Part shown: positions 1-64,000 of the stretch, one piece after another
How the letters are laid out: every line of letters starts with the position of its first letter
How positions within the stretch are numbered: position 1 is the stretch's first letter
NCBI GenBank assembly: GCA_034520215.1
Contig: JAXHNR010000001.1
Coordinates: 858,560-922,559 of the forward strand
Reading direction: 5' to 3'
Origin: Candidatus Krumholzibacteriota bacterium
GTDB taxonomy: Bacteria > Krumholzibacteriota > Krumholzibacteriia > Krumholzibacteriales > WJIX01
DNA length: 64,000 nucleotides
Made by a program: the position numbers and the translations under genes
The notes under the pieces: generated by a model
The model's input: the letters and a program-made list of their open reading frames with translations, nothing else
Database searches by the model: none
What the model was told of the DNA's origin: nothing

Positions 1-774
1 AAATGTATAAAATTGGAAAAAAAAGACGCGGTTGCAAAGGTTATAATCAACCGTCCGGATAAATTGAATGCTCTGAGTATTCAGACAGTCATTGAGCTTA
101 GTGAGGCTTTCAGCGAGATAAAGAAGGATGATGATATAAGGGTTGCTGTTTTCTCGGGAGCCGGCGGAAAGGCCTTTGCCGCGGGCGCCGATATAAAAGA
201 ACTTCTCGTTCTGGATATGATCGAAGGTAAGAACTTTTCTTCACGCGGTCATAAACTTTGCAATTTGATAGAGAATCTCGGCAAACCGGTTGTGGCTGTT
301 ATAGACGGATTTGCCCTTGGCGGAGGATGCGAGCTCGCTATGGCTGCTACCGTAAGGATAGCTACAGAGAACGCGAAGCTGGGCCAGCCCGAGATAAATC
401 TCGGAACAATTGCCGGTTACGGGGGTACACAGAGACTCACCAGGCTGCTGCCGCGCGGAATCGCGATGGAACTCCTGCTGACTGGAAGAGTGATCGGCGC
501 CAAGGAAGCTCTCAAGTTGGGTCTCGTAAACAAGATTGTAAAAAGCGATGAGCTTGAGAAAGAGGTTGATGATTTTACAGAATTACTGCTAAGCAAACCC
601 CCATTCGCTACTAAATTGTGTATGGAGGCTGTAAATCACGGAGTAGAAGTTTCATTTGAGGAAGGCTGCAGAATCGAAACGAATCTATTCTCTATGACAT
701 GCGCGACTGAGGATATGAAGGAAGGGATGAAGGCCTTTCTGGAGAAAAGAAAACCTTCGTTTGAGGGGAAATAG
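1..774 (+). CDS. Enoyl-CoA hydratase (crotonase family), 5'-truncated
   Basis: This crotonase-fold protein would hydrate trans-2-enoyl-CoA in beta-oxidation or a related acyl-CoA pathway. The frame is open from base 1, and the only in-window start (TTG at 13) lies inside what is normally the N-terminal strand, so the true start is probably upstream of the window. The oxyanion-hole segment AAGADIKEL is present. Both catalytic glutamates of enoyl-CoA hydratase are visible: one in GGGCE and one in GQPE, exactly 20 residues apart as in the rat enzyme. The protein ends with the usual EGMKAFLEKRKPSF tail. Family assignment is firm; the exact substrate cannot be read from sequence. Confidence 0.92.
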   Translation, partial: KCIKLEKKDAVAKVIINRPDKLNALSIQTVIELSEAFSEIKKDDDIRVAVFSGAGGKAFAAGADIKELLVLDMIEGKNFSSRGHKLCNLIENLGKPVVAVIDGFALGGGCELAMAATVRIATENAKLGQPEINLGTIAGYGGTQRLTRLLPRGIAMELLLTGRVIGAKEALKLGLVNKIVKSDELEKEVDDFTELLLSKPPFATKLCMEAVNHGVEVSFEEGCRIETNLFSMTCATEDMKEGMKAFLEKRKPSFEGK

Positions 775-915
775 AACAGCTTACGAGATGCGCCACGATT
801 GATTATTGCGTTTCGATCTGTTAGATATTATTTTAAGTTGCAACGCTTGTGAGTATGCGTAATTGGATAATTTAAATCTGGTTGATATGAAGCAACTTAT
901 AGGATTGCCAAATAT

Positions 916-1000
<85 letters not shown>

Positions 1001-1061
1001 GGAAATATATTCCGACCGAACATGAAAATATGATTCAATTCGATTCAGAATGGAGAAAAGA

Positions 1062-2357
1062 ATGGATGAAGACAGCATAAAGGTTGGCGTCGATGAAAAA
1101 GAAGACTGCAGAAGAATCATTTCGATAGAAATTGATCAGGATGAGTACAGGGAAGAGAGAGGGAAGGTTCTCGACAGTTTTGTCAAGGAAGCTGCCCTGC
1201 CCGGTTTTAGAAAGGGTAAAGTTCCGCCAGGCATGGTGGAAAAACGCTTTTCCGACGAGATACATTCTGAGGTTATAAAATCGATAATTCCCAAGGCTTA
1301 CAGCCATGCGGTTGCTTCAGAGAACCTTCAGCCGATCGGCGAGCCAGTTTTCAAGGATCTGGTTACTGAAGAGGATAAACCTCTCACATTCAGCGTGGAA
1401 CTCGAGGTCGCGCCGGAAATAGAATTAGACGATTACAGAGGGATCGAGGTCGAAGAGAAGGAGGTTGAAGTTGAAAAGGGAGATATAGAACGTGTTCTGG
1501 AGAATCTCAGTGACCGCTACGCTGACTACGAGACAGTAGATCGAACCTGTGATAATGAAGATGTTGTAGTAATAGATTATCTTCCTCTGGATGAAAATGG
1601 AGATGAAGAAGAAGAGAAACGGGTCAGCGACTACTCCATTCAGCTTGGCGCGGGCCAGATTCTCGCTGATTTCGAGAAGGAATTGAAAGGGTGCGAGGCG
1701 GGTGATAAAAAGGATGTTCAGATAACCTATCCGGATAATTATAAACCTGAAGAGCTCGCGGGAAAAAAGATAAACTACAGGTTTGAAGTTAAGGAAGTAA
1801 AAGAAAAGCATCCAGCTAAACTCGATGACGATTTCGCTTCGAAGATGGATAAGAGTTTTGAATCCCTCGATGACCTCAAGAAGGACATTGCAAAACGTCT
1901 AATCGAGGAAAAACATAAGGAAGCAATGCAGAAAAAGCAGGAAGAGGCTATTGATAAACTTATTGAAGCAAACCCGTTTGAAATCCCTTCCAGTATGATA
2001 GAGCGCTACAAAGAATCTATGAAAGAGGAAGCTGAGTCGAGAGGAGTAGCGGTTCCGGAAGGAGAGAAGGAGAAAAAGGAGCATGACGAGGTTCTTGACA
2101 AGATAGCCAGGAGAAATATCAAGAGGTATTTTCTGATAGATCATATTATCCGCAAAGAAAAATTATCCGTTGATGACAAGAGCGTTGACAGAGAAATAGA
2201 ATCTATCTCTGAAGGCAGCTCGCACTCTATGGAGGATATAAAGAACTATTTTCTTAAGAATAAGGAGCAGTATAACAATCTTAAGAGAAGTTTACTCGAA
2301 AAGAAGGTTTTTGAAATTATTCTGGGGGAAGAAAAAAACACAAAGAAGGAGTCTTAA
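1062..2357 (+). CDS. tig: Trigger factor, ribosome-associated chaperone/PPIase
   Basis: Trigger factor binds the ribosomal exit tunnel and shields nascent chains. The N-terminal domain carries the ribosome-docking signature GFRKGKVP around residue 50. A central FKBP-like PPIase part follows, with the YPDNYKPEELAGKK stretch, then a long charged helical C-terminal domain. I prefer ATG 1062 because GGAG sits 6 nt upstream; ATG 1050 is in frame but has no Shine-Dalgarno. The stop abuts the clpP start directly, as in the classical tig-clpP-clpX operon. The protein is highly acidic and lysine-rich. The length of about 430 aa is normal. Confidence 0.96.
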   Translation: MDEDSIKVGVDEKEDCRRIISIEIDQDEYREERGKVLDSFVKEAALPGFRKGKVPPGMVEKRFSDEIHSEVIKSIIPKAYSHAVASENLQPIGEPVFKDLVTEEDKPLTFSVELEVAPEIELDDYRGIEVEEKEVEVEKGDIERVLENLSDRYADYETVDRTCDNEDVVVIDYLPLDENGDEEEEKRVSDYSIQLGAGQILADFEKELKGCEAGDKKDVQITYPDNYKPEELAGKKINYRFEVKEVKEKHPAKLDDDFASKMDKSFESLDDLKKDIAKRLIEEKHKEAMQKKQEEAIDKLIEANPFEIPSSMIERYKESMKEEAESRGVAVPEGEKEKKEHDEVLDKIARRNIKRYFLIDHIIRKEKLSVDDKSVDREIESISEGSSHSMEDIKNYFLKNKEQYNNLKRSLLEKKVFEIILGEEKNTKKES

Positions 2358-2969
2358 ATGAGTAGGATTAAAAATATACCGATTCCCTTTGTAATCGAAA
2401 CAAAGGGCCGTGAAGAGAGAAGTTATGATATATATTCCAGGCTTTTAAAAGACAGAATTGTTTTTATCGGCCAGACAGTCGAGGATAATATGGCTAATGC
2501 CATAATCGCGCAGCTTCTCTTTCTCGAGGCGGAAGATGCCGAAAAAGATATCTTTATTTATATTAATTCTCCGGGTGGTGTTGTGTCCGCCGGACTGGCT
2601 ATTTATGACACCATGCAGTATATATCATGTGATATATCAACAATTTGTATGGGGCAGGCCGCAAGTATGGGCGCGGTTCTCCTCGCCGCGGGCACAGAGG
2701 GTAAGAGATCGGCGCTTGAACATGCCAGAGTTATGATCCATCAGCCCTCTGGAGGATCACAGGGGCAGGCCAGTACGATAGAGATCTATACCAATGAGAT
2801 ACTCAAGCTTAGATCCAAGATAAACGATATACTCGTGAAGCATACGGGACAGAAGCTAAAGAGGGTAGAAAAGGATACAGACAGAGATTACTTTATGTCA
2901 GCTGATGAAGCTTTAAAGTATGGAGTAGTTGACAAGGTTCTTTCATCCAAGAATAATTCAAAAAAATGA
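2358..2969 (+). CDS. clpP: ATP-dependent Clp protease proteolytic subunit
   Basis: This is the serine peptidase that forms tetradecameric barrels fed by ClpX or ClpA. The catalytic triad is visible: Ser103 in QAASMGA, His128 in VMIHQP and Asp177 in [13 protein letters not shown]. The substrate-groove motif [12 protein letters not shown] is intact. It starts at the first base after the tig stop, so the two are co-transcribed and probably translationally coupled. At 203 aa it has the usual length, with a short N-terminal propeptide region possible. Confidence 0.97.
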
Positions 2970-3032
2970 GAACAAAAGGGTAAAACTGTTGTATAATTAA
3001 ATAAGGATGATTGGATATAAGGATGTGAATTT

Positions 3033-4283
3033 ATGAAGAAAAAATCACAGACACCGAGTTCGATTAAATGTTCATTCTGCGGACGCGGACAGGATGAAGT
3101 CGCAAAACTTGTTTCCGGACCTTCGGTCTACATTTGTGATGAGTGTATCCGTTTGTGCAACGATATTCTCGAAGAGGAGATGGTCGGTTCGGTATTTCAA
3201 GATCAGGACCATTTTCCGCTGCCGGAGGAAATCAAGGAAAGTCTTGACTCTTACGTTGTAGGACAGGAAGAAGCCAAGAAATCTCTCGCCGTTGGTGTCT
3301 ATAATCACTACAAGAGGATCAGGCATGAAAAAAATACGGATGATGTTGATATTGAAAAGAGCAATATTCTTTTGATCGGTCCCACGGGAGTTGGTAAAAC
3401 CCTCCTTGCCCAGACGCTGGCCCGTTTTCTCGAGGTTCCATTTGCCATAGCCGATGCTACAAGCTTGACTGAAGCCGGTTATGTGGGTGAGGATGTCGAG
3501 AACATTCTCGTAAGGCTTCTTCAGAGCGCGGATTACAATATGATGGCTTCAGAAAGAGGTATCATCTATATCGATGAACTGGACAAGATCGCGAGAAAGA
3601 GCGAGAATCCGTCTATTACGCGTGATGTTTCAGGTGAAGGCGTTCAGCAGGCTCTCTTGAAAATACTCGAGGGAACCGTTGCCAATGTGCCTCCCCAGGG
3701 TGGAAGAAAACATCCGCAGCAGAAGTTTGTCGAAATAGATACAACTAAGATACTCTTTATTTGCGGGGGAGCATTTCAGGGGCTCGAAGAGATTATAGAA
3801 CGGAGAATAGGGAGGAAAGTAGTTGGTTTTGAGGCTGACAGGGGGCCTGATCATAAAAAACATCTCAATGAAGTAATGAGTCATGCGCAACCTGAAGATC
3901 TTGTCAAATATGGACTTATTCCTGAACTTGTCGGCAGGATACCCATTGTTTCAACACTTCATAATCTTGATGAACATGCTTTGATAGATATTATGATTAA
4001 ACCTAAGAACGCCCTTATCAAGCAGTACAAGAAGCTCTTTGAAATGGAGGATGTTGAACTTGAATTTACTACAAAAGCATTACATTCTATAGCTAAGCTT
4101 GCTATTAAAAGAAAGACGGGCGCGAGAGGGTTGAGGTCTATTCTTGAAGGTGTAATGCTGAATATCATGTTTGATATACCATCGACTCCTGAAATCAAGA
4201 AAGTAGTTATAAATGAAGATACAATAGAAAAGCGGACTGATCCAGAACTGATATACAGAACGGGAAATAAGAGGATGGCTTAG
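3033..4283 (+). CDS. clpX: ATP-dependent Clp protease ATP-binding subunit ClpX
   Basis: This AAA+ unfoldase delivers substrates to ClpP. The N-terminal zinc-binding domain has CSFCGRGQ followed by CDECIRLC (residues about 14-41). Walker A is GPTGVGKT, Walker B is [10 protein letters not shown], and the [11 protein letters not shown] sensor-2 region lies near the C-terminus. The 63-nt gap after clpP contains a TATAAT at 2992-2997 that could be a weak internal promoter, but no convincing -35 box is visible. At 416 aa it is a normal length. Confidence 0.97.
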
Positions 4284-4342
4284 AGGATAATTAAAAATAA
4301 AAAACAATTTGAATATAAAAACAGATACCGAGATGGAGTGTC

Positions 4343-6760
4343 ATGGCAGAAGACAATGAAATAAAGATGGACGAAAAAGACGCGGAATATCCGATAATAC
4401 CATTAAGGGATGTTGTGATATTTCCCTCGATGGCGACTGCTATTTTAGTCGGGCGCCAGCCTTCAGTAAACGCGGTTGAAAAAGCGATTGAGTCTGACAA
4501 ACTACTTCTTGTAATAACCCAGAAGGACCCTGTAGTAGATGAGCCTGAATACGATGATCTATACACCGTGGGAACTATTGTTAGAATTGGTGTGTTCTTC
4601 CGTCTCCCCGACGGTACTATAAAGGTGATGCTCGAAGGGGTAAGCAGGGTAAGTGTTGACGAGTATCTGGAAAGGGAAAACCACACCTCGGCAAGGGTGT
4701 CGAGGATTCTCGAAGTCGAAAAGGACAACAAACAGCTTGAGGCCCTTCACAGAAAAGTAGAAGGCCTCTTTACAGATTATGTAAAGATGAATCAGAGAGT
4801 GCCGAATGAGGTGCTTTTCGCCGTAAAATCAATCGATGAACCTTCAGCTTTTGCTGATAGCATAGCCGCCCATCTTATCGTAAAGAACGATGTAAAGCAG
4901 AAACTTCTTGAGACGGGCCTGGTAAATGAACGGATGTTTACCCTTATCGGCATACTTACAAAAGAGCTCGAGATACTCAAGCTTGAGAAAGGCATCGATG
5001 ACGAAGTGACAGAGAGAGTTCAGAAGAGTCAGAAAGAACTTTTTCTGCATGAAAAGATGAGAGTGATAAAAGACGAACTGGGGCATAGTGATAAGTATAG
5101 TGAAAATGACGAAATAGAAGAGAAGATCAAAGAAGCCGAGATGAGCCGGGAAGCTGAAAAGATTGTTTTTAAGGAGCTCAATAGGCTTAAAATGATGTCT
5201 CCGATGAGTCCTGAAGCTACGGTTGTAAGGAATTACATAGATACCATGACATCTCTGCCGTGGAATAAGCAGACGGAAGACGCCCTCAATATTCAAAAGG
5301 TCAAGGAGAGGCTCGACGCCGATCACTACGGATTAAAGAAGGTCAAGGAGCGAGTTCTTGAGTTTCTCTCCGTGGTAAAACTTACCACAGAGGTTAAGGG
5401 CACTATTCTCTGTTTTGTTGGTCCTCCAGGTGTCGGCAAGACATCTCTCGGGAAATCGATCGCCAACGCTATAGGCAGGAAATTTGTGCGGTTTTCCCTC
5501 GGGGGTATCCGGGATGAAGCTGAGATAAGGGGTCACAGGAGGACATACATAGGTTCAAGGCCCGGAAGAATTATACAGATGCTCAAAAAAGCCGGAAGCA
5601 AGAACCCCGTTATCATGCTCGATGAGATAGACAAACTGAGCGCTGATTTCCGCGGCGATCCCGCGAGCGCTCTTCTTGAGGTTCTCGACCCGGAGCAGAA
5701 CAGAAATTTTATAGATAATTATCTTGAGGTTGATTTTGATGTTGGTAAGGTGATGTTCATTACTACAGCTAACGTTTTGCATACTATACCTCCCGCGCTG
5801 AGGGACAGAATGGAGATTATCCGTCTGCCGGGATATCTGCAGTATGAAAAAATTGAAATAGCAAAGAGATTCCTGATGAAGAAACAGATGCTCGAGCATG
5901 GAATAAAGAGAAAGCAGTTGAATATTACTCCCGCTACTCTGCGTGATATAATACAGTTTTATACCAGGGAGTCGGGAGTAAGGGAACTTGAAAGGAAGAT
6001 TGCTGAAATTTGCAGAAAGGTTGCCAGGAAAATTGCCGAAGCGGAGGATGATTTTGACGGAACCGTCAGAATTACAAAGAAGAATTTGCCGGACTATCTT
6101 GGTATCCCTTCATATCAGGAGAGCGAAATCGATCAGAAAATGACTGTGGGAATGGCAACCGGACTGGCTTGGACACAATCCGGCGGAGAAATCTTAAATA
6201 TCGAAGTTACACTTATGCCCGGGAAAGGGGAGTTAATACTTACCGGACAGCTGGGAGATATTATGAAGGAATCGGCCAGAATAGCCTTAAGTTATGCCAG
6301 AAATAAAGCGAGATTGCTGAATCTGGACAATGATTTCTTCTCCTCTGTCGATCTGCATGTGCATGTTCCCGAAGGGGCGATTCCAAAGGACGGACCGAGT
6401 GCCGGAATATCGATGGCGACAGCCATGATCTCTTCTTTCTTTGACATACCTGTCCGCAGAGATGTCGCAATGACTGGAGAGATGACGCTGAGAGGCAAGG
6501 TCCTTCCGGTAGGCGGAATAAAAGAGAAATCCGTGGCAGCTCTTAGAGCCGGTGTTAAAACACTGCTTCTTCCGAAGGCGAACAAGAAGAATATCAAGGA
6601 GCTTCCAAAGCAGGTAAAAGATAATATAAAGATAACAGTTGTTGATTCCATGGATGAAGTTTTGCCGCATGTTCTTACAAAAAAGCTTTCCTGGGGAATT
6701 AAGAGAAGGCATAGAACGGGAGGTTTGTTCAAGAGACAGCCTTCTCAATCGGCAAATTGA
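4343..6760 (+). CDS. lon: Lon protease (ATP-dependent, LonA type)
   Basis: Lon degrades damaged and regulatory proteins. The N-terminal substrate-binding domain starts PIIPLRDVVIFP. Walker A is GPPGVGKTSLGKSIA and Walker B VIMLDEIDKL. The catalytic dyad is visible as Ser in PKDGPSAGISM and Lys in GGIKEKSVAA. At 805 aa it is the usual LonA length. It lies 60 nt after clpX in the same direction, completing a tig-clpP-clpX-lon proteostasis cluster. Confidence 0.97.
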   Translation: MAEDNEIKMDEKDAEYPIIPLRDVVIFPSMATAILVGRQPSVNAVEKAIESDKLLLVITQKDPVVDEPEYDDLYTVGTIVRIGVFFRLPDGTIKVMLEGVSRVSVDEYLERENHTSARVSRILEVEKDNKQLEALHRKVEGLFTDYVKMNQRVPNEVLFAVKSIDEPSAFADSIAAHLIVKNDVKQKLLETGLVNERMFTLIGILTKELEILKLEKGIDDEVTERVQKSQKELFLHEKMRVIKDELGHSDKYSENDEIEEKIKEAEMSREAEKIVFKELNRLKMMSPMSPEATVVRNYIDTMTSLPWNKQTEDALNIQKVKERLDADHYGLKKVKERVLEFLSVVKLTTEVKGTILCFVGPPGVGKTSLGKSIANAIGRKFVRFSLGGIRDEAEIRGHRRTYIGSRPGRIIQMLKKAGSKNPVIMLDEIDKLSADFRGDPASALLEVLDPEQNRNFIDNYLEVDFDVGKVMFITTANVLHTIPPALRDRMEIIRLPGYLQYEKIEIAKRFLMKKQMLEHGIKRKQLNITPATLRDIIQFYTRESGVRELERKIAEICRKVARKIAEAEDDFDGTVRITKKNLPDYLGIPSYQESEIDQKMTVGMATGLAWTQSGGEILNIEVTLMPGKGELILTGQLGDIMKESARIALSYARNKARLLNLDNDFFSSVDLHVHVPEGAIPKDGPSAGISMATAMISSFFDIPVRRDVAMTGEMTLRGKVLPVGGIKEKSVAALRAGVKTLLLPKANKKNIKELPKQVKDNIKITVVDSMDEVLPHVLTKKLSWGIKRRHRTGGLFKRQPSQSAN

Positions 6761-6803
6761 GAGAACATGGGACGCTTTGCGATAACCATGGGGTAAGGGA
6801 TTT

Positions 6804-7940
6804 ATGAATCAGGTTATGCTTTCTCCCGGGCCCGTTTATTTGCGCCCTTCTGTTCTGGAGAAGGCTTATTCCGCTCATCATAGAACAGATTCATTCAGAA
6901 AATTAATTATAGAGATTGAACGGATGGTTCGGGTGGTTCTCGGAACGGAATCTCCGGTTTATGTTATTACAGCTTCCGGTACCGGCGTTATGGAGACTGC
7001 CGCCGTTAATGTAACCCGTCCCGGATCGCGTGTTCTTGTCATCTCCGGCGGAAAGTTCGGAAGGAGGTGGGAAGAGATATTTGATGTTTATAACTGCCGG
7101 GTCGAGAGTCTCCGTTTTGAGCCCGGGAAGAAGTTTGATATCCCCGCGATGTTAGAGAAGATAGAAAGGGTAAACCCTGAGTGTGTGGCTGTTACACACG
7201 TGGAATCGTCAACGGGAACACTTTTCCCCCTCAGGGAATTCTCCGCCGCTCTTCCAAGAAAGAGGCCCCTTCTGCTGGTCGACGCGATCGCTTCACTCGG
7301 TGTGGAAGATATCAAGATGGATAAGTGGGAAATAGATATTGTCGTTTCGGCAGGCCAGAAGGCCCTTGCCTCTCCGGCCGGAGTTGGAACTGTTTCTTTG
7401 AGCAAAAGAGCGATGAAGCTTGCCGGAGAATGCAGAAGGCCCTTGTATTATTTCTCTCTGCCAAGATATGAAAGGGGCAGAAAAAACGGAGATACACCTT
7501 TTACACCGGCTATTCAGTCTGTTCAGATGCTTCATTATTCTCTTTCGGTCCAGGAGGATTACGGGTGGTCTGAAATGAGAAGGAGACACAGAGAATCTTC
7601 CAGAGCGATAAATTCAGCATACAGGCGTCTTAATCTTATCAACATTTCAGAATGTCCCTCGTCAGCCGTTCAAGCGGTGCTTATGCCCGGCGGATCTGAC
7701 AGCCGGAAATTTGTTGAAACCCTCGCCGAAAGATACAACGTAATAGTTGCGGGTGGACAGGAAGAGTTGAAGGGAAAAATAATAAGAACTGGATTTACCG
7801 GCCTTTGCAGCTGGGAACGTTTAGATTACGCGGTGCGGAAAATAGGAGAATTGCTTGCGTCCGAGGGGGTTGCCGTGGACTTAGACGCCGCGGTAGCTGA
7901 GATGCTTGCCGTAGAGGGGCAGAAGGATATTTTTAGTTGA
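6804..7940 (+). CDS. Class V PLP-dependent aminotransferase (alanine-glyoxylate / serine-pyruvate type)
   Basis: This PLP enzyme is of the class V fold shared by alanine-glyoxylate aminotransferases and the large subunit of soluble hydrogenase-like proteins. It opens with LSPGPVYLRPSV and has the ASGTGVMETA phosphate-binding segment. The Schiff-base lysine lies in SAGQKALASPAG, preceded by the aspartate in LLVDAIASLG. The C-terminal RTGFTGLCSWERL is also typical. It follows lon by 43 nt with GGGGTAAGG before the ATG, so it may be co-transcribed. Substrate specificity (serine, alanine, phosphoserine) cannot be told; the gene is not adjacent to serA. Confidence 0.82.
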   Translation: MNQVMLSPGPVYLRPSVLEKAYSAHHRTDSFRKLIIEIERMVRVVLGTESPVYVITASGTGVMETAAVNVTRPGSRVLVISGGKFGRRWEEIFDVYNCRVESLRFEPGKKFDIPAMLEKIERVNPECVAVTHVESSTGTLFPLREFSAALPRKRPLLLVDAIASLGVEDIKMDKWEIDIVVSAGQKALASPAGVGTVSLSKRAMKLAGECRRPLYYFSLPRYERGRKNGDTPFTPAIQSVQMLHYSLSVQEDYGWSEMRRRHRESSRAINSAYRRLNLINISECPSSAVQAVLMPGGSDSRKFVETLAERYNVIVAGGQEELKGKIIRTGFTGLCSWERLDYAVRKIGELLASEGVAVDLDAAVAEMLAVEGQKDIFS

Positions 7941-8019
7941 AGTTCAGCTTCTAGGGGCTGTCTGTTGTAATATTAACGGATGAGGTCCTATAGAGAAAAA
8001 ATATGGGGTATTAATTAAC

Positions 8020-8049
8020 TTGACAGATTTGACACTTAAGTGGTAAAAT
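8020..8049 (+). promoter_or_regulatory. Putative sigma70-type promoter, extended -10
   Basis: TTGACA at 8020-8025 is followed after 18 nt by TAAAAT at 8044-8049, with TGG directly before the -10 hexamer. A second TTGACA at 8029 is too close to serve. It precedes the GTG start at 8070. The same layout (18-nt spacer, TGG before -10) occurs before the two other solitary or leading secreted-protein genes at 34404 and 58751. Confidence 0.6.
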
Positions 8050-8069
8050 TGATACTGGAGGTGGTATAG

Positions 8070-8480
8070 GTGTATCTAAAGGCACCTATAAGACGCTTAG
8101 TATTAATAGCGCTTATCGCGGTATCCTTATTATTTGGTCTTCTTACGGGGAGTGAGAACTTTATGTTGGAACTGCCCGTCTATGAGGACCTTAAATGTGA
8201 GATATGCCATAAAACCTCAGGTCCCGTAACCGGCAGCGCTGAACTGAACCCTTTCGGAACAGATTTTCACACGAACGGGGACACGTGGGACGAAGATCTG
8301 GCCGACATGGATTCTGACGGCGACGGCCACAAAAATGGTATAGAAATAGGGGATGAGGATGGAGACGGGATTACTCAGAACACTAAAGTAAGGAGCAATC
8401 CGGGTGACTTTCTCGATAAGCCGAGTTCAATTACTAAGAAAACGTGGGGTGTAATAAAGAGTCTTTATAAGGACAGGTAG
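8070..8480 (+). CDS. Small secreted protein with CxxCH and Ca-type repeats, C-terminal W-G-x-x-K-S motif
   Basis: This predicted exported protein has an N-terminal hydrophobic segment at about residues 10-27 (LVLIALIAVSLLFGLLTG). The mature part carries one CEICH (CxxCH, possible c-type haem site), an NPFGTDFH element, and two aspartate-rich calcium-type loops (DMDSDGDGHKNG and DEDGDGIT). Similar CxxCH/NxFG/DSDGDG modules are known from bacterial secreted proteins. The last residues, TWGVIKSLYKDR, match the ends of three other secreted proteins in this window. The start is GTG with GGAGGTGG upstream. It is monocistronic, with promoter at 8020 and terminator at 8517. Function unknown; haem binding is an inference. 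Confidence 0.8.
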   Translation: MYLKAPIRRLVLIALIAVSLLFGLLTGSENFMLELPVYEDLKCEICHKTSGPVTGSAELNPFGTDFHTNGDTWDEDLADMDSDGDGHKNGIEIGDEDGDGITQNTKVRSNPGDFLDKPSSITKKTWGVIKSLYKDR

Positions 8481-8516
8481 AAGCTCTAATTGAGCGGATA
8501 ATATTATTACAAGTTG

Positions 8517-8541
8517 AAATCTCCTTCAGGGGGATTTTTTT
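8517..8541 (+). terminator. Rho-independent terminator
   Basis: AAATCTCC and GGGGATTT pair around a short TTCAG loop, followed by a run of seven T. It lies 37 nt after the secreted-protein stop. Confidence 0.75.
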
Positions 8542-8581
8542 ATGGGGCTGGTTTATTTTTCTTAATGTTAAGTTTCAGGAA

Positions 8582-8627
8582 GAAAGCGCTCTTTGCGCCC
8601 TCTGAATTCTCGCAAGAGGGTGCTTTC
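8582..8627 (+). other. Long imperfect hairpin upstream of purA
   Basis: GAAAGCGCTCTTTGCG and CGCAAGAGGGTGCTTTC can pair along about 16 positions, leaving a loop of about 13 nt that contains GAATTC. There is no T-run, so it is not an obvious terminator. It lies 135 nt before purA and could be a leader structure or an unnamed small repeat; no known riboswitch class is recognised. Confidence 0.45.
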
Positions 8628-8738
8628 TCAGAATTACAATCAATAATTTTCAGCACCTGCCGGCGATAATATTAAAGTAATGAACTAGAAAGATGTTGCA
8701 TCGGCAGTCATTTTTAAATAGACTTCCCTACGGATTGA

Positions 8739-10043
<1,305 letters not shown>

Positions 10044-10286
10044 ACGGAGTTTGAAGCCGTGCTGTGTTTTTTAAGGCCGTAATGTGAAAATAAAAGCACC
10101 TAAGTTCTCTAACTATTTGACAGAAGCGGTTTCTATTATTAACTTTTATCGTCAGGATTGAAAGTTTTAACAGAAGCAGGAAGAATAACAGAAGGATCCG
10201 GGCGCTTAACTTTCAAAGGCGTCTTCGGCGGGCGAGTGAAGCGGAGGATGATCTTCGCTCCTCAAACGTCTTGCAGTAATAAACAG

Positions 10287-10359
10287 GGGCCGCTAGCTCA
10301 TCCGGCAGAGCATCTGCCTTTTAAGCAGGTGGTGCCAGGTTCGAGTCCTGGGCGGCCCA
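10287..10359 (+). tRNA. tRNA-Lys (anticodon TTT)
   Basis: The acceptor arms GGGCCGC and GCGGCCC pair fully and the discriminator is A. Anticodon loop CTTTTAA gives anticodon TTT at 10320-10322. The T-loop is TTCGAGT. The 3' CCA is not encoded. Confidence 0.96.
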
Positions 10360-10537
10360 CTTTAATTTCAACAACACTGTTTCAGAGGGTAGGAACCCAT
10401 AGCATTACACCTGAGTCATATATCCCCCACCTCTTTTTTTTAACGCCAATTATTAAATATTTATATTGATTAGATTTTTCCCCTCCTGCACTATCTAAGG
10501 AAGATATTGCGGTTTTTCTTGAAAGGGGTAATATAAA

Positions 10538-13297
10538 TTGGCGTATGTTCCCCTCCATGTCCATACTATAAACAGTCCCTACAGGGGAATGCTGACCTGT
10601 GAGGAGCTAATCGAGCAGTCTGTCCGAAAAGGATTCGGGGCAGTTGCCGTTACCGACTGCTGGAATACCTACGCGCATCATAAGTTCTACAGGCTCGCGC
10701 GTGAAGCCGGGATAAAACCGATACTTGGTCTCGAGATCCAGCACGAATCCCTTTCCGAAAGAGACGGGTTGTATCACCTGACATTATTAGCGGAGACAGA
10801 CACCGGATATGAGAACATCGTTTCTCTCGCGGCTCTGCACTATGCTAAAAAGAATTCAAAATATGTAACGGCAGAGGAGCTGGCCCAGAGGAGCGAAGGA
10901 ATAATCGCCCTTACAGGCTCTACCCGCGGAGAAGCCGCCCAGGCCCTCCTGCACGGAAATCAGGGAAGAGTAAAAGAGGTTCTGGAAAAACTGTCCAGCT
11001 TCTACGGCAGCGATAACCTCTTTTTGGAGTTGATGAATCACAATACCGAGAAGGACTGGTTTATCTGCGAAAACTTTTCGAGGTTTTCAAAGAAGATGGG
11101 CATACCTTCAGTGGTAACGAATAATGACAGATTCATTTCACCTGATGACGCCGATGGGTATTTTATGCTCCGCTCTATTGAGATGGGCGAGAAAAGGAAG
11201 GAAGAGAAAGAGGCCGCGGATGAATATTATCTTAAAGGGGAAAAAGAGCTCGAGCCTTTCTTTTATACGGTGAGAGATGCTATCGATCTTACCGCCCGGA
11301 TATCCCGAAGATGTAATGTTGAACTTAGATACGGTTACAGTCTGGGAATAAACTCAATCGAAGATCCAAAGGGGAAGCTTGAAGAGAAATGCAGAAGCCA
11401 GCTGCGCCGGTGCTTCTCGGTCAGAGGGGGAGAGATAGCTGAAAGTCTCGAGAATAATCTGGCGGTAGAACTAGAATCTGTTGAGAGAGAAGAGATAAGC
11501 GGATTCCTTCTCTTTCTTACCGAACTGCTAAAAAAATGCCGGGAAGAAGGTGTGGCGCTGGAAGTTGTAGGCGGAAGCCTGCAGGAGAGCTTTATTGCCT
11601 ATCTTTTAGGAATAACTATGCTTAATCCACTCGAGCACGGACTTGTTTTTGAATGTTTTTGTTCATCGGACAGGTTGTCTCTGCCGCAAATTGAATTTAT
11701 AAAGGCGTATGGAAAGAGGGAGTTGATTTTCGATATCATATCATCTCTTATTCCCGGTTCGTCGATTTATTACCAGGTGTCGCGGGAGGAGATGTCATAC
11801 GCTAAGATTATACAGGAAGTTTGCAGTGCGCTTGAGGCGGGAAAGAATATACAGAGCGAACTTGAAAATATTATCCCGAAACTTAAGAAAAAGAAAGACC
11901 TGCAGGCCATGCTCGAAAGTTCACCAGCGTTAAGGACCCTTTACAGCCAGAGTGATTTAGTAAGAAGGGCGCTGCACTTGGCTGGAATCCTGAAGGGAAA
12001 GATCTGTCATTTTAATATGAACTCCTCACGTGTTTTTATTCTTCCAAAAGGCACCGGCAGACAAATTACACGTATATACCTGCCGTCCGGAGAGTGTTTT
12101 CTGCAGTGTAACAGATATACAGTTGATCATCTGGGTGGGTGGACCTTTGTATTACACCACTCTCACGTTCTCTCGGCTATTGTAGAGACGATAAGACAGA
12201 TACACCTTGAGAAACCACCTGTAAAAGGTGACAAGATGTTGATGCCTGCCGAATTAGAGGATATATCCCTAGACGACAATGATACTTTTGATATGATATC
12301 TTCAGGGGACACTACCGGGGTCTACCTGCTGGAAAGCCGGGGGGTAAGGGATATTCTAAGAAAAATAACCCCGCGGAATTTCAATCAACTTGTAACCGCG
12401 CTTTCTCTTTACAGGCCTGCTCCCCTTGAGGGCGGTCTTTGGAAGACATATGTAGATAACGGGTCTAAAGGGGATGGAGTAGAGCTTCCTGACAGTTCTC
12501 TCGCCGAGGCGCTAAAGGATACAAGAGGGGTTTTGCTCTTTATCGAGCAGGTGAGAAAAATAATAGAGCTGTCCGCCGGATTAAGGGGAAAGACAGCTTT
12601 TGAGATTGAAAGGGCGCTTAAGACTAGAGATTCGGGAGCTCTGATGAAGGCGAGGCTGAATTTTATCCGAGGAGCGATGGAGAACGGAATCAGTGAAAAT
12701 AAGGGTGACCGGATCTTCGACTTTCTCATCAAGAATATAAAGTACACTCATGATAAGGCATTGAGCTGCTCGCAGGCCTATCTGACATTCAGAAGCGCCT
12801 ATATGAAAACTCACTACTTCGAGCACTATTTCGCGGCTCTTCTAAGTGTTTACGGGAATTCTCCCGACAAATTCAAAAGATGCGCCGATTATTTTAAAAG
12901 CAGGGGAGGGAAGCTTCTGCCTCCGGATATAAATTCAAGCTGTGAATATTACACTGCCGAAGGGCTGGATATACGCTCACCTTTAAGCAATTATAAAGGA
13001 ATAGATATTGAAACCGTCAGACAGATCGCTTCAGAAAGAAGAAAAGACGGAGAGTTTAAGGGGCTTGACGATTTCCTGAGGCGTCTTGCGGATATCCCTG
13101 AAATGACTGTCTGCGGGATGATAGAAGAAGGTTTCTTCGACAGCATCGATCCTGACAGAACTTCAATGATAGATAAATGCGTGATGATCTATAAAGGGAA
13201 AAAGATACAGAATCCCTCCGGCTCTGAATCTCCGCGGAATGAGAATAGCAAAAGAGAGGAAAAACCAGGCCAGTTTTCACTTTTCGATGACGAGTAA
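10538..13297 (+). CDS. DnaE-like protein lacking the polymerase catalytic aspartates
   Basis: This 919-aa protein follows the bacterial Pol III alpha (DnaE, C-family) architecture: an N-terminal PHP-like domain (HVHTINSPYRGM), palm and finger segments (GDTTGVYLLESRG, YRPAPLEGG, THDKALSCSQAY) and a C-terminal HhH part. It is shorter than replicative DnaE (about 1100-1160 aa). Where active DnaE has PDIDIDF/PDFDVDF, this protein reads LPQIEFI, so two essential aspartates are gone. The upstream GRGS-type motif is GGSLQES, and the PHP TDH becomes TDC. The C-terminus PGQFSLFDDE resembles a beta-clamp-binding motif. Start is TTG with AAAGGGG 9 nt upstream. I infer a non-polymerising paralogue, possibly a replisome or repair adaptor; a degenerate remnant is less likely because the frame is intact. 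Confidence 0.8.
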   Translation: MAYVPLHVHTINSPYRGMLTCEELIEQSVRKGFGAVAVTDCWNTYAHHKFYRLAREAGIKPILGLEIQHESLSERDGLYHLTLLAETDTGYENIVSLAALHYAKKNSKYVTAEELAQRSEGIIALTGSTRGEAAQALLHGNQGRVKEVLEKLSSFYGSDNLFLELMNHNTEKDWFICENFSRFSKKMGIPSVVTNNDRFISPDDADGYFMLRSIEMGEKRKEEKEAADEYYLKGEKELEPFFYTVRDAIDLTARISRRCNVELRYGYSLGINSIEDPKGKLEEKCRSQLRRCFSVRGGEIAESLENNLAVELESVEREEISGFLLFLTELLKKCREEGVALEVVGGSLQESFIAYLLGITMLNPLEHGLVFECFCSSDRLSLPQIEFIKAYGKRELIFDIISSLIPGSSIYYQVSREEMSYAKIIQEVCSALEAGKNIQSELENIIPKLKKKKDLQAMLESSPALRTLYSQSDLVRRALHLAGILKGKICHFNMNSSRVFILPKGTGRQITRIYLPSGECFLQCNRYTVDHLGGWTFVLHHSHVLSAIVETIRQIHLEKPPVKGDKMLMPAELEDISLDDNDTFDMISSGDTTGVYLLESRGVRDILRKITPRNFNQLVTALSLYRPAPLEGGLWKTYVDNGSKGDGVELPDSSLAEALKDTRGVLLFIEQVRKIIELSAGLRGKTAFEIERALKTRDSGALMKARLNFIRGAMENGISENKGDRIFDFLIKNIKYTHDKALSCSQAYLTFRSAYMKTHYFEHYFAALLSVYGNSPDKFKRCADYFKSRGGKLLPPDINSSCEYYTAEGLDIRSPLSNYKGIDIETVRQIASERRKDGEFKGLDDFLRRLADIPEMTVCGMIEEGFFDSIDPDRTSMIDKCVMIYKGKKIQNPSGSESPRNENSKREEKPGQFSLFDDE

Positions 13298-13377
13298 CTA
13301 TAATTTATTTTCTGGTTGACAATTAAGCCTTCCATTGATATTTTGCATCAGTCCGAGATATGACAAGAAGTTTTAGT

Positions 13378-13451
13378 GTCCCCATCGTCTAGTCAGGATA
13401 GGACACTGCCCTTTCACGGCGGCAACACGGGTTCGAATCCCGTTGGGGGCA
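13378..13451 (+). tRNA. tRNA-Glu (anticodon TTC)
   Basis: Acceptor arms GTCCCCA and TGGGGGC pair with one wobble. Anticodon loop CTTTCAC gives TTC at 13413-13415; the T-loop is TTCGAAT. CCA is not encoded. It lies 174 nt before the recombinase gene, a common location for integrating elements, but no second copy of its 3' end was found downstream. Confidence 0.95.
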
Positions 13452-13624
13452 CTACAACTTCTTTTCATCGTTAAGGCAAAGCAAAGCCCTGCCGCCGCGG
13501 AAATACACTTGCCATATAACCTATATTCCTGATAAACTAAAAGATGCGGATTTCTAATCGGGGACAATTCTGTATAGAGCTAAAACATATACATTAGCTG
13601 GTAAATGGAAAGGGTGAGGATGTG

Positions 13625-14533
13625 ATGGGGAAGATTAGGGACCTGATGATAAATCAGCTTAAATTGAGAGGTTACAGCCCTCGAACGCTGAAAGTGTATA
13701 TTCAGCATGCCAGGGCTTTTGTTCGTTTTACAGGGAAAAGCCCCGCGCGGACCGGAAAAAAAGAAATATTAAACTACATGATGTATCTTACGAAGGAGAA
13801 GAAAGTCTCCCTTTCCTATAGAAATCAGACCGTAAGCGCTCTGAAATTTCTCTATAAATATGTACTTAAAAAACCCTGGGTAATAGAGGAGCTTCCAAGG
13901 CCGAAAAAGGCCTCGAGGCTGCCTGTTGTTCTCAGCGCGCGGGAAGTATCAAGACTTCTCTCTGAAGTTCCAAACAGAAAGCATAAGGCTATAATGGTAG
14001 TTGCCTATTCAGCGGGATTGAGGGTTGGAGAGGTTGTAAGACTCAAAGTCAGCGATATTGACCCGGAACGCATGATGATACATGTTAAAGGCGGTAAGGG
14101 AAGAAAGGACAGATATACTATTCTTTCAGTCCTCGCGCTGAACGTTCTGCGTGATTACGCCTATTTCTATAAGCCGAAGAAGTGGCTATTTCCCGGAGGG
14201 AGGGAAGGGAGGCATATTACTGAGAGATCTGTACAGAAGGTAGTAGCCGGAGCTGCAAAAAAAGCAGGTATCAGAAAGCATGTCACAACACATACCCTCA
14301 GACACAGTTTCGGAACACATCTGCTTGAAAATGGAACTGATTTAAGGTACATTCAGGAACTGCTGGGACACAAAAGCGCGAGAACAACTCAAATCTATAC
14401 ACATGTTTCAAAAAGAGACCTGGCGAGAATAGTATCGCCCCTCGACAGAATGGATATAGACAGAGAGAAGAGCAGCGTGATAGGTGGCGGACCAGACAGA
14501 AAAAGTAATTGTAAAGAGAATGGAAACACTTAA
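13625..14533 (+). CDS. Tyrosine recombinase (XerC/D or IntI-like) heading the cassette array
   Basis: The N-terminal SAM-like DNA-binding domain (KLRGYSPRTLKVYIQHARAF) is followed by the catalytic domain. Conserved residues are visible: Arg in AGLRVGE, Lys in VKGGKGRKDR, His-x-x-Arg in HTLRHSFGTHLLENG, His in LLGH and the nucleophile Tyr in TTQIYTHV, followed by an SPLD end as in integron integrases. The 15-25 aa insertion typical of IntI between the Lys and HxxR motifs is absent (LRDYAYFYKPKKWLFPG continues as in XerC/D). It lies between tRNA-Glu and the first cassette junction and is transcribed in the same direction as the cassettes, unlike class 1 integrons. GTG 13622 is an alternative start. 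It may catalyse attC recombination; this is inferred from position. Confidence 0.85.
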   Translation: MGKIRDLMINQLKLRGYSPRTLKVYIQHARAFVRFTGKSPARTGKKEILNYMMYLTKEKKVSLSYRNQTVSALKFLYKYVLKKPWVIEELPRPKKASRLPVVLSAREVSRLLSEVPNRKHKAIMVVAYSAGLRVGEVVRLKVSDIDPERMMIHVKGGKGRKDRYTILSVLALNVLRDYAYFYKPKKWLFPGGREGRHITERSVQKVVAGAAKKAGIRKHVTTHTLRHSFGTHLLENGTDLRYIQELLGHKSARTTQIYTHVSKRDLARIVSPLDRMDIDREKSSVIGGGPDRKSNCKENGNT

Positions 14534-14574
14534 AAACAGCAGCAGAACAAAAGGTACGCATATCTCCGACATTA

Positions 14575-14740
14575 GAGGAGATAACGAACATTACAAACGC
14601 GACAACAAAGCCAAGGAGGAATAACAAGAAACACCCACAACCCAAAAACAACCAGAGGGTTTAACATGAAACATACAAACGCAAATCCCGGGGGGATAAC
14701 ATATAAAAACAACAATCCCCCCGCAAATAAAGTGTTATGC
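14575..14740 (+). repeat. Four ~40-nt direct repeats ending at the first cassette core site (attI-like candidate)
   Basis: Purine runs followed by ATAAC or TTAAC recur at 14581, 14621, 14661 and 14696, i.e. at 40-, 40- and 35-nt intervals. The context is (G)AGGAG-ATAAC, GAGGA-ATAAC, AGGGT-TTAAC and GGGGG-ATAAC, each followed by A-rich tracts; ACAAACGC occurs in copies 1 and 3. The + strand is almost free of T between 14585 and 14650. The last unit also contains an inverted pair (GGGGGGAT / ATCCCCCC), and the stretch ends in a core-site-like GTTATGC at 14734-14740. This spacing would suit recombinase-binding direct repeats of an attI site. The rest of the 14534-14764 gap holds no convincing gene. 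Confidence 0.5.
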
Positions 14741-14764
14741 GTAATACGATAGGATTTAGATCTC

Positions 14765-15469
14765 ATGGATGAAACAGAAAAAATTGCGAAAGAATATATA
14801 AAGTTAAAAGGTTACAAGAACATTGAATATGAACCTGATGGTAATATACCTCCTGATTTTCTGGTTAATGGAGAAATTGCTATTGAAGTTAGGCGCTTAA
14901 ATCAAAATATCAGAACAGAGGAGGGATATGAAGGATTAGAGAATGCTCACTTTCCTGTCTGGGAGAGAATAAGAGAACATCTAATATCATATGGCGCGTC
15001 CAAAACAGGAGAATCTTGGTATGTTACTTATTGGTTTGAAAGACCTATTCCTGATTGGAAGACGCTCAAAGCAAAAATTGAGAGAGTATTATTGAAATTC
15101 AGAGATCTAGGTCCTCACAAAAACACGGAATACGATATAAATAATCGTTTTAAAATTAAGATATATCGTGCTTCAAAAGAGCATTCAAAATTCTATTTGT
15201 TTGGAGGTTGTATTGATCGTGATGCATGTGGATTTGTTATGGCTAAGCTTTTGAATAACTTAGATATCTGCATAAAAGAAAAAACAGAAAAAATTAAAGC
15301 ATATAAAGGCCAATACCCTTATTGGTGGTTAATCTTGGTTGACCATATAGATTATTCCATGGAAGAGATTGACCGGAAATTTTTTCAAGAAGAAGCAAAG
15401 ATTTCGCACAACTGGGATAAAGTGATTTTGGTTGATCCAACTAACCCAGGAAGATCGTTTGAGATCTAA
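14765..15469 (+). CDS. Cassette 1: hypothetical protein, possible PD-(D/E)XK-like fold
   Basis: This 234-aa protein is not a recognised named family. The N-terminal part reads PDFLVNGEIAIEVRRLNQ at about residues 25-42, which resembles the PD...ExK core of restriction-like nucleases but with Arg in place of Lys (EVR). The C-terminal part is rich in aromatic residues (YPYWWLILVDH). It is the first gene of the array, 24 nt after the GTTATGC core site. The AT-rich composition differs from the flanking chromosome. The nuclease idea is inference only. Confidence 0.65.
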   Translation: MDETEKIAKEYIKLKGYKNIEYEPDGNIPPDFLVNGEIAIEVRRLNQNIRTEEGYEGLENAHFPVWERIREHLISYGASKTGESWYVTYWFERPIPDWKTLKAKIERVLLKFRDLGPHKNTEYDINNRFKIKIYRASKEHSKFYLFGGCIDRDACGFVMAKLLNNLDICIKEKTEKIKAYKGQYPYWWLILVDHIDYSMEEIDRKFFQEEAKISHNWDKVILVDPTNPGRSFEI

Positions 15470-15657
15470 TTGCCATTATCATTTATCTAACCCATGGTTA
15501 TAATAGCTACTTATTTAACTATTACAGCAGATTTTCCCGCAATTAAGGTGGAGGGCTAAAAATATTTAAAATATAAATTATAGACTATTACTATTATTCT
15601 GAGTGATTATTAGTCAGTCTTATCGATCTTAAACGAATGGGATATCTATCGTTCTAC

Positions 15658-15748
15658 GCATAACAGCAGATATGCGCTTCGCCCTTCGGGCTCGGCCTGA
15701 CGGCACATCCGGCAGAGCCGGATGTCGCATATCCGCGAAATGTTATAT
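15658..15748 (+). repeat. attC-like site 1
   Basis: Outer ends GCATAAC (15658-15664) and GTTATAT (15742-15748) flank nested arms, notably AGATATGCG with CGCATATCC and CATCCGGC with GCCGGATG. At 91 nt it lies within the known attC size range. Confidence 0.75.
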
Positions 15749-15784
15749 GACAGATGCCTTTGCAAAATTCAGAGAGGACATTTT

Positions 15785-16561
15785 TTGGATATTAGAGAAA
15801 TTGCAGGAATTGATCAAAATTATTACTCAATCAATCGAGAAGAACGAAACTACGCGGCCATCTTCTTTACAGCTCTGTGTCGGCCTGGAAATATCACGAA
15901 GTTCCTGGAGTTATGCGACTGCGATCTTTCAGAGCAGGTCAGCGATGATTTTGGAATATACTTCGAGTACGCCTATCTTCGCGATCTCTGGTATAGGATA
16001 GATGACGAGGAGATAAAGAAAGAGATCATTCGTGAGAACTTGAAAATTAAAGGAATTGACCAGCTTCTTTCCAAGCCGACTGTTGAGATAAACGAAAACT
16101 TTGGGGTGGCCGGAACAGCTTCAGACAGATACATCCAATTTCCAGGGAAGTGGTCTCTCAAAAAGTATTATAGGAATTTTCCTGACAGTGACGATCTGCT
16201 GAAAATCTGCAAGTTCAAATGGTCATTCAACATCAAGCCGGATATTGTTATTCACCTGGATAAGGATACAGCGATCTGCATTGAGGCAAAGTACGAATCC
16301 AGAGAAGGATTTTATCCGTCTTCGGGAGAAGAGAAAAAGATCTTTTATGACATGGGGCTTGATTTTGTTGGGCAGACCGAACTTCAAAAATACATGATGG
16401 AAGATCTACTTGGCATAGAGAGTGAGTTCATTTTCCTGGTTTACAAGAAACAGCAAAGCGATTCTCATAGGGTTATAAGCTGGCAGGAGGCATTTGACAT
16501 TCTTGATTTAACTGATATGCCCAATTTTGCTCTTAGAATGATTGAAAACATATCGGGATAG
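15785..16561 (+). CDS. Cassette 2: PD-(D/E)XK nuclease-like protein
   Basis: The C-terminal half contains KPDIVIHLDKDTAICIEAKYES, the PD...(D/E)xK spacing and beta-hairpin pattern of restriction-type nucleases. A defence role (for example an anti-phage nuclease) is plausible but not shown. The frame also has ATGs at 15722 and 15740, but both lie inside the attC site. TTG 15785 has AGAGAGGA 6 nt upstream and gives a protein starting MDIREIAGID, so I prefer it. It ends 25 nt before the next attC. Uncharacterised family. Confidence 0.7.
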   Translation: MDIREIAGIDQNYYSINREERNYAAIFFTALCRPGNITKFLELCDCDLSEQVSDDFGIYFEYAYLRDLWYRIDDEEIKKEIIRENLKIKGIDQLLSKPTVEINENFGVAGTASDRYIQFPGKWSLKKYYRNFPDSDDLLKICKFKWSFNIKPDIVIHLDKDTAICIEAKYESREGFYPSSGEEKKIFYDMGLDFVGQTELQKYMMEDLLGIESEFIFLVYKKQQSDSHRVISWQEAFDILDLTDMPNFALRMIENISG

Positions 16562-16585
16562 GTTTACTATTAGGGGCATCCGTCA

Positions 16586-16674
16586 ATATAACAAGGCATT
16601 CCCGCAACGCCGCGAAGCGCGGCTTGCCCTGCGGGACACCCTGTCGGGTGTCGGGAATGCCTGAAATGTTATGC
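16586..16674 (+). repeat. attC-like site 2
   Basis: Outer ends are ATATAAC and GTTATGC. Long arms AAGGCATTCCCG and CGGGAATGCC enclose an inner stem GACACC/GGTGTC. It is nearly identical to site 11 at 27354, including a compensatory base-pair change in the inner stem. Confidence 0.8.
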
Positions 16675-16692
16675 GTAAGGCCAAATCATATT

Positions 16693-17643
16693 ATGGACGA
16701 ATCGTGGAATAAATTAAAAACCTATATTTTTAATCTTCAAAAGACTAACTATGTTGATTGCTTAGTACCAACATACAGATGCCCAAATAAATCAATACGA
16801 GCGCATTCAATACAAAAAAAAGGCGTCTTGGACTTGCTTAGCGAGAATGGCCACATATATAGAATCAAGAATGAACTTGACAGAGTATTTTGGGAGCGTG
16901 AAGGTATAAATAAAGCGACTACATTTAAGGGATTATGCAACAAACATGACACTGAGATATTCAGAGAGATCGATAGTAATCCAATCAATTTAGAAAATCC
17001 ATATCATCTATTTTTGCTTGCTTATAGATCTGTGCTCAGGGAGATGACCGTATTGATAGACGGTGCTCTCAGAAACTTGCAAGGATTTAGGAAAAAAGTG
17101 TCTTTAGGTTTATTGGATGATGAAGAACCATCATTTGAAGAGGCAAGGATGAACGGTTTATTTGTAAATGCCGAGGAGTTCTATGAAATCAAAAGGTTGT
17201 TCGATAATATTTATCTGTCAGAGGAGCTCTCTAAAATTAAGCATAAGACAATTATTATTGAAAATATACGACCTGCGATTGCTATAAGCTCAATTTTCAC
17301 ATATGCTGAGACAAAGGTTAAATCCGAGGATACAGAGAGGATTATACTAAATGTATATCCAGAAAATAATTCTCTTATTGTAGTTTTTTCATATAGAAAT
17401 ACAGATGAAGAATATATTGAAGCTAGGATATCAAATGTAATTGAATCAAAAGGCATGAATCAATTGTATCAACTTTCAAAAATGGTTTTACGAAATTGTT
17501 ATAATTTTATTGTATCACCAATTCTTTATCGTAGTTGGGATGAAGATAGGAAAAACATTATGCTTGATTTCTTCTTCAAAACAGCCACGCAAGACTTGAT
17601 CAATTATGAAGATGAACGTTTGTTTCTTTTTTGGGACAAGTAA
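16693..17643 (+). CDS. Cassette 3: uncharacterised protein with Cys/His (HNH-like) N-terminus
   Basis: The 316-aa product starts at ATG 16693; an in-frame ATG at 16624 lies within the attC and is unlikely. The N-terminal third has a C...AHSIQ...GLCNKHD arrangement (residues about 21-80) that resembles a zinc-stabilised HNH-type finger of a widespread uncharacterised protein family. The rest is mixed alpha/beta with no motif I recognise. It could be a nuclease or effector of a defence system; that is inference from the fold hint and cassette context. Confidence 0.65.
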   Translation: MDESWNKLKTYIFNLQKTNYVDCLVPTYRCPNKSIRAHSIQKKGVLDLLSENGHIYRIKNELDRVFWEREGINKATTFKGLCNKHDTEIFREIDSNPINLENPYHLFLLAYRSVLREMTVLIDGALRNLQGFRKKVSLGLLDDEEPSFEEARMNGLFVNAEEFYEIKRLFDNIYLSEELSKIKHKTIIIENIRPAIAISSIFTYAETKVKSEDTERIILNVYPENNSLIVVFSYRNTDEEYIEARISNVIESKGMNQLYQLSKMVLRNCYNFIVSPILYRSWDEDRKNIMLDFFFKTATQDLINYEDERLFLFWDK

Positions 17644-17654
17644 TTTGGCCCTAC

Positions 17655-17794
17655 GTATAACAGCAGTTTTGCGGCCTCCAGGCCTGACGGCCTTCCGGCG
17701 TAGATGGCCTTGTCACGCCGGCTGCAGGGCAGCCGGCGCGCCAGCCTGGCTGATGCCAGGCCCGGCCACCTCGCAAACGCTCGAAATGTTATAT
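17655..17794 (+). repeat. attC-like site 3
   Basis: Outer ends GTATAAC and GTTATAT flank a 140-nt GC-rich body with arms such as CAGGGCAGCC/GGCTG and GCCTGGC/GCCAGGC. It belongs to the same family as the sites at 19503 and 22968 (shared CCTTGTCACGCCGG and GGCCCGGCCACCTCGC blocks). Confidence 0.8.
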
Positions 17795-17814
17795 GAAAAA
17801 CGCGCTGATTGGTA

Positions 17815-17842
17815 TTGACAATAATTATAATATAGGTATAAT
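17815..17842 (+). promoter_or_regulatory. Cassette promoter for brnTA
   Basis: TTGACA (17815-17820) and TATAAT (17837-17842) are separated by 16 nt and end 6 nt before the brnT ATG. Toxin-antitoxin cassettes usually bring their own promoter. Confidence 0.7.
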
Positions 17843-17848
17843 ATAATT

Positions 17849-18146
17849 ATGATAAGGTTTGACTGGGACGAGAAGAAGAACAGGGCTAATCAGAAGAAGC
17901 ACGGTGTCTCCTTCCAAGAAGCTCAGACGGTGTTCTTTGATGATTACGCCATAGAATACGACGATCCCTTTCATTCAGACAGAGAAAGAAGACAGGTTTC
18001 TTATCATAGGAAGGAGCCTGCACCTTAGAGTCCTTGTCGTATGCCATTGTCTAAGAGCCAGGGGATCTGTGATCAGGATCATAACGGCAAGGAAGGCGAC
18101 AAAGAAAGAGCGTTATCATTACACGCATAGAGGTAATTTATCATGA
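17849..18146 (+). pseudogene. brnT: brnT toxin gene, frameshifted
   Basis: BrnT is the RelE-like ribonuclease toxin of the BrnTA type II system. The first part reads MIRFDWDEKKNRANQKKHGV and continues to HSDRER, as in BrnT. Around 17981-17991 (AGAGAAAGAAGACAGG) one extra base shifts the frame and creates an early stop. The other frame then resumes with DRFLIIGRSLHLRVLVVCHC and SVIRIITARKATKKERYHY, the conserved BrnT C-terminus. Its stop overlaps the brnA ATG (ATGA), so the operon layout is intact. It is either a natural inactivation or a sequencing error. Confidence 0.85.
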
Positions 18147-18361
18147 GAAAAGAATACGATTTTTCGAAGATGAAAGGACGAAGGAATCCTTATGCCGCAA
18201 AGCTCAAGAAGCAGGTCACGATAAGGCTGGGGGTGGACGTTATCGCCTATTTCAAGGAGTTAGCAAAAGAGACGGGGATTCCTTACCAGAATCTGATAAA
18301 CTTGTATCTTCGAGATTGTGTGGTTTCAGGGAAGAAGCCAGTTCTTAACTGGCAGCCGTAA
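18143..18361 (+). CDS. brnA: Cassette 4: BrnA antitoxin
   Basis: This 72-aa antitoxin starts within the brnT stop codon (ATGA). It has the KGRRNPYAAKLKKQVTIRLG motif and a ribbon-helix-helix segment (DVIAYFKELAKETGIPYQNLINLYLRDC) typical of BrnA. It would neutralise BrnT and repress the pair. With brnT broken it may survive as an antitoxin against related toxins. Confidence 0.88.
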   Translation: MRKEYDFSKMKGRRNPYAAKLKKQVTIRLGVDVIAYFKELAKETGIPYQNLINLYLRDCVVSGKKPVLNWQP

Positions 18362-18407
18362 TGAAGGTCGCGTATTCTTGTGATATTAACTAGGAGGCGC
18401 GTTCTCC

Positions 18408-18528
18408 ATATAACAAATGTGTTCACGGCTGTGCTTGGCACCCGGGCTGCAGAGCATCCCGGCCGCCAATGCTCGCGCAAATCGCTGACCGAAGGGAAGC
18501 GATTTCGCAAACCTGCGAAATGTTATAT
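18408..18528 (+). repeat. attC-like site 4
   Basis: Outer ends ATATAAC and GTTATAT; 121 nt. Inner arms include AATCGCT...AGCGATT and CCCGGGCTGC/GCATCCCGG. It is the same family as the sites at 20481 and 33318 (shared CACCCGGGCTGC and GAAGCGATTTCGC). Confidence 0.8.
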
Positions 18529-18560
18529 GATCAGTCGCGCAAAGATGGTTCGATAACATA

Positions 18561-19478
18561 ATGGAACAACATTCAATAGAAGAACTGAATAATTATGATG
18601 CCTATCATAAAGGTGATAATTCATTCTCTGCCTATGCTCGATATCTCCAGAGTAAATGGAGGGTGAGGAAGGGGTATCCGAAGCAAAAGAATAAACTTGG
18701 AAATTATCTTCCAGTGGAATTTGCAAAGGAAACTAAAGCTAACTTTCTGACAAATAGAATAGGAAATCTGGTTCAGTCAGAGGTTGATAAATCTAAAGTC
18801 CTGGGAAGCATGATAAGTGAACCGAGAATTTGGAATAATCTATTGTCGTCTCAACCACTGTGTTTTAACCTCTTCGGTGAATTACATTTCGATTTAGATT
18901 TAGCGACAAAAGTTTTTCAAGCACTATTTCCCAATAAAATAAGCAAAGTTACTGACGTAAAATTCGAATATTCACCGGGACGCGGAGATAAGAATTACAC
19001 AGGAGATCACTCCGCTTTTGATGCCTTTATAGAATATGATAACGAAAAGGCTCAATCTGAATACATAGGCATCGAAGTAAAGTATTCCGAAAATATGCGG
19101 CAAAGAAGAGAGGATTCCATAAAGACTTATCACAAACATAAGAGGGAGTATCTTAAAATTGCTAAGAGCGCCGGAATATTCCCAGAATCTTCAATTGAAA
19201 TACTTCGAGAGAGTCCACTTCAACAAATTTGGCGAGATCATTTATTATCCTTAGCAACAGAAAAAGATTACAGTGGAGGGTTTTTTATTTTTCTCCATCC
19301 TGAGCAAAACAAAAAATGTCATGAAGCCTACAAAGATTATATTCAGCTCCTAAATTCATCTGATCCAGATATAACCAAAATCTATTCAATTACCCTTGAA
19401 AAGTTTCTTGATATTTTGTTCAAATTAAATAGTTCAACTTGGGTAATAGAATTAAGAGAACGATACTTGGGCATTTAA
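18561..19478 (+). CDS. Cassette 5: PGN_0703-like putative restriction endonuclease
   Basis: The 305-aa protein has a restriction-like core near residues 155-180: DHSAFDAFIEYD followed by IGIEVKYSE, giving the D...ExK active-site pattern. Together with the N-terminal YHKGDNSFSAYARYLQSKWR start, this resembles the PGN_0703 family of putative restriction endonucleases. No methyltransferase partner lies next to it. Defence against foreign DNA is the likely role. The start is ATG 18561, 33 nt after the attC core. Confidence 0.72.
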   Translation: MEQHSIEELNNYDAYHKGDNSFSAYARYLQSKWRVRKGYPKQKNKLGNYLPVEFAKETKANFLTNRIGNLVQSEVDKSKVLGSMISEPRIWNNLLSSQPLCFNLFGELHFDLDLATKVFQALFPNKISKVTDVKFEYSPGRGDKNYTGDHSAFDAFIEYDNEKAQSEYIGIEVKYSENMRQRREDSIKTYHKHKREYLKIAKSAGIFPESSIEILRESPLQQIWRDHLLSLATEKDYSGGFFIFLHPEQNKKCHEAYKDYIQLLNSSDPDITKIYSITLEKFLDILFKLNSSTWVIELRERYLGI

Positions 19479-19502
19479 AGGTTTGTATGCGCGACCGACA
19501 TA

Positions 19503-19673
19503 TATCAACAGGTTTGCGGCTACGGGCCGGCGGCCCTTCGCGCAGGTGTCCTCTGTCACGCCGGGTGCTAGAGTTTAAGTATGGAGAGTTGGCCGCGACC
19601 ACCACCCGCACCCGTCGCGACAACCTGGCTAACGCCAGGCCCGGCCACCTCGCAAATGCTCGAAATATTAATG
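19503..19673 (+). repeat. attC-like site 5, degenerate 3' core
   Basis: The 5' end TATCAAC and the body match the family of site 3, but the 3' core reads ATTAATG where relatives have GTTATAT (G to A at the cleavage-proximal position). A stretch around 19565-19615 departs from the family consensus. It is probably poorly active. Confidence 0.6.
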
Positions 19674-19702
19674 ATATGCCGCTATAATATTAGTGTCTTG
19701 GG

Positions 19703-19745
19703 TTGACAAACGATTCTTATCGAACTATAATCTTACTAGTAAGAT
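19703..19745 (+). promoter_or_regulatory. Promoter with overlapping 16-nt palindromic operator
   Basis: TTGACA (19703-19708) and TATAAT (19726-19731) are spaced by 17 nt. A perfect 16-nt palindrome (ATCTTACTAGTAAGAT, 19730-19745) overlaps the end of the -10 box and the start region. It precedes the AbrB-type antitoxin gene, which is the likely repressor. Confidence 0.75.
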
Positions 19746-19762
19746 AATCAAAGGAGCAAAAA

Positions 19763-20026
19763 ATGAGAGATCCTTCTACTACGCGTATGTCATCAAAGGG
19801 GCAAGTAGTCATTCCAGAAGAAGTGAGAGATCGCTTGGGCCTAAAAACTGGCACACAATTCGTTGTCGTGGCCGAGGGGGATGTAGTGATTCTCAAGACC
19901 CTATCGCCGCCATCTATGGAACAGTTTGATGGACTTATTGCCAAAGCCAGAAAACAAGCTCGAGCAGCTGGAATGAAGCGTTCTGATATAGAAAAGGCTA
20001 AGAAAAAAGCGAGAAAACGCCATTGA
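19763..20026 (+). CDS. Cassette 6a: AbrB/MazE-type antitoxin
   Basis: An 87-aa swapped-hairpin DNA-binding protein: TRMSSKGQVVIPEEVRDRLGLKTGTQF is the classical SpoVT/AbrB signature, followed by a basic helical tail that would bind the toxin. It is co-transcribed with the PIN gene, overlapping it by 4 nt, and probably autoregulated through the palindrome at 19730. Confidence 0.9.
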   Translation: MRDPSTTRMSSKGQVVIPEEVRDRLGLKTGTQFVVVAEGDVVILKTLSPPSMEQFDGLIAKARKQARAAGMKRSDIEKAKKKARKRH

Positions 20027-20424
20027 GAGTGATACTGGATACAAACGTATTCATCTCAGGAGTGTTCTTTTCGGGGCCGCCATACCAGATTCTTGATGCT
20101 TGGCGTAAAGATAAGATAAAGCTAGTTATATCTCCTGAGATTTTTGAGGAATATAGGAGGGTAGGCGAAGAGCTGACGAAGGATTATCCCGGCGTCAGTT
20201 TAGGTCCATTTCTTTCATTGGCTGTTCTGGAATCCGAGATAGTTTTAGCTCCAAAGCTCAATGAACAAATATGCGCTGATCCAGATGATGACAAGTTCAT
20301 ATCATGTGCTATTGTATCTGGCTGCAGATGTATTGTAACCGGGGACAAGCAACTGAAGAAATTATCCGGGCATAGAGACTTGGAGATCCTTACACCCAGG
20401 CAGTTTGTTGATAAATATCTTTAA
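20023..20424 (+). CDS. Cassette 6b: PIN-domain toxin (VapC-like)
   Basis: PIN-fold ribonucleases of this type cleave RNA with a quartet of acidic residues. Here they are D in VILDTNVFISG, E in EEYRRV, and the D/D pair in DPDDDKF...VTGDKQL. At 133 aa it matches the putative-toxin PIN family often paired with AbrB antitoxins. TTG 20023 overlaps the antitoxin stop; GTG 20029 is an alternative. The reading frame is intact. Confidence 0.88.
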   Translation: MRVILDTNVFISGVFFSGPPYQILDAWRKDKIKLVISPEIFEEYRRVGEELTKDYPGVSLGPFLSLAVLESEIVLAPKLNEQICADPDDDKFISCAIVSGCRCIVTGDKQLKKLSGHRDLEILTPRQFVDKYL

Positions 20425-20480
20425 ATGGTATAGTGGCTGAATTATAGTTTTATTAATTACAGCATCTTTAGCGGCACATC

Positions 20481-20600
20481 ACATAACACAGTGTTCGCGG
20501 CTGTGCTTGGCACCCGGGCTGCGCAGCACCCCAGCCGCCAAGCTCCGCGCAAATCGCTGACCGAAGGGAAGCGATTTCGCGAGCACTCTAAATGTTATAT
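20481..20600 (+). repeat. attC-like site 6
   Basis: Outer ends ACATAAC and GTTATAT; 120 nt; same family as site 4, sharing CTGTGCTTGGCACCCGGGCT and the AATCGCT/AGCGATT arms. Confidence 0.78.
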
Positions 20601-20745
20601 GAAATAGCGCGCAGAATAAAATAATAAATGAGTGTCATAATCTCTCTTCCTATTCCCGTTTATTAAAAATAAAAGAGGTTGTAATTTTCAAGAATTTTAT
20701 TTAAAATATTATATGACGATAATAATTGAGGATGGAGAGATTATT

Positions 20746-20892
20746 ATGACAGATAAAGAGCCTAAAAAGATTGTCAGAGATATGCGGAAATTTGAGAAAA
20801 AGATTATCTCTTCTTCAGAGAAGTCTAAGAAACTCATCATAAAAGCAGGTATTTGCACACCTAAAGGTAATTTGACGAAACCGTATAAATAA
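20746..20892 (+). CDS. Cassette 7a: 48-aa putative antitoxin
   Basis: This small, very basic protein starts MTDKEPKKIVRDMRKFEKK and ends IKAGICTPKGNLTKPYK. The ending (AGI...G.LT..Y) recurs, to my knowledge, in small proteins encoded directly before ART-like toxin candidates and other TA pairs. It has GGAGAG before its ATG and is followed after 4 nt by the larger gene, so the two are certainly co-transcribed. Antitoxin function is inferred from size and position. Confidence 0.65.
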   Translation: MTDKEPKKIVRDMRKFEKKIISSSEKSKKLIIKAGICTPKGNLTKPYK

Positions 20893-20896
20893 ACTT

Positions 20897-21526
20897 ATGA
20901 GTTCTTCTATATACTCTACCCTCCCAAACTTAGTTTTAGGATTTCATGGCTGTGATCGAAGTGTTGCCGAAAAAATTATATCCGGAAAAGATAGACTGAA
21001 AGAAAGCTCCAATTCTTATGATTGGCTTGGTGGTGGAATATATTTCTGGGAGAATAATCCATCTCGAGCACTTCATTTTGCGAATACTTTGAAAGATAAT
21101 CCCGAAAGAGCTAGAGTTGAAATCAAACATCCTGCAGTTATAGGTGCAATTATAGATTTAGGATATTGCTTTAATCTACTAGATCATGAAAATATCAAAA
21201 TATTAAAAAAAGGGTATGATTTCTTAATCTCAGCTCTAAAGAAAGCAAACTTACCAATACCCAAAAACAAATCAGGCGGAGACAGTAGGGATTTGCTTTT
21301 AAAAAAACTTGATCGAGCAGTTATAGATTTTATTCACACATATAACGATGAGAACAATGAGCGGTCCTACGATTCTGTGAGAGCTGCATATATTGAGGGT
21401 GATGAGGTATACCCTACTGCGGGATTTAACGAAAAGAATCATATCCAAATATGCATACGCAATCCCAATTGTATAAAGGGCTATTTTCTTCCACTAGAAA
21501 GAACTAAGAAATATATTGTTCCCTAG
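20897..21526 (+). CDS. Cassette 7b: putative ADP-ribosyltransferase-like toxin (DUF3990-like)
   Basis: The 209-aa protein begins LVLGFHGCDRSVAEKIISG and has YDWLGGGIYFWENNPSRALHFA. The order F-H-G ... G-x-Y-F ... resembles the ART fold of DUF3990-like and PARP-like toxins (H-Y-E type active sites). Later segments include DSVRAAYIEGDEVYPTAGFNEKNHIQICI, where an acidic or Gln residue could complete the site. With the small gene before it, it forms a likely toxin-antitoxin pair. Catalysis and target are unknown. Confidence 0.68.
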   Translation: MSSSIYSTLPNLVLGFHGCDRSVAEKIISGKDRLKESSNSYDWLGGGIYFWENNPSRALHFANTLKDNPERARVEIKHPAVIGAIIDLGYCFNLLDHENIKILKKGYDFLISALKKANLPIPKNKSGGDSRDLLLKKLDRAVIDFIHTYNDENNERSYDSVRAAYIEGDEVYPTAGFNEKNHIQICIRNPNCIKGYFLPLERTKKYIVP

Positions 21527-21538
21527 TGGGTAATATTT

Positions 21539-21571
21539 ACATAACACGACGTATAACCGCAAACGTTATAT
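21539..21571 (+). repeat. Collapsed attC remnant
   Basis: ACATAAC, GTATAAC and GTTATAT occur within 33 nt around CGCAAAC, so both ends of an attC remain but the central stem is deleted. Confidence 0.5.
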
Positions 21572-21613
21572 GAAAGCGGCGATTAGTATAGTTTAGATGA
21601 AAGGTGAATCATA

Positions 21614-22522
21614 ATGACAATCCCTGATTTTCAAAGTATTATGCTTCCTTTACTTCAATTAGCAGCTGATGGTAAAGAACATTCCATCCGTAATGCTATA
21701 GAAGAACTATCAGACCAATTTGAATTGACCGATGATGAAAGAGAAGATTTTCTGCCAAGCGGGAGACAACATACTTTCGACAATCGAGTTGGATGGGCCA
21801 GAACGTACATGAAGAAGGCAGGGTTGCTAAAATATACTCGTCGAGGTCATTTTTGTATTACCGATAGAGGAAGAGAGATTCTTTTAGAAAACCCCCAATA
21901 TATCAATATTAAATTGCTGAAACGTTTTCCCGAATTTGTTGAATTTCAATCTGGAAAGAAAAAATCCAAAGATGATGCAAAGCAGAAAGAAATTGAAACT
22001 AATGAAACTCCAGAAGAATTACTTGAAAATTCATATCAAGAATTGAGAAATAATTTAGCATTGGACTTACTTGATACCGTAAAAGATTTGTCTCCAAAGT
22101 ATTTTGAAGAGATAGTGGTTGATTTATTAGTACAAATGGGATACGGAGGGTCTCGTATTGAAGCTGGTAAAGCGATTGGGAAAAGTGGTGATGAGGGCAT
22201 AGATGGAATTATCAAAGAAGATAAACTTGGATTGGATATTATTTATATCCAAGCTAAAAAATGGAACAACAATGTAGGACGTCCAGATATACAAAAATTT
22301 GCAGGTGCTCTGCAGGGCAAGCGTGCTAGAAAAGGGATTTTCATCACAACGGCTGAATTCAGTAAAGAAGCCGAAAACTATGTTTCAAAAATTGAATCAA
22401 AGATAATTTTAATTGATGGTCGCAAGTTTGCCGAACTTATGATTGATCATGATGTAGGCGTATCCACTGTTGCTTCTTACAAGATTAAAAGGATAGATCT
22501 AGATTATTTTACAGAAAGTTAA
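21614..22522 (+). CDS. Cassette 8: Mrr-type restriction endonuclease (type IV)
   Basis: Mrr enzymes cut modified DNA. The N-terminal winged-helix domain (FDNRVGWARTYMKKAGLL...GHFCITDRGREIL) recognises DNA. The C-terminal catalytic domain starts LSPKYFEEIVVDLLVQMGYGG and contains GDEGIDGIIKEDKLGLDIIYIQAKKW, the D...QxK nuclease core. The end (KGIFITTAEFSKEAENYV) is typical. At 302 aa it is complete. It stands alone in its cassette. Confidence 0.92.
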   Translation: MTIPDFQSIMLPLLQLAADGKEHSIRNAIEELSDQFELTDDEREDFLPSGRQHTFDNRVGWARTYMKKAGLLKYTRRGHFCITDRGREILLENPQYINIKLLKRFPEFVEFQSGKKKSKDDAKQKEIETNETPEELLENSYQELRNNLALDLLDTVKDLSPKYFEEIVVDLLVQMGYGGSRIEAGKAIGKSGDEGIDGIIKEDKLGLDIIYIQAKKWNNNVGRPDIQKFAGALQGKRARKGIFITTAEFSKEAENYVSKIESKIILIDGRKFAELMIDHDVGVSTVASYKIKRIDLDYFTES

Positions 22523-22554
22523 ATAATTTTTATGGCAGTAATAATCGCCGCCTC

Positions 22555-22573
22555 CATATAAAAAGTGTTATAC
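22555..22573 (+). repeat. Collapsed attC remnant
   Basis: CCATATA is separated by only 5 nt from GTTATAC (22567-22573), a strongly reduced attC end. It marks the boundary between the mrr and cupin cassettes. Confidence 0.4.
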
Positions 22574-22601
22574 GAAATTGAACAAATGAGGGAGGAATTC
22601 A

Positions 22602-22943
22602 ATGCTGGAAGATAAGAACAATAAAAGCATCGACAGCAGTGTCGTTTTTAAATTAGCGGAATTAGCTGGGTATCAACAAGGATCGGTAGTTAGTCGAACA
22701 CTAATTGATAAAAAAGTAGGAACGGTTACTTTTTTCTCATTCGATGAAGGTCAGGGATTGAGCGAGCACAGTACTCCCTTCGATGCTTTGGTAAATGTTG
22801 TTGATGGGGAAGCTGAAATTACAATATCAGGCAAACAATATTATTTAAAAGCAGGTGAAAGCATAATCATGCCAGCTAATAAACCCCATTCGTTGAATGC
22901 GGCAAAGCAATTTAAAATGGTTTTAGTAATGATCAAAGGATAA
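22602..22943 (+). CDS. Cassette 9: cupin-domain protein
   Basis: The single cupin barrel (113 aa) has motif 1 LSEHSTPFDALVNVVDGEAE and motif 2 GESIIMPANKPHSLNA. The metal-ligand set is partial: one His in each motif and Asp in place of the second motif-1 His. It may bind a small molecule or metal. AGGGAGGAATTC precedes the ATG. Cupin singletons are common integron cargo; no function can be assigned. Confidence 0.85.
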   Translation: MLEDKNNKSIDSSVVFKLAELAGYQQGSVVSRTLIDKKVGTVTFFSFDEGQGLSEHSTPFDALVNVVDGEAEITISGKQYYLKAGESIIMPANKPHSLNAAKQFKMVLVMIKG

Positions 22944-22967
22944 TGGTACCTGGGTATGTTCAAATTC

Positions 22968-23105
22968 GTATAACAAAGGTGTTCGCGGCTACGGGCCAGG
23001 GGCCCTTCGCCCAGATGGCCTTGTCACGCCGGCTGTAGGGCAGCCGCCGCGCCAGCCTGGCTGACGCCAGGCCCGGCCACCTCGCAAACGCTCGGAATGT
23101 TAGGC
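22968..23105 (+). repeat. attC-like site 7
   Basis: GTATAAC...GTTAGGC, 138 nt, same family as site 3. The 3' core GTTAGGC fits the GTTRRRY consensus exactly. Confidence 0.82.
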
Positions 23106-23164
23106 GACATTGGATAAACATACAAGTGGGGTGAGAATATCGAATATGAAAGGAGGAACAACGC

Positions 23165-23956
23165 ATGGAACTATCGCAAGTGAAAGAAAAAGCAAAACAA
23201 ATAAAAGAATGGGTTGGTCTTAGTACATATCCCGTAGGAGTAAAGTTCATCTTTGGAAATGGACAGATAAGCGACATGAATATAGAAAGACTGCATGGAT
23301 ATAGATACTGTCAGGCGTTGATGAAAGCAAGACACGGAGAACATGTTTTACTCGATGCCGAGGGCATTGCCTGTCCAGCAGCAGCAGCGGCATTTGGTTT
23401 TAAACCCCTGCCCGAAGGGTTAAAAACGGGTAAGGGTCTAATTGGTTTTGGAATTACAAAGGAAGAATCAGTGGGAAAAAAGATGTTCACAGGGATGACT
23501 ATTTTAAAGCCGGGTGAACTTGAAGCTTTATATCTTTTCCCTCTTGAAACAGCCATTATTGAACCAGATGTAGTTGTAGTTGAAGATCAAATCGAAAATC
23601 TTATGTGGTTTGCTCTCGCCTATCTGAATGTTAAAGGGGGAGAAAGGGTCGAGAGTTCAACAGCGATACTTCAGGCAACCTGTGTAGATGGTACATTGAT
23701 TCCCTTTAAAGAGAAAAAAATGAATTTGAGTTATGGTTGTTATGGTTGCAGAGATGCAACAGATATCAAGCCGGATGAATCAGTTCTTGGATTTTCGTTC
23801 AATGATTTTGATAAAATATCTGAATACATTGAATATCTTTCATTAAAAGCTATACCCAATTCAAGACGGAAAAATGCTTTTACCCTACTAAACAAGAGAG
23901 ATGCTGTAGAACTCTCTAAAACAGATATATTTCAAACAAAAAAGAAGGAGGAATAA
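23165..23956 (+). CDS. Cassette 10a: DUF169 family protein
   Basis: DUF169 proteins (about 220-270 aa) are found mainly in anaerobes and methanogens. Here YPVGVKFIFGNG, the RYCQALMKARHGEHVLL segment, ACPAAAAAFGF, and the cysteine-rich LSYGCYGCRDA are visible. The cysteines suggest binding of a metal, haem or cluster. It shares a cassette with a ferredoxin-like gene 2 nt downstream, so an electron-transfer role for the pair is plausible. AAAGGAGG precedes the ATG. Exact role unknown. Confidence 0.85.
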   Translation: MELSQVKEKAKQIKEWVGLSTYPVGVKFIFGNGQISDMNIERLHGYRYCQALMKARHGEHVLLDAEGIACPAAAAAFGFKPLPEGLKTGKGLIGFGITKEESVGKKMFTGMTILKPGELEALYLFPLETAIIEPDVVVVEDQIENLMWFALAYLNVKGGERVESSTAILQATCVDGTLIPFKEKKMNLSYGCYGCRDATDIKPDESVLGFSFNDFDKISEYIEYLSLKAIPNSRRKNAFTLLNKRDAVELSKTDIFQTKKKEE

Positions 23957-23958
23957 TA

Positions 23959-24423
23959 ATGAGTTTTCCAGAAAAGTATGCTTCCTGGAAAGGAGTCCCT
24001 AGAGAAGGGATAGATTGGCATCCCCATATCGATGAAAGCAAATGCGTCGGTTGTGGAATGTGTGTGACTAGTTGTGGTCGTGAAGTATTCGACTATGATT
24101 ATGAAAAGAAAAAAGCGATCGTTTCCAATCCTTTACAGTGTATGGTCGGTTGCACCTCATGTAAAACATGGTGTGTTTTTAATGCAATTTCATTTCCAGA
24201 CGCAGAATATGTAAAGAATTTGATCAAAGAAAAAAAATTCTTTCACTCGCGAAAAAGCAATTGGAACAAAAACAGACAAAGGAATAAATATCCAACGTCG
24301 CCTAACAAGGGGATATGGGGTTCCAGACCCTGCGGGTCTTCCACCCAAATTCGCCCTAAAGGGCGAACTTCCCATATTCCCCAAACGTTGGGCGCAAGCG
24401 TGACTGACCGTTCCGACAGATAA
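23959..24423 (+). CDS. Cassette 10b: 2[4Fe-4S]-type ferredoxin, frameshifted near its end
   Basis: CVGCGMCVTSC (CxxCxxCxxxC) and CMVGCTSCKTWC (CxxxCxxCxxxC) at about residues 31-74 would bind two [4Fe-4S] clusters. In this frame the protein runs through the following attC and stops at 24423. In the other frame, after an 8-A run at 24230-24237, it would continue ILSLAKKQLEQKQTKE and stop at 24287, 13 nt before the attC. A one-base indel in the A-run is therefore likely (biological or sequencing). The native gene is probably 23959-24287. It would serve the DUF169 partner. Confidence 0.82.
   Translation: MSFPEKYASWKGVPREGIDWHPHIDESKCVGCGMCVTSCGREVFDYDYEKKKAIVSNPLQCMVGCTSCKTWCVFNAISFPDAEYVKNLIKEKKFFHSRKSNWNKNRQRNKYPTSPNKGIWGSRPCGSSTQIRPKGRTSHIPQTLGASVTDRSDR
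24300..24393 (+). repeat. attC-like site 8 (textbook core sites)
   Basis: GCCTAAC (24300-24306) and GTTGGGC (24387-24393) are perfect complements and fit RYYYAAC/GTTRRRY exactly. Arms GGGGATATGGG with CCCATATTCCCC and inner TTCGCCCTAAAGGGCGAA complete the fold. This is the clearest proof that the region is integron-like. Confidence 0.9.
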
Positions 24424-24427
24424 CAAA

Positions 24428-25330
24428 ATGACCATTATTCTAAAAATATTTCAAGGATACCGAATTGCATTATTGCATTTCTTTTCGATTGCCCAAAAGT
24501 CGATTTTTCTAATGATCTATTTATGCGTTGCATTTATTTCTCAAGTAATATATGGACTTGATTATTTTGACAATACAATTATTGCAATTGGATATTCTCT
24601 TGGGACTTTTATATTTATCTCAATAGCATTTACCTTAACTTATTATTTCACGAATAAAAAACTGGATAATTTTGAAATTAAAAAACTTAATATCCAATTA
24701 TTGATAATTGGTCTTGTAATAATTGTTCATCTTGTCTCAGTTTTTGGACAATTCCCTGATAGTTATTCACTAAAAAGCATGACCGATCCGATAAGGACAA
24801 CATTGCACAAACAAATCTGGGAATTAGGATATTCTGGAAAAATCAATGCAATAATTTACAATTTTATTGTTTGCGTGATACTTCCTCTTACTTTGATCTT
24901 TTTGGTTTCTAAACAAAAAACAGGATTTTATTTCAAAAGGATTAATTTAAAAATTCTGTTATTACTATTACTTCTATATTTTCCAATTATTCTATTTGGA
25001 TACAAGTCGTATAATGAGATAATTTCTGATATACCATATTATTTATTTATTGCTGCTATACCAGAGGAGATCTTGTATCGTGGATTTTTGCAGTCCAGGC
25101 TTGAGAAAAAATTAAAAAATCCAGTAAATGCAATTCTAATTTCAAGTTTAATTTTTGGATTTATTCATTTACCAATAAATATTAAAATGTATGGAGAAGT
25201 GACAGGATTTGCAACCTGCATAGGAAATAATGCATTCGGAGGATTGTTTCTTGGATATTTATTTTACAGGACACGATCAATTTGGACAGTGATAATTTTT
25301 CATTTAATTTCGGGAATAGCATTGACATAA
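24428..25330 (+). CDS. Cassette 11: CPBP (Abi/CAAX-like) intramembrane metalloprotease
   Basis: The 300-aa membrane protein has seven or eight hydrophobic segments. The CPBP motifs are present: EEILYRGFLQ (EExxxR), FGFIHLPI (FxxxH) and a final HLISGIA. This is the Rce1-like glutamic/zinc intramembrane protease superfamily, including bacteriocin-immunity and processing proteins. Composition is very AT-rich. It starts 35 nt after the attC core. Substrate unknown. Confidence 0.88.
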   Translation: MTIILKIFQGYRIALLHFFSIAQKSIFLMIYLCVAFISQVIYGLDYFDNTIIAIGYSLGTFIFISIAFTLTYYFTNKKLDNFEIKKLNIQLLIIGLVIIVHLVSVFGQFPDSYSLKSMTDPIRTTLHKQIWELGYSGKINAIIYNFIVCVILPLTLIFLVSKQKTGFYFKRINLKILLLLLLLYFPIILFGYKSYNEIISDIPYYLFIAAIPEEILYRGFLQSRLEKKLKNPVNAILISSLIFGFIHLPINIKMYGEVTGFATCIGNNAFGGLFLGYLFYRTRSIWTVIIFHLISGIALT

Positions 25331-25348
25331 TGATTAAAATACGCCAGC

Positions 25349-25479
25349 GCTCAACACGCGGTATAAAACATTGGGGTTTAGGTGGTTATTGATACATTCT
25401 ACCACGCATAAAGTTTGGTGTAACTGGACAGGGAGGTAGCCCGCAATCCCCAACGATTTCATACCGCCAAACGTTATGA
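25349..25479 (+). repeat. attC-like site 9
   Basis: GCTCAAC...GTTATGA, 131 nt. Arms GCGGTAT/ATACCGC and TTGGGG/CCCCAA pair; the centre carries further short complements. Sequence differs from all other attC sites here. Confidence 0.75.
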
Positions 25480-25608
25480 GAAAGACTGCAATTATTGATT
25501 AATTTAAGAAAGTTGCTGAGAAAAAATTGCCGTTGAATTATAATATTAAATAGTGGAAGAATAGATTATTTTAGACATAATGTTTTAAAATTATATAAGA
25601 GAGAGAGT

Positions 25609-26802
25609 ATGCCAAAAGTAAATCCAAATATACTTAAGTGGGCTCGTGAAACTGCTGGTTTATCTCTTCAAGAAGCAGTTGATAAAATAGGTCTTAATGG
25701 TGCACGTGGTGTATCAGCAGTTGATCGTCTTATCAATTATGAATTAGGGGATGATGAACCGAGTAGACCTTTGCTACTAAGAATGGCAAAAAGATACCAT
25801 CGACCTCTTCTGACTTTTTATATGCCATACATACCACTTAAAGGTGATAGAGGTATTGACTTTAGGACTCTCCCTGAAGAATATACTGAATTTGACAATG
25901 CTAATCTTGATGTTTTAATTCGTGATGTTGAAGCTAGGCAAAGTATAGTAAGAGCACTTATCGAAGATGAGGATGAAGTTGAACCACTTTTTTTTGTTGG
26001 ATCTAGCGATATTGAAGATGGTATAGACTCACTGATTTCTTCTATCTATGAAATAATAAATATTACCAAAGATGATTATAGATTAGAAAGAAATCAGCGA
26101 GAAGCATTTAAACTTTTACGTCGGAAAGTTGAAGAAGCAGGAGTATATGTTTTATTAATAAGCAATCTAGGCAGTTATCACACGACAATGGATGTTGGAT
26201 TATTTAGAGGCTATTCCATAGCGGATGATTTAGCCCCCTTTATAATTATTAATGATCAAGATGCAAAATCTGCGTGGTCATTTTCACTTCTACATGAACT
26301 TGTTCATATTTGTTTAGGACAAACAGGAATAAGTAATGATATTGCGTATACTCAAATTGAAAAGTTTTGTAACGATGTTGCCGGCAAATTTCTGTTATCA
26401 GATGAAGAACTGGATGTTCTCTCAATTAATGATTCTTCTGATTTTGAAGAATCGCTAGAAATGATTAGCGACTTCTCTTCCGAGATAAATATTAGTTCTA
26501 CAATGGTTTCTTATAGACTATATAGAAAAGGTGCAATTAGCTACAAGTACTGGGACCATTTAAGAATAAAATTCAGAGAATTATGGATTGAAAAAAAGAA
26601 AAGTAGACAGAAATATTCTAGAGATCAGGATGGTAGTCCATCCTATTATGTTCTCCAAAAACACCGTACGGGCAGTGCTTTAATTACAAGCATTAATAAT
26701 TGGATGAACGCTGGGCTTATTACAACTACTAAAGCTGGAAAAGTCTTAGGAGTAAAACCAAAAAATGTACAAAAATTAATCGAATCTGTAATATATAGCT
26801 AG
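25609..26802 (+). CDS. Cassette 12a: XRE-ImmA/IrrE family protein
   Basis: The N-terminal HTH (LKWARETAGLSLQEAVDKIG) is followed by an ImmA/IrrE zinc-peptidase domain with the HELVH motif (FSLLHELVHICLGQTG) at about residue 228. A C-terminal helical part follows. Such proteins occur as two-gene modules with a DUF4411 PIN-like protein, as here 9 nt downstream. The arrangement suggests a toxin-antitoxin system in which this protein is the regulator or antitoxin. Length 397 aa, normal for the family. Confidence 0.88.
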   Translation: MPKVNPNILKWARETAGLSLQEAVDKIGLNGARGVSAVDRLINYELGDDEPSRPLLLRMAKRYHRPLLTFYMPYIPLKGDRGIDFRTLPEEYTEFDNANLDVLIRDVEARQSIVRALIEDEDEVEPLFFVGSSDIEDGIDSLISSIYEIINITKDDYRLERNQREAFKLLRRKVEEAGVYVLLISNLGSYHTTMDVGLFRGYSIADDLAPFIIINDQDAKSAWSFSLLHELVHICLGQTGISNDIAYTQIEKFCNDVAGKFLLSDEELDVLSINDSSDFEESLEMISDFSSEINISSTMVSYRLYRKGAISYKYWDHLRIKFRELWIEKKKSRQKYSRDQDGSPSYYVLQKHRTGSALITSINNWMNAGLITTTKAGKVLGVKPKNVQKLIESVIYS

Positions 26803-26811
26803 GGGATTTAC

Positions 26812-27309
26812 GTGTTGTTTCTGCTTGATGCTAATGTTTTAATTGATGCAAATAGAGACTACTATTCAATAGATAGAGTTCCTGAGTTCTGGGATTGGTT
26901 AGAATATAAGGGCAATGGCGGCGAGGTAAAAATACCTATTGAAATGTATGAGGAAATTGCTGAAGGAAATGACAACCTTGGTAATTGGACTAAGCGCCCC
27001 GATATTGAAAGAGCTATATTATTAGATGAAGATGTCGAGGAATCTCTAGTAGAAAAAGTAATTAAAGAAGGATATGCATCTGACTTGACAGATGTTGAGG
27101 TCGAGAAAATTGGACGCGATCCTTTTTTAATTGCATACGGATTGCAGGATATCGAAGAAAGGCGCATTGTTACAACAGAAGTCTCAAAATTAACTAAAAT
27201 TAGAGCTAATCGGCATATTCCTGATGTGTGCGATGATTTTGGTTTACTAGCAATCAATACTTTTGAATTTATTCGTGCTCTAAATTTTACTACAAGTTGG
27301 AATAGCTAG
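26812..27309 (+). CDS. Cassette 12b: DUF4411 PIN-like toxin candidate
   Basis: The 165-aa protein opens LFLLDANVLIDANRDYYSIDRVPEFWDWLE, the conserved DUF4411 start with the first PIN aspartate. DPFLIAYG and PDVCDDFGL supply further acidic residues. It starts with GTG after AGGGGATT. It is the probable effector ribonuclease partner of the upstream XRE-ImmA gene. Confidence 0.85.
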   Translation: MLFLLDANVLIDANRDYYSIDRVPEFWDWLEYKGNGGEVKIPIEMYEEIAEGNDNLGNWTKRPDIERAILLDEDVEESLVEKVIKEGYASDLTDVEVEKIGRDPFLIAYGLQDIEERRIVTTEVSKLTKIRANRHIPDVCDDFGLLAINTFEFIRALNFTTSWNS

Positions 27310-27353
27310 TAATATTTATAGATTTGTAATTATTTTCTCAATTGCAGTCTTTC

Positions 27354-27441
27354 TTATAACAAGGCATTCCCGCAACGCCGCGAAGCGCGGCTGCCCTGCG
27401 AGACATCCTTTCGGATGTCGGGAATGCCCGAAATGTTATCT
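27354..27441 (+). repeat. attC-like site 11-type, twin of the site at 16586
   Basis: TTATAAC...GTTATCT, 88 nt. It shares the AAGGCATTCCCGCAACGCCG block with the site at 16586 but has GACATCC...GGATGTC in the inner stem where that site has GACACCC...GGGTGTC, a paired T-A to C-G replacement. Confidence 0.8.
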
Positions 27442-27464
27442 GATATGCCTGGATAGAAATATTA

Positions 27465-27537
27465 TTGACATAATTCAGAAGATAAAGTTATAATTTACAA
27501 CAAGTTAGGGGGGACTGGTCGCAATTTGCGACCAGTC
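27465..27537 (+). promoter_or_regulatory. Promoter plus perfect 25-nt palindrome before ORF6N gene
   Basis: TTGACA (27465-27470) and TATAAT (27489-27494), 18-nt spacer. Downstream, 27513-27537 is a perfect inverted repeat with 12-nt arms (GACTGGTCGCAA / TTGCGACCAGTC) and one central base. It sits 29 nt before the ATG, in the transcribed leader: an operator or a strong leader hairpin. Confidence 0.72.
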
Positions 27538-27566
27538 ATTCATAAGGCTTTGATAGATATAGAGTT

Positions 27567-28102
27567 ATGGGGAGAGTGCAATCAAATAACCGAATCGTGA
27601 AGGTTGAAAGTAAAATTCTTCAGGTTCGTGGTGAGAAGGTAATCATCGATGCGGACCTGGCCGATTTTTATGGAGTCTCAACGAAGCGCCTCAACGAGCA
27701 GGTCAACCGCAACAAAGAGAGATTCCCTGATGATTTCATGTTCAAATTGACCAGAGCGGAGAAAGCTGAAGTTGTCTCGGCCTGTCCTCATCTTGAGAAA
27801 CTAAAGAGGACCAGATCGATGCCACATGCTTTCACTGAACATGGGGCGATCATGGCAGCGACAGTTTTGAGTTCTGATCAGGCAATTGAGATGAGTATAT
27901 TTATAGTTAGAGCCTTTGCTATAAACTACGAAGAGCCGTTCAAGAGTATTCAGAGATTTCTCACAAGCTAGATATTCTGGAGCGACAGGTTTCCAAGCAT
28001 GACAAGGAAATAGTCTCTTTGGTTAAGGTTATAAAGCGAATGCTCAGTCCCAAGTCCGTTGCAAAAAAGAGACGAATTGGGTTTAAAGTGTCAGATAAAT
28101 AA
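27567..28102 (+). pseudogene. Cassette 13: ORF6N-domain protein, frameshifted
   Basis: ORF6N proteins are phage- and TA-associated DNA-binding proteins. The N-terminal domain is clear: VESKILQVRGEKVIIDADLADFYGVSTKRLNEQV and MPHAFTEHGAIMAATVL. After IVRAFAINYEEPFKS the frame meets a stop at 27971. Another frame resumes with SHKLDILERQVSKHDKEIVSL and ends KKRRIGFKVSDK at 28102, the usual coiled-coil and tail of the family. A single indel near 27930-27960 explains this. The 134-aa short form could still fold its DNA-binding domain. Confidence 0.82.
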
Positions 28103-28128
28103 TTAAAGGGAGAGGTTTACGGCACAAC

Positions 28129-28190
28129 AGATAACACTTATGAGGCCTTCCCTTCGGTCATAGGTTTCGCAAACCTGCGTAATGTTATGT
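28129..28190 (+). repeat. attC-like site, short
   Basis: AGATAAC...GTTATGT, 62 nt, with arms ACTTATGAGGCC and GGTCATAGGT. Short but within the attC size range. Confidence 0.65.
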
Positions 28191-28245
28191 GCAATGCGTA
28201 TTAAGTAATCTTTTGGATTAATTATTGCTGTTTTTTAGTTGCACC

Positions 28246-28267
28246 ATGTTAACGTATATGTTAACAT
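28246..28267 (+). promoter_or_regulatory. Inverted repeat (putative HigA operator)
   Basis: ATGTTAAC and GTTAACAT flank a 6-nt centre (GTATAT). It lies 20 nt before the remnant of higB, where an autoregulatory HigA site is expected. No clear -35/-10 pair was found. Confidence 0.55.
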
Positions 28268-28285
28268 CATGCAATTAGAGAGATA

Positions 28286-28441
28286 AAGTTTTACAGGACC
28301 AGTTCTGGCGCGAGCCCGATAGAAGATTATCTTGATGGTCTTGGTCCTAAACAGGCGCAGAAGGTGAAGAGAAGCGATATAGATTTAGTTGAGAGAAGAA
28401 AAAGAGATTATTTGAAGAGGAAAAACGATGAGCGATCATAA
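28286..28441 (+). pseudogene. higB-like toxin remnant, internally deleted and start lost
   Basis: In one frame it reads KFYRTSSGASPIEDYLDGL, the start of Gp49/HigB (RelE-family) toxins, then jumps after AQKVK directly to DIDLVERRKRDYLKRKN, the family's C-terminal end. The central half of the toxin is missing, and a TAA directly precedes the remnant where MxW..K should be. The stop overlaps the start of the antitoxin gene, as in intact higBA pairs. Confidence 0.8.
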
Positions 28442-28709
28442 GCAATATGTTAAGGAAAGGAAAAAAAGAGATCCTGAGTTTGCCGAAGGTTATGAAATAG
28501 GATATGACAAATTCAAGTTAGGGATGCTATTAAAAGCTGCCAGGAAGGAAGCGGGGATGACCCAGGAGGAGGTAGCAAAAAAGCTGAACACGAAGAAGAC
28601 AGCAATTTCAAGGCTTGAGAATCATTCTACTGATTTCCGTTTGTCGACTATTGAGAAATATGCTGAAACTTTGGGCAAGAAGCTTTATATTTCTTTTAGG
28701 CAGGGTTAA
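28428..28709 (+). CDS. Cassette 14: HigA-type XRE antitoxin
   Basis: The 93-aa protein starts with a charged N-terminal segment (DPEFAEGYEIGYDKFKLG) and has an XRE helix-turn-helix: LKAARKEAGMTQEEVAKKLNTKKTAISRLENH. It ends with LGKKLYISFRQ, as in HigA partners of Gp49-like toxins. It overlaps the higB remnant by 14 nt. Its stop codon coincides with the junction to the foreign GC-rich block, so the end of this cassette, including its attC, is missing here. Confidence 0.87.
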   Translation: MSDHKQYVKERKKRDPEFAEGYEIGYDKFKLGMLLKAARKEAGMTQEEVAKKLNTKKTAISRLENHSTDFRLSTIEKYAETLGKKLYISFRQG

Positions 28710-28828
28710 GTTAACCGCCCCAAGAGTGCGGTTATGGTTCCGGCGGGCATGAGAACGGGGGCTGTCAGCGACCGGGCAATGAAGTCGACCCCCAGCATCG
28801 GGCAGACAGTGACCAGACCCGGACTTTG
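28706..28828 (-). pseudogene. 3' fragment of a second FecCD-type permease
   Basis: On the minus strand the codons read GLVTVCPMLGVDFIARSL and TAPVLMPAGTITALLGR. This lines up with the last transmembrane part of FecCD permeases, including the neighbouring one (LLLVSDTVARTLLSPVIMP, then VGILTSFLGAP). Similarity ends exactly at the higA stop, where the frame runs into TAA. It lies directly after the ATPase gene, so the donor operon probably carried a second permease cut off by the insertion or a deletion. Confidence 0.65.
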
Positions 28829-28864
28829 CTGTTCATCTCATGGGTTGTGTTCACATTTTTATTG

Positions 28865-29662
28865 TTATATATGCTCAAGCTTCCCCGTCTCCGAATCCTC
28901 CACGGGCACAATATGTATAAGGTCGCCGTGTTTGTGAATTGCCACGCTTATCCCGAAAGCGCGTGTGATGTTTTTCCTAGTGAGGACCTGCTGGGTGGTG
29001 CCCGAGGCGAACACCTGGCCGTCCTTGAGGAGCACCAGGCGGTCGCAGTATTGTGATGCTAGATTGAGGTCGTGTATGGCCATAAGCGTGAGCGTATTCC
29101 GTTGGTGCGTGAGTCGTAGTACGAGGTTCATGAGGCCCAGCTGATGTTTGATGTCCAAGTTGCTGGTAGGCTCATCAAGGCATAATACCATGGGTTCCTG
29201 GGCCAGGGCGCGAGCGATCTGTACGCGCTGGTGTTGCCCTCCACTGAGTGTGTTGATATCGCGGTGTGAGATGTCGTTTAAGTACATGATAGACAGCACT
29301 CGGTTTACGACGTGGAGGTCATGGGCGGACGGTTCCCATTCCAGATGAGGTATACGCCCCGTGAGAACGGCATCGAACACAGGTTGGGGAAAAGATCTTT
29401 CCTGCACCTGAGGCACGTAACCCATCAGGCGGGCCAGCTCCCGCCGCTTCATCGATGACATATCTATTCCGTTGATAGTGATGGTGCCTCTGGCGGGACT
29501 GGACAGTCCGCACAGGCAGCGGATCAAAGTGGTCTTTCCCGACCCGTTGGGACCGATCATGCCGACCAGTGAGCCCGCCGGAAAGGAGAGTGTGATATCG
29601 CGCAGTACTTGTATCTTCCCGTAGGCGAACGAGACATCATCGATGGTGACGAGATCTACCAA
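28865..29662 (-). CDS. ABC transporter ATPase, metal/siderophore type (FecE/BtuD-like), likely nickel
   Basis: This 265-aa ATPase energises a FecCD-type importer. Walker A is GPNGSGKT, the Q-loop lies in GYVPQVQ, the signature is LSGGQHQRVQIARAL, Walker B is VLCLDEPTSNLD and the H-switch is AIHDL. The frame stays open upstream, but TTG at 29662 (LVDLVTIDDVSFAYG) marks the natural start and overlaps the permease stop by 7 nt. Composition is GC-rich compared with the AT-rich cassettes around it. With nikR at the other end of the block, nickel is the likely cargo; iron or cobalt chelates remain possible. Confidence 0.88.
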   Translation of the reverse strand: MVDLVTIDDVSFAYGKIQVLRDITLSFPAGSLVGMIGPNGSGKTTLIRCLCGLSSPARGTITINGIDMSSMKRRELARLMGYVPQVQERSFPQPVFDAVLTGRIPHLEWEPSAHDLHVVNRVLSIMYLNDISHRDINTLSGGQHQRVQIARALAQEPMVLCLDEPTSNLDIKHQLGLMNLVLRLTHQRNTLTLMAIHDLNLASQYCDRLVLLKDGQVFASGTTQQVLTRKNITRAFGISVAIHKHGDLIHIVPVEDSETGKLEHI

Positions 29663-30633
29663 TGTTTTCGCCCCCTGATGATGAGGTAAATGAACAGGGG
29701 CGCTCCAAGAAAGGAAGTGAGGATGCCCACGGGCATGATGACCGGTGAGAGCAAGGTGCGCGCCACGGTATCTGATACCAGCAAAAGTAGAGCGCCTGCG
29801 ATACAGCATCCGGGGATGAGAAAGCGGGCGTCCGTTCCCACAATGCGCCGAACGATATGGGGAACCACCAGACCCACGAACCCGATGATGCCCACGAAGG
29901 AAACAACCAGGGCCGTCAGGAGGGATGAGATGAGCAGCCCCAATATGCGGGTTCTGGAGGTGTTGACCCCCAGGGTGTGGGCCACCTCCTCGCTGCTGTT
30001 CATTGCGTTGTATCGCCAGCGGTTGAGGAAGAAGTAGATGAGGGTGGCCACGGTGCCCACCGAAATGATGGTCACCAAGGTCCAATCGGTTCGGCCCAGA
30101 TCACCGAAGGTCCAGAATATGATGGATGCCAGTTGCACCTCGTCACTAGCGAAGTACCGTAGTGAGGTTGTTCCTGCGGTGAACAGGGACGCCATGGCCA
30201 CGCCGGCCAGGATCATGGTCTCGGTGGACGCGTCCCTGATGCGGGCCAAAAGGAGGATGACGCCTGTGGACATCAGGGTCGAGGCAAAGGCACAGAGTGC
30301 TAAAAAAAAAGGGAGGTCGAAGGACACAGAATGGGCTTGCGTGGAGCCCGCGCCGAGGACAACGATGCCGAAGGCGGCGCCGAATGATGCTGCGTGGGAG
30401 ACTCCCAAGGTCGATGGTGATGCCAGGGGATTGCGAAGAACGTTCTGCATGACCATCCCGGAGACGGCCAGGGCGGCCCCTGCGAATATGGCGGTGGCGA
30501 TGCGCATCATGCGGATGTTCCATATCACGACCCTATGGGCATACGACCCATTACCAATGAATGCATTAAAAGCATCGATCGTGGTCATCGGGTACGGTCC
30601 CGTGGTAAGGGAATACATGGCCACCAGCACCAC
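29656..30633 (-). CDS. FecCD-family ABC permease, likely nickel uptake
   Basis: This integral membrane subunit has about nine to ten hydrophobic segments. GAALAVSGMVMQNVLRNPLA and GIIGFVGLVVPHIVRRIVG are the BtuC/FecCD signatures that contact the ATPase. The start is uncertain: GTG 30633 cuts into the first transmembrane helix, and the frame is open further upstream (QNLLRRIWLLAGIIL) without ATG, GTG or TTG. The start codon may be unusual or mutated. It lies between the binding protein and the ATPase genes. Confidence 0.87.
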   Translation of the reverse strand: MVLVAMYSLTTGPYPMTTIDAFNAFIGNGSYAHRVVIWNIRMMRIATAIFAGAALAVSGMVMQNVLRNPLASPSTLGVSHAASFGAAFGIVVLGAGSTQAHSVSFDLPFFLALCAFASTLMSTGVILLLARIRDASTETMILAGVAMASLFTAGTTSLRYFASDEVQLASIIFWTFGDLGRTDWTLVTIISVGTVATLIYFFLNRWRYNAMNSSEEVAHTLGVNTSRTRILGLLISSLLTALVVSFVGIIGFVGLVVPHIVRRIVGTDARFLIPGCCIAGALLLLVSDTVARTLLSPVIMPVGILTSFLGAPLFIYLIIRGRKHW

Positions 30634-30731
30634 CAGGATGATCCCTGCCAGCAGCCAAATTCTCCTTAAGAGGTTCTGCTGCCTGTGCTGCGCAATAGGG
30701 TCTCGGGGCCTGTGGTAAGAGCTTTGGAATA

Positions 30732-31856
30732 TTATATGGAACCTCCCAAGTTTTCAGTCACTCGAGGTCGATCTTTACAAAACCCATGGTATTCCTTTTC
30801 CATCTGTGCATATACGGGAGATCCCACCATGGAGGCGTATATCTCGTCGGCCTTGGCCGTTGGTTCCACATCAGCGAATCTCTCTGGATGCACAACCGAC
30901 CCAACAAAGTAGCAGTTGGCAAGCATCGTCGCAAAATTGGTGTTGTAGGAATTGTAGGGCATGACGATATAAATGTGATCTTCGACGACTGCCGACAGCA
31001 AAGAGTATGCCTTGTCGTTGTTGATGCTTTCGACAACAAGATAATAACTCATAGCGTCGATGAACAGAATGTCCGGGTCCCAGGCCAAGAGCTGTTCCTT
31101 GTCGATAAACATATGTCCGGTGCCCGCCGAGGAGGCGACGTTGTTCACATTGGTGTATTCGAAGGGTGGAAAATCCACACGGGTTGAGAGTATCTCCCTT
31201 GCGCCCCGGAGAGCAACCCCGCCGACATAGGCAGAGGGCTTCTCATCTTCCGGGATGTTGGATGTCCGGGCGTCAAGGTCCGTCAAAATTCCGTCGATGT
31301 ATGAGATTACCTTTTCGGCCTTGTCGCTTTTTCCCAGAACATTCCCCATGAGGCGAAGGGTATGTTCGAAAACGGCCCGCCTTTCTCCAAGGTCCCCCAG
31401 GTCAATTGCCACCACGGGTATGCCAGTCTTCGCCTGAAGGTCGTCCATGGTTCCCCCGGTGGCCGGCTCCAACTGTGAGCACGAGTGGAAGATCACGTCC
31501 GGCTGCTGGACCATGATAAGCTCCGCATCGCCCCCGTGCTTTGGTCCTATCACGGGGAGGTCCTTCAAGTCCGGTCTGGCGAACTGGTAAGGCGTGATGG
31601 CTTTCTTGGTTTCAACATCCTCAACTCCAACGATCATATCGGTAGCGTTCAGATATGTCAGCATTCTCACAGCTCCCGAGGCGACCCCTACCACACGATC
31701 CACCTTTACGGGGACGTCCACCTTTCGGCCAAGCAGGTCAGTGATTGTCTGCGTTTTTCCGTCATTTTCCGTTTCCAAGTTCAGGAATCTTGAAGATAGA
31801 ATTACCACGGTGATCAGCAGTCCGACCAAGGCGATTATTATTAGTTTTCTTTTCAT
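30732..31856 (-). CDS. ABC transporter substrate-binding protein (BtuF/FecB type), likely nickel
   Basis: A cluster-A type III binding protein of 374 aa. The N-terminal hydrophobic segment LIIIALVGLLITVVILSS would be a signal peptide or membrane anchor. The fold start is ITDLLGRKVDVPVKVDRVVG, with VIGPKHGGDAELIMVQQPDVIF before the hinge helix. A VDVP start and the C-terminal HPERFADVEP are usual. It begins within the stop of the tiny CxxC gene (ATGA overlap). Similar proteins are known to me from methanogenic archaea and anaerobes. The ligand is inferred from the divergent nikR. Confidence 0.86.
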   Translation of the reverse strand: MKRKLIIIALVGLLITVVILSSRFLNLETENDGKTQTITDLLGRKVDVPVKVDRVVGVASGAVRMLTYLNATDMIVGVEDVETKKAITPYQFARPDLKDLPVIGPKHGGDAELIMVQQPDVIFHSCSQLEPATGGTMDDLQAKTGIPVVAIDLGDLGERRAVFEHTLRLMGNVLGKSDKAEKVISYIDGILTDLDARTSNIPEDEKPSAYVGGVALRGAREILSTRVDFPPFEYTNVNNVASSAGTGHMFIDKEQLLAWDPDILFIDAMSYYLVVESINNDKAYSLLSAVVEDHIYIVMPYNSYNTNFATMLANCYFVGSVVHPERFADVEPTAKADEIYASMVGSPVYAQMEKEYHGFCKDRPRVTENLGGSI

Positions 31857-31993
31857 TCTTTTTCCTTCTGTTCGTTTGTCTGTCTAAAGCAGGGAACGCA
31901 GAGCTTGCTTCCCTGTTCCGTCTTTATGATCCTGGTGACCATCAATTGCTCATCGGTCTTTGATGAAGTTTTCAATACGTCTAACGGTAACAC
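31853..31993 (-). CDS. Tiny CxxC protein upstream of the binding-protein gene
   Basis: From GTG 31993 the frame encodes 46 aa: LPLDVLKTSSKTDEQLMVT, then RIIKTEQGSKLCVPCFRQ and a charged tail. It stops by ATGA overlap with the binding-protein start, which strongly suggests translational coupling. The frame is open a further 15 or so codons upstream (IYISSNKREL) without a normal start codon. The CVPC pair might bind a metal. Function unknown; the possibility of a non-coding leader remains. Confidence 0.5.
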   Translation of the reverse strand: MLPLDVLKTSSKTDEQLMVTRIIKTEQGSKLCVPCFRQTNEQKEKE

Positions 31994-32052
31994 TAATTCT
32001 CTTTTATTACTACTGATGTAGATATTATTATATTAATTTTCGAGTAGCAATA

Positions 32053-32092
32053 TTTTTATAACCGTAGCACAATTGTAGTGTGGAAGTACTAC
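32053..32092 (+). promoter_or_regulatory. Divergent nikR/transporter control region
   Basis: An archaeal-type TATA-like stretch (TTTTTATAA, 32053-32061) lies about 35 nt before the nikR ATG; read on the minus strand it is TTATAAAAA, facing the transporter genes. GTAGTG-TGGAAG-TACTAC (32075-32092) is a near-inverted repeat directly before the ATG and is a candidate NikR site, although it does not match the E. coli GTATGA-N16-TCATAC operator. Confidence 0.35.
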
Positions 32093-32093
32093 C

Positions 32094-32501
32094 ATGACTG
32101 TCGAAAGAGTTGGAGTATCGTTCGAGCCCGGGTTACTGGCAAAGTTTGATGCCTTGATAGAAAAGAAAGGATATACCAACCGGTCGAAAGCCATCAGGGA
32201 TTTGGTGCGAAAATCGCTTATCGAGGCTGAAATTGAAACGAAACCTGGCAATTTTATTGGAACTCTTACGATTATTTACGAACATGATGTGGGCGATGTT
32301 ACAAATCGATTGCAGCATTTTCAACACCATCACCTTTCTGAAATTATATCCACGACCCACATTCATGTTGATAAAGATATGTGCCTTGAAGTGTTGATTG
32401 TTCGTGGAAAAGCTAAGAATGTACGAAATTTAACGGACGATATAAGGGCAATAAAGGCTGTAAAACATGGCGAGTTGGTTATAACTAAAACTTCATTTTG
32501 A
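32094..32501 (+). CDS. nikR: Nickel-responsive regulator NikR
   Basis: NikR is a ribbon-helix-helix repressor with a C-terminal ACT-like nickel-sensing domain. The N-terminal domain reads RVGVSFEPGLLAKFDALIEKKG and YTNRSKAIRDLVRKSL. The high-affinity nickel ligands (H, H-x-H, C) are visible in HHHLSEIISTTHIHVDKDMC, with the family spacing. At 135 aa it is full length. It is divergent from the ABC importer, fitting repression of nickel uptake at high nickel. Confidence 0.95.
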   Translation: MTVERVGVSFEPGLLAKFDALIEKKGYTNRSKAIRDLVRKSLIEAEIETKPGNFIGTLTIIYEHDVGDVTNRLQHFQHHHLSEIISTTHIHVDKDMCLEVLIVRGKAKNVRNLTDDIRAIKAVKHGELVITKTSF

Positions 32502-32657
32502 AATTCATTCATAGGATACTATTGAGCAAAACGCACACATAGAAGAAATATGAAATAAGCCAAATACTATGATTTTCCAAGAGACTCTCTTCCTTCATGA
32601 CTCTTCGGAACTTCGTGCCCCGCCCCGTTGTACTCTCCTCGCTTCGCTCGTCGGGGC

Positions 32658-32745
32658 GTATAACATGCGGATATGAGGCTACAGGGGTTGCACCCCTACC
32701 GCCCAAATTGCCATCGGCAACTTCTCATATCCGCAAATGTTATAC
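32658..32745 (+). repeat. attC-like site after nikR
   Basis: GTATAAC (32658-32664) and GTTATAC (32739-32745) are perfect complements; arms GCGGATATGAG with CTCATATCCGC and ACAGGGGTTGC/GCAACTT-type inner pairing. At 88 nt it is a well-formed site, closing the nickel-block cassette. Confidence 0.85.
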
Positions 32746-32997
32746 GACCAGTGGTATGCTGAGGGGGAGGCCTCAATGAGTATCAGAGGCATTTGCGCAC
32801 TCGCTTGTCACGTCGGCTGCGGAGGATACGCCGCGCCAAGCTTCGTTGTGCAAGATCGGTACGCTGCTATTGACCTTGATTAAATGATAGTGCGTAAGAA
32901 TGTTGCGCTCCGCCCCAGTCGCAAGAGCGCGAAATGTTATGTACAACCCGTCTGTGGTCATGTATAGTATACTTAGGTTTTTAAAATAGGAGGAGAA
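32746..32997 (+). repeat. Gene-less cassette with degenerate attC
   Basis: No credible gene is seen. 32795-32850 resembles the body of the site-3 attC family (CGCTTGTCACGTCGGCTGCGG, CGCCGCGCCAAGC). A shorter attC-like end lies at 32892-32942: GCGTAAG...GTTATGT with GCGCTC/GAGCGC arms. It looks like a decayed or fused pair of attC sites. Confidence 0.5.
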
Positions 32998-33228
32998 ATG
33001 ACAGGACCATCACGAGCCAAGATGATTCTTGCTATTGTCTTGGGTGTACTAGCGGTAATTATCGTATTTCAGAATTTTCAGCCGGTCGAGACATACGTCC
33101 TTTTTTGGCGACTCACATTACCTCATGTAGTCTTTCTAGGAATTGTTTTCGCGGTAGGTATAATATTGGGAGCAGTACTCACAGCTATGTGGTATTATAG
33201 CCAGCTTAATAAAGAAGGGTCTGTTTAA
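32998..33228 (+). CDS. Cassette 15: LapA-domain (DUF1049) small membrane protein
   Basis: The 76-aa protein has two transmembrane helices (AKMILAIVLGVLAVIIVFQN and VVFLGIVFAVGIILGAVLTAM) joined by the conserved NFQPVETYVLFWRLTLPH segment of LapA-like proteins. LapA is tied to lipopolysaccharide assembly in E. coli; function here is not known. AGGAGG precedes the ATG. It is the sole gene of its cassette. Confidence 0.85.
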   Translation: MTGPSRAKMILAIVLGVLAVIIVFQNFQPVETYVLFWRLTLPHVVFLGIVFAVGIILGAVLTAMWYYSQLNKEGSV

Positions 33229-33317
33229 CCAGCGTTGACATTTTTTGTCATTGATTCGGCACATGAAGATTTCAATCAAGTTTTTGGCTCTAGTTTTATA
33301 ATTATTTAACGGGCGGC

Positions 33318-33436
33318 TTATAACAAAGGTGTTCGGCGGCTGAGCCTGGCGCCCGGGCTGCAGGACATTCCGGCTGCCAAGCTCAGAGCAAATCGCTTCC
33401 CTGGGGTCAGCGATGTCGCAAACCTGTAAGTTGAGG
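33318..33436 (+). repeat. attC-like site, degenerate 3' core
   Basis: The 5' end TTATAAC and body match site 4 (GCCCGGGCTGCAGGACATTCCGG, CAAATCGCT). The 3' core reads GTTGAGG at 33430 with GTTATTT close behind, where relatives have GAAATGTTATAT. Confidence 0.65.
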
Positions 33437-33448
33437 TTATTTTTGACC

Positions 33449-33477
33449 TTGACACTTATGCACAATTGATGCATACT
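33449..33477 (+). promoter_or_regulatory. vapBC promoter with operator
   Basis: TTGACA (33449-33454) and a weak CATACT (33472-33477) are spaced by 17 nt. Between them lies TATGCA-N7-TGCATA (33457-33475), a clear inverted repeat that is a good candidate for VapBC autorepression. Confidence 0.6.
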
Positions 33478-33484
33478 TATACAT

Positions 33485-33676
33485 ATGAGAACTACACTAA
33501 ACATAAACGATGAGCTTATTAATAAAGCGGCCAGGTTAACGGGCGTAAAAAAGAAGACTTCCCTGGTGCATCTGGGCCTTGAAGCATTAATTGCTTTTGA
33601 GAGCGCCAAAAGATTAGCGGCCCTCGGCGGCACTGAGAAGGATCTTGGCGGCATACCTCGCAAACGAACAAGTTAA
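33485..33676 (+). CDS. Cassette 16a: VapB antitoxin (type II, RHH)
   Basis: A 63-aa ribbon-helix-helix antitoxin: MRTTLNINDELINKAARLTG begins the DNA-binding part, and LGGTEKDLGGIPRKRTS is the typical toxin-binding tail. It is separated by 1 nt from the PIN toxin gene. Confidence 0.9.
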   Translation: MRTTLNINDELINKAARLTGVKKKTSLVHLGLEALIAFESAKRLAALGGTEKDLGGIPRKRTS

Positions 33677-33677
33677 C

Positions 33678-34034
33678 ATGATCTTAGCAGACACTTCCGT
33701 TTGGGTGGACCATTTGCGTTCAGGTAATGTTCAGTTTTCAGATTACCTGAACGCCGGTCATATTGTTTGTCATCCCTATATTATAGGTGAACTGGCCTGT
33801 GGTAATATTAAGAATAGAAATGAAATACTAAGCATGCTCAGCTCTTTGCCAACAATCCAGCTTGCTGAACATGATGAAGTTATGTATTTAATTTCCGAGC
33901 ATAATCTTCATGGCCGGGGCATTGGTTGGATTGATGCGCATTTATTATCGTCGGCATTGATGGCGAAATGTAAAATCTGGACTTTTGATAGACCTTTGGA
34001 GAAAGTCGCAGAGAATCTCAAAATATCGATATAG
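33678..34034 (+). CDS. Cassette 16b: VapC PIN-domain ribonuclease toxin
   Basis: The PIN domain (118 aa) has the acidic residues in ILADTSVWVDHLR, IGELACG, and IGWIDAHLLSSAL followed by TFDRPL. VapC toxins cut tRNA or rRNA. ATG 33678 follows the vapB stop; an in-frame GTG or TTG at 33645 lies inside vapB and is unlikely. This is the last gene of the array. Confidence 0.92.
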   Translation: MILADTSVWVDHLRSGNVQFSDYLNAGHIVCHPYIIGELACGNIKNRNEILSMLSSLPTIQLAEHDEVMYLISEHNLHGRGIGWIDAHLLSSALMAKCKIWTFDRPLEKVAENLKISI

Positions 34035-34041
34035 TTATGTG

Positions 34042-34076
34042 GCCCGGCCACGCCTCAAACGCTCAAAATGTCACAC
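34042..34076 (+). repeat. Truncated last attC (3' half only)
   Basis: GCCCGGCCACGCCTCAAACG and CTCAAAATGTCACAC match the 3' half of the site-3 family, with the core mutated to GTCACAC. The 5' half is missing. It marks the distal end of the recognisable array. From 34077 to 34300 no gene is seen. Confidence 0.55.
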
Positions 34077-34303
34077 GATATGCCGGGGAAAAAAGAAGAG
34101 TTTATGTAAGATCAAATTAAAGACAGCAAGCCCGCGATAGAGCGGATTATTATTGTAGCATTTCCAGCATCTATGAGCGCAACTGTCAGTGATGTGATCA
34201 AGTAGTTGAATGCCCCGCTCCTGCTTATAAAAAGCCAATTGAGGCGGGCTTGTCAATCTTTTCTTTACATTACACCTCCCTCGCTTACAAAGTGATTTTA
34301 GTG

Positions 34304-34333
34304 TTGAAATTATTATTGAAAGTGTGGTATAAT
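34304..34333 (+). promoter_or_regulatory. Putative promoter, extended -10
   Basis: TTGAAA (34304-34309), 18-nt spacer ending in TGG, and TATAAT (34328-34333), 70 nt before the ATG at 34404. Same design as 8020 and 58673. Confidence 0.65.
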
Positions 34334-34403
34334 TATTAAGTATAAATTGGCGAGCGATCTTACATCCTTACATCTCATTTTTTTAAAGAAAGAAGAAGCA
34401 GAA

Positions 34404-35222
34404 ATGAATAAATCAATGTTAATTTCGCTAATCTTAATGCTATCTATCGCTTTTACCGGAGCGGCCTCGGCGACAGACTTCGAAGACCTGGCTCTAAACG
34501 GTGATTGCGAAGGCTGGACCGTTTCGGGTGAAGTTGTAGCGGGAGATTATATAAATCTTACCTACACTATAGGGCTCTACGAAGGGATGACCCTTATAGA
34601 GGAATACTCGGGTAGCGAGCTTATCTACAGAACCGATCCCATGTTTAGTTTCAATGGCATTTGGGCCTCCGAGCTTTGCGGCGAATATTACGTAAAGGGA
34701 ACCCTCGTATTGTCTCTGAGCACTTTTTCTCTGACCGAGGAACTTATGACTCCTACGTTTGTATGCGAATGCACCCCAGAGGACGTGTGCACCGGAACAC
34801 CTGGTTACTGGAAGAACCATGCTGACGCGTGGCCCGTAGATGCACTCAAGATAGGCGGAGCGACATACAGCAAAGACGATCTTCTTGATATTTTCTCCTG
34901 GAAACCAAAGAACAACAGGCATATTAAACTTTTCCATCACCTTGTGGCCGCAAAACTGAATATTATAAGCGGCGCCACTTGTGACGGTATTGACGATGCC
35001 GTGGCAATGGCGGATGATTTCTTCATGCTTTACCCGCTTGGGACAGATATCGATAAGGGTATGATGGATATGATTGATGAGCTGAAGGAACCTCTTGAAA
35101 TGTTTAACGAGTCTAATCCCTGCGGCGAAGGGATTGAGTTCGATGAAGAGGAGTCAATGCTGGGAGCCGGCTATGATGAAGATAAAACATCATGGGGCGC
35201 GGTTAAGAGTATTTACAAGTAA
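34404..35222 (+). CDS. Secreted protein with CTGTPGYWKNH motif and C-terminal W-G-x-x-K-S motif
   Basis: The signal peptide (MNKSMLISLILMLSIAFTGAAS, cleaved near ASA) is followed by a beta-rich domain. Then comes CECTPEDVCTGTPGYWKNH, a motif known from many bacterial surface and secreted proteins, and a helical part (HHLVAAKLNII). The protein ends in KTSWGAVKSIYK, the same ending as three other exported proteins in the window. ATG 34404 is preferred over the longer frame start because it begins the signal peptide, with AAAGAAGAAG upstream. Function unknown; extracellular or cell-surface location likely. Confidence 0.82.
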   Translation: MNKSMLISLILMLSIAFTGAASATDFEDLALNGDCEGWTVSGEVVAGDYINLTYTIGLYEGMTLIEEYSGSELIYRTDPMFSFNGIWASELCGEYYVKGTLVLSLSTFSLTEELMTPTFVCECTPEDVCTGTPGYWKNHADAWPVDALKIGGATYSKDDLLDIFSWKPKNNRHIKLFHHLVAAKLNIISGATCDGIDDAVAMADDFFMLYPLGTDIDKGMMDMIDELKEPLEMFNESNPCGEGIEFDEEESMLGAGYDEDKTSWGAVKSIYK

Positions 35223-35283
35223 GTAAGCAAGATGAGCGGTTGTTTTTAACCGATCAGCATCTGCTTTAAAATCACAGTAACTA

Positions 35284-35320
35284 AAGAGGGAGCACTACCT
35301 ATTGTGCTCCCTCTTAATTT
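35284..35320 (+). terminator. Rho-independent terminator
   Basis: AAGAGGGAGCAC and GTGCTCCCTCTT form a perfect 12-bp stem with an 8-nt loop, followed by AATTTGT. It lies 62 nt after the secreted-protein gene. The rest of 35316-35560 holds no gene; CCGCTT/AAGCGG (35506-35547) could form a long-range hairpin upstream of the hydrogenase promoter. Confidence 0.8.
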
Positions 35321-35569
35321 GTCAAATCATTCCGCCGCATTCATTTTTTAGAATTTCATGTCATTTATTACAGCTTGATCGAAAGGTATATTTGCTGCCT
35401 AAAGGACCTGAAGCTGATTAATCCCGGTTATTTCCGATCTTCAGTTTGAGTTTTTCATGCAAAAGGTGTTATCTTATGATAGAAGTTGAAGAGCCCCCTT
35501 AAAAGCCGCTTAAAAACTCAGATTTCTGTTTTTTAAACTTAAAGCGGTGCTATCAACTAACGATTAAAG

Positions 35570-35598
35570 TTGACATTATTATCATTTTTTCATATTAA
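35570..35598 (+). promoter_or_regulatory. Putative hydrogenase operon promoter
   Basis: TTGACA (35570-35575) and TATTAA (35593-35598) with a 17-nt spacer, 48 nt before the first hydrogenase gene, in a very AT-rich stretch. No obvious NikR site overlaps it. Confidence 0.6.
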
Positions 35599-35645
35599 TA
35601 ATTTTAATATGGAAGTACTTAGATAACCAGAAAAGGAGATGGGCC

Positions 35646-36680
35646 TTGAGTAAAAAAGCAGTCTCTCAATCGGAATTGGAAAATTGGGTAGATAGTGTTA
35701 TTCAGGGGCATAAGACGTATGGTGTAAAGTCGAAGCAGGATAAATATGATTACGGTATTCTTGAAAACGCCTCCCAGCTGAAGCTGGACTATGACGTTAC
35801 AATTCGTTCGCCGAAATTTCTTTTCCTGCCGGCAGTTGAATCCATTGCTTCATTCAATCGCGAAAACGCGAAATACGAGAGTGAGATTGAGAATGAAGCC
35901 TTTGTAGTATTCGGGGTTCATCCATACGATGTTGTCGCCATCAATCAGATGGATACTATCTTTTCACAGCCTAATAGAGATGAACATTATATGACCCGAA
36001 GAAACAACGCGACAATTGTTGCCGTTGATGTTCAGACCCCTTCTGAGGATGTCTTCGCTGGATATATGGGAACAGCGACAGTCGAAGAAGGGTTCGATGT
36101 ACTCGTTACCAGAATAGGTGATGACGCGTATCTCATAGACGCGGCTACCGAAAAAGGTGAAAAGCTCATTGCTTCTCTTTCCGGAGCGAATGACGCCGAT
36201 GACTCGGATATTCAGTCACGCGCGGATGTCTGGGAAGAAAACAAGAATAAGCTGCGCCGGCATGAGCTTGAAGTGGAGCCGTCGGAATGGCCTGAATTGT
36301 TGAAGAAATCAGTTGAGAGCCCACTATGGGAAGAAAAATCGGAAAAGTGCTTTTCATGCGGTTCATGCAATCTCGTCTGTCCCACCTGTTACTGTTTTGA
36401 CGTGCAGGAAGATGTGAATTGGGATATGAAGAGCGGCAAGCGCGTTCGCACTTGGGATGGATGTATGTTAACGAATTTTGCCACAGTCGCCGGTCCCCAC
36501 AATTTCAGGGCCGATAAAGCCGAGCGTTACCGCCATCGTTATTATAGAAAGGGCGCTTATGTACCGGAAAAGATTGATGGTGAAATAGCGTGTATCGGAT
36601 GCGGAAGATGTATTAACGCTTGTGTAGCAAAAATAGCTAATCCTGTTGAAGTAATGAATAGACTTGCGGAGGAAAAATAA
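35646..36680 (+). CDS. [NiFe] hydrogenase beta subunit, 4Fe-4S (HydB/AsrA-like)
   Basis: This iron-sulfur electron-transfer subunit belongs to group 3b (sulfhydrogenase-type) hydrogenases and is homologous to anaerobic sulfite reductase subunit A. The C-terminal third carries CFSCGSCNLVCPTCYC and CIGCGRCINAC, binding two [4Fe-4S] clusters, after an alpha/beta domain containing AFVVFGVHPYDVVAINQMD. It starts with TTG (AAGGAG 8 nt upstream). Its stop overlaps the next ATG, so the four subunits form one tight operon. 344 aa. Confidence 0.9.
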   Translation: MSKKAVSQSELENWVDSVIQGHKTYGVKSKQDKYDYGILENASQLKLDYDVTIRSPKFLFLPAVESIASFNRENAKYESEIENEAFVVFGVHPYDVVAINQMDTIFSQPNRDEHYMTRRNNATIVAVDVQTPSEDVFAGYMGTATVEEGFDVLVTRIGDDAYLIDAATEKGEKLIASLSGANDADDSDIQSRADVWEENKNKLRRHELEVEPSEWPELLKKSVESPLWEEKSEKCFSCGSCNLVCPTCYCFDVQEDVNWDMKSGKRVRTWDGCMLTNFATVAGPHNFRADKAERYRHRYYRKGAYVPEKIDGEIACIGCGRCINACVAKIANPVEVMNRLAEEK

Positions 36681-37507
36681 TGGCAGAAGATATGTATGTG
36701 CCACTGCAGGCAACAACTCTTCGCTCTGAAGAAATGACCGAAACAGAGCGGTTCTTTGAATTTAAACTCGACTCGGGTGAGCCCCTGGGGCATGAGCCGG
36801 GACAATTTGCTGAAGTCTCCATTCCGGGAATAGGAGAAGCGCCTATTTCTATTTCATCGTCATCAACACGTTCGGATACATTCGAGATGGTTGTCCGTAA
36901 CGTGGGGAATGTCTCTAACGGGATGCATCAGCTCAGCAAGGGGGACAAGATTGGCATTCGAGGTCCCTTTGGAAAAGGCTTCCCCGTGGAAGAGGATATG
37001 AAGGGGAAGGATCTGTTGTTTATCTGCGGCGGTATCGGACTTGTTCCTGTACGTTCCGCCATTCAGCATGTTCTTGACAATAGAAGCGATTACGGTTCGA
37101 TAAGCATTCTTTTTGGTGCTAAATCGCCGTCAGAAAGGCTCTTTGTAGACGAGCTAGCTGAATGGAAGGAAGATGACAAAATTGATTGCTTTATGGAGAC
37201 GGTTGATAAAGGAGATGAATCATGGGCCGGTAATGTCGGTCTTATTACAACCTGCATTCCTAAAGTAGATCACGATATCAGTAACACTAAAGTAATAATA
37301 TGCGGACCCCCGGTAATGTACAAATTTGTGTTAATTGAACTTGAAAAGCTGGGGTTTTCACACGATGATATATTCGTATCGCTGGAACGGCGTATGAAAT
37401 GCGGGGTTGGTCTATGCGGACATTGTCAGATAAACGGTTATTATGTCTGCCAGGATGGTCCCGTGTTTAAGTACTCTGATATCGAAGATGAAAAGGGGGC
37501 AATTTAA
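36680..37507 (+). CDS. [NiFe] hydrogenase gamma subunit, FAD/NAD(P)-binding, 2Fe-2S (HydG/AsrB-like)
   Basis: A ferredoxin-NADP reductase-like flavoprotein that passes electrons to or from NAD(P). The FAD-binding part contains ISISSSSTR (an RxYS-like variant region). The nucleotide-binding part starts LFICGGIGLVPVRS. The C-terminal CGVGLCGHCQING...C is the [2Fe-2S] motif of the family (C-x4-C-x2-C...C). 275 aa. Overlaps of 1 nt with both neighbours indicate translational coupling. Confidence 0.92.
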   Translation: MAEDMYVPLQATTLRSEEMTETERFFEFKLDSGEPLGHEPGQFAEVSIPGIGEAPISISSSSTRSDTFEMVVRNVGNVSNGMHQLSKGDKIGIRGPFGKGFPVEEDMKGKDLLFICGGIGLVPVRSAIQHVLDNRSDYGSISILFGAKSPSERLFVDELAEWKEDDKIDCFMETVDKGDESWAGNVGLITTCIPKVDHDISNTKVIICGPPVMYKFVLIELEKLGFSHDDIFVSLERRMKCGVGLCGHCQINGYYVCQDGPVFKYSDIEDEKGAI

Positions 37508-38253
37508 TGAGTAAACCGAGAGTTGCAATATTTGATTTTGCCTGCTGTGAAGGTTGTCAGCTGCAGATTGTCGATATGGAAGAGGAGATTATCGATCTTC
37601 TGTCTGTTATAAATCCGGTAGAGTGGCGGGAAGCTATGAGCGAACAAAGCGAGCAGTTCGATATTTCTATTATCGAAGGTTCTATAACACGGGTTGAAGA
37701 CGAAGAACGGCTGCGCTCGATTAGAGAAAAGTCAAAGGTTCTTGTAGCTTTAGGCGCCTGTGCCGTAACAGGCGGGGTAAATAAACTTAAGAACAACTTT
37801 GATCTTGATGATGTTAAGCAATTTGTATATAAAGATGACGCCAAGATGCCGCATTTGAATACCAGTAAGACAAAAGCTGTCTGTGAGGTAGTTAAGGTGG
37901 ACTATAACGTTCCGGGCTGCCCGATAGATGTCGATGAATTTGCTTATATTGTGAGATGTCTGGCGATTGGCAAAGAACCGGACCTTCCCACCTATTCAGT
38001 GTGTGTTGAATGCAAGAAGAAGGGTAATATTTGCAGATTTGAATACGGCGAATTATGTCTCGGCCCAATCACTCTCGCGGGCTGCGGCGCGAAATGTCCG
38101 ACGGAAAGCGCGGCTTGTTTCGGGTGCAGGGGATGGGTGGAAGATCCGAATGTGAATGCCGCCAAAGATGTGCTTGAAGAATATGGTCTGACGGTTGATG
38201 ACTTGAAGAGTAAAATGAAATTATTTGGTAGTCAACAGGAGAATACAATATGA
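37507..38253 (+). CDS. [NiFe] hydrogenase small (delta) subunit
   Basis: The small subunit relays electrons from the NiFe site. The N-terminal FACCEGCQLQIVDM holds the proximal-cluster cysteines, followed by ALGACAVTGG and VPGCPIDVDEF. Additional cysteines near the end (CVECKKKGNIC, CGAKCPTESAACFGCRG) would carry further clusters, as in group 3 enzymes. There is no Tat signal, so it is cytoplasmic. 248 aa. It overlaps the large-subunit gene by 4 nt. Confidence 0.94.
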   Translation: MSKPRVAIFDFACCEGCQLQIVDMEEEIIDLLSVINPVEWREAMSEQSEQFDISIIEGSITRVEDEERLRSIREKSKVLVALGACAVTGGVNKLKNNFDLDDVKQFVYKDDAKMPHLNTSKTKAVCEVVKVDYNVPGCPIDVDEFAYIVRCLAIGKEPDLPTYSVCVECKKKGNICRFEYGELCLGPITLAGCGAKCPTESAACFGCRGWVEDPNVNAAKDVLEEYGLTVDDLKSKMKLFGSQQENTI

Positions 38254-39563
38254 GTAAAGCAGTTGATATAAACGTAAAACATGTTACCCGTGTTGAAGGA
38301 CATGGGAACATTGTGGTAAAAGCCGACGATGGAAGTATTGAAAAAGTTGAGTGGCAGGTACCGGAAGCGCCCAGATTTTTTGAAGCTATGGTGCGCGGCA
38401 ACAATTATGACGATATCCAGACGATTGTAAGCAGAATATGCGGTATTTGCTCCGCATCTCATTCACTTGCCGCTCTTAAAGCCGTAGAAGACGCTCTTGA
38501 TGTTAAAGTGTCCGAGCAGACTCGCAAACTCCGGATACTTCTTAATTATGCTGAACAGATAGAGAGCCATGTCTTACACGTAGGTTATCTCGTTGCTCCC
38601 GATTTGCTCGGCGTTAAGTCAGTCGTGCCGCTTGTATCTTCTCATCCTGATCTGGTAAAAACCATTATAGCGGCGCACCGTTTGGGTAATGAAATGATGA
38701 GCCTTATAGGCGGAAGAAGGACTCACCCTGTATCCGTTAAAGTCGGAGGTTTTTCACGTATACCTACCGAGAGTCAGCTTAAAGATCTAAAGAAGAAACT
38801 TGAAGATTCGGTTCCAAAGCTTAAAGTGATAGCCGAAGCAGTACTGGGTCTCGCGGATAAACTTCCCGCTTTCGAGAGAGATACGGAGTATATCAGTATA
38901 ACAAATCCCGATCATTACACATTCTATGACGGAGATATCTTCAGCACTGACATTGACAAGACGGTCGACATACACGACTTCGAATCGGTCGCGAATGAAT
39001 ATGTATCAGCGCAGAGTACGGCAAAATGGACTAAATGGCATAGAGATTCTTTCGCCGTAGGCGCGCTGGCTCGGTTTAATAACAACGCCGATCAGCTTCT
39101 TCCGCTCGCAAAGAGCATAGCCGATATGTTCGGGCTTAAGAAGGGATGCTGTAACCCCTACTTTAATAATGTCGCGCAGATTGTTGAAGTAGTTCAAGTT
39201 GTTGAGCATTCGCTTAAACTCATTGGCGAGTTGCTTGAAGATGGACTTGACCCTGAAGCGAGTAAACCTCCTAAAGTTGAAACAAAAGCTGGTGAGGGAG
39301 TAGGATGTGTTGAAGCACCTCGCGGAATTCTCTTTCACAGGTACAAGTTCGATGATAATGGTATATGCACCGGAGCCAATATCTGTATTCCGACTAACCA
39401 GAACCACGGAAATATTCAGAAAGATTTCGAAGAGCTTGTACCGCAGTTTATCAGCGCTGATAAGACTGAAGATGAAATTCGCCTCGGGCTTGAGATGCTT
39501 GTTCGCGCGTATGATCCATGTATTTCCTGTTCTACTCATTATCTGGATGTTGAATTTGTTTAG
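38250..39563 (+). CDS. [NiFe] hydrogenase large (alpha) catalytic subunit, group 3b-like
   Basis: The active-site subunit binds the NiFe(CN)2CO centre through two CxxC pairs: RICGICSASH near residue 65 and DPCISCSTH near the C-terminus. The seven residues after the His (YLDVEFV) would be removed by the maturation endopeptidase encoded next. At 437 aa, with soluble character and the accompanying AsrAB-like subunits, it fits bidirectional NAD(P)-linked group 3b hydrogenase. HTHPVSVKVGGFSR-type features confirm the family (RRTHPVSVKVGGF). Confidence 0.95.
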   Translation: MSKAVDINVKHVTRVEGHGNIVVKADDGSIEKVEWQVPEAPRFFEAMVRGNNYDDIQTIVSRICGICSASHSLAALKAVEDALDVKVSEQTRKLRILLNYAEQIESHVLHVGYLVAPDLLGVKSVVPLVSSHPDLVKTIIAAHRLGNEMMSLIGGRRTHPVSVKVGGFSRIPTESQLKDLKKKLEDSVPKLKVIAEAVLGLADKLPAFERDTEYISITNPDHYTFYDGDIFSTDIDKTVDIHDFESVANEYVSAQSTAKWTKWHRDSFAVGALARFNNNADQLLPLAKSIADMFGLKKGCCNPYFNNVAQIVEVVQVVEHSLKLIGELLEDGLDPEASKPPKVETKAGEGVGCVEAPRGILFHRYKFDDNGICTGANICIPTNQNHGNIQKDFEELVPQFISADKTEDEIRLGLEMLVRAYDPCISCSTHYLDVEFV

Positions 39564-39606
39564 ATAATGTAGAGGATTAACGAACAGCATAAACAACCCG
39601 TGAATT

Positions 39607-40122
39607 ATGGAGACTAAAAGGGAATCTGAAAGCAGCTCCGGCTCCATTATAGTTGGAGTTGGCAATACAATGATGCTTGATGAGGGTATTGGGGTGCGTG
39701 TTGTCCGGGAGATGAAGAAAAGCGGTAACTACCCGTCAGGTTTCGAAATAGATGAAGTTGGCGCTTCTTCTTTCAATATAATTCACCTTATTTCTTCAAA
39801 GAATATTGCCGTTTTGGTAGACTGCGCCTACATGGGAGAGGACTCGGGCGTTATTCGTATGTTCACCCCCAAAGAGGCGGAATCAAGAAAAATAAGGACG
39901 GGGCTTTCTCTTCACGAAGGAGATCTGGTTCAGGCGGTCCGTCTGATGGAGCATACGGGAGTTATGCCGAAATGGCTTTATTTTTTCGGTATTGAACCGG
40001 TTGAAGTAGCGCCCGGCGATCGGCTGTCACCTCTTCTTGACGAGAAATTGGATGAGTATGCCGACTTTATTAATGAAAATATTTTATCAGTAATTAAGAA
40101 AATAGAGGATGCTGATGCATGA
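39607..40122 (+). CDS. Hydrogenase maturation endopeptidase
   Basis: This HyaD/HycI-type protease clips the C-terminus of the large subunit after nickel insertion. GVGNTMMLDEGIGVRVV carries the first acidic nickel-contacting residue, VDCAYMG the second, and LHEGDL the histidine. At 171 aa it has the usual size. It starts 43 nt after the large subunit and overlaps hypA by 8 nt. Confidence 0.92.
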   Translation: METKRESESSSGSIIVGVGNTMMLDEGIGVRVVREMKKSGNYPSGFEIDEVGASSFNIIHLISSKNIAVLVDCAYMGEDSGVIRMFTPKEAESRKIRTGLSLHEGDLVQAVRLMEHTGVMPKWLYFFGIEPVEVAPGDRLSPLLDEKLDEYADFINENILSVIKKIEDADA

Positions 40123-40462
40123 ACTCAGTTTATGCAAAACAATTGTCGATACTGTACTTGAGCAGATGAAAAAGCACGATTTGCCTCGAGGTTCACTTTT
40201 GTCCACGAAAATAGATGTGGGTGCTATGCGGCAGATTGTCTATGAGCAGATGCAGTTTGCCTATGAAGTTCTGACAAAAAATACAATTGCGGCAGGTTCA
40301 GAACTTGACATCACGGTTCTTCCTGTAATAATTAAATGCAACTCGTGTGGCTGGAAGGGTGAAACAGATACCATAATGGCCTATTGCCCGGAATGTTTCA
40401 GTGTAGATACTATAATGCTTCAGGGCAAAGAGCTTACTTTGGAAAAATTGGAGGTCAGGTAA
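40115..40462 (+). CDS. hypA: Hydrogenase nickel chaperone HypA
   Basis: HypA delivers nickel to the large subunit. It starts MHELSLCKTIVD, where His2 is the nickel ligand; this fixes the start at ATG 40115 rather than the in-frame ATG 40109. The zinc site is CNSCGWKG...CPEC. 115 aa. It overlaps the endopeptidase stop. Confidence 0.95.
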   Translation: MHELSLCKTIVDTVLEQMKKHDLPRGSLLSTKIDVGAMRQIVYEQMQFAYEVLTKNTIAAGSELDITVLPVIIKCNSCGWKGETDTIMAYCPECFSVDTIMLQGKELTLEKLEVR

Positions 40463-40466
40463 TATT

Positions 40467-41147
40467 ATGAGCACCGGTGAGATTAAGATATACAAGGACT
40501 TAATGGGAGAAAATGACAAATGGGCTGGTAATATACGTAAGATGCGGCGTGAAAATGGTATCTCGATGATCAATATTATAGGTTCTCCCGGATGTGGAAA
40601 GACAGCCCTTCTTGAATCTATGATAAAGAAATTGGGAGAGGTGTCCAATTTTGCCGTACTTGAAGGAGATGTTGAAACTACAAATGACGCAGTCAGGCTT
40701 AAAGCTCTTGATATAGAAGTCTCTCAATTGATCTCGGGCGGGGCCTGCCATCTTGAGGCAAAGCTTGTACACAACGCAATCTCTGATCTGGATCTTGAGA
40801 AAATCGATATGGTTATTGTTGAAAATGTTGGTAATCTTGTATGCCCCGCCGAATTTGATATCGGCGAAGACGCGAAGGTGGCCGTACTTAGCGTAACTGA
40901 GGGAGAGGATAAACCTGTTAAGTATCCTCTATTGTTTCAGGAAGCTAAATGCTCGGTGGTGAGCAAGATGGATCTGCTCGAGCATCTTGATTTTGATATT
41001 GAAAAGTGTATCTCCAACATTAAAAAGGTAAACCCGCGTTTACCAATATTCAAGCTTGCTTCGCTCACAGGCGAAGGTGTCGATGACTGGATTGCGTGGG
41101 TTCAGGAGCAGCTTGAAAATGCTAAAAAGAGTTCTGGCAGTAGTTAA
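40467..41147 (+). CDS. hypB: Hydrogenase nickel-insertion GTPase HypB
   Basis: The SIMIBI GTPase has Walker A GSPGCGKTALLESM, then EGDVETTNDAVRL and GGACHLEAKLVHNAI with the metal-binding Cys-His. There is no long histidine-rich nickel-storage stretch at the N-terminus, so it depends on other nickel supply. 226 aa. Four nt after hypA, overlapping hypF by 29 nt. Confidence 0.95.
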   Translation: MSTGEIKIYKDLMGENDKWAGNIRKMRRENGISMINIIGSPGCGKTALLESMIKKLGEVSNFAVLEGDVETTNDAVRLKALDIEVSQLISGGACHLEAKLVHNAISDLDLEKIDMVIVENVGNLVCPAEFDIGEDAKVAVLSVTEGEDKPVKYPLLFQEAKCSVVSKMDLLEHLDFDIEKCISNIKKVNPRLPIFKLASLTGEGVDDWIAWVQEQLENAKKSSGSS

Positions 41148-43398
41148 AGGACGCATACAGGGAGTGGGATTCCGCCCCCGTGTGTATACAATCGCCGTAA
41201 AATTCGGACTTTCCGGGTTTGTTCGCAATACACCCGGTGGTTTGAATATTGAGCTCGAAGGTGAAGGCGGCGATATTGATCTTTTCTTTGAAGAACTGCG
41301 CCGTAACCCTCCGCCTGTGGCCAGGATAGACAATATAGATGTCGAAAGTATTCCTCTAAAGAATGAAGACAGTTTCCAGATCAGGGAAAGCGCGAGCGAT
41401 GGTATTTCTGAAGTGTGCATTCCTCCGGATCTTGCTACCTGCAGCGCTTGCATCCGTGAGCTTTTTGACCCCAATAATAGAAGATACAGATATCCTTTCA
41501 TAAACTGTACAGACTGCGGGCCCCGCTTCACAATTGTAAGGTCACTTCCCTACGATAGAGAGCGAACGAGCATGGCTGAGTTTCCACTCTGCGGGGAGTG
41601 CGAGCGAGAATACTACGACCCTCTAGACCGGCGTTTCGAAGCTCAGCCCAACGCCTGCCCTGAGTGCGGGCCCGTTCTCAGGTGTATTGATCCGGAGGGG
41701 AAAGAGTATTCCGGTGATCCGGTAACCGTAGCGGCTAATCTGCTTAAGAAGGGGAAGATAGTCGCGGTAAAGGGTCTAGGCGGATATCACCTGAGCTGTA
41801 ACGCTCTTGATGCCGGGGCGGTAGAACGTTTGAGGAACAGGAAAAATCGCCCCGATAAAGCCTTCGCCGTCATGTGCTCTTCTATCGAGCAGGTAGAGGA
41901 GCATTGCAAGTGTACTTCTGAAATGAAAGAAGCCCTTCTTTCTGTTGCCAGACCTATCGTCGTATGCGCCAGGAACGAGGTTCAAAGAATAACCAATAAG
42001 GTTTCACCAGACACGAACGATCTTGGTGTTATGCTGGCGTATACGCCGCTGCATCACCTTCTCCTTGAAAGTGTAGGGGGGCCGATTGTAATGACAAGCG
42101 CGAATATGAATGATGAACCGATAGCGACGGATGAAGATGAAATAAAACAGATTCTGGGTTCTGTCGCCGACGCCGCCCTCGTTCATAATCGGCCGATCGT
42201 AAGACGTTGTGATGACTCAGTGCTTACATTCGTTGACCGGCAACCCCTCTTTTTCCGGCGGAGCAGAGGATTCGTGCCCGATTCAATCCCTTTGCCCTTT
42301 GAAGGCCCCTCGACCTTGGGATGCGGAGCGGAGCAGAAAGTGGCAGGGTGTCTGACCCGGGGCGATAAGGCCTATCTTACTCAGCATATAGGTGACCTGT
42401 CATCCTATGAAGTATATGATTTTTATGCTAAAGCAGTAAACGGGATCTCCTCACTATTCAAGATCAAAGCGGAAATCGCCGCCTATGATATACATCCCGG
42501 TTATCATACTACCGAGTTCGGGAAAAATGCCGGCCTGAGAGAGCAGTACGCCGTGCAGCATCATCACGCTCATATCGCGGCGTGTATGGCTGAAAACAAG
42601 CTTACCGGAAAAGTGATTGGAGTTGCTCTTGACGGCACAGGATATGGGCCGGATAAGACAGTCTGGGGAGGGGAATTTTTAATAGCGGATCTAAGTGAGT
42701 ACAGACGGGTGGGGCACTTTAAGCAGTATCCAATGCCGGGCGGAGATGCCGCGGTGAGAGAACCCCTCCGTATGGCCTTAAGTTATGCCGGGAGTAATTC
42801 AGGAATGAAAGCCGATAAGCTTCCGACGTTTATAACCGATAAGATAGGTAAACGCAACGCCGCCGCGATGCTTCAGGCAATAGGGAGAGGTCTTAATTCC
42901 CCGCTTACATCGAGCTGTGGCAGATTATTCGATGCTGCAGCGGCCATTTGCGGAATATGCTCTCATCCTTCCTATGACGGGCAGGCTCCACAGAGATTTC
43001 AGAACATTTGCGATCTCAAAGAAGAAAGCGCCTATTCATTTGAAATTACGGGCGTGGAGGATGAAAATCTGATTCTGGATTTTTCAGAGATGATTGCTTC
43101 AATTATAGGTGATGTTGAAACCGGGCGGGGGGCTTCTTTGATATCGGCGCGTTTTCATAATACACTGGTTGAAGGTGCCGCGGCTATGTGTGAAAAAATA
43201 AGCGCTGATTCGGGTATCAAGGATGTAGCGCTTTCCGGTGGTGTGTTTCAAAACAGCATAATTCTGAGCAGACTGCGCAAGTTGTTAAATACAAGAGGCT
43301 TTAATGTATATTTTCACAGAAAACTGCCGCCTAACGACGCATGTATAGCTTACGGTCAGGCAGTAGTTGCCCTCGCTCGGCACAATATGAAGAGATAA
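41119..43398 (+). CDS. hypF: Carbamoyltransferase HypF
   Basis: HypF makes the cyanide ligand precursor from carbamoyl phosphate. Domains in order: acylphosphatase (VKGRIQGVGFRPRVY, residues 8-90), two zinc fingers (CSACIRELFD...CTDCGPRFTI and CGECEREYYD...CPECGP), YrdC-like (KGLGGYHLSCNA), and Kae1-like with HHHAHIAACMAE and LSGGVFQN. ATG 41119 gives the normal start; the frame is open further upstream inside hypB. 759 aa, full length. Confidence 0.95.
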   Translation: MLKRVLAVVKGRIQGVGFRPRVYTIAVKFGLSGFVRNTPGGLNIELEGEGGDIDLFFEELRRNPPPVARIDNIDVESIPLKNEDSFQIRESASDGISEVCIPPDLATCSACIRELFDPNNRRYRYPFINCTDCGPRFTIVRSLPYDRERTSMAEFPLCGECEREYYDPLDRRFEAQPNACPECGPVLRCIDPEGKEYSGDPVTVAANLLKKGKIVAVKGLGGYHLSCNALDAGAVERLRNRKNRPDKAFAVMCSSIEQVEEHCKCTSEMKEALLSVARPIVVCARNEVQRITNKVSPDTNDLGVMLAYTPLHHLLLESVGGPIVMTSANMNDEPIATDEDEIKQILGSVADAALVHNRPIVRRCDDSVLTFVDRQPLFFRRSRGFVPDSIPLPFEGPSTLGCGAEQKVAGCLTRGDKAYLTQHIGDLSSYEVYDFYAKAVNGISSLFKIKAEIAAYDIHPGYHTTEFGKNAGLREQYAVQHHHAHIAACMAENKLTGKVIGVALDGTGYGPDKTVWGGEFLIADLSEYRRVGHFKQYPMPGGDAAVREPLRMALSYAGSNSGMKADKLPTFITDKIGKRNAAAMLQAIGRGLNSPLTSSCGRLFDAAAAICGICSHPSYDGQAPQRFQNICDLKEESAYSFEITGVEDENLILDFSEMIASIIGDVETGRGASLISARFHNTLVEGAAAMCEKISADSGIKDVALSGGVFQNSIILSRLRKLLNTRGFNVYFHRKLPPNDACIAYGQAVVALARHNMKR

Positions 43399-43580
43399 TT
43401 AAAAATAATTTGTTTCTCGGCATTATATTATTCATATTTTGTAAAAGAGCTTCGCAAAATCTTTAACCGCTTAGTTTCGGGCAATAGTCAAGCTGAGGAT
43501 TTAACATAAGCAGGAAGATTTAATCCCCCGCCTAGAAATAGCGACGCAATAGCAGGTTGTTTTAATAAAGGAAGTAGAAT

Positions 43581-43808
43581 ATGTGTCTCGCGGTACCAGT
43601 CAAGATAGTTTCTTTATCAAAGGACCGTTATACTGCCGTGGTTGACGCGGGCGGAGTGCGGCGTGAAGCGAATGTCGCTATGATAGAAGAACCTCAAGTC
43701 GGAGATTATATACTTCTGCACGCGGGATTTGCTATACAGAAATGGTCAATCGATGATGTAAAGGAATATAACGAAATAATTCAGAGACGGGAAGATAGTA
43801 TAGAATGA
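43581..43808 (+). CDS. hypC: Hydrogenase maturation chaperone HypC
   Basis: MCLAVPVKIVSL is the HypC signature; Cys2 carries the Fe(CN)2CO unit with HypD. 75 aa. A 182-nt gap separates it from hypF, holding no gene and no clear promoter. It overlaps hypD by 4 nt. Confidence 0.95.
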   Translation: MCLAVPVKIVSLSKDRYTAVVDAGGVRREANVAMIEEPQVGDYILLHAGFAIQKWSIDDVKEYNEIIQRREDSIE

Positions 43809-44878
43809 CTGTTGATAAGCTGGTTGAATCAATATCGAATAAATCGGACAGGATCGGCAGGACAGTTAACCTGATGGAGGTATGCGGCACTCATACTATG
43901 GCGGCATTCAGGAGCGGGATTCGAACTCGTCTTCCGGAGCAAGTGCGTCTTCTTTCAGGGCCGGGCTGTCCCGTATGTGTCACATCTGACAATTATATAG
44001 ATCATGCCATAGAGCTGGCAATGACTGAAAATACAATAATTACTACCTTCGGAGACATGATGCGCGTACCGGGGAGCAGGGGCAGTCTCTCACTTGCTAA
44101 AGCAAGAGGAAAAGATATTCGTGTTATATATTCGCCCCAGCAGGCTCTTGTGGCAGCAAGGAAGAATCCCGGCAGGGAAGTTATTTTTCTTGGAGTGGGA
44201 TTTGAGACGACGACACCGCTCGTAGCCTGGACTATACAAAACGCCTATTCGCGAAAGATGCCGAATTATTCAGTCTTGTGCGCGCACAAAACTATTATGC
44301 CTGCCATGCGGGCCTTGTGCGACTCTGATGATGTGCGGGTTGACGGTTTTCTATGTCCGGGACACGTAAGTGTTATAACGGGGGCTGAAATATATAAGCC
44401 CTTATGCCGTGAGTATCACGCGCCTTGCGTGATCGCCGGTTTCGAACCTGAAGATATTCTCTTATCTATAGATATGCTCCTGAACCAGATAATCTCCGGC
44501 GAAGCTTCTGTTGAGATTCAGTATACAAGAAGTGTAACCGCCGCGGGGAACAAACTGGCACAGAAGTGTGTAAATGATGTCTTTAAGCCCTGTGACGCGT
44601 CATGGCGAGGTATGGGAGTAATACCGTCAAGCGGGTTGTCTGTCAGATCCTCGTATAAGGAGTACGACGCCGAATTAAAATTCCCCCGCATAAGGGTAAG
44701 TGAAGTAAAGCGTGACACCGGATGCCGCTGCGGTGACGTATTACGCGCCGTTATTACACCCTCAGAGTGCGGGTTGTTCAAAAAGGAGTGTACTCCGGAT
44801 AATCCCATAGGTCCTTGTATGGTCTCCAGTGAGGGGACATGCGCCGCCTATTACAGGTATTCGCGTATAGATGAATGA
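43805..44878 (+). CDS. hypD: Hydrogenase Fe-ligand assembly protein HypD
   Basis: HypD is the [4Fe-4S] scaffold for Fe(CN)2CO. Conserved stretches: NLMEVCGTHTMAAFRSGIR, LLSGPGCPVCVT, FGDMMRVPGS and GFETTTPL. The C-terminal cluster cysteines are present (CRCGDVL...CGLFKKECTPDNPIGPC). 357 aa. Confidence 0.95.
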   Translation: MTVDKLVESISNKSDRIGRTVNLMEVCGTHTMAAFRSGIRTRLPEQVRLLSGPGCPVCVTSDNYIDHAIELAMTENTIITTFGDMMRVPGSRGSLSLAKARGKDIRVIYSPQQALVAARKNPGREVIFLGVGFETTTPLVAWTIQNAYSRKMPNYSVLCAHKTIMPAMRALCDSDDVRVDGFLCPGHVSVITGAEIYKPLCREYHAPCVIAGFEPEDILLSIDMLLNQIISGEASVEIQYTRSVTAAGNKLAQKCVNDVFKPCDASWRGMGVIPSSGLSVRSSYKEYDAELKFPRIRVSEVKRDTGCRCGDVLRAVITPSECGLFKKECTPDNPIGPCMVSSEGTCAAYYRYSRIDE

Positions 44879-44949
44879 TTATGATATTGTTTCGTAATAT
44901 TCAGTAAATTCAGCCCGGCAGATTGAGAAAAGAGGCAGAGAGTAAGTAT

Positions 44950-45960
44950 ATGAATAAAAAGATAATAACTTCAGCTCACGGCGGCGGAGGCACTGCTACT
45001 AAAGAGATAATAGATATTGTACGCGAGTATTTGGGAAACCCCGTGCTGGATCAACTTGGCGACAGCGCGCTTCTAAACCTCGGCAGCACCGAGATTGCTT
45101 TTACCACGGATTCTTACGTGATTGATCCGATTGTCTTTCCCGGAGGGGATATAGGCAAAATAGCGGTATGCGGCACTGTAAACGATATTGCCATGGAGGG
45201 CGCAAAACCGCTGTATATGAGCCTTTCGCTTATTCTTGAAGAGGGGCTTGAATTTGAATTGTTAGAGAGAGTGATTGCATCTGTTTCATCCGCCGCCAGG
45301 AAGGCTGATGTGCTTGTAGTTACCGGAGACACAAAAGTGGTAGAACACGGAAGAGCCGGCGGCGGTCTTTTTATCAATACGGCAGCTGTCGGCCGAAGAT
45401 ACGAAGGTTGCAATACGAGTGTATCGAATGCGGCTCCCGGTGATCTGGTTGTCGTTACAGGGACAATTGGAGATCACGGTGTTACTATAATAAATGAGCG
45501 TGAAGAACTTGACCTTGAATCCGACCTGCAGAGCGATGTAGCGCCTCTTAATACCCTGGTTGACGAGCTGCTCACGTCAGTGCCGGGAATAAAAAGCCTT
45601 AGAGATCCAACCCGCGGTGGGCTTGCAGCGGCACTTTGCGATATCGCCGGAGCATCAAAGGCTGGTATAGAGATAGAGGAAGATAAGATAAAAGTAAAGA
45701 GGGAGGTCAAAGCCGCTTGCGATCTGCTCGGGTTCGATCCCCTTAACATAGCGAATGAGGGAAAGGCGGTTATAGTCTGTTCTGAAGATTCAGCGCAGAA
45801 GGTTCTGGAAATTTGCAGCGATAATGAATTTGGAAGGGAATCCGTTTTGATAGGAAGAGTGGTCTCTGAACATCCGGAGACTGTTGTTCTTCGAACAAGA
45901 ATGGGAGGGAAGCGTATTGTTGATATGCCGAGAGGAGAAAATCTGCCGAGGATATGCTGA
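44950..45960 (+). CDS. hypE: Hydrogenase maturation dehydratase HypE
   Basis: HypE accepts a carbamoyl group on its C-terminal cysteine and dehydrates it to thiocyanate for the iron cyanide ligands. The protein ends in ENLPRIC, the exact active-site tail. The AIRS-type ATP site includes SAHGGGGTATKEIID and GDTKVVEHG. The start ATG 44950 gives the family N-terminus; a TTG frame start at 44923 is less likely. 336 aa. Confidence 0.95.
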   Translation: MNKKIITSAHGGGGTATKEIIDIVREYLGNPVLDQLGDSALLNLGSTEIAFTTDSYVIDPIVFPGGDIGKIAVCGTVNDIAMEGAKPLYMSLSLILEEGLEFELLERVIASVSSAARKADVLVVTGDTKVVEHGRAGGGLFINTAAVGRRYEGCNTSVSNAAPGDLVVVTGTIGDHGVTIINEREELDLESDLQSDVAPLNTLVDELLTSVPGIKSLRDPTRGGLAAALCDIAGASKAGIEIEEDKIKVKREVKAACDLLGFDPLNIANEGKAVIVCSEDSAQKVLEICSDNEFGRESVLIGRVVSEHPETVVLRTRMGGKRIVDMPRGENLPRIC

Positions 45961-45981
45961 GCTGGAGGAGGAGACTGAGCA

Positions 45982-46827
45982 ATGAGAACATACCTTGATT
46001 GTATCCCCTGTTTCTTTAATCAGGCGCTGAGAGCGGGACGCATGGCCGGGTTGGATGAGAAAAAACTGAAGAACCTTCTTGATGAAGTGGGGACTGTGAT
46101 GAAGGGTGTTTCTGCTGAAAAAACACCCCCTGAAATAGGAATGCTTATTTATGAAAAGGTAAGAGATATTACAGGACAATATGATCCATACAAAGAAGTA
46201 AAAGAGAATAATATTTCAAAATGTCTTGATTTGTATCCTTTGCTCAAGAGAGAAGTGGGTAACACCGAAGACAGTCTCCTTACGGCCGTAAGGATAGCCA
46301 TAGCCGGCAATGTAATAGATTTTGGCCCGAATAGAGAGTTCGATATCGAAGAGGAAATAGAAACAGTATTGAAGAAAGAATTCGCGATATTCGATTACGA
46401 TAAGTTCAGACATTATTTAAATAAAAGCGATAAAATCCTCTATATCGGTGATAATGCCGGTGAAGCTGTTTTTGACAGGGTCTTAATAGAGGAAATAAAA
46501 AAGCCGGTAATATATGTTGTTAGAGAAGTACCTGTTATAAACGACGTGACCCGAGATGACGCCATGCTGGCGGGTATTGACAGGGTTGCCCGTATAGAGT
46601 CTTCAGGGACTAGCGCTCCCGGGACTGTTATTGATACCTGCAGTGATGAATTTATGGAGATTTACAGAGAAGCGGATTTTATTATAAGCAAGGGTCAGGG
46701 AAACTATGAGGGGCTTTCTGAAGAAGATAGACTTATATTCTTTATGCTGAAATTGAAATGCTTTGTTATTGCCGAGGATATCGGGGTCAGCGAAGGGGAT
46801 ATTGTTTTGAAAGGGATTAATATCTAG
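45982..46827 (+). CDS. DUF89/ARMT1-like metal-dependent phosphatase
   Basis: This 281-aa protein starts MRTYLDCIPCFFNQALRAGR, and has DPYKEVKE, DNAGEAVFDRVL, DDAMLAGID and ISKGQGNYEGLSE, the archaeal-type DUF89 signature. DUF89 members are damage-control phosphatases acting on sugar phosphates or nucleotide derivatives. It follows hypE by 21 nt with GGAGGAG before the ATG, so it is the last gene of the hydrogenase operon. Whether it helps maturation is unknown. Confidence 0.87.
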   Translation: MRTYLDCIPCFFNQALRAGRMAGLDEKKLKNLLDEVGTVMKGVSAEKTPPEIGMLIYEKVRDITGQYDPYKEVKENNISKCLDLYPLLKREVGNTEDSLLTAVRIAIAGNVIDFGPNREFDIEEEIETVLKKEFAIFDYDKFRHYLNKSDKILYIGDNAGEAVFDRVLIEEIKKPVIYVVREVPVINDVTRDDAMLAGIDRVARIESSGTSAPGTVIDTCSDEFMEIYREADFIISKGQGNYEGLSEEDRLIFFMLKLKCFVIAEDIGVSEGDIVLKGINI

Positions 46828-46994
46828 AATCTGAAAGGAGATATGCCGCGGGCCGCAAGGCATACTGACGATACTATTTACACTGATGAGATTTTGGATT
46901 AAAGGTCATTTTATATTATCGTATAATTTGTTCTGGAAAAATAGAAGCTTCTATGTAAATATAACAGAAATTTAACCCAAGAAGGAGGCAGAAA

Positions 46995-49103
46995 GTGAAA
47001 ACAAGCTTTAAAATATTAACAACGGCTACATGCGCTGTTATGGTTATGCTTTATTCCTGCAGCGGAGGCGGGGACAATCTCCAGCCGTCCTGGATGAAGG
47101 GGAGTGTGATGAAACTTGAAGATAAACTTGTATCGAAGTATGGGGAAGAACAGACCGATGAGATAAAAAGAGGGCTAGATCAGGTAAGCAGGTTCTGGAG
47201 AGAAGAAGACGGCAATTCTGATGTGTTCGAAAAGTTTGTTCTTGAGAATTATGCCGGTAAACCCGCAATGCGGGATGCAATGTTTAATCGGTTTGAACTT
47301 CTTTTTGAACAGATAGAGGGCCACATGAATCAGATTACTCTGGCCCTGAGGGCTCAGGCCGACCTGGCTTTGGGAACACTTTATCCATTCGACCGCATGT
47401 TCGCGGGTTACAGCCCCGGTTCTCATATCAAGGAGGACTTTTTCAAGAACAAACTCGCGTTTGTCGTCCTTCTTAATTTTCCTCTTACCACTCTGCCGGA
47501 GAGACTTGAAAAAGGAGCAGGTTGGACAAGGCGCCAGTGGGCGGAAGTAAGACTGGCTCAGAAGTTTTCAAAGAGGATACCGGCGGAGGTTCAACTTGCC
47601 ATAGGTGAAGCCGGCGGAGAATCCGACAATTATATAGCGAGTTATAATATCTGGATGCATCATCTCGTAAGCAACGACGGGAAAAGGTTATTTCCGCCAA
47701 AGATGCGATTGCTTTCGCACTGGAACTTAAGAGATGAGATAAAAGCAGATTATGAAGATGAAAAACACGGGCTTGAAAAGCAGAAGATGATTCAGAAGGT
47801 TATGGAGAGGATAGTCGATCAGACAATACCCGAAATAGTGATAGATAATCCTCATGTTGACTGGAATCCCTTCACTAACGAAGTAAGTAAAGCAGAGGTA
47901 AAAGATTCAGACAGACCCGCCCCGGAAGATATGAAAGTGACAAACGACCGCGAACCGGATACAAGATACCGTATACTTATGAATACATTTAAAGCTGTAA
48001 AGAAGGCCGATCCCTATTCACCCGCGGCGCCTACTCATATTGAGAGGAGCTTTAATGAAAACCGCGAGATTCCCGAAGAACGGGCGAGGAAGATGCTGGT
48101 TGATATAGTTTCTTCACCGCTCGTAAAAGATGTTGCCGATATTATACGGAAACGTCTCGGCCGTCCCCTTGAACCTTTTGATATCTGGTATAACGGGTTT
48201 CGTTCACAGAGCGGTATAAATCAAGAGAAGCTCAATAGAATAGTATCTGAAAAGTATCCAACAGCTCAGGCCTACGACAGGGATATTCCCAACATGCTCA
48301 TGAAACTGGGTTTCAGCCCACAGCGGGCCGTTTATCTGGGCGATAATATTGTAGTGGACAACGCGAGGGGTTCCGGGCACGCCTGGGGCGCTGAGATGAA
48401 ATCCGGCAAGGCTCACCTCAGAACACGCGTCGGTGAAGACGGCATGGATTATAAAGGTTTTAATATAGCGGTGCATGAGATGGGCCATAATGTTGAGCAG
48501 ACTCTTTCTCTGAAAGATCTTGAGCATACACTTCTTAAAGGAGTTCCCAACACAGCTTTTACAGAGGCTTTCGCGTTTACATTTCAGGCTCAGGATCTAA
48601 AACTTCTCGGAGTTGAAGGAGAAACAGGAGAGAAGCAGGAAGCGATGAAGGTGCTGGACGATTTCTGGGGTACCTACGAAATTGCGGGAGTATCACTTGT
48701 TGATATGGGGATCTGGCACTGGATGTACGATAATCCCGAAGCGGGTAAAGCGGAACTTAGAAAAGCCGCATTGAAGATAGCGGGTGATGTCTGGAATGAT
48801 TACTACGCCCCCGTGTTCGGAAAGAAGGATGTATATCTGTTAGCTGTATATTCACATATCATACATTCATTCTTATACACACCTGATTATCCCATAGGGC
48901 AGATGATAGCTCTCCAGATAAAAAAGAAGATGAAAGAAGCCGGAAAGATAGGACCCGAGTTTGAGCGGATGGCTGTAATGGGGCGTGTAACACCTGATCT
49001 TTGGATGAAGAATGCCACAGGCAGCAGGGTAGGTCCCGATGCAATGCTGAAGGCCGCAGAAGAAGCAGTATTGAAATTGAAGCACTTTGAGGGGAATATG
49101 TAA
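46995..49103 (+). CDS. Lipoprotein with HExxH motif, putative zinc metallopeptidase
   Basis: The N-terminus is a lipoprotein signal ([21 protein letters not shown], lipobox LYSC). The 700-aa mature part is largely helical, and contains [18 protein letters not shown] at about residue 490, an HExxH zinc-peptidase signature; downstream [13 protein letters not shown] could provide a glutamate ligand. I do not recognise a named family. Start GTG with AAGGAGG. It probably acts in the periplasm or on the outer membrane. TATAAT at 46922-46927 may belong to its promoter. Confidence 0.78.
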
Positions 49104-49155
49104 GACAGATAAATTAGAAGTTATTTATTTTTTAATTTTTTTTTTGGAGGTAGCA

Positions 49156-51141
49156 ATGGATAGTCAGTCCTTCGCGATACTCACGAAGATTATTCCTGTA
49201 ATAGGCGGACTTGGAATAATTATGGCGCTGGCGACATATTTCAATGTCAGAAAGAAACCCGCGGGTAATGAAGTGATGCAAAAGATTGCCGATAAGATCC
49301 ATAACGGGGCATTTGTTTTTCTTAAGAGAGAATATCAGATAATAGCATTGTTTATAATACTCGTCTTCGCGCTTCTTACTTGGTTACTAAGTGTGCAGAC
49401 CGCTTTCGCTTTCCTCTTTGGGGCTTTATGTTCAATGGGCGCGGGACTTCTCGGAATGGAAGCGGCTACGAGGAGCAGTGTAAGAGCTTGTCAGGGAGCG
49501 AAAGACGGAGGAATAGGAAGAGCGCTCGCGATATCTTTCAGCGGCGGTTCCGTGATGGGTCTTATGGTAGCATCTCTCGGTGTTGTAGGGCTGGGGCTTT
49601 ATTTCTTATTTACACAAGATCCTAAGATCATCAACGGATTCGCGATGGGAGCAAGCTCTATAGCTCTCTTCGCCCGTATTGGAGGCGGTATTTACACAAA
49701 GAGCGCCGATGTCGGTGCTGATCTTGTGGGCAAGATAGAAGCTGGTATTCCGGAGGATGATCCGAGAAACCCCGGCGTTATAGCCGATAACGTAGGTGAC
49801 AATGTTGGTGATACAGCTGGAATGGGCGCTGATCTTTTTGAAAGCTACGTGGGAAGTGTTGTGGCGACTATGGCTATAGCCGCGGTAATGCCGGGTGAAG
49901 GAAAAATAATGTGGATGGCTTTACCGATCGTTATGATTACAATCGGACTTATCTCTTCTGTTATAGGGATATTTTCTATCTCCGCCCTTAAGAAAGTTGG
50001 ACCGCAGTCTGCTCTAAGATACAGTACTTATATAAGCGGAATTATATTTATAATTGGAGCTTACATCGCGATTACTAATTTAGTTGGAGTGCTGAGTCCT
50101 TTCTGGGCACTACTATCGGGCATTATCGCGGGAATTCTCATAGGTGTAGAGAGTGAATACTTTACCTCCGGTCCGCCGGTACGTGAAGTCGCGAGAGCAA
50201 GCGAGACAGGACCTGCCACAACGATAATAACAGGACTCGCGGTAGGATTTCAGAGCGCTGTTCTTCCAATAATAACTCTTGTTATAGCGATCTTCGTGTC
50301 GTTTAAATACGGGGGTGGTTTATACGGTATAGCAATTTCCGCTGTAGGTATGCTTTCCACTATAGGTATAGTAATGTCTACAGATTCATACGGTCCTATA
50401 GCTGACAATGCGGGAGGAATAGCTGAGATGTCCGGGGCCGGAGAAGATATAAGAAAAGTCACAGACAAACTCGACGCGATCGGCAATACGACAGCGGCTG
50501 TGGGCAAGGGTTTTGCTCTTGGATCAGCAGCTTTGACCGCACTTGCCCTTTTCAGCGCTTATCAGAAGACTGTTGGCTTAGATTCGATAAATCTCACCTC
50601 ATCGACAACAGTAATAGGTCTCTTCCTCGGCTCTATGATGCCGTTCATGATGGCTTCAATGACTATGAAGAGTGTGGGAAAGGCCGCCAATATGATGGTA
50701 AAGGAAATAAGGAGACAATTCAAAGAGATCGCCGGGTTGATGGAGGGTGAAGCTGAACCTGACGAAGGCAGGTGCGTTGATATCGTTACAAAGGCGGCTC
50801 TTAAAGAGATGATATTTCCCGGGCTTATTGCCGTAGGTTCTCCCCTTATTATAGGTTTTCTAATAGGTCCCGAAGCTCTCGGAGGATTCCTGGCGGGAGC
50901 CACAGCTACTGGCGTTCTTATGGGTATATTCATGTCAAACGCGGGCGGAACCTGGGATAACGCTAAGAAGTGGATAGAAGAGGGTAATATTGGAGGCAAG
51001 GGAACCGAGACTCACGCAGCCTCTATTGTTGGAGACACAGTTGGAGATCCCTTCAAGGATACTTCAGGACCGAGTATGAATATTCTGATAAAGCTTATGT
51101 CTGTCGTATCTCTTGTATTTGCGCCTCTGCTTATGTTGTAA
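49156..51141 (+). CDS. hppA: Membrane-bound K+-type pyrophosphatase (H+ or Na+ pump)
   Basis: The enzyme couples PPi hydrolysis to cation pumping. About 15-16 membrane segments. The substrate loops [22 protein letters not shown] and [17 protein letters not shown] are intact, and the C-terminal loop has [15 protein letters not shown]. The subclass position reads [10 protein letters not shown]: Ala instead of Lys, marking the K+-dependent type. Proton versus sodium cannot be decided safely here. ATG 49156 follows GGAGGTAG; upstream in-frame starts are artefacts. 661 aa. Confidence 0.95.
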
Positions 51142-51239
51142 GGAGAGTTAATCATCTTGTAATGTGTATGTTTTTCCGCCCGTTCCGCGAGCGGTCACAT
51201 TTACCGGAGATTCAGTTCAAAAAATTTAAGCCGGATTTT

Positions 51240-51280
51240 AAGCCTCTGCCCCATATATGCTGTGCAGGGGCTTTTTTTTG
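51240..51280 (+). terminator. Rho-independent terminator after hppA
   Basis: AAGCCTCTGC and GCAGGGGCTT pair around a 14-nt loop, followed by eight T. The surrounding 51142-51445 stretch has no convincing gene. Confidence 0.82.
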
Positions 51281-51445
51281 TCTTATAATAACAATGGAGT
51301 GGCTGAAAAAGAACGCGGCGGATCTTCATCTGCAATCCCTGACCTATTTGACCGGGCAGTAGAGGATTTGCGATTGTTTTTTTTGGCAGTATAAAGATTA
51401 TCGAGAGTCTTGAAGAGGCGGTTATTGTTCGAAGGAAGGAGCCCT

Positions 51446-52540
51446 ATGGCACTGACGGTTGGAATAATAGGCCTTCCAAATGTAGGAAAATCAACCCTTC
51501 TCAACGCTTTGGCAAGTACTGAGGCCGAAGCGTCTAACTATCCTTTTTGTACTATAGATTCAAATAAGGGTGTTGCAGCCGTTCCCGACAAGAGGCTTGA
51601 AAGACTCGCAGAGGTTATTAATCCTGTTGACGTGATACCTTCTACAATTACATTCGTTGATATCGCGGGATTAGTGAAGGGAGCCAGCCGAGGAGAGGGA
51701 TTGGGCAACAAGTTTCTTCATCATATCAGGGAGGCCGATGTCCTGGCTCACGTTCTGAGAGCATTCAAGGATTCGAACGTTAGCCATATACAGGGTGATA
51801 TAGATCCCGAGAAGGATCTGGAGATCATCGAGACGGAATTATTCCTTTCAGATATTGAGCGCGTTGAATCTCAGATCGCGAAAGAAAAAACAAAAACCAG
51901 AGCACAAAAGAAGAAAGAGAGAAAGGACCTCGAATTTCTAAATGAGATTCGGGAAAAACTCTCCAGACAGGAGAGGATAAATAGTAATGACTATGCGCAT
52001 CATAAGAGAGATATCTTATCTGATCTTAATCTCCTTATGGCAAAGCCTGTAATTTTTGTTATTAATTCGGGGGAGGATTCCGGAGATGATGAAGAATTTA
52101 AAAAAGTACTAAGTATAATCGGATCGAAGATATCAAAAGAGCACTCTGTAATTATTTCAGCAAAGGTCGAAAGTGAGATATCAAAACTTCCGGATGAAGA
52201 AAAGGGTGAGTACATGGAGGCTCTCGGAATAGATTCCGGCGCGGTTGACAAATTTATAGAAAAATGCCACAACCTTCTCGGTTTGATAAGGTATTATACA
52301 AAAGCCAAGGGTAAACTTCAGGCATGGTCAATAAGGGACGGGACAATGGCTCCCCGGGCTGCGGGAAAGATTCACAGTGATATGGAAAAGGGGTTTATAC
52401 GCGCTAAAGTAATGAATTCTGAAGATTTGATATCTATTGGAAATGAAAATGAATTAAAGAATAAGGGGCTTTTGAGAACGGAAGGTCACGATTATACTGT
52501 AAGAGACGGGGATGTAATAGAATATCTCTTTAACGGTTAG
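51446..52540 (+). CDS. ychF: Ribosome-binding ATPase YchF (Obg family)
   Basis: YchF is an Obg-related P-loop ATPase that binds ribosomes. G1 is GLPNVGKSTLLNAL, followed by ASNYPFCTIDSNKGVAAVPD, G3 DIAGLVKGASRGEGLGN, and the C-terminal TGS-like domain. ATG 51446 with GGAAGGAG upstream; the frame starts 12 codons earlier at a TTG that lacks a ribosome site. 364 aa. Confidence 0.95.
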   Translation: MALTVGIIGLPNVGKSTLLNALASTEAEASNYPFCTIDSNKGVAAVPDKRLERLAEVINPVDVIPSTITFVDIAGLVKGASRGEGLGNKFLHHIREADVLAHVLRAFKDSNVSHIQGDIDPEKDLEIIETELFLSDIERVESQIAKEKTKTRAQKKKERKDLEFLNEIREKLSRQERINSNDYAHHKRDILSDLNLLMAKPVIFVINSGEDSGDDEEFKKVLSIIGSKISKEHSVIISAKVESEISKLPDEEKGEYMEALGIDSGAVDKFIEKCHNLLGLIRYYTKAKGKLQAWSIRDGTMAPRAAGKIHSDMEKGFIRAKVMNSEDLISIGNENELKNKGLLRTEGHDYTVRDGDVIEYLFNG

Positions 52541-52617
52541 AGACGGGTTGCAACGATTGTCACCCCCTGATTATGGAAAGGCGCTCGGAAAAAGAAGATT
52601 ATCTATAGAAGTGGAAT

Positions 52618-53058
52618 ATGATGTGTGTATACGGCCATGAAACAATAGAGCATATTGCTGATATGGGGATAAGAGGATGGGGCGCGACTAAGGAAGACGC
52701 TTTCAGAGAAGTTGGGCTTGCTCTCGCGGAATTGATGTTAGATGTAGAGGATATAGACGCGGAGGATAAGATTGAAGTTGAATGTTCAGAACCTGAGCTT
52801 GAAGATCTCCTGGTCGAATTTTTAAACAGTTTACTCTACAGACTGGATGTTGAAGAGTTGGTATGTGTGGATTTAGATGTTGAATCGATAGAACACAACC
52901 GGGGATTTTATAATATTAAAGCGAACGCGGGATGTATAAAGAGAAGCAGTGTGAAAAAGAGATTGCTTGATGAGGTGAAAGCCGCGACCTACTATGGGGC
53001 GAAAGTAGAGATGTCCGGTTCAGGAATATGGGAGGCCGTCTGTGTTGTGGATATGTAG
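52618..53058 (+). CDS. Archease (RtcB activator)
   Basis: Archease speeds guanylylation and turnover of the RNA ligase RtcB. The protein starts YGHETIEHIADMGIRGWG and includes LEDLLVEFLNSLLYRLDVE, both typical, with the Asp of HIADMGI and terminal residues as metal ligands. 146 aa. It lies 50 nt before rtcB, the usual pairing. Confidence 0.92.
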   Translation: MMCVYGHETIEHIADMGIRGWGATKEDAFREVGLALAELMLDVEDIDAEDKIEVECSEPELEDLLVEFLNSLLYRLDVEELVCVDLDVESIEHNRGFYNIKANAGCIKRSSVKKRLLDEVKAATYYGAKVEMSGSGIWEAVCVVDM

Positions 53059-53108
53059 AATAGAAACAGCTGGGGGAACGGATTTAATTATGTTCACCGG
53101 CCCCTTAC

Positions 53109-54605
53109 ATGATTAAAGTTTGGATTTTAGACAGGGAGTTGAGTTTGAATAGCGGCGGGATAAAAATTCATAAAATTAATGATTATCTCTGGGAGATTCC
53201 GGCAAAAGGCGACATGATAGTGCCCGCCAGAATATACGCTGACAGAGAATCTATCGATTTTCTTCTTGAGGAAAGCAGAACTAAGCAGTGGGACGCCCTA
53301 CTGCAGATAAAGAATGTGGCAAAGCTTAAAGGTATTCAGAAAGCCGCTTTGGCTATGGCGGACATACACCCCGGGTATGGATTTCCAATAGGTGGTGTTG
53401 GAGCGTTTGATCTCGATGAAGGGATTGTAACGCTGGCTGGAGTTGGCTTCGATATTAATTGCGGTGTCAGGTCTATGTTTGTCTCATTGGAGCGGAAGGA
53501 TATAGAAGATAAAAAGGAAGAACTGGCCGGCGAGCTCTTTAAGTTAATCCCGGCTGGTTTGGGAGCGACCGGCTCATTAAAATTAACCCTTAAAGAGATC
53601 GATAGCGTTTTAAAAGAGGGGGCTTTGTTTTCTCTCAATCGCGGATACGGCGCCGCAGAGGACCTTGACTTTATCGAGGATAGAGGAAGGGTTGAAGGAG
53701 CGGACCCTGCTAAAGTAAGCATTCAAGCTAAAAAACGGCAATTAAAACAGATTGGTACACTTGGATCGGGAAACCACTACATTGAAGTTCAGTATGTGGA
53801 TAAAGTATATTTTAAGGAAGCCGCACGAATTTTCGGACTTTCGGAAGGTTCTGTGGTTGTAAGTATTCACACGGGAAGCAGAGCGTTGGGCCACCAGATT
53901 GGCACTGATTATCAGAAGATATTAAGAAAAGCATCTCATCGCTACGGCATTCCGGTATATGAGAGGGAGCTGGTGGGCGCGCCGATAGGGAGCAGGGAGG
54001 GAAGCGACTATATATCCGCTGTACGGGCGGGGATTAACTGCGGTTTTGCAAATAGACAGGCGATATCGGGTTTGGTGAGAAAGGCGTTTAACAGAATATT
54101 TTCAACGCGCGAAAGTGATATAAGAACTGTTTACGAGGTTGGACATAACAATTTGAAAGTTGAGAAACACTTCATAAATGGTGGGGAAAAGGAGCTTCTC
54201 GTTCACAGGAAAGGCGCTACAAGGGCCTTCGGTCCGGGAAGAATGGAAGTTCCAGGTAAATATCGCGAAGTAGGTCATCCCGTTCTTGTCGGGGGGACGA
54301 TGGGAACGGCTTCTTATATACTCGTAGGAACTGAAAAGGGAATGAAAGATACCTTCGGCAGCGCTGTTCATGGAGCCGGCAGGGTTAAATCGAGGAAAAA
54401 GGCGAGAAATGCGGTTAGAGGTGAAAAGGTGATAGAGGACCTTGCAAAAAAGGGGGTTATTGTTATGTCTCATAGTAAGAGAGGGGCGGCTGAAGAATCA
54501 CCGTCTGCCTACAAGAATGTGGATCAAGTCGTAAATATTATGGAGGGAGCGGGTATAAGCAGGCGCGTGGTCAGGCTGAGGCCGGCAATATGTGTAAAGG
54601 GATAG
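53109..54605 (+). CDS. rtcB: RNA ligase RtcB (3'-phosphate/5'-OH, GTP-dependent)
   Basis: RtcB rejoins RNA ends in tRNA splicing or RNA repair. Metal and catalytic motifs: ADIHPGYGFPIGG, GVGFDINCGVRSM (Cys and metal ligands), GSGNHYIEVQ, SIHTGSRALGHQ and HSKRGAAEESPSAYKN near the end, where the guanylylated His/Lys region lies. 498 aa. Operon with archease suggests a stress RNA-repair function. Confidence 0.95.
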   Translation: MIKVWILDRELSLNSGGIKIHKINDYLWEIPAKGDMIVPARIYADRESIDFLLEESRTKQWDALLQIKNVAKLKGIQKAALAMADIHPGYGFPIGGVGAFDLDEGIVTLAGVGFDINCGVRSMFVSLERKDIEDKKEELAGELFKLIPAGLGATGSLKLTLKEIDSVLKEGALFSLNRGYGAAEDLDFIEDRGRVEGADPAKVSIQAKKRQLKQIGTLGSGNHYIEVQYVDKVYFKEAARIFGLSEGSVVVSIHTGSRALGHQIGTDYQKILRKASHRYGIPVYERELVGAPIGSREGSDYISAVRAGINCGFANRQAISGLVRKAFNRIFSTRESDIRTVYEVGHNNLKVEKHFINGGEKELLVHRKGATRAFGPGRMEVPGKYREVGHPVLVGGTMGTASYILVGTEKGMKDTFGSAVHGAGRVKSRKKARNAVRGEKVIEDLAKKGVIVMSHSKRGAAEESPSAYKNVDQVVNIMEGAGISRRVVRLRPAICVKG

Positions 54606-54650
54606 GGTTTTGACTCTGAAGAACCGGGCCGAGATGTTAGAAAGAGAGAA

Positions 54651-55139
54651 GTGATAAAATTGGTATTCTATGACTACGCTTATTACAAATCGGAGATTGG
54701 ACCTATAAGAGTCGAAGGAGAGAATGGAAAAATCACTTTGGTTGAGTTTGATGAAAGCGGACAAAAGTGTTACCGCGAAAAACCGCAGAAAACAGGCGGC
54801 GCTGTATTAGAATGCGTCAAACAGCTCGATGAGTATTTCAGGGGTAAAAGAAAGGAGTTTGATCTTGATTTAAGACTTGAAGGAACTGAATTTCAGAAGA
54901 AAGTTTGGAAAGCCCTTATTAATATTCCATACGGAAGAACAGTTTCATACGGGGATATAGCTAATAGAATAGGAAAGATAGGAGCGGCAAGGGCTGTGGG
55001 AAACGCAAATTCAAAAAACAGATTTGTGGTTATTATTCCCTGCCACCGTGTGATTGGATCGGGCGGAGAACTTGTGGGATACGCTAAGGGGCTCTATCGC
55101 AAAGAATACCTTCTTAAGCATGAGAAAAAGTTTCTTTAG
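54651..55139 (+). CDS. Methylated-DNA-protein cysteine S-methyltransferase (Ogt/MGMT)
   Basis: This suicide repair protein removes O6-alkyl groups from guanine. The active site IIPCHRVIGSGGELVGYA is intact, after the winged-helix part (FQKKVWKALINIPYGRTVSYGDIA). 162 aa. Start GTG 54651, 45 nt after rtcB with AGAAAGAGAAG upstream; co-transcription is possible. Confidence 0.93.
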   Translation: MIKLVFYDYAYYKSEIGPIRVEGENGKITLVEFDESGQKCYREKPQKTGGAVLECVKQLDEYFRGKRKEFDLDLRLEGTEFQKKVWKALINIPYGRTVSYGDIANRIGKIGAARAVGNANSKNRFVVIIPCHRVIGSGGELVGYAKGLYRKEYLLKHEKKFL

Positions 55140-55284
55140 GAATCAATATTTTACTTGCCTTTTCAGACGGCTTACTTATAATCGAGAGTGAATATATTAT
55201 TTAGTTCCGCAATCTCAATGAGTGGTAAAACATAAATCGAATTCTTCTTAACCCCTCGGAAAAATAAGAAAAGGGAAGGTATTT

Positions 55285-56238
55285 ATGAAGAGAATTCTTG
55301 TTACAGGATCGGTAGGACAGATAGGATCGGAATTAGCGATCTATCTACGCGAAAGGTATGGAGCGGATAATATAGTGGCGGGAGGCCGTAAGACAAAGCC
55401 GAGTAAGGAACTTAGAGAATCCGGACCTTTCGAAATAGTAGACTGCACTGATATAGAAGCGATACGCGAAGTTGTAGATAGATATCAGATAGATACGATA
55501 TATCATCTGGCGGCATTGTTGTCTGCTGTAGCTGAGAGTAATCCCCAGCTGGCATGGAATGTTAATATCAATGGGCTGATAAATGTGCTTGAAGTAGCAC
55601 GAGAACATGATTGCGCGGTGTTTACCCCCAGCTCTATTGGCGCCTTCGGACTCAGCACTCCGCTCGATAATACACCCCAGGACACGATTCAACGGCCGGG
55701 CACAATGTATGGCGTAACAAAGGTGTCGGGCGAACTGCTGTGTGATTATTATTATAAGAAATATGGTGTCGATACAAGGGGTGTTCGTTATCCCGGTATT
55801 ATTTCCTATGTGACTCCTCCGGGTGGAGGTACGACTGATTACGCTGTGGAAATATTCTATGAAGCTATAAAAAAGAAAAAATATACCTGTTTTCTGAAGG
55901 AAGGCACAAAGCTCGATATGATGTATATGCCGGATGCTTTGAAGGCCGCGGTTGACCTGATGGAGGCGGACCCCGGTAAGCTTAAACACAGGAATGCCTT
56001 TAACGTAACGGCAATGAGTTTCGCGCCGGAAGAGATCGGCGAGGAAGTTAAAAAGATTATACCGGAATTTACAATGGATTATGATGTTGACCCACTCCGG
56101 CAGGAAATTGCCGAATCCTGGCCAAACTATATGGACGATACTGCCGCGAAGGAGCAATGGGGATGGAATCCGGATTACGATTTGCCCGCGATGTCTAAGG
56201 ATATGATTGAAAAATTAAGAATCAAACTGGAAAAATGA
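55285..56238 (+). CDS. L-threonine 3-dehydrogenase, SDR (epimerase-like) type
   Basis: It oxidises L-threonine to 2-amino-3-ketobutyrate with NAD+. The Rossmann motif is ILVTGSVGQIGSELA, the catalytic pair YGVTKVSGEL (YxxxK), and the family-specific RYPGIISYVTPPGGGTTDYAVEIF identifies SDR-type threonine dehydrogenase rather than a sugar epimerase. 317 aa. kbl follows after 17 nt, completing the pathway. Confidence 0.92.
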   Translation: MKRILVTGSVGQIGSELAIYLRERYGADNIVAGGRKTKPSKELRESGPFEIVDCTDIEAIREVVDRYQIDTIYHLAALLSAVAESNPQLAWNVNINGLINVLEVAREHDCAVFTPSSIGAFGLSTPLDNTPQDTIQRPGTMYGVTKVSGELLCDYYYKKYGVDTRGVRYPGIISYVTPPGGGTTDYAVEIFYEAIKKKKYTCFLKEGTKLDMMYMPDALKAAVDLMEADPGKLKHRNAFNVTAMSFAPEEIGEEVKKIIPEFTMDYDVDPLRQEIAESWPNYMDDTAAKEQWGWNPDYDLPAMSKDMIEKLRIKLEK

Positions 56239-56255
56239 TTGGATAGGAGGAAGAT

Positions 56256-57488
56256 ATGGCGTTAGATCGATTAAACAAGGTATTGACAGATCAAGTAGAT
56301 GAACTGGTTTCTAAAGGAACGGCAAAGGGTAAAGAGGATATAATTGTCGGAGTCAAAAAAGCTCAGGGAGAAAAGGGTCCCAGATATTTTCTTAAAGGTG
56401 AAGGAGAAAAGGAATTTCTCCGCATGAACTCGAATTCTTACCTTGGTTTAAGCCTTAAGGAAGATATTATCAAAGCTGAAGAAGATGCTTCCAGAGAATT
56501 TGGTGTGGGGCCGGGCGCTGTCCGGTTTATCAACGGTACATTCAAAGCCCACAGGGATCTCGAGAAGAAGCTCGCGGAATTTCATAAATATGAAGACGCG
56601 ATGATATACAGCGCCGCTTACGCGACAATGATCGGTGTTTTTGCCGCTCTTACTTCCAAGGAAACAATAATAATAAGTGATGAACTGAATCATAATTGTA
56701 TAATCAACGCGATTCGCCTCTCGAGGCCAAAAGATAAGAAGATATACAAACACAACGATATGGAAGAACTCGAAGAAAAAATAAAAGAATCTGTGGGCAA
56801 ATGTAAGAGATTGCTGATTGTAACGGATGGAATCTTCAGTATGAGGGGGGATAACGCGCCTCTTGACGTTATTTCAGAGCTTTCAAAGAAATACGATTCT
56901 GAATTTCCTGAGAATATAATGTTAATGGTTGATGATTCTCATGGAATAGGCGCTATAGGCGAGACCGGACGAGGGATCGAAGAATACACAAGCGCGGACA
57001 GAGTCGACGTATTGATCGGCACTCTGGGAAAAGCCTTTGGTGTAAATGGAGGATATGTTGTATCAAGTGAAGCGGTTACCCGTTTTCTCAGAGAGAACGC
57101 GGTGACTTATATCTATTCCAATCCGATAACCGTTGGTGAAGCGGCCGCTTGTATTAAGGCAATAGAGTTTCTTGACAGTGAAAAGGGACTCGAACGCCTT
57201 AAATATGTGGGCAAACTGACGAAAAGATTTGAGAATGGATTAGACAAGCTTGGATTTGAATATATAAAGAGCGATCATCCAATTGTTCCGCTTATGGTCA
57301 GAGATACTGAGAAAACTACTGAAATTGTGAGTTATCTTAAAGAAAACGGCGTTTTATCAACTGGGTTGAATTTTCCCGTTGTGCCGCGCGGTGATCAGGA
57401 AATCCGTTTTCAGGTAAATGGGAATCACACCCCTTATGATATTGATTTTGTTCTAGAATTGCTTAAGAAGTATAAAGAGAATCATTGA
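56256..57488 (+). CDS. kbl: Glycine C-acetyltransferase (2-amino-3-ketobutyrate CoA ligase)
   Basis: This alpha-oxoamine synthase cleaves 2-amino-3-ketobutyrate with CoA to glycine and acetyl-CoA. NSNSYLGLS starts the fold, VGPGAVRFINGTFKAHRDLEKKLA is typical, DDSHGIGAIGETGRG holds the PLP Asp-His, and the Schiff-base Lys is in IGTLGKAFGVNGGY. 410 aa. The upstream dehydrogenase supports the glycine C-acetyltransferase assignment over other oxoamine synthases. Confidence 0.92.
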   Translation: MALDRLNKVLTDQVDELVSKGTAKGKEDIIVGVKKAQGEKGPRYFLKGEGEKEFLRMNSNSYLGLSLKEDIIKAEEDASREFGVGPGAVRFINGTFKAHRDLEKKLAEFHKYEDAMIYSAAYATMIGVFAALTSKETIIISDELNHNCIINAIRLSRPKDKKIYKHNDMEELEEKIKESVGKCKRLLIVTDGIFSMRGDNAPLDVISELSKKYDSEFPENIMLMVDDSHGIGAIGETGRGIEEYTSADRVDVLIGTLGKAFGVNGGYVVSSEAVTRFLRENAVTYIYSNPITVGEAAACIKAIEFLDSEKGLERLKYVGKLTKRFENGLDKLGFEYIKSDHPIVPLMVRDTEKTTEIVSYLKENGVLSTGLNFPVVPRGDQEIRFQVNGNHTPYDIDFVLELLKKYKENH

Positions 57489-57689
57489 GGCGGCCGGTAA
57501 GTTTGGGGTAAAGATTAGAAAATTACCTGCTGCTGCAAAGCATAATGGCTGCAACATTCAATATAGCAGACAGTTATGCTGTATGCTTAATGTAATTTAG
57601 AGCAACCTTTAGTTGACTGCTTGTTTAAATATTATTTTAAACTTTCCAAGTCGAGGGAAGCAGCATTCTTAGTATTAAAATAGAAACAG

Positions 57690-57725
57690 AGGTGGGGTAC
57701 TGTTAGTAGAAACAGTACCCCACCT
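57690..57725 (+). terminator. Perfect 15-bp hairpin, putative terminator
   Basis: AGGTGGGGTACTGTT and AACAGTACCCCACCT form a perfect stem with a 6-nt loop, without a following T-run. It is in the 372-nt gap between kbl and the next gene; elsewhere in this gap only a short GCATAA/TTATGC inverted pair (57539-57575) is seen. Confidence 0.55.
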
Positions 57726-57860
57726 GTCATTACAGAAAAAAATAGATAAAATCTAATCCGGTAGAAATTGCCTGAAGTACGATTTTGCTTTATCTTAATG
57801 CCATGGATTAGTTATTCTTAAAGTTACATATGTATAGAGGAATTAATGAAGGGAGATATA

Positions 57861-58628
57861 ATGAAAAAGCTGGGCGTATTGATTATAATTAGCATCTTAT
57901 TTCTTTCGGTTTTGCCCGCAAATTCAAACTCTAATATAATAGATCCTTTCGAGATGAAAAAGATATTTGAACGATTCCCTAATGTTCAGGTCGTTCCGCT
58001 GGATAATGGCAATGCATGGGGGGTAATGCACGCCGATGTTTATGGAAAGATCTATCTTAAAAGAGCAACAGAGGGGGGTTGGAGAAGGGAATGGGAACTT
58101 ACGAGCCTGGGTAGTAAAATAAGACGTTTCTTTGTTATTGATCTTGAAGGGGACGGGAAAGTCGAAATAGTTGTGGCTACGGCCGGCGGAAAGATTATTG
58201 TTTATGAAATGGAGAGTTATAATAGTATCTGGGAAAATATAGAAAGTGGTTTTAAGGAAATAAAAGCGATCGATATTGCCAATATCGATAAGGATAAACA
58301 ATTTGAGATAGTGGTTTTAGCTGACAGCCATATATATATATTTGACGGGTTAAACAAGAACAGGGAATGGATGAGTGACAGAGAATTTGACGCCGAGAAT
58401 TTACTTGTTGATAATGTCGACAGGGACCCGCAGTACGAGATAGTCTTAAACAGCGGTATTGTTATAGACGCGAAATTTCATAATATAGATTTAGAGTGGG
58501 GAAAATCGTTCGGTGAACGAATAATCGCATTTGACATGAATAATGACGGATACAAAGATATTATCGGAGAATTCAGCGATTATTCAATTAGAATTTTCGA
58601 TGTTACAGCAAAGAGAGAAGTGTGGTAA
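57861..58628 (+). CDS. Secreted FG-GAP/VCBS-like beta-propeller protein
   Basis: A signal peptide (KKLGVLIIISILFLSVLPANS) is followed by repeats of the form FVIDLEGDGKVEIVVAT, AIDIANIDKDKQFEIVVLA, LVDNVDRDPQYEIVLNS and AFDMNNDGYKDIIGE, spaced about 45 residues. These D-x-D-x-D calcium-type blades resemble FG-GAP/VCBS propellers. 255 aa. It lacks the W-G-x-x-K-S ending and stops abruptly after FDVTAKREVW, so it may be truncated. ATG 57861 follows GAAGGGAG. Confidence 0.78.
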   Translation: MKKLGVLIIISILFLSVLPANSNSNIIDPFEMKKIFERFPNVQVVPLDNGNAWGVMHADVYGKIYLKRATEGGWRREWELTSLGSKIRRFFVIDLEGDGKVEIVVATAGGKIIVYEMESYNSIWENIESGFKEIKAIDIANIDKDKQFEIVVLADSHIYIFDGLNKNREWMSDREFDAENLLVDNVDRDPQYEIVLNSGIVIDAKFHNIDLEWGKSFGERIIAFDMNNDGYKDIIGEFSDYSIRIFDVTAKREVW

Positions 58629-58672
58629 ATACCCGATAGTCCCAATAATTTGGGTTTACCTGATTAAAAACC

Positions 58673-58702
58673 TTGTAATTATTATGAGTCACATGGTATA
58701 AT
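58673..58702 (+). promoter_or_regulatory. Putative promoter, extended -10
   Basis: TTGTAA (58673-58678), 18-nt spacer ending in TGG, TATAAT (58697-58702), 48 nt before the ATG at 58751. Same design as 8020 and 34304. Confidence 0.65.
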
Positions 58703-58750
58703 ACGCGTTAATAAACCAGTACTATGATTATAACTGTAAGGAGGGGGGAA

Positions 58751-59455
58751 ATGATAATGAAAAGACAATTCATACTGGGCTTAGCTTTACTTATATTATT
58801 TGCGGCGCCAAATGCCCAGACTACTACTATTCATGATAGCTTTGCTCTGGAAGGGTACGGTTCCTTTATGGACGATAATCCTACCTGGAGTGGAGACCTC
58901 ACAGCTGGAACTCTTTCACCAGGCACATTCTGGTTAGAGATTGATGATTCAGGTTGGCCGGCTGATGATCCGGGAACACCTGAAAATGAAAGATGGGATT
59001 ACATTTTCAGCAATTATTTTACGTACGATGATACAGAAGGAGCTGAATGCTGGGACGCCTTTTTCCCTAATACCGATCTCGGTGATTCGTGGATTGAATG
59101 GCGTTTTATGCTGGACAATGGAGATATAATAGGAGGTACAAGCGGGAGATTTATAGTTACTGTTCAGGATTTAAACGCGAATGGAATTATGGAAGACAGT
59201 GAATATCAGAATAAGGTTTGTTCGGGTACTCTAATCGCGTGGATCAATTTCGGTGCCGGAAGTTATTCGGGTTTCTGCGGCGATGGAAGTTTTTCCGGAC
59301 AGTTGAACGTTACAGATCAATTAACAATGGAAGAAGAATTGTACGTTCCTTCTCCTTCATGGGCTACAGGGATGATGACTATGACAGATGAGGGTTGTTC
59401 TACTCCGACGGAGGAATCCTCCTGGGGGGCTATAAAGTCACTGTACAAGGAATAA
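58751..59455 (+). CDS. Secreted protein with C-terminal W-G-x-x-K-S motif, paralogue A
   Basis: Signal peptide MIMKRQFILGLALLILFAAPNAQ. The mature part has ALEGYGSFMDDNPTWSGDL, TFWLEIDDSGWPADD, RWDYIFSNYF, a D-rich VQDLNANGIMEDSEYQ loop and SGFCGDGSFSGQ. It ends SSWGAIKSLYKE. The next gene encodes a paralogue with the same order of elements. AGGAGGGGGG before ATG 58751 decides the start. No named family is recognised; extracellular beta-sandwich-like protein is a guess. Confidence 0.8.
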   Translation: MIMKRQFILGLALLILFAAPNAQTTTIHDSFALEGYGSFMDDNPTWSGDLTAGTLSPGTFWLEIDDSGWPADDPGTPENERWDYIFSNYFTYDDTEGAECWDAFFPNTDLGDSWIEWRFMLDNGDIIGGTSGRFIVTVQDLNANGIMEDSEYQNKVCSGTLIAWINFGAGSYSGFCGDGSFSGQLNVTDQLTMEEELYVPSPSWATGMMTMTDEGCSTPTEESSWGAIKSLYKE

Positions 59456-59504
59456 TTATGGTTTATGATTCTATGTTTTATTTTTTAGAGGGGAGTAAAA
59501 TCTG

Positions 59505-60173
59505 ATGAAGACAAATATAATAATAATTACATGCCTGCTCTTTGCGGCTACTCTATTGCCGGCGGGACTTTCGGCCCAGGCCTGGCCGGATTCACTTGAT
59601 CTAGTATTTGGATTTGAAGGAATTGGGAATATGGTCACCATGTCACCTCCAGTATACTCAGGTGATATAACCGGCGGTTCTGCCGAATTATCAGGCGGTA
59701 CATGGATGGTGGAGATAGATGATTCACAATGGCCGGATACTACCGATTATGAAACAAGATGGAATTATATCTTTGATAATTATTTCGAATACACCGGGAC
59801 AGGATGGGAGGCTGTTTTTAATGGAACTAACCTTCCCGAAAAACCTCATTGGGAGATAAATACCTCAAACGGAAGCCTGTACGGCACACTTGTATTGTCA
59901 GTGGTAATGAGTGATTGTGATCTGGATGGAGTTCTTGATATAGAAGACAGACAAAGTGGAAGCTTCTCCGGAACTATGATGGTCATGAAATATGGAACTG
60001 GGTATTTCTCAAAATATTGCGGAGACGGCGCCTACAACGGTTCTTTCAGTAATTCAGATCCCGCGAATTTCGCTGATGATTTTGTCTGGGGTAACGGAGC
60101 TCTTTATTTGATTGATTGCTCAATCGGCACCGAGGAAATAACCTGGGGTGCTGTGAAATCAATGAACAGATAG
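59505..60173 (+). CDS. Secreted protein with C-terminal W-G-x-x-K-S motif, paralogue B
   Basis: Signal peptide MKTNIIIITCLLFAATLLPAG, cleaved near LSAQA. It repeats the layout of the previous protein: FEGIGNM, YSGDITGG, TWMVEIDDSQWPD, RWNYIFDNYFEY, SDCDLDGVLDIEDRQ, KYCGDGAYNGSF. It ends ITWGAVKSMNR, a variant of the motif without the tyrosine. The two genes are 49 nt apart and arose by tandem duplication. Function unknown. Confidence 0.8.
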   Translation: MKTNIIIITCLLFAATLLPAGLSAQAWPDSLDLVFGFEGIGNMVTMSPPVYSGDITGGSAELSGGTWMVEIDDSQWPDTTDYETRWNYIFDNYFEYTGTGWEAVFNGTNLPEKPHWEINTSNGSLYGTLVLSVVMSDCDLDGVLDIEDRQSGSFSGTMMVMKYGTGYFSKYCGDGAYNGSFSNSDPANFADDFVWGNGALYLIDCSIGTEEITWGAVKSMNR

Positions 60174-60268
60174 GTTGATATATATTTCTTTTATCAGCCA
60201 TTAAATTAAACCGATCGCTCATGTCGATTGAATGAATCTTGTGTTCTTTTCTTTCAATCAGCTGGATA

Positions 60269-60931
60269 CTACCTGGGTTGGAATTTGATTGTTATCTTAA
60301 GCCACATTGCCTCAGGTTGACCGTTGACTAAACCGGGCGTAAAACGCATCTTTCTCGCGGCCTGAACAGCTTTCCTGTTAAAGCCCTCAGTAGATAATCC
60401 CTCCAATAATTCTACTTCCATTACTTTACCCTCTTTACTGACATAGAGATTGAGTATTACCTGTCCGTTGAAATCTTTATCTACACCTTCAGGATATTCA
60501 GGCCAGGGAATAAGGATAGGGCTTGGTTTAATTCTGGGATTAGTCTCCTTACCACTGCCGGGCTCATCCCCTTTATTTCCCTTTACAGCATTATTCAGCG
60601 AAAAATCAATAGGAGGAATATTATAGTCAAAAGCGGGAGTCTTTTCAGATTTCTTCTTGTCGATCTTAACTATAGGTTTTTTATCGGGGTTAGCCTCTTC
60701 ATTATGATATGTATTGACGACTACAAAACGATCTTCTTCGAAGTATCTTTTTGAAGAAGAAGCTCCTCTACTTGATTTCCCTATATTTTTTCTTTCAAAT
60801 ACCTCAAGATATTCAGGCTGAAAAAAAGTAATAAAGAGGACGTGAGCGATTATTACAGTAAGAAGAATAATCAGCCAGCTTTTAAACCTTCTTCTCGGTC
60901 TCATGAATTTATATCGCTTTTTTTCAGTCAT
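60269..60931 (-). CDS. TonB-like energy transducer
   Basis: A short cytoplasmic basic start (KKRYKFMRPRRRFK) is followed by one membrane helix (WLIILLTVIIAHVLFITFF), a charged periplasmic linker, and a TonB C-terminal domain: YPEGVDKDFNGQVILNLYVSKEGKV, ...AVQAARKMRFTPGLVNGQP. 220 aa. TonB proteins transmit ion-motive force to outer-membrane receptors, supporting a two-membrane envelope. ExbB/ExbD genes are not adjacent. It is convergent with the paralogue pair. Confidence 0.88.
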   Translation of the reverse strand: MTEKKRYKFMRPRRRFKSWLIILLTVIIAHVLFITFFQPEYLEVFERKNIGKSSRGASSSKRYFEEDRFVVVNTYHNEEANPDKKPIVKIDKKKSEKTPAFDYNIPPIDFSLNNAVKGNKGDEPGSGKETNPRIKPSPILIPWPEYPEGVDKDFNGQVILNLYVSKEGKVMEVELLEGLSTEGFNRKAVQAARKMRFTPGLVNGQPEAMWLKITIKFQPR

Positions 60932-61041
60932 TGCTGTATTGTATAATATAATAAAGTAGAGATATCATTGTAATTGTAATCAAGGATAATATATACTTTC
61001 AACTGAAAGTCCGCAATGTTGCTTAGTTAAGGAATGGATGT

Positions 61042-61671
61042 ATGGCAGGTATTTCGCGCGGTGATTTTACGGTCCCGAACTTTCTTACAGTTTTAAGGAT
61101 AATGGCAGCTCTTTTTGCCGCTGTTTTATTTATTATGGAAAGGGAAGAGGGGATTGCTGCTTTAATGTGTATAGGAGCCGGTATTCTTGATTACTTTGAT
61201 GGATGGTACGCGAGGAAATTTCATCAAAAATCAAAGCTTGGCGCTCATCTGGACCCCTTCGCTGATAAGGTTTTGATATCTGTAATATTTATTTTTATTG
61301 CCCTGGAGCTTCGCTGGCTGTGGTTTTCACTTTTCGTTTCTATAATTCTACTTAGAGAGCTGACTATTACTGCTTACCGAAGAATAATAAGAAAAAGATA
61401 CGGAAGATTCATAAAAGCCAACATCTTTGGTAAAATTAAAACAACTGTGCAGTCCATTGTGGGCGACGCGATGTTGTTTTGCATTTTTGTTATTGGAGCG
61501 GATCCTTCAAGTCACAGTAAAGTGATATTTATTGCAATGTTGATTACACTTTTTGTTACAGTTGATTCAGGTTTCCGGTATATTCTTCCCAGCTGTCCGG
61601 ACGGTAAGAAAAAATCGTTGACTGAAAGGATATATCAATGGATTCTTGGTTTAGGAGAGAGCAAGGTCTGA
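61042..61671 (+). CDS. CDP-alcohol phosphatidyltransferase (PgsA-like)
   Basis: The catalytic signature D-G-x2-A-R-x8-G-x3-D-x3-D is seen in DYFDGWYARKFHQKSKLG and AHLDPFADK. About five membrane helices. It opens FTVPNFLTVLRIMAALFAA, typical of phosphatidylglycerophosphate synthase, which makes PGP from CDP-diacylglycerol and glycerol 3-phosphate. 209 aa; a different polar head group cannot be excluded. Confidence 0.88.
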   Translation: MAGISRGDFTVPNFLTVLRIMAALFAAVLFIMEREEGIAALMCIGAGILDYFDGWYARKFHQKSKLGAHLDPFADKVLISVIFIFIALELRWLWFSLFVSIILLRELTITAYRRIIRKRYGRFIKANIFGKIKTTVQSIVGDAMLFCIFVIGADPSSHSKVIFIAMLITLFVTVDSGFRYILPSCPDGKKKSLTERIYQWILGLGESKV

Positions 61672-61705
61672 AAGTTAGATCTAATAGCTAGCGGGAGGTT
61701 ATATT

Positions 61706-62230
61706 TTGGATTTTTATGAAACTGTGAAAAACAGGGTAAGCACAAGAAAGTACAAATCGGATCCGGTATCGGATGAAATTCTAAAGAGAATACTCGAAGC
61801 CGCCAGGCTCGCTCCATCGGGCAAGAACGGTCAGCCCTGGAGGTTTATAATTGTAAGAGATGATGAGGCTAGAAAGAAACTTGTTGAAGCCTGCAAAGGC
61901 CAAAGGTTCATATACGAAGCTCCCGTAACAGTCGTAGCCTGCGGTTATGAAAGCAAAGCTTATAATAAGATGGGAGGCTACTGGAACAGTCTGCCTGTCG
62001 ATATCGGCATATCCTTAGAACACTTAATGCTTGCCGCTGAAGTTGAGGGTCTCGGAACATGCTGGATAGGGGCTTTTATAGAGGAAGATGTAAGAGACTT
62101 GCTTGATATACCTGAAGAAGTAAAAATTGTCGCGCTTACACCTCTTGGATATCCTGATTGCGAAAAAAGCTTTAACTCCAGAAAAAGCCTGGATGAAATT
62201 GTGATGTATGATAAGTGGCAGGATGAATAA
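61706..62230 (+). CDS. Nitroreductase family FMN oxidoreductase
   Basis: The 174-aa protein reads VKNRVSTRKYKSDPVSDE and RLAPSGKNGQPWRFIIV, the FMN-binding start of the nitroreductase fold. GLGTCWIGAF and PLGYPD follow as usual. TTG start at 61706 with GGGAGG upstream. Substrate not predictable. Confidence 0.9.
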   Translation: MDFYETVKNRVSTRKYKSDPVSDEILKRILEAARLAPSGKNGQPWRFIIVRDDEARKKLVEACKGQRFIYEAPVTVVACGYESKAYNKMGGYWNSLPVDIGISLEHLMLAAEVEGLGTCWIGAFIEEDVRDLLDIPEEVKIVALTPLGYPDCEKSFNSRKSLDEIVMYDKWQDE

Positions 62231-62377
62231 CTTAAATCCAGCTATTCACCATATATGAATATCTGATCAAAATGAGATTGTCAAATGACCGTTTGTTCTG
62301 TTATGTAATCTAATTGGTATTTTTTTTGCACCTATTCTGAATAACTACTGTAAAATCAAGTAAAACGAAAGATTCAA

Positions 62378-63826
62378 ATGATTGATAAATCTGTTAAATC
62401 GGTTCCCGAAGGTTTACGCAAGCTCGAACAGTTTGTGTTTGGAATATCAGATCTTCTTTTTCAGGTCAGATTATATCCGCCCGGTCATGATTTCACCCAG
62501 AAACTATACAGAAAGATGCATCTGAATTTACAAGCCATTATTGGAAGAAGTCCCAATATAGTATTCAGAGTTATAGGTGGTTCAATATACTATATGAATT
62601 TCAGAATTGATGTTGAGAAAAGATATTGTAAAGGGATCAATTTATTCAGAGAAGCGATTGAAAAGATGTCGATCCGTGAGATTGAGATCAAAGCTGATAT
62701 AGAGAAAGGAGAGATAAAGGCGTTCTTGGAAATCTGTCTAGCGGCTGTGGAAAGAGATAAATACGCGGATTTAGGCAGTAAATGGAGGGCCATACGCAAT
62801 ATTAAAATAAGAAACATAAATAAGAAGAGAGTCATTGTGCCTGATAAAACTGTATCATACGCCTATTTTGGAAAGATGGATGCGGATGACTGTAATACGG
62901 GAGTTGAGGTAAAGGGTAAGATAGGAGAAGTTCTAACTAAATTGAATAAATTGGAATCATCCCAGAGAAGGGTAGCAGGAAAGAAAGTATTGGAACTTAT
63001 AAGCGAGTTCGACAAAGATTATTATGCTATTCTTCTACTTAAATCTCTTAAATCCTTCGATACTTACACATTTAATCATTCTGTGAATGTAGCTGTTATT
63101 TCAGCAGCGATTGCTTCGCGGGCAGGGTATTCTGAAGATGTGATCAGCACTATAGGACTCGCCGGTTTGCTGCACGATGTAGGGAAGCTGTGTATCCCAA
63201 GAGATATTCTTCACAAACCCGGAGGATTGACGCCTACAGAGTGGCTGTATGTGAAGAGGCATCCGGCTGAAGGAGCCAAAATATTAAGAGAAGAAGGCGG
63301 TTGTTCGTATGTTCAGAGGGTGGCTTATGAACATCACATCGGCTACAATATGAGCGGTTATCCAAATGTAGGGAAAAATCGGAAACTACTGGATGCTTCT
63401 TTCATAGTGCAAATAGCTGATACATATGACGCGCTAACCACTAAAAGGCCCTATAGAAAACAATTGAATCCCTTCGAGGCAGTTAGATCCATGCAGAATA
63501 TGCGGGGAGAACAGTTCCATCCTCATTTTATGGATCTATTTATGACTGTACTTGGAAATTTGCCGATTGGAAAACTAGTCCAACTTGATAATGATGAGAC
63601 GGCGGTTATTGTAGATACAGATGACGGTACCGGTAATTTCCCGAGCGTTCGAGTTATTAGGGATTCAAACGGATTTGAAGTAAGTAAAAATACTTTAATC
63701 GATTTAAACGAAAAAAACCCGAACACGGGAAAATACTCCCGATCGATAAAGAATGTCTTAGATACCCCTTTCAGGGATATAGATATAGGTAAATACACAC
63801 ATGGGAAAAAATCATATCAGCCTTAA
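62378..63826 (+). CDS. HD-GYP domain protein, putative cyclic-di-GMP phosphodiesterase
   Basis: The N-terminal half (residues 1-220) is an unrecognised domain. The C-terminal HD-GYP domain has HSVNVAV, GLLHDVGKL (HD), KRHPAEGAKIL, YEHHIGYNMSGYP and IADTYDALTTKRPYR. The GYP triplet is SGYP and the preceding GxN element is kept. It has no membrane segment and no receiver domain. 482 aa. It probably degrades cyclic-di-GMP. The last 174 nt of the window (63827-64000) hold no recognisable gene. Confidence 0.9.
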   Translation: MIDKSVKSVPEGLRKLEQFVFGISDLLFQVRLYPPGHDFTQKLYRKMHLNLQAIIGRSPNIVFRVIGGSIYYMNFRIDVEKRYCKGINLFREAIEKMSIREIEIKADIEKGEIKAFLEICLAAVERDKYADLGSKWRAIRNIKIRNINKKRVIVPDKTVSYAYFGKMDADDCNTGVEVKGKIGEVLTKLNKLESSQRRVAGKKVLELISEFDKDYYAILLLKSLKSFDTYTFNHSVNVAVISAAIASRAGYSEDVISTIGLAGLLHDVGKLCIPRDILHKPGGLTPTEWLYVKRHPAEGAKILREEGGCSYVQRVAYEHHIGYNMSGYPNVGKNRKLLDASFIVQIADTYDALTTKRPYRKQLNPFEAVRSMQNMRGEQFHPHFMDLFMTVLGNLPIGKLVQLDNDETAVIVDTDDGTGNFPSVRVIRDSNGFEVSKNTLIDLNEKNPNTGKYSRSIKNVLDTPFRDIDIGKYTHGKKSYQP

Positions 63827-64000
63827 TATAAAAGGCTAAAAGATTTTTCGATGTGCGGAGTTGTCGAACAAATTATTTTCTATATCTTATTCGGTAATCC
63901 TATCTGTTCTATCCGGCCGAAGATAGAGCAGGTGAACGCAATATCTTCAAGGGTTGTATGGATGATCAATTCAATCGATTTTGATTTATGAACCGGGCTG

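Follow-up and report, generated by a model that had tools for sequence, protein, structure and literature searches.

A predicted dead Pol III alpha paralogue with a clamp-binding-like tail in Krumholzibacteriota

To our knowledge, all known bacterial chromosomes are replicated by C-family polymerases. In a survey of ~2000 genomes, which left out fragmentary sequences whose active site was incomplete, the catalytic aspartates of this family (D401, D403 and D555) were absolutely conserved (PMC3919608). According to excerpts of a 2026 survey, the Y and the X family each have inactive members, and inactive PHP domains also occur; no inactive C-family group appears in those excerpts (PMC12926913). 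In addition, a literature search for inactive DnaE returned nothing relevant. ImuB already exemplifies dead polymerases that bind the clamp, and an example from the C family seems to be new.

The window, i.e. the whole stretch of 64,000 nucleotides that was analysed, comes from a Candidatus Krumholzibacteriota bacterium and carries a DnaE homologue that we call psDnaE (gene psdnaE; Table 1). Like DnaE1, psDnaE has the domain order PHP-palm-thumb-fingers-HhH, the corresponding fold (TM 0.81 to 2hpi) and a clamp motif at the corresponding place. In contrast to DnaE1, it lacks the catalytic aspartates, the nucleotide-binding motifs, the OB domain and the tau-binding domain, and its PHP site is degraded.

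Table 1. Features of the psdnaE locus, in window coordinates
Feature	Position	Strand	Basis
purA, conserved upstream neighbour and locus marker	8763..10043	+	
tRNA-Lys(TTT), locus marker between purA and psdnaE	10287..10360	+	
Candidate -35 element TTGATT, at a position common to most orthologous promoters	10466..10471	+	Upstream sequences of 21 orthologues
Probable ribosome-binding site GAAAGGGG	10521..10528	+	Read directly, 9 nt 5' of TTG
psdnaE, predicted dead DnaE (Pol III alpha) homologue	10538..13297	+	Pfam domains, 22/25 order genomes, dN/dS
PHP domain with degenerate metal site	10538..11332	+	Alignment with own and order DnaE1
TNNDR, in place of the final two metal ligands (D and H) of PHP	11117..11131	+	Invariant in orthologues
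LPQIEFI, residues 382-388, replacing MPDIDID	11681..11701	+	Alignment
V538, at the place of E. coli D555, the third catalytic aspartate	12149..12151	+	Alignment
Fingers domain, best conserved region together with PHP	12248..12907	+	Pfam, identity comparison
HhH region, with a more negative net charge than that of DnaE1	12911..13165	+	Pfam, charge comparison
QFSLF, predicted C-terminal beta-clamp-binding motif, residues 912-916	13271..13285	+	Motif conservation
tRNA-Glu(TTC), directly 3' of psdnaE	13378..13452	+	
Palindrome version CTATACATTTGTATAG, candidate LexA target in lexA-bearing relatives; no such box in the window promoter			

Domain organisation and active sites of psDnaE

The gene is an intact frame of 919 aa with a TTG start. 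Pfam profiles for PHP (4e-33), DNA_pol3_alpha (1e-21), DNA_pol3_finger (3e-34) and HHH_6 (6e-16) matched the product, and phmmer aligned its residues 3-879 with E. coli Pol III alpha (E 1e-89), placing LPQIEFI against the PDIDID-type motif. The AlphaFold model (pLDDT 84) has its best structural matches in Pol III alpha (2hpi, TM 0.81; 2hnh, 0.78). By Pfam and structure match, the PHP-Pol3-(HhH)2 core of C-family DNA polymerases is present, comprising PHP, palm/thumb, fingers and HhH regions. The genome (2.6 Mb, two contigs, 97% complete) contains exactly one other C-family gene, encoding a canonical DnaE1 of 1150 aa with PDIDIDF and an intact PHP motif (G000:C1:804217). The intact frame, LPQIEFI, GDTTGVYLLES (residues 590-600), YRPAPLEGG (residues 625-633) and QFSLF all lie where the initial annotation had placed them, and two of the checks that it proposed, a structure prediction and a search for an active dnaE elsewhere in the genome, gave the Pol III alpha-like model and the intact DnaE1 just described.

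The active sites were compared by sequence alignment, in which the 21 orthologues covering the site were set against the DnaE1 and DnaE2 proteins of their order. In the window protein, D401, D403 and D405 of MPDIDID (E. coli numbering) are replaced by Q384, E386 and I388, respectively. In all 21 covering orthologues, the D401 equivalent is non-acidic (Q, P, K, R, A, V or S), the D405 and D555 positions carry no acidic residue, and GPGRG and HASTHAAG are lost, with GYGFNKSHSAAYA replaced as well; the window protein has EVVGGS, HFNMNSSR and YTHDKALSCSQAY where GPGRGS and the nucleotide-binding motifs are expected. PDIDID itself, whose survival among orthologues had been chosen beforehand as the test of the idea, is kept in none of the 21. 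The initial claim that the catalytic aspartates are absent thus holds for D401 and D405 and extends to the third aspartate, D555, but the D403 position alone remains acidic (E or D in 21/21), so that a residual metal or DNA contact is possible there. On the strength of the alignment, we conclude that psDnaE is not a polymerase and would be unable to synthesise DNA. The proposal of a pseudo-polymerase is well supported by the loss of two of the three catalytic aspartate positions and of the nucleotide-binding motifs in every orthologue, by purifying selection on the gene and by the presence of an active dnaE1 elsewhere.

The PHP metal site retains H7, H9, E66 and H80, and TNDxH has become TNNDR; only four of the nine ligands of the exonuclease site HHDHEH[CH]DH remain in the window protein, suggesting that psDnaE is probably not a canonical PHP proofreader. 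Across the order, eight PHP residues do not vary (H7, H9, E66, H80, H168, N196, D197 and R198). Within the family, the fingers (57%) and PHP (52%) show the highest identity and, the tail linker aside, palm 2, thumb and HhH (36-37%) the lowest. The net charge of the HhH region is -8 in psDnaE versus -1 in DnaE1, and the fingers are slightly negative in psDnaE, whereas those of DnaE1 are positive; this shift hints at weaker DNA binding.

The psDnaE chain stops three residues past the clamp motif (QFSLF-DDE), and therefore it has none of the OB and tau-binding sequence that DnaE1 carries beyond this motif. The clamp-binding-like tail that had been predicted is conserved: a QxxLF-type (QxSLF-type) motif stands at the C-terminus of every orthologue with an intact end, and the psDnaE tail fits the clamp consensus better than does QTFLGF, the internal motif of DnaE1 in these cells. 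More divergent dead DnaEs have QMELPF, QLELPF, QLELGF or a degenerate form at or before their end, QMELPF and QLELPF being the tails of relatives in families f3 and f7 of the class. The f3 proteins keep a vestige of the OB strand, and judging from its sequence the protein of G033 seems still to have an OB domain. The clamp (DnaN) is encoded by a single gene in each of five genomes examined, and the only candidate partners observed throughout are DnaE1 and the clamp.

The dN/dS values of six psdnaE pairs are 0.17, 0.17, 0.17, 0.14, 0.06 and 0.16, and those of DnaE1 are 0.07-0.13 for the same genome pairs where both were comparable. psdnaE is under purifying selection.

Distribution, synteny and linkage to lexA

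psdnaE occurs in 22 of the 25 genomes of the window's order, the remaining three being draft MAGs. In a scan of genome contigs, a single-sequence query gave nothing, and an alignment-based query recovered the family on contigs labelled Krumholzibacteriota/Krumholzibacteriia, Latescibacterota, UBP1 or just 'bacterium'. Otherwise, the alignment scan gave ordinary DnaE, with PDxDxD intact in 61 of the 64 checked and three that the pattern did not settle. An apparent spread to 'WOR-3' (L085, CP070795) was rejected: the neighbour protein in L085 matches its counterpart in G010, and that in CP070727 (bin44), identically, and L085 contains a masked stretch, so that it is probably a chimeric MAG.

Divergent members, found from second-best DnaE matches in other families of the class, have partly degraded active sites. 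For example, the f3 proteins have PELDLDV (G029) or PEFELEV (G025), with D555 replaced by H in both, and the f7/f8 members (G040, G036, G033 and G044) have an xELEIQ-type motif, retain D555 and carry GPATG instead of GPGRG. No psDnaE was found with these profiles in f4, f5 and f6, where a part of the second DnaE matches was read by residue, and the purA loci of six f4-f6 genomes, one of them on a short contig, contain no psdnaE. The gene order purA, tRNA-Lys(TTT), psdnaE is common to f1, f3 and f8, and tRNA-Glu(TTC) follows psdnaE in f1, f2, f3 and f7, at nearly all loci where the contig reaches that far. On the phylogenetic tree, all pseudo-DnaEs fall on one side, separate from DnaE1, DnaE2 and outgroup DnaE (support 99/98), a grouping that calls for caution given the long branches. 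As the tree and the synteny agree, they argue for a single origin over several independent deaths, and we see the pseudo-DnaEs as one old family in a phylum-level group.

The surroundings of psdnaE hold two further features. Directly after the tRNA-Glu, the window encodes a tyrosine recombinase. Next come a PD-(D/E)XK nuclease of the REase-ARP type, a weak PARP-like protein, a restriction endonuclease of the Mrr type and a DUF169 protein; this segment (13622-23953) resembles a defence-carrying genomic island located at a tRNA, and no exact repeat of the tRNA-Glu of at least 14 nt was found elsewhere in the window. Upstream of psdnaE, a divergently oriented gene for a GAF-SpoIIE-type phosphatase is found at 11 loci of the order (L037, L038-L044, L047, L050 and L085).

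In four genomes of the window's order (G010, G014, G018 and G024) and two of f3 (G025 and G029), i.e. six genomes from two families, the next gene after psdnaE is lexA, which overlaps or lies near the psdnaE stop. Its product contains PF01726 and PF00717 (two tested), and the residues that serve in self-cleavage (Ala-Gly, Ser and Lys) are present. Upstream of psdnaE, the palindrome CTRHACAWAYGTTTAG or a near match occurs in G009, G010, G014, G016, G018, G022 and G024, and the clearest examples sit between a TTGATA-type -35 and a TAGTAT-type -10 element. These sites were first picked by eye; in leave-one-out scoring, 0-1 of 300 shuffles were as good. Searched genome-wide, the pattern CTRNACANNYGTNTAG hits the psdnaE promoter in six of seven genomes, with one extra match each in G010 (G010:C1:2085063) and G000 (G000:C2:371523, inside a nadA-like gene), which look like chance. 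As a candidate LexA box, the palindrome resembles the SOS box of M. xanthus, CTRHAMRYBYGTTCAGS (PMC9705874). Of the box, the f3 promoters show just the half-site CTAAAC, flanked by TTGAC and TACTATG, with a weak score in G025 (2/300) and a non-significant one in G029.

Genomes of the order without the box are also without an adjacent lexA, and most orthologues, the window's included, have neither. Compared with the upstream sequences of 21 orthologues, the window promoter shows no LexA-like box, and no protein with a LexA DNA-binding domain was found in the four genomes of the window's genus (G000-G003). Therefore, the evidence for damage-linked expression comes from the relatives, in which we infer that LexA may control psdnaE. 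The simplest reading would be an old psdnaE-lexA operon repressed by its own LexA, with this control lost in several lineages. Adjacent umuD-like and umuC genes are present in the LexA-less genus (G000:C2:612905-613725). Separate from the psdnaE-lexA operon, G010 has a second lexA with a Y-family gene and dnaE2 (G010:C1:3088350-3093279), apparently a cassette of the lexA-imuB-dnaE2 type, and similar loci occur in G004, G005, G006, G009, G011, G012 and G020.

Possible roles of psDnaE

At roughly even odds (a probability of about 0.5), we regard psDnaE as a clamp-tethered dead Pol III alpha paralogue that acts in the DNA-damage response by competing with DnaE1 for the clamp. The clamp-type tail and the lexA operon of the relatives together point to a role at damaged forks instead of DNA synthesis, and psDnaE probably helps to manage such forks. 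It would fold like DnaE, use the QFSLF at its C-terminus to dock on the beta clamp, and make no DNA; both this binding and the competition with DnaE1 are predictions. At a stalled fork, psDnaE would contend with DnaE1 for the clamp, and perhaps for the primer end too, and once DnaE1 had released the clamp, bypass or repair could proceed. A comparable takeover of the clamp from Pol III is possible for Pol IV (PMC5643309), and psDnaE would do likewise without synthesis. In the relatives, psdnaE synthesis would be tied to LexA through its place as the first gene of the operon, and in the window's genus, where LexA appears to have been lost, expression is probably constitutive. The broader scenario, in which a dead Pol III alpha family ancestral to the group, originally encoded in a psdnaE-lexA operon with a private LexA-type operator, makes up a hitherto undescribed DNA-damage response by serving as a dummy replicase that takes the clamp from the active one, is put forward tentatively, at somewhat less than even odds.

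The main rival reading, which we consider rather unlikely, is that psDnaE works as an adaptor similar to ImuB, holding the clamp and recruiting an active polymerase (UmuC, DinB, DnaE2 or DnaE1) in a mutasome. The logic would be that of ImuB, i.e. a dead polymerase with a clamp motif in a lexA context (PMC6511836), and imuB-like/dnaE2 cassettes exist in many relatives and umuDC in the window genome; however, psdnaE forms no conserved operon with a polymerase, and the protein ends at the clamp motif with no C-terminal domain resembling ImuB-C. Moreover, psdnaE occurs without DnaE2 in the window genome (G000), and in G014 (90% complete) neither DnaE2 nor a Y-family gene was detected, which argues that a bypass polymerase is not an obligatory partner; DnaE1 itself is a possible partner compatible with these absences. 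The ImuB-like scaffold suggested in the initial annotation is plausible, and the lexA linkage in six relatives adds a DNA-damage context to it, but the nearly complete window genome and G014 speak against an obligatory partnership with DnaE2 or a Y-family polymerase.

It is improbable that psDnaE is instead a remodelled and still catalytic PHP phosphoesterase or nuclease carried on a clamp-tethered polymerase scaffold. The eight PHP residues invariant in the order and the high conservation of PHP and fingers would fit such an enzyme, and, according to the excerpted survey, PolX proteins with an inactive polymerase but a retained PHP exonuclease are already known (PMC12926913). However, the window protein keeps only 4/9 canonical ligands, the D and H of TNDxH are replaced in every orthologue, and the f3 and f7 relatives miss other ligands, so that there is no family-wide metal site; a remodelled activity is possible within the window's order. 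Still less probable is a structural subunit of the replisome in normal replication, comparable to the dead polymerase half of Pol epsilon in eukaryotes: there are known cases of dead polymerase modules that serve structurally (PMC7308368), psdnaE is kept in most genomes of the order, and the window promoter is apparently constitutive, but the lexA linkage in six genomes, the missing tau-binding domain and the failure to find the gene in f4-f6 speak against it. Finally, psdnaE does evolve faster than DnaE1, as a decaying, functionless duplicate might; nevertheless, decay or an assembly artefact has only a very slight chance of being correct, because full-length orthologues stay open down to 38% identity, dN/dS is well below 1, and the tail and the synteny are conserved. 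A pseudogene and a sequencing or assembly artefact were ruled out by this selection and conservation.

Comparison with known polymerase systems

A conserved, selected, clamp-tailed dead DnaE with lexA linkage would be a counterpart of ImuB in the C family, and it would offer a natural test of whether clearing the replicase from the clamp alone helps after DNA damage. Like ImuB, psDnaE combines a presumed dead polymerase with a clamp motif, and part of its family is linked to LexA. However, ImuB belongs to the Y family, whereas psDnaE has a C-family fold and no ImuB-C domain; in addition, psdnaE is in no cassette with imuA or dnaE2, and dnaE2 is not adjacent in the loci read. With DnaE2/ImuC, psDnaE shares the status of an extra, lexA-linked DnaE paralogue with a short C-terminus, but DnaE2 retains the catalytic aspartates (PDFDIDF) and forms a separate clade (support 100). 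The C-terminus of Pol2 in Pol epsilon is another dead replicative polymerase, preserved in a structural capacity; unlike psDnaE, this dead half is of the B family, is fused to an active half and has a role in helicase assembly. PolX1 with an inactive site also combines, in bacteria, a dead polymerase site with a PHP domain, but it is an X-family protein and, in contrast to psDnaE, retains its PHP site.
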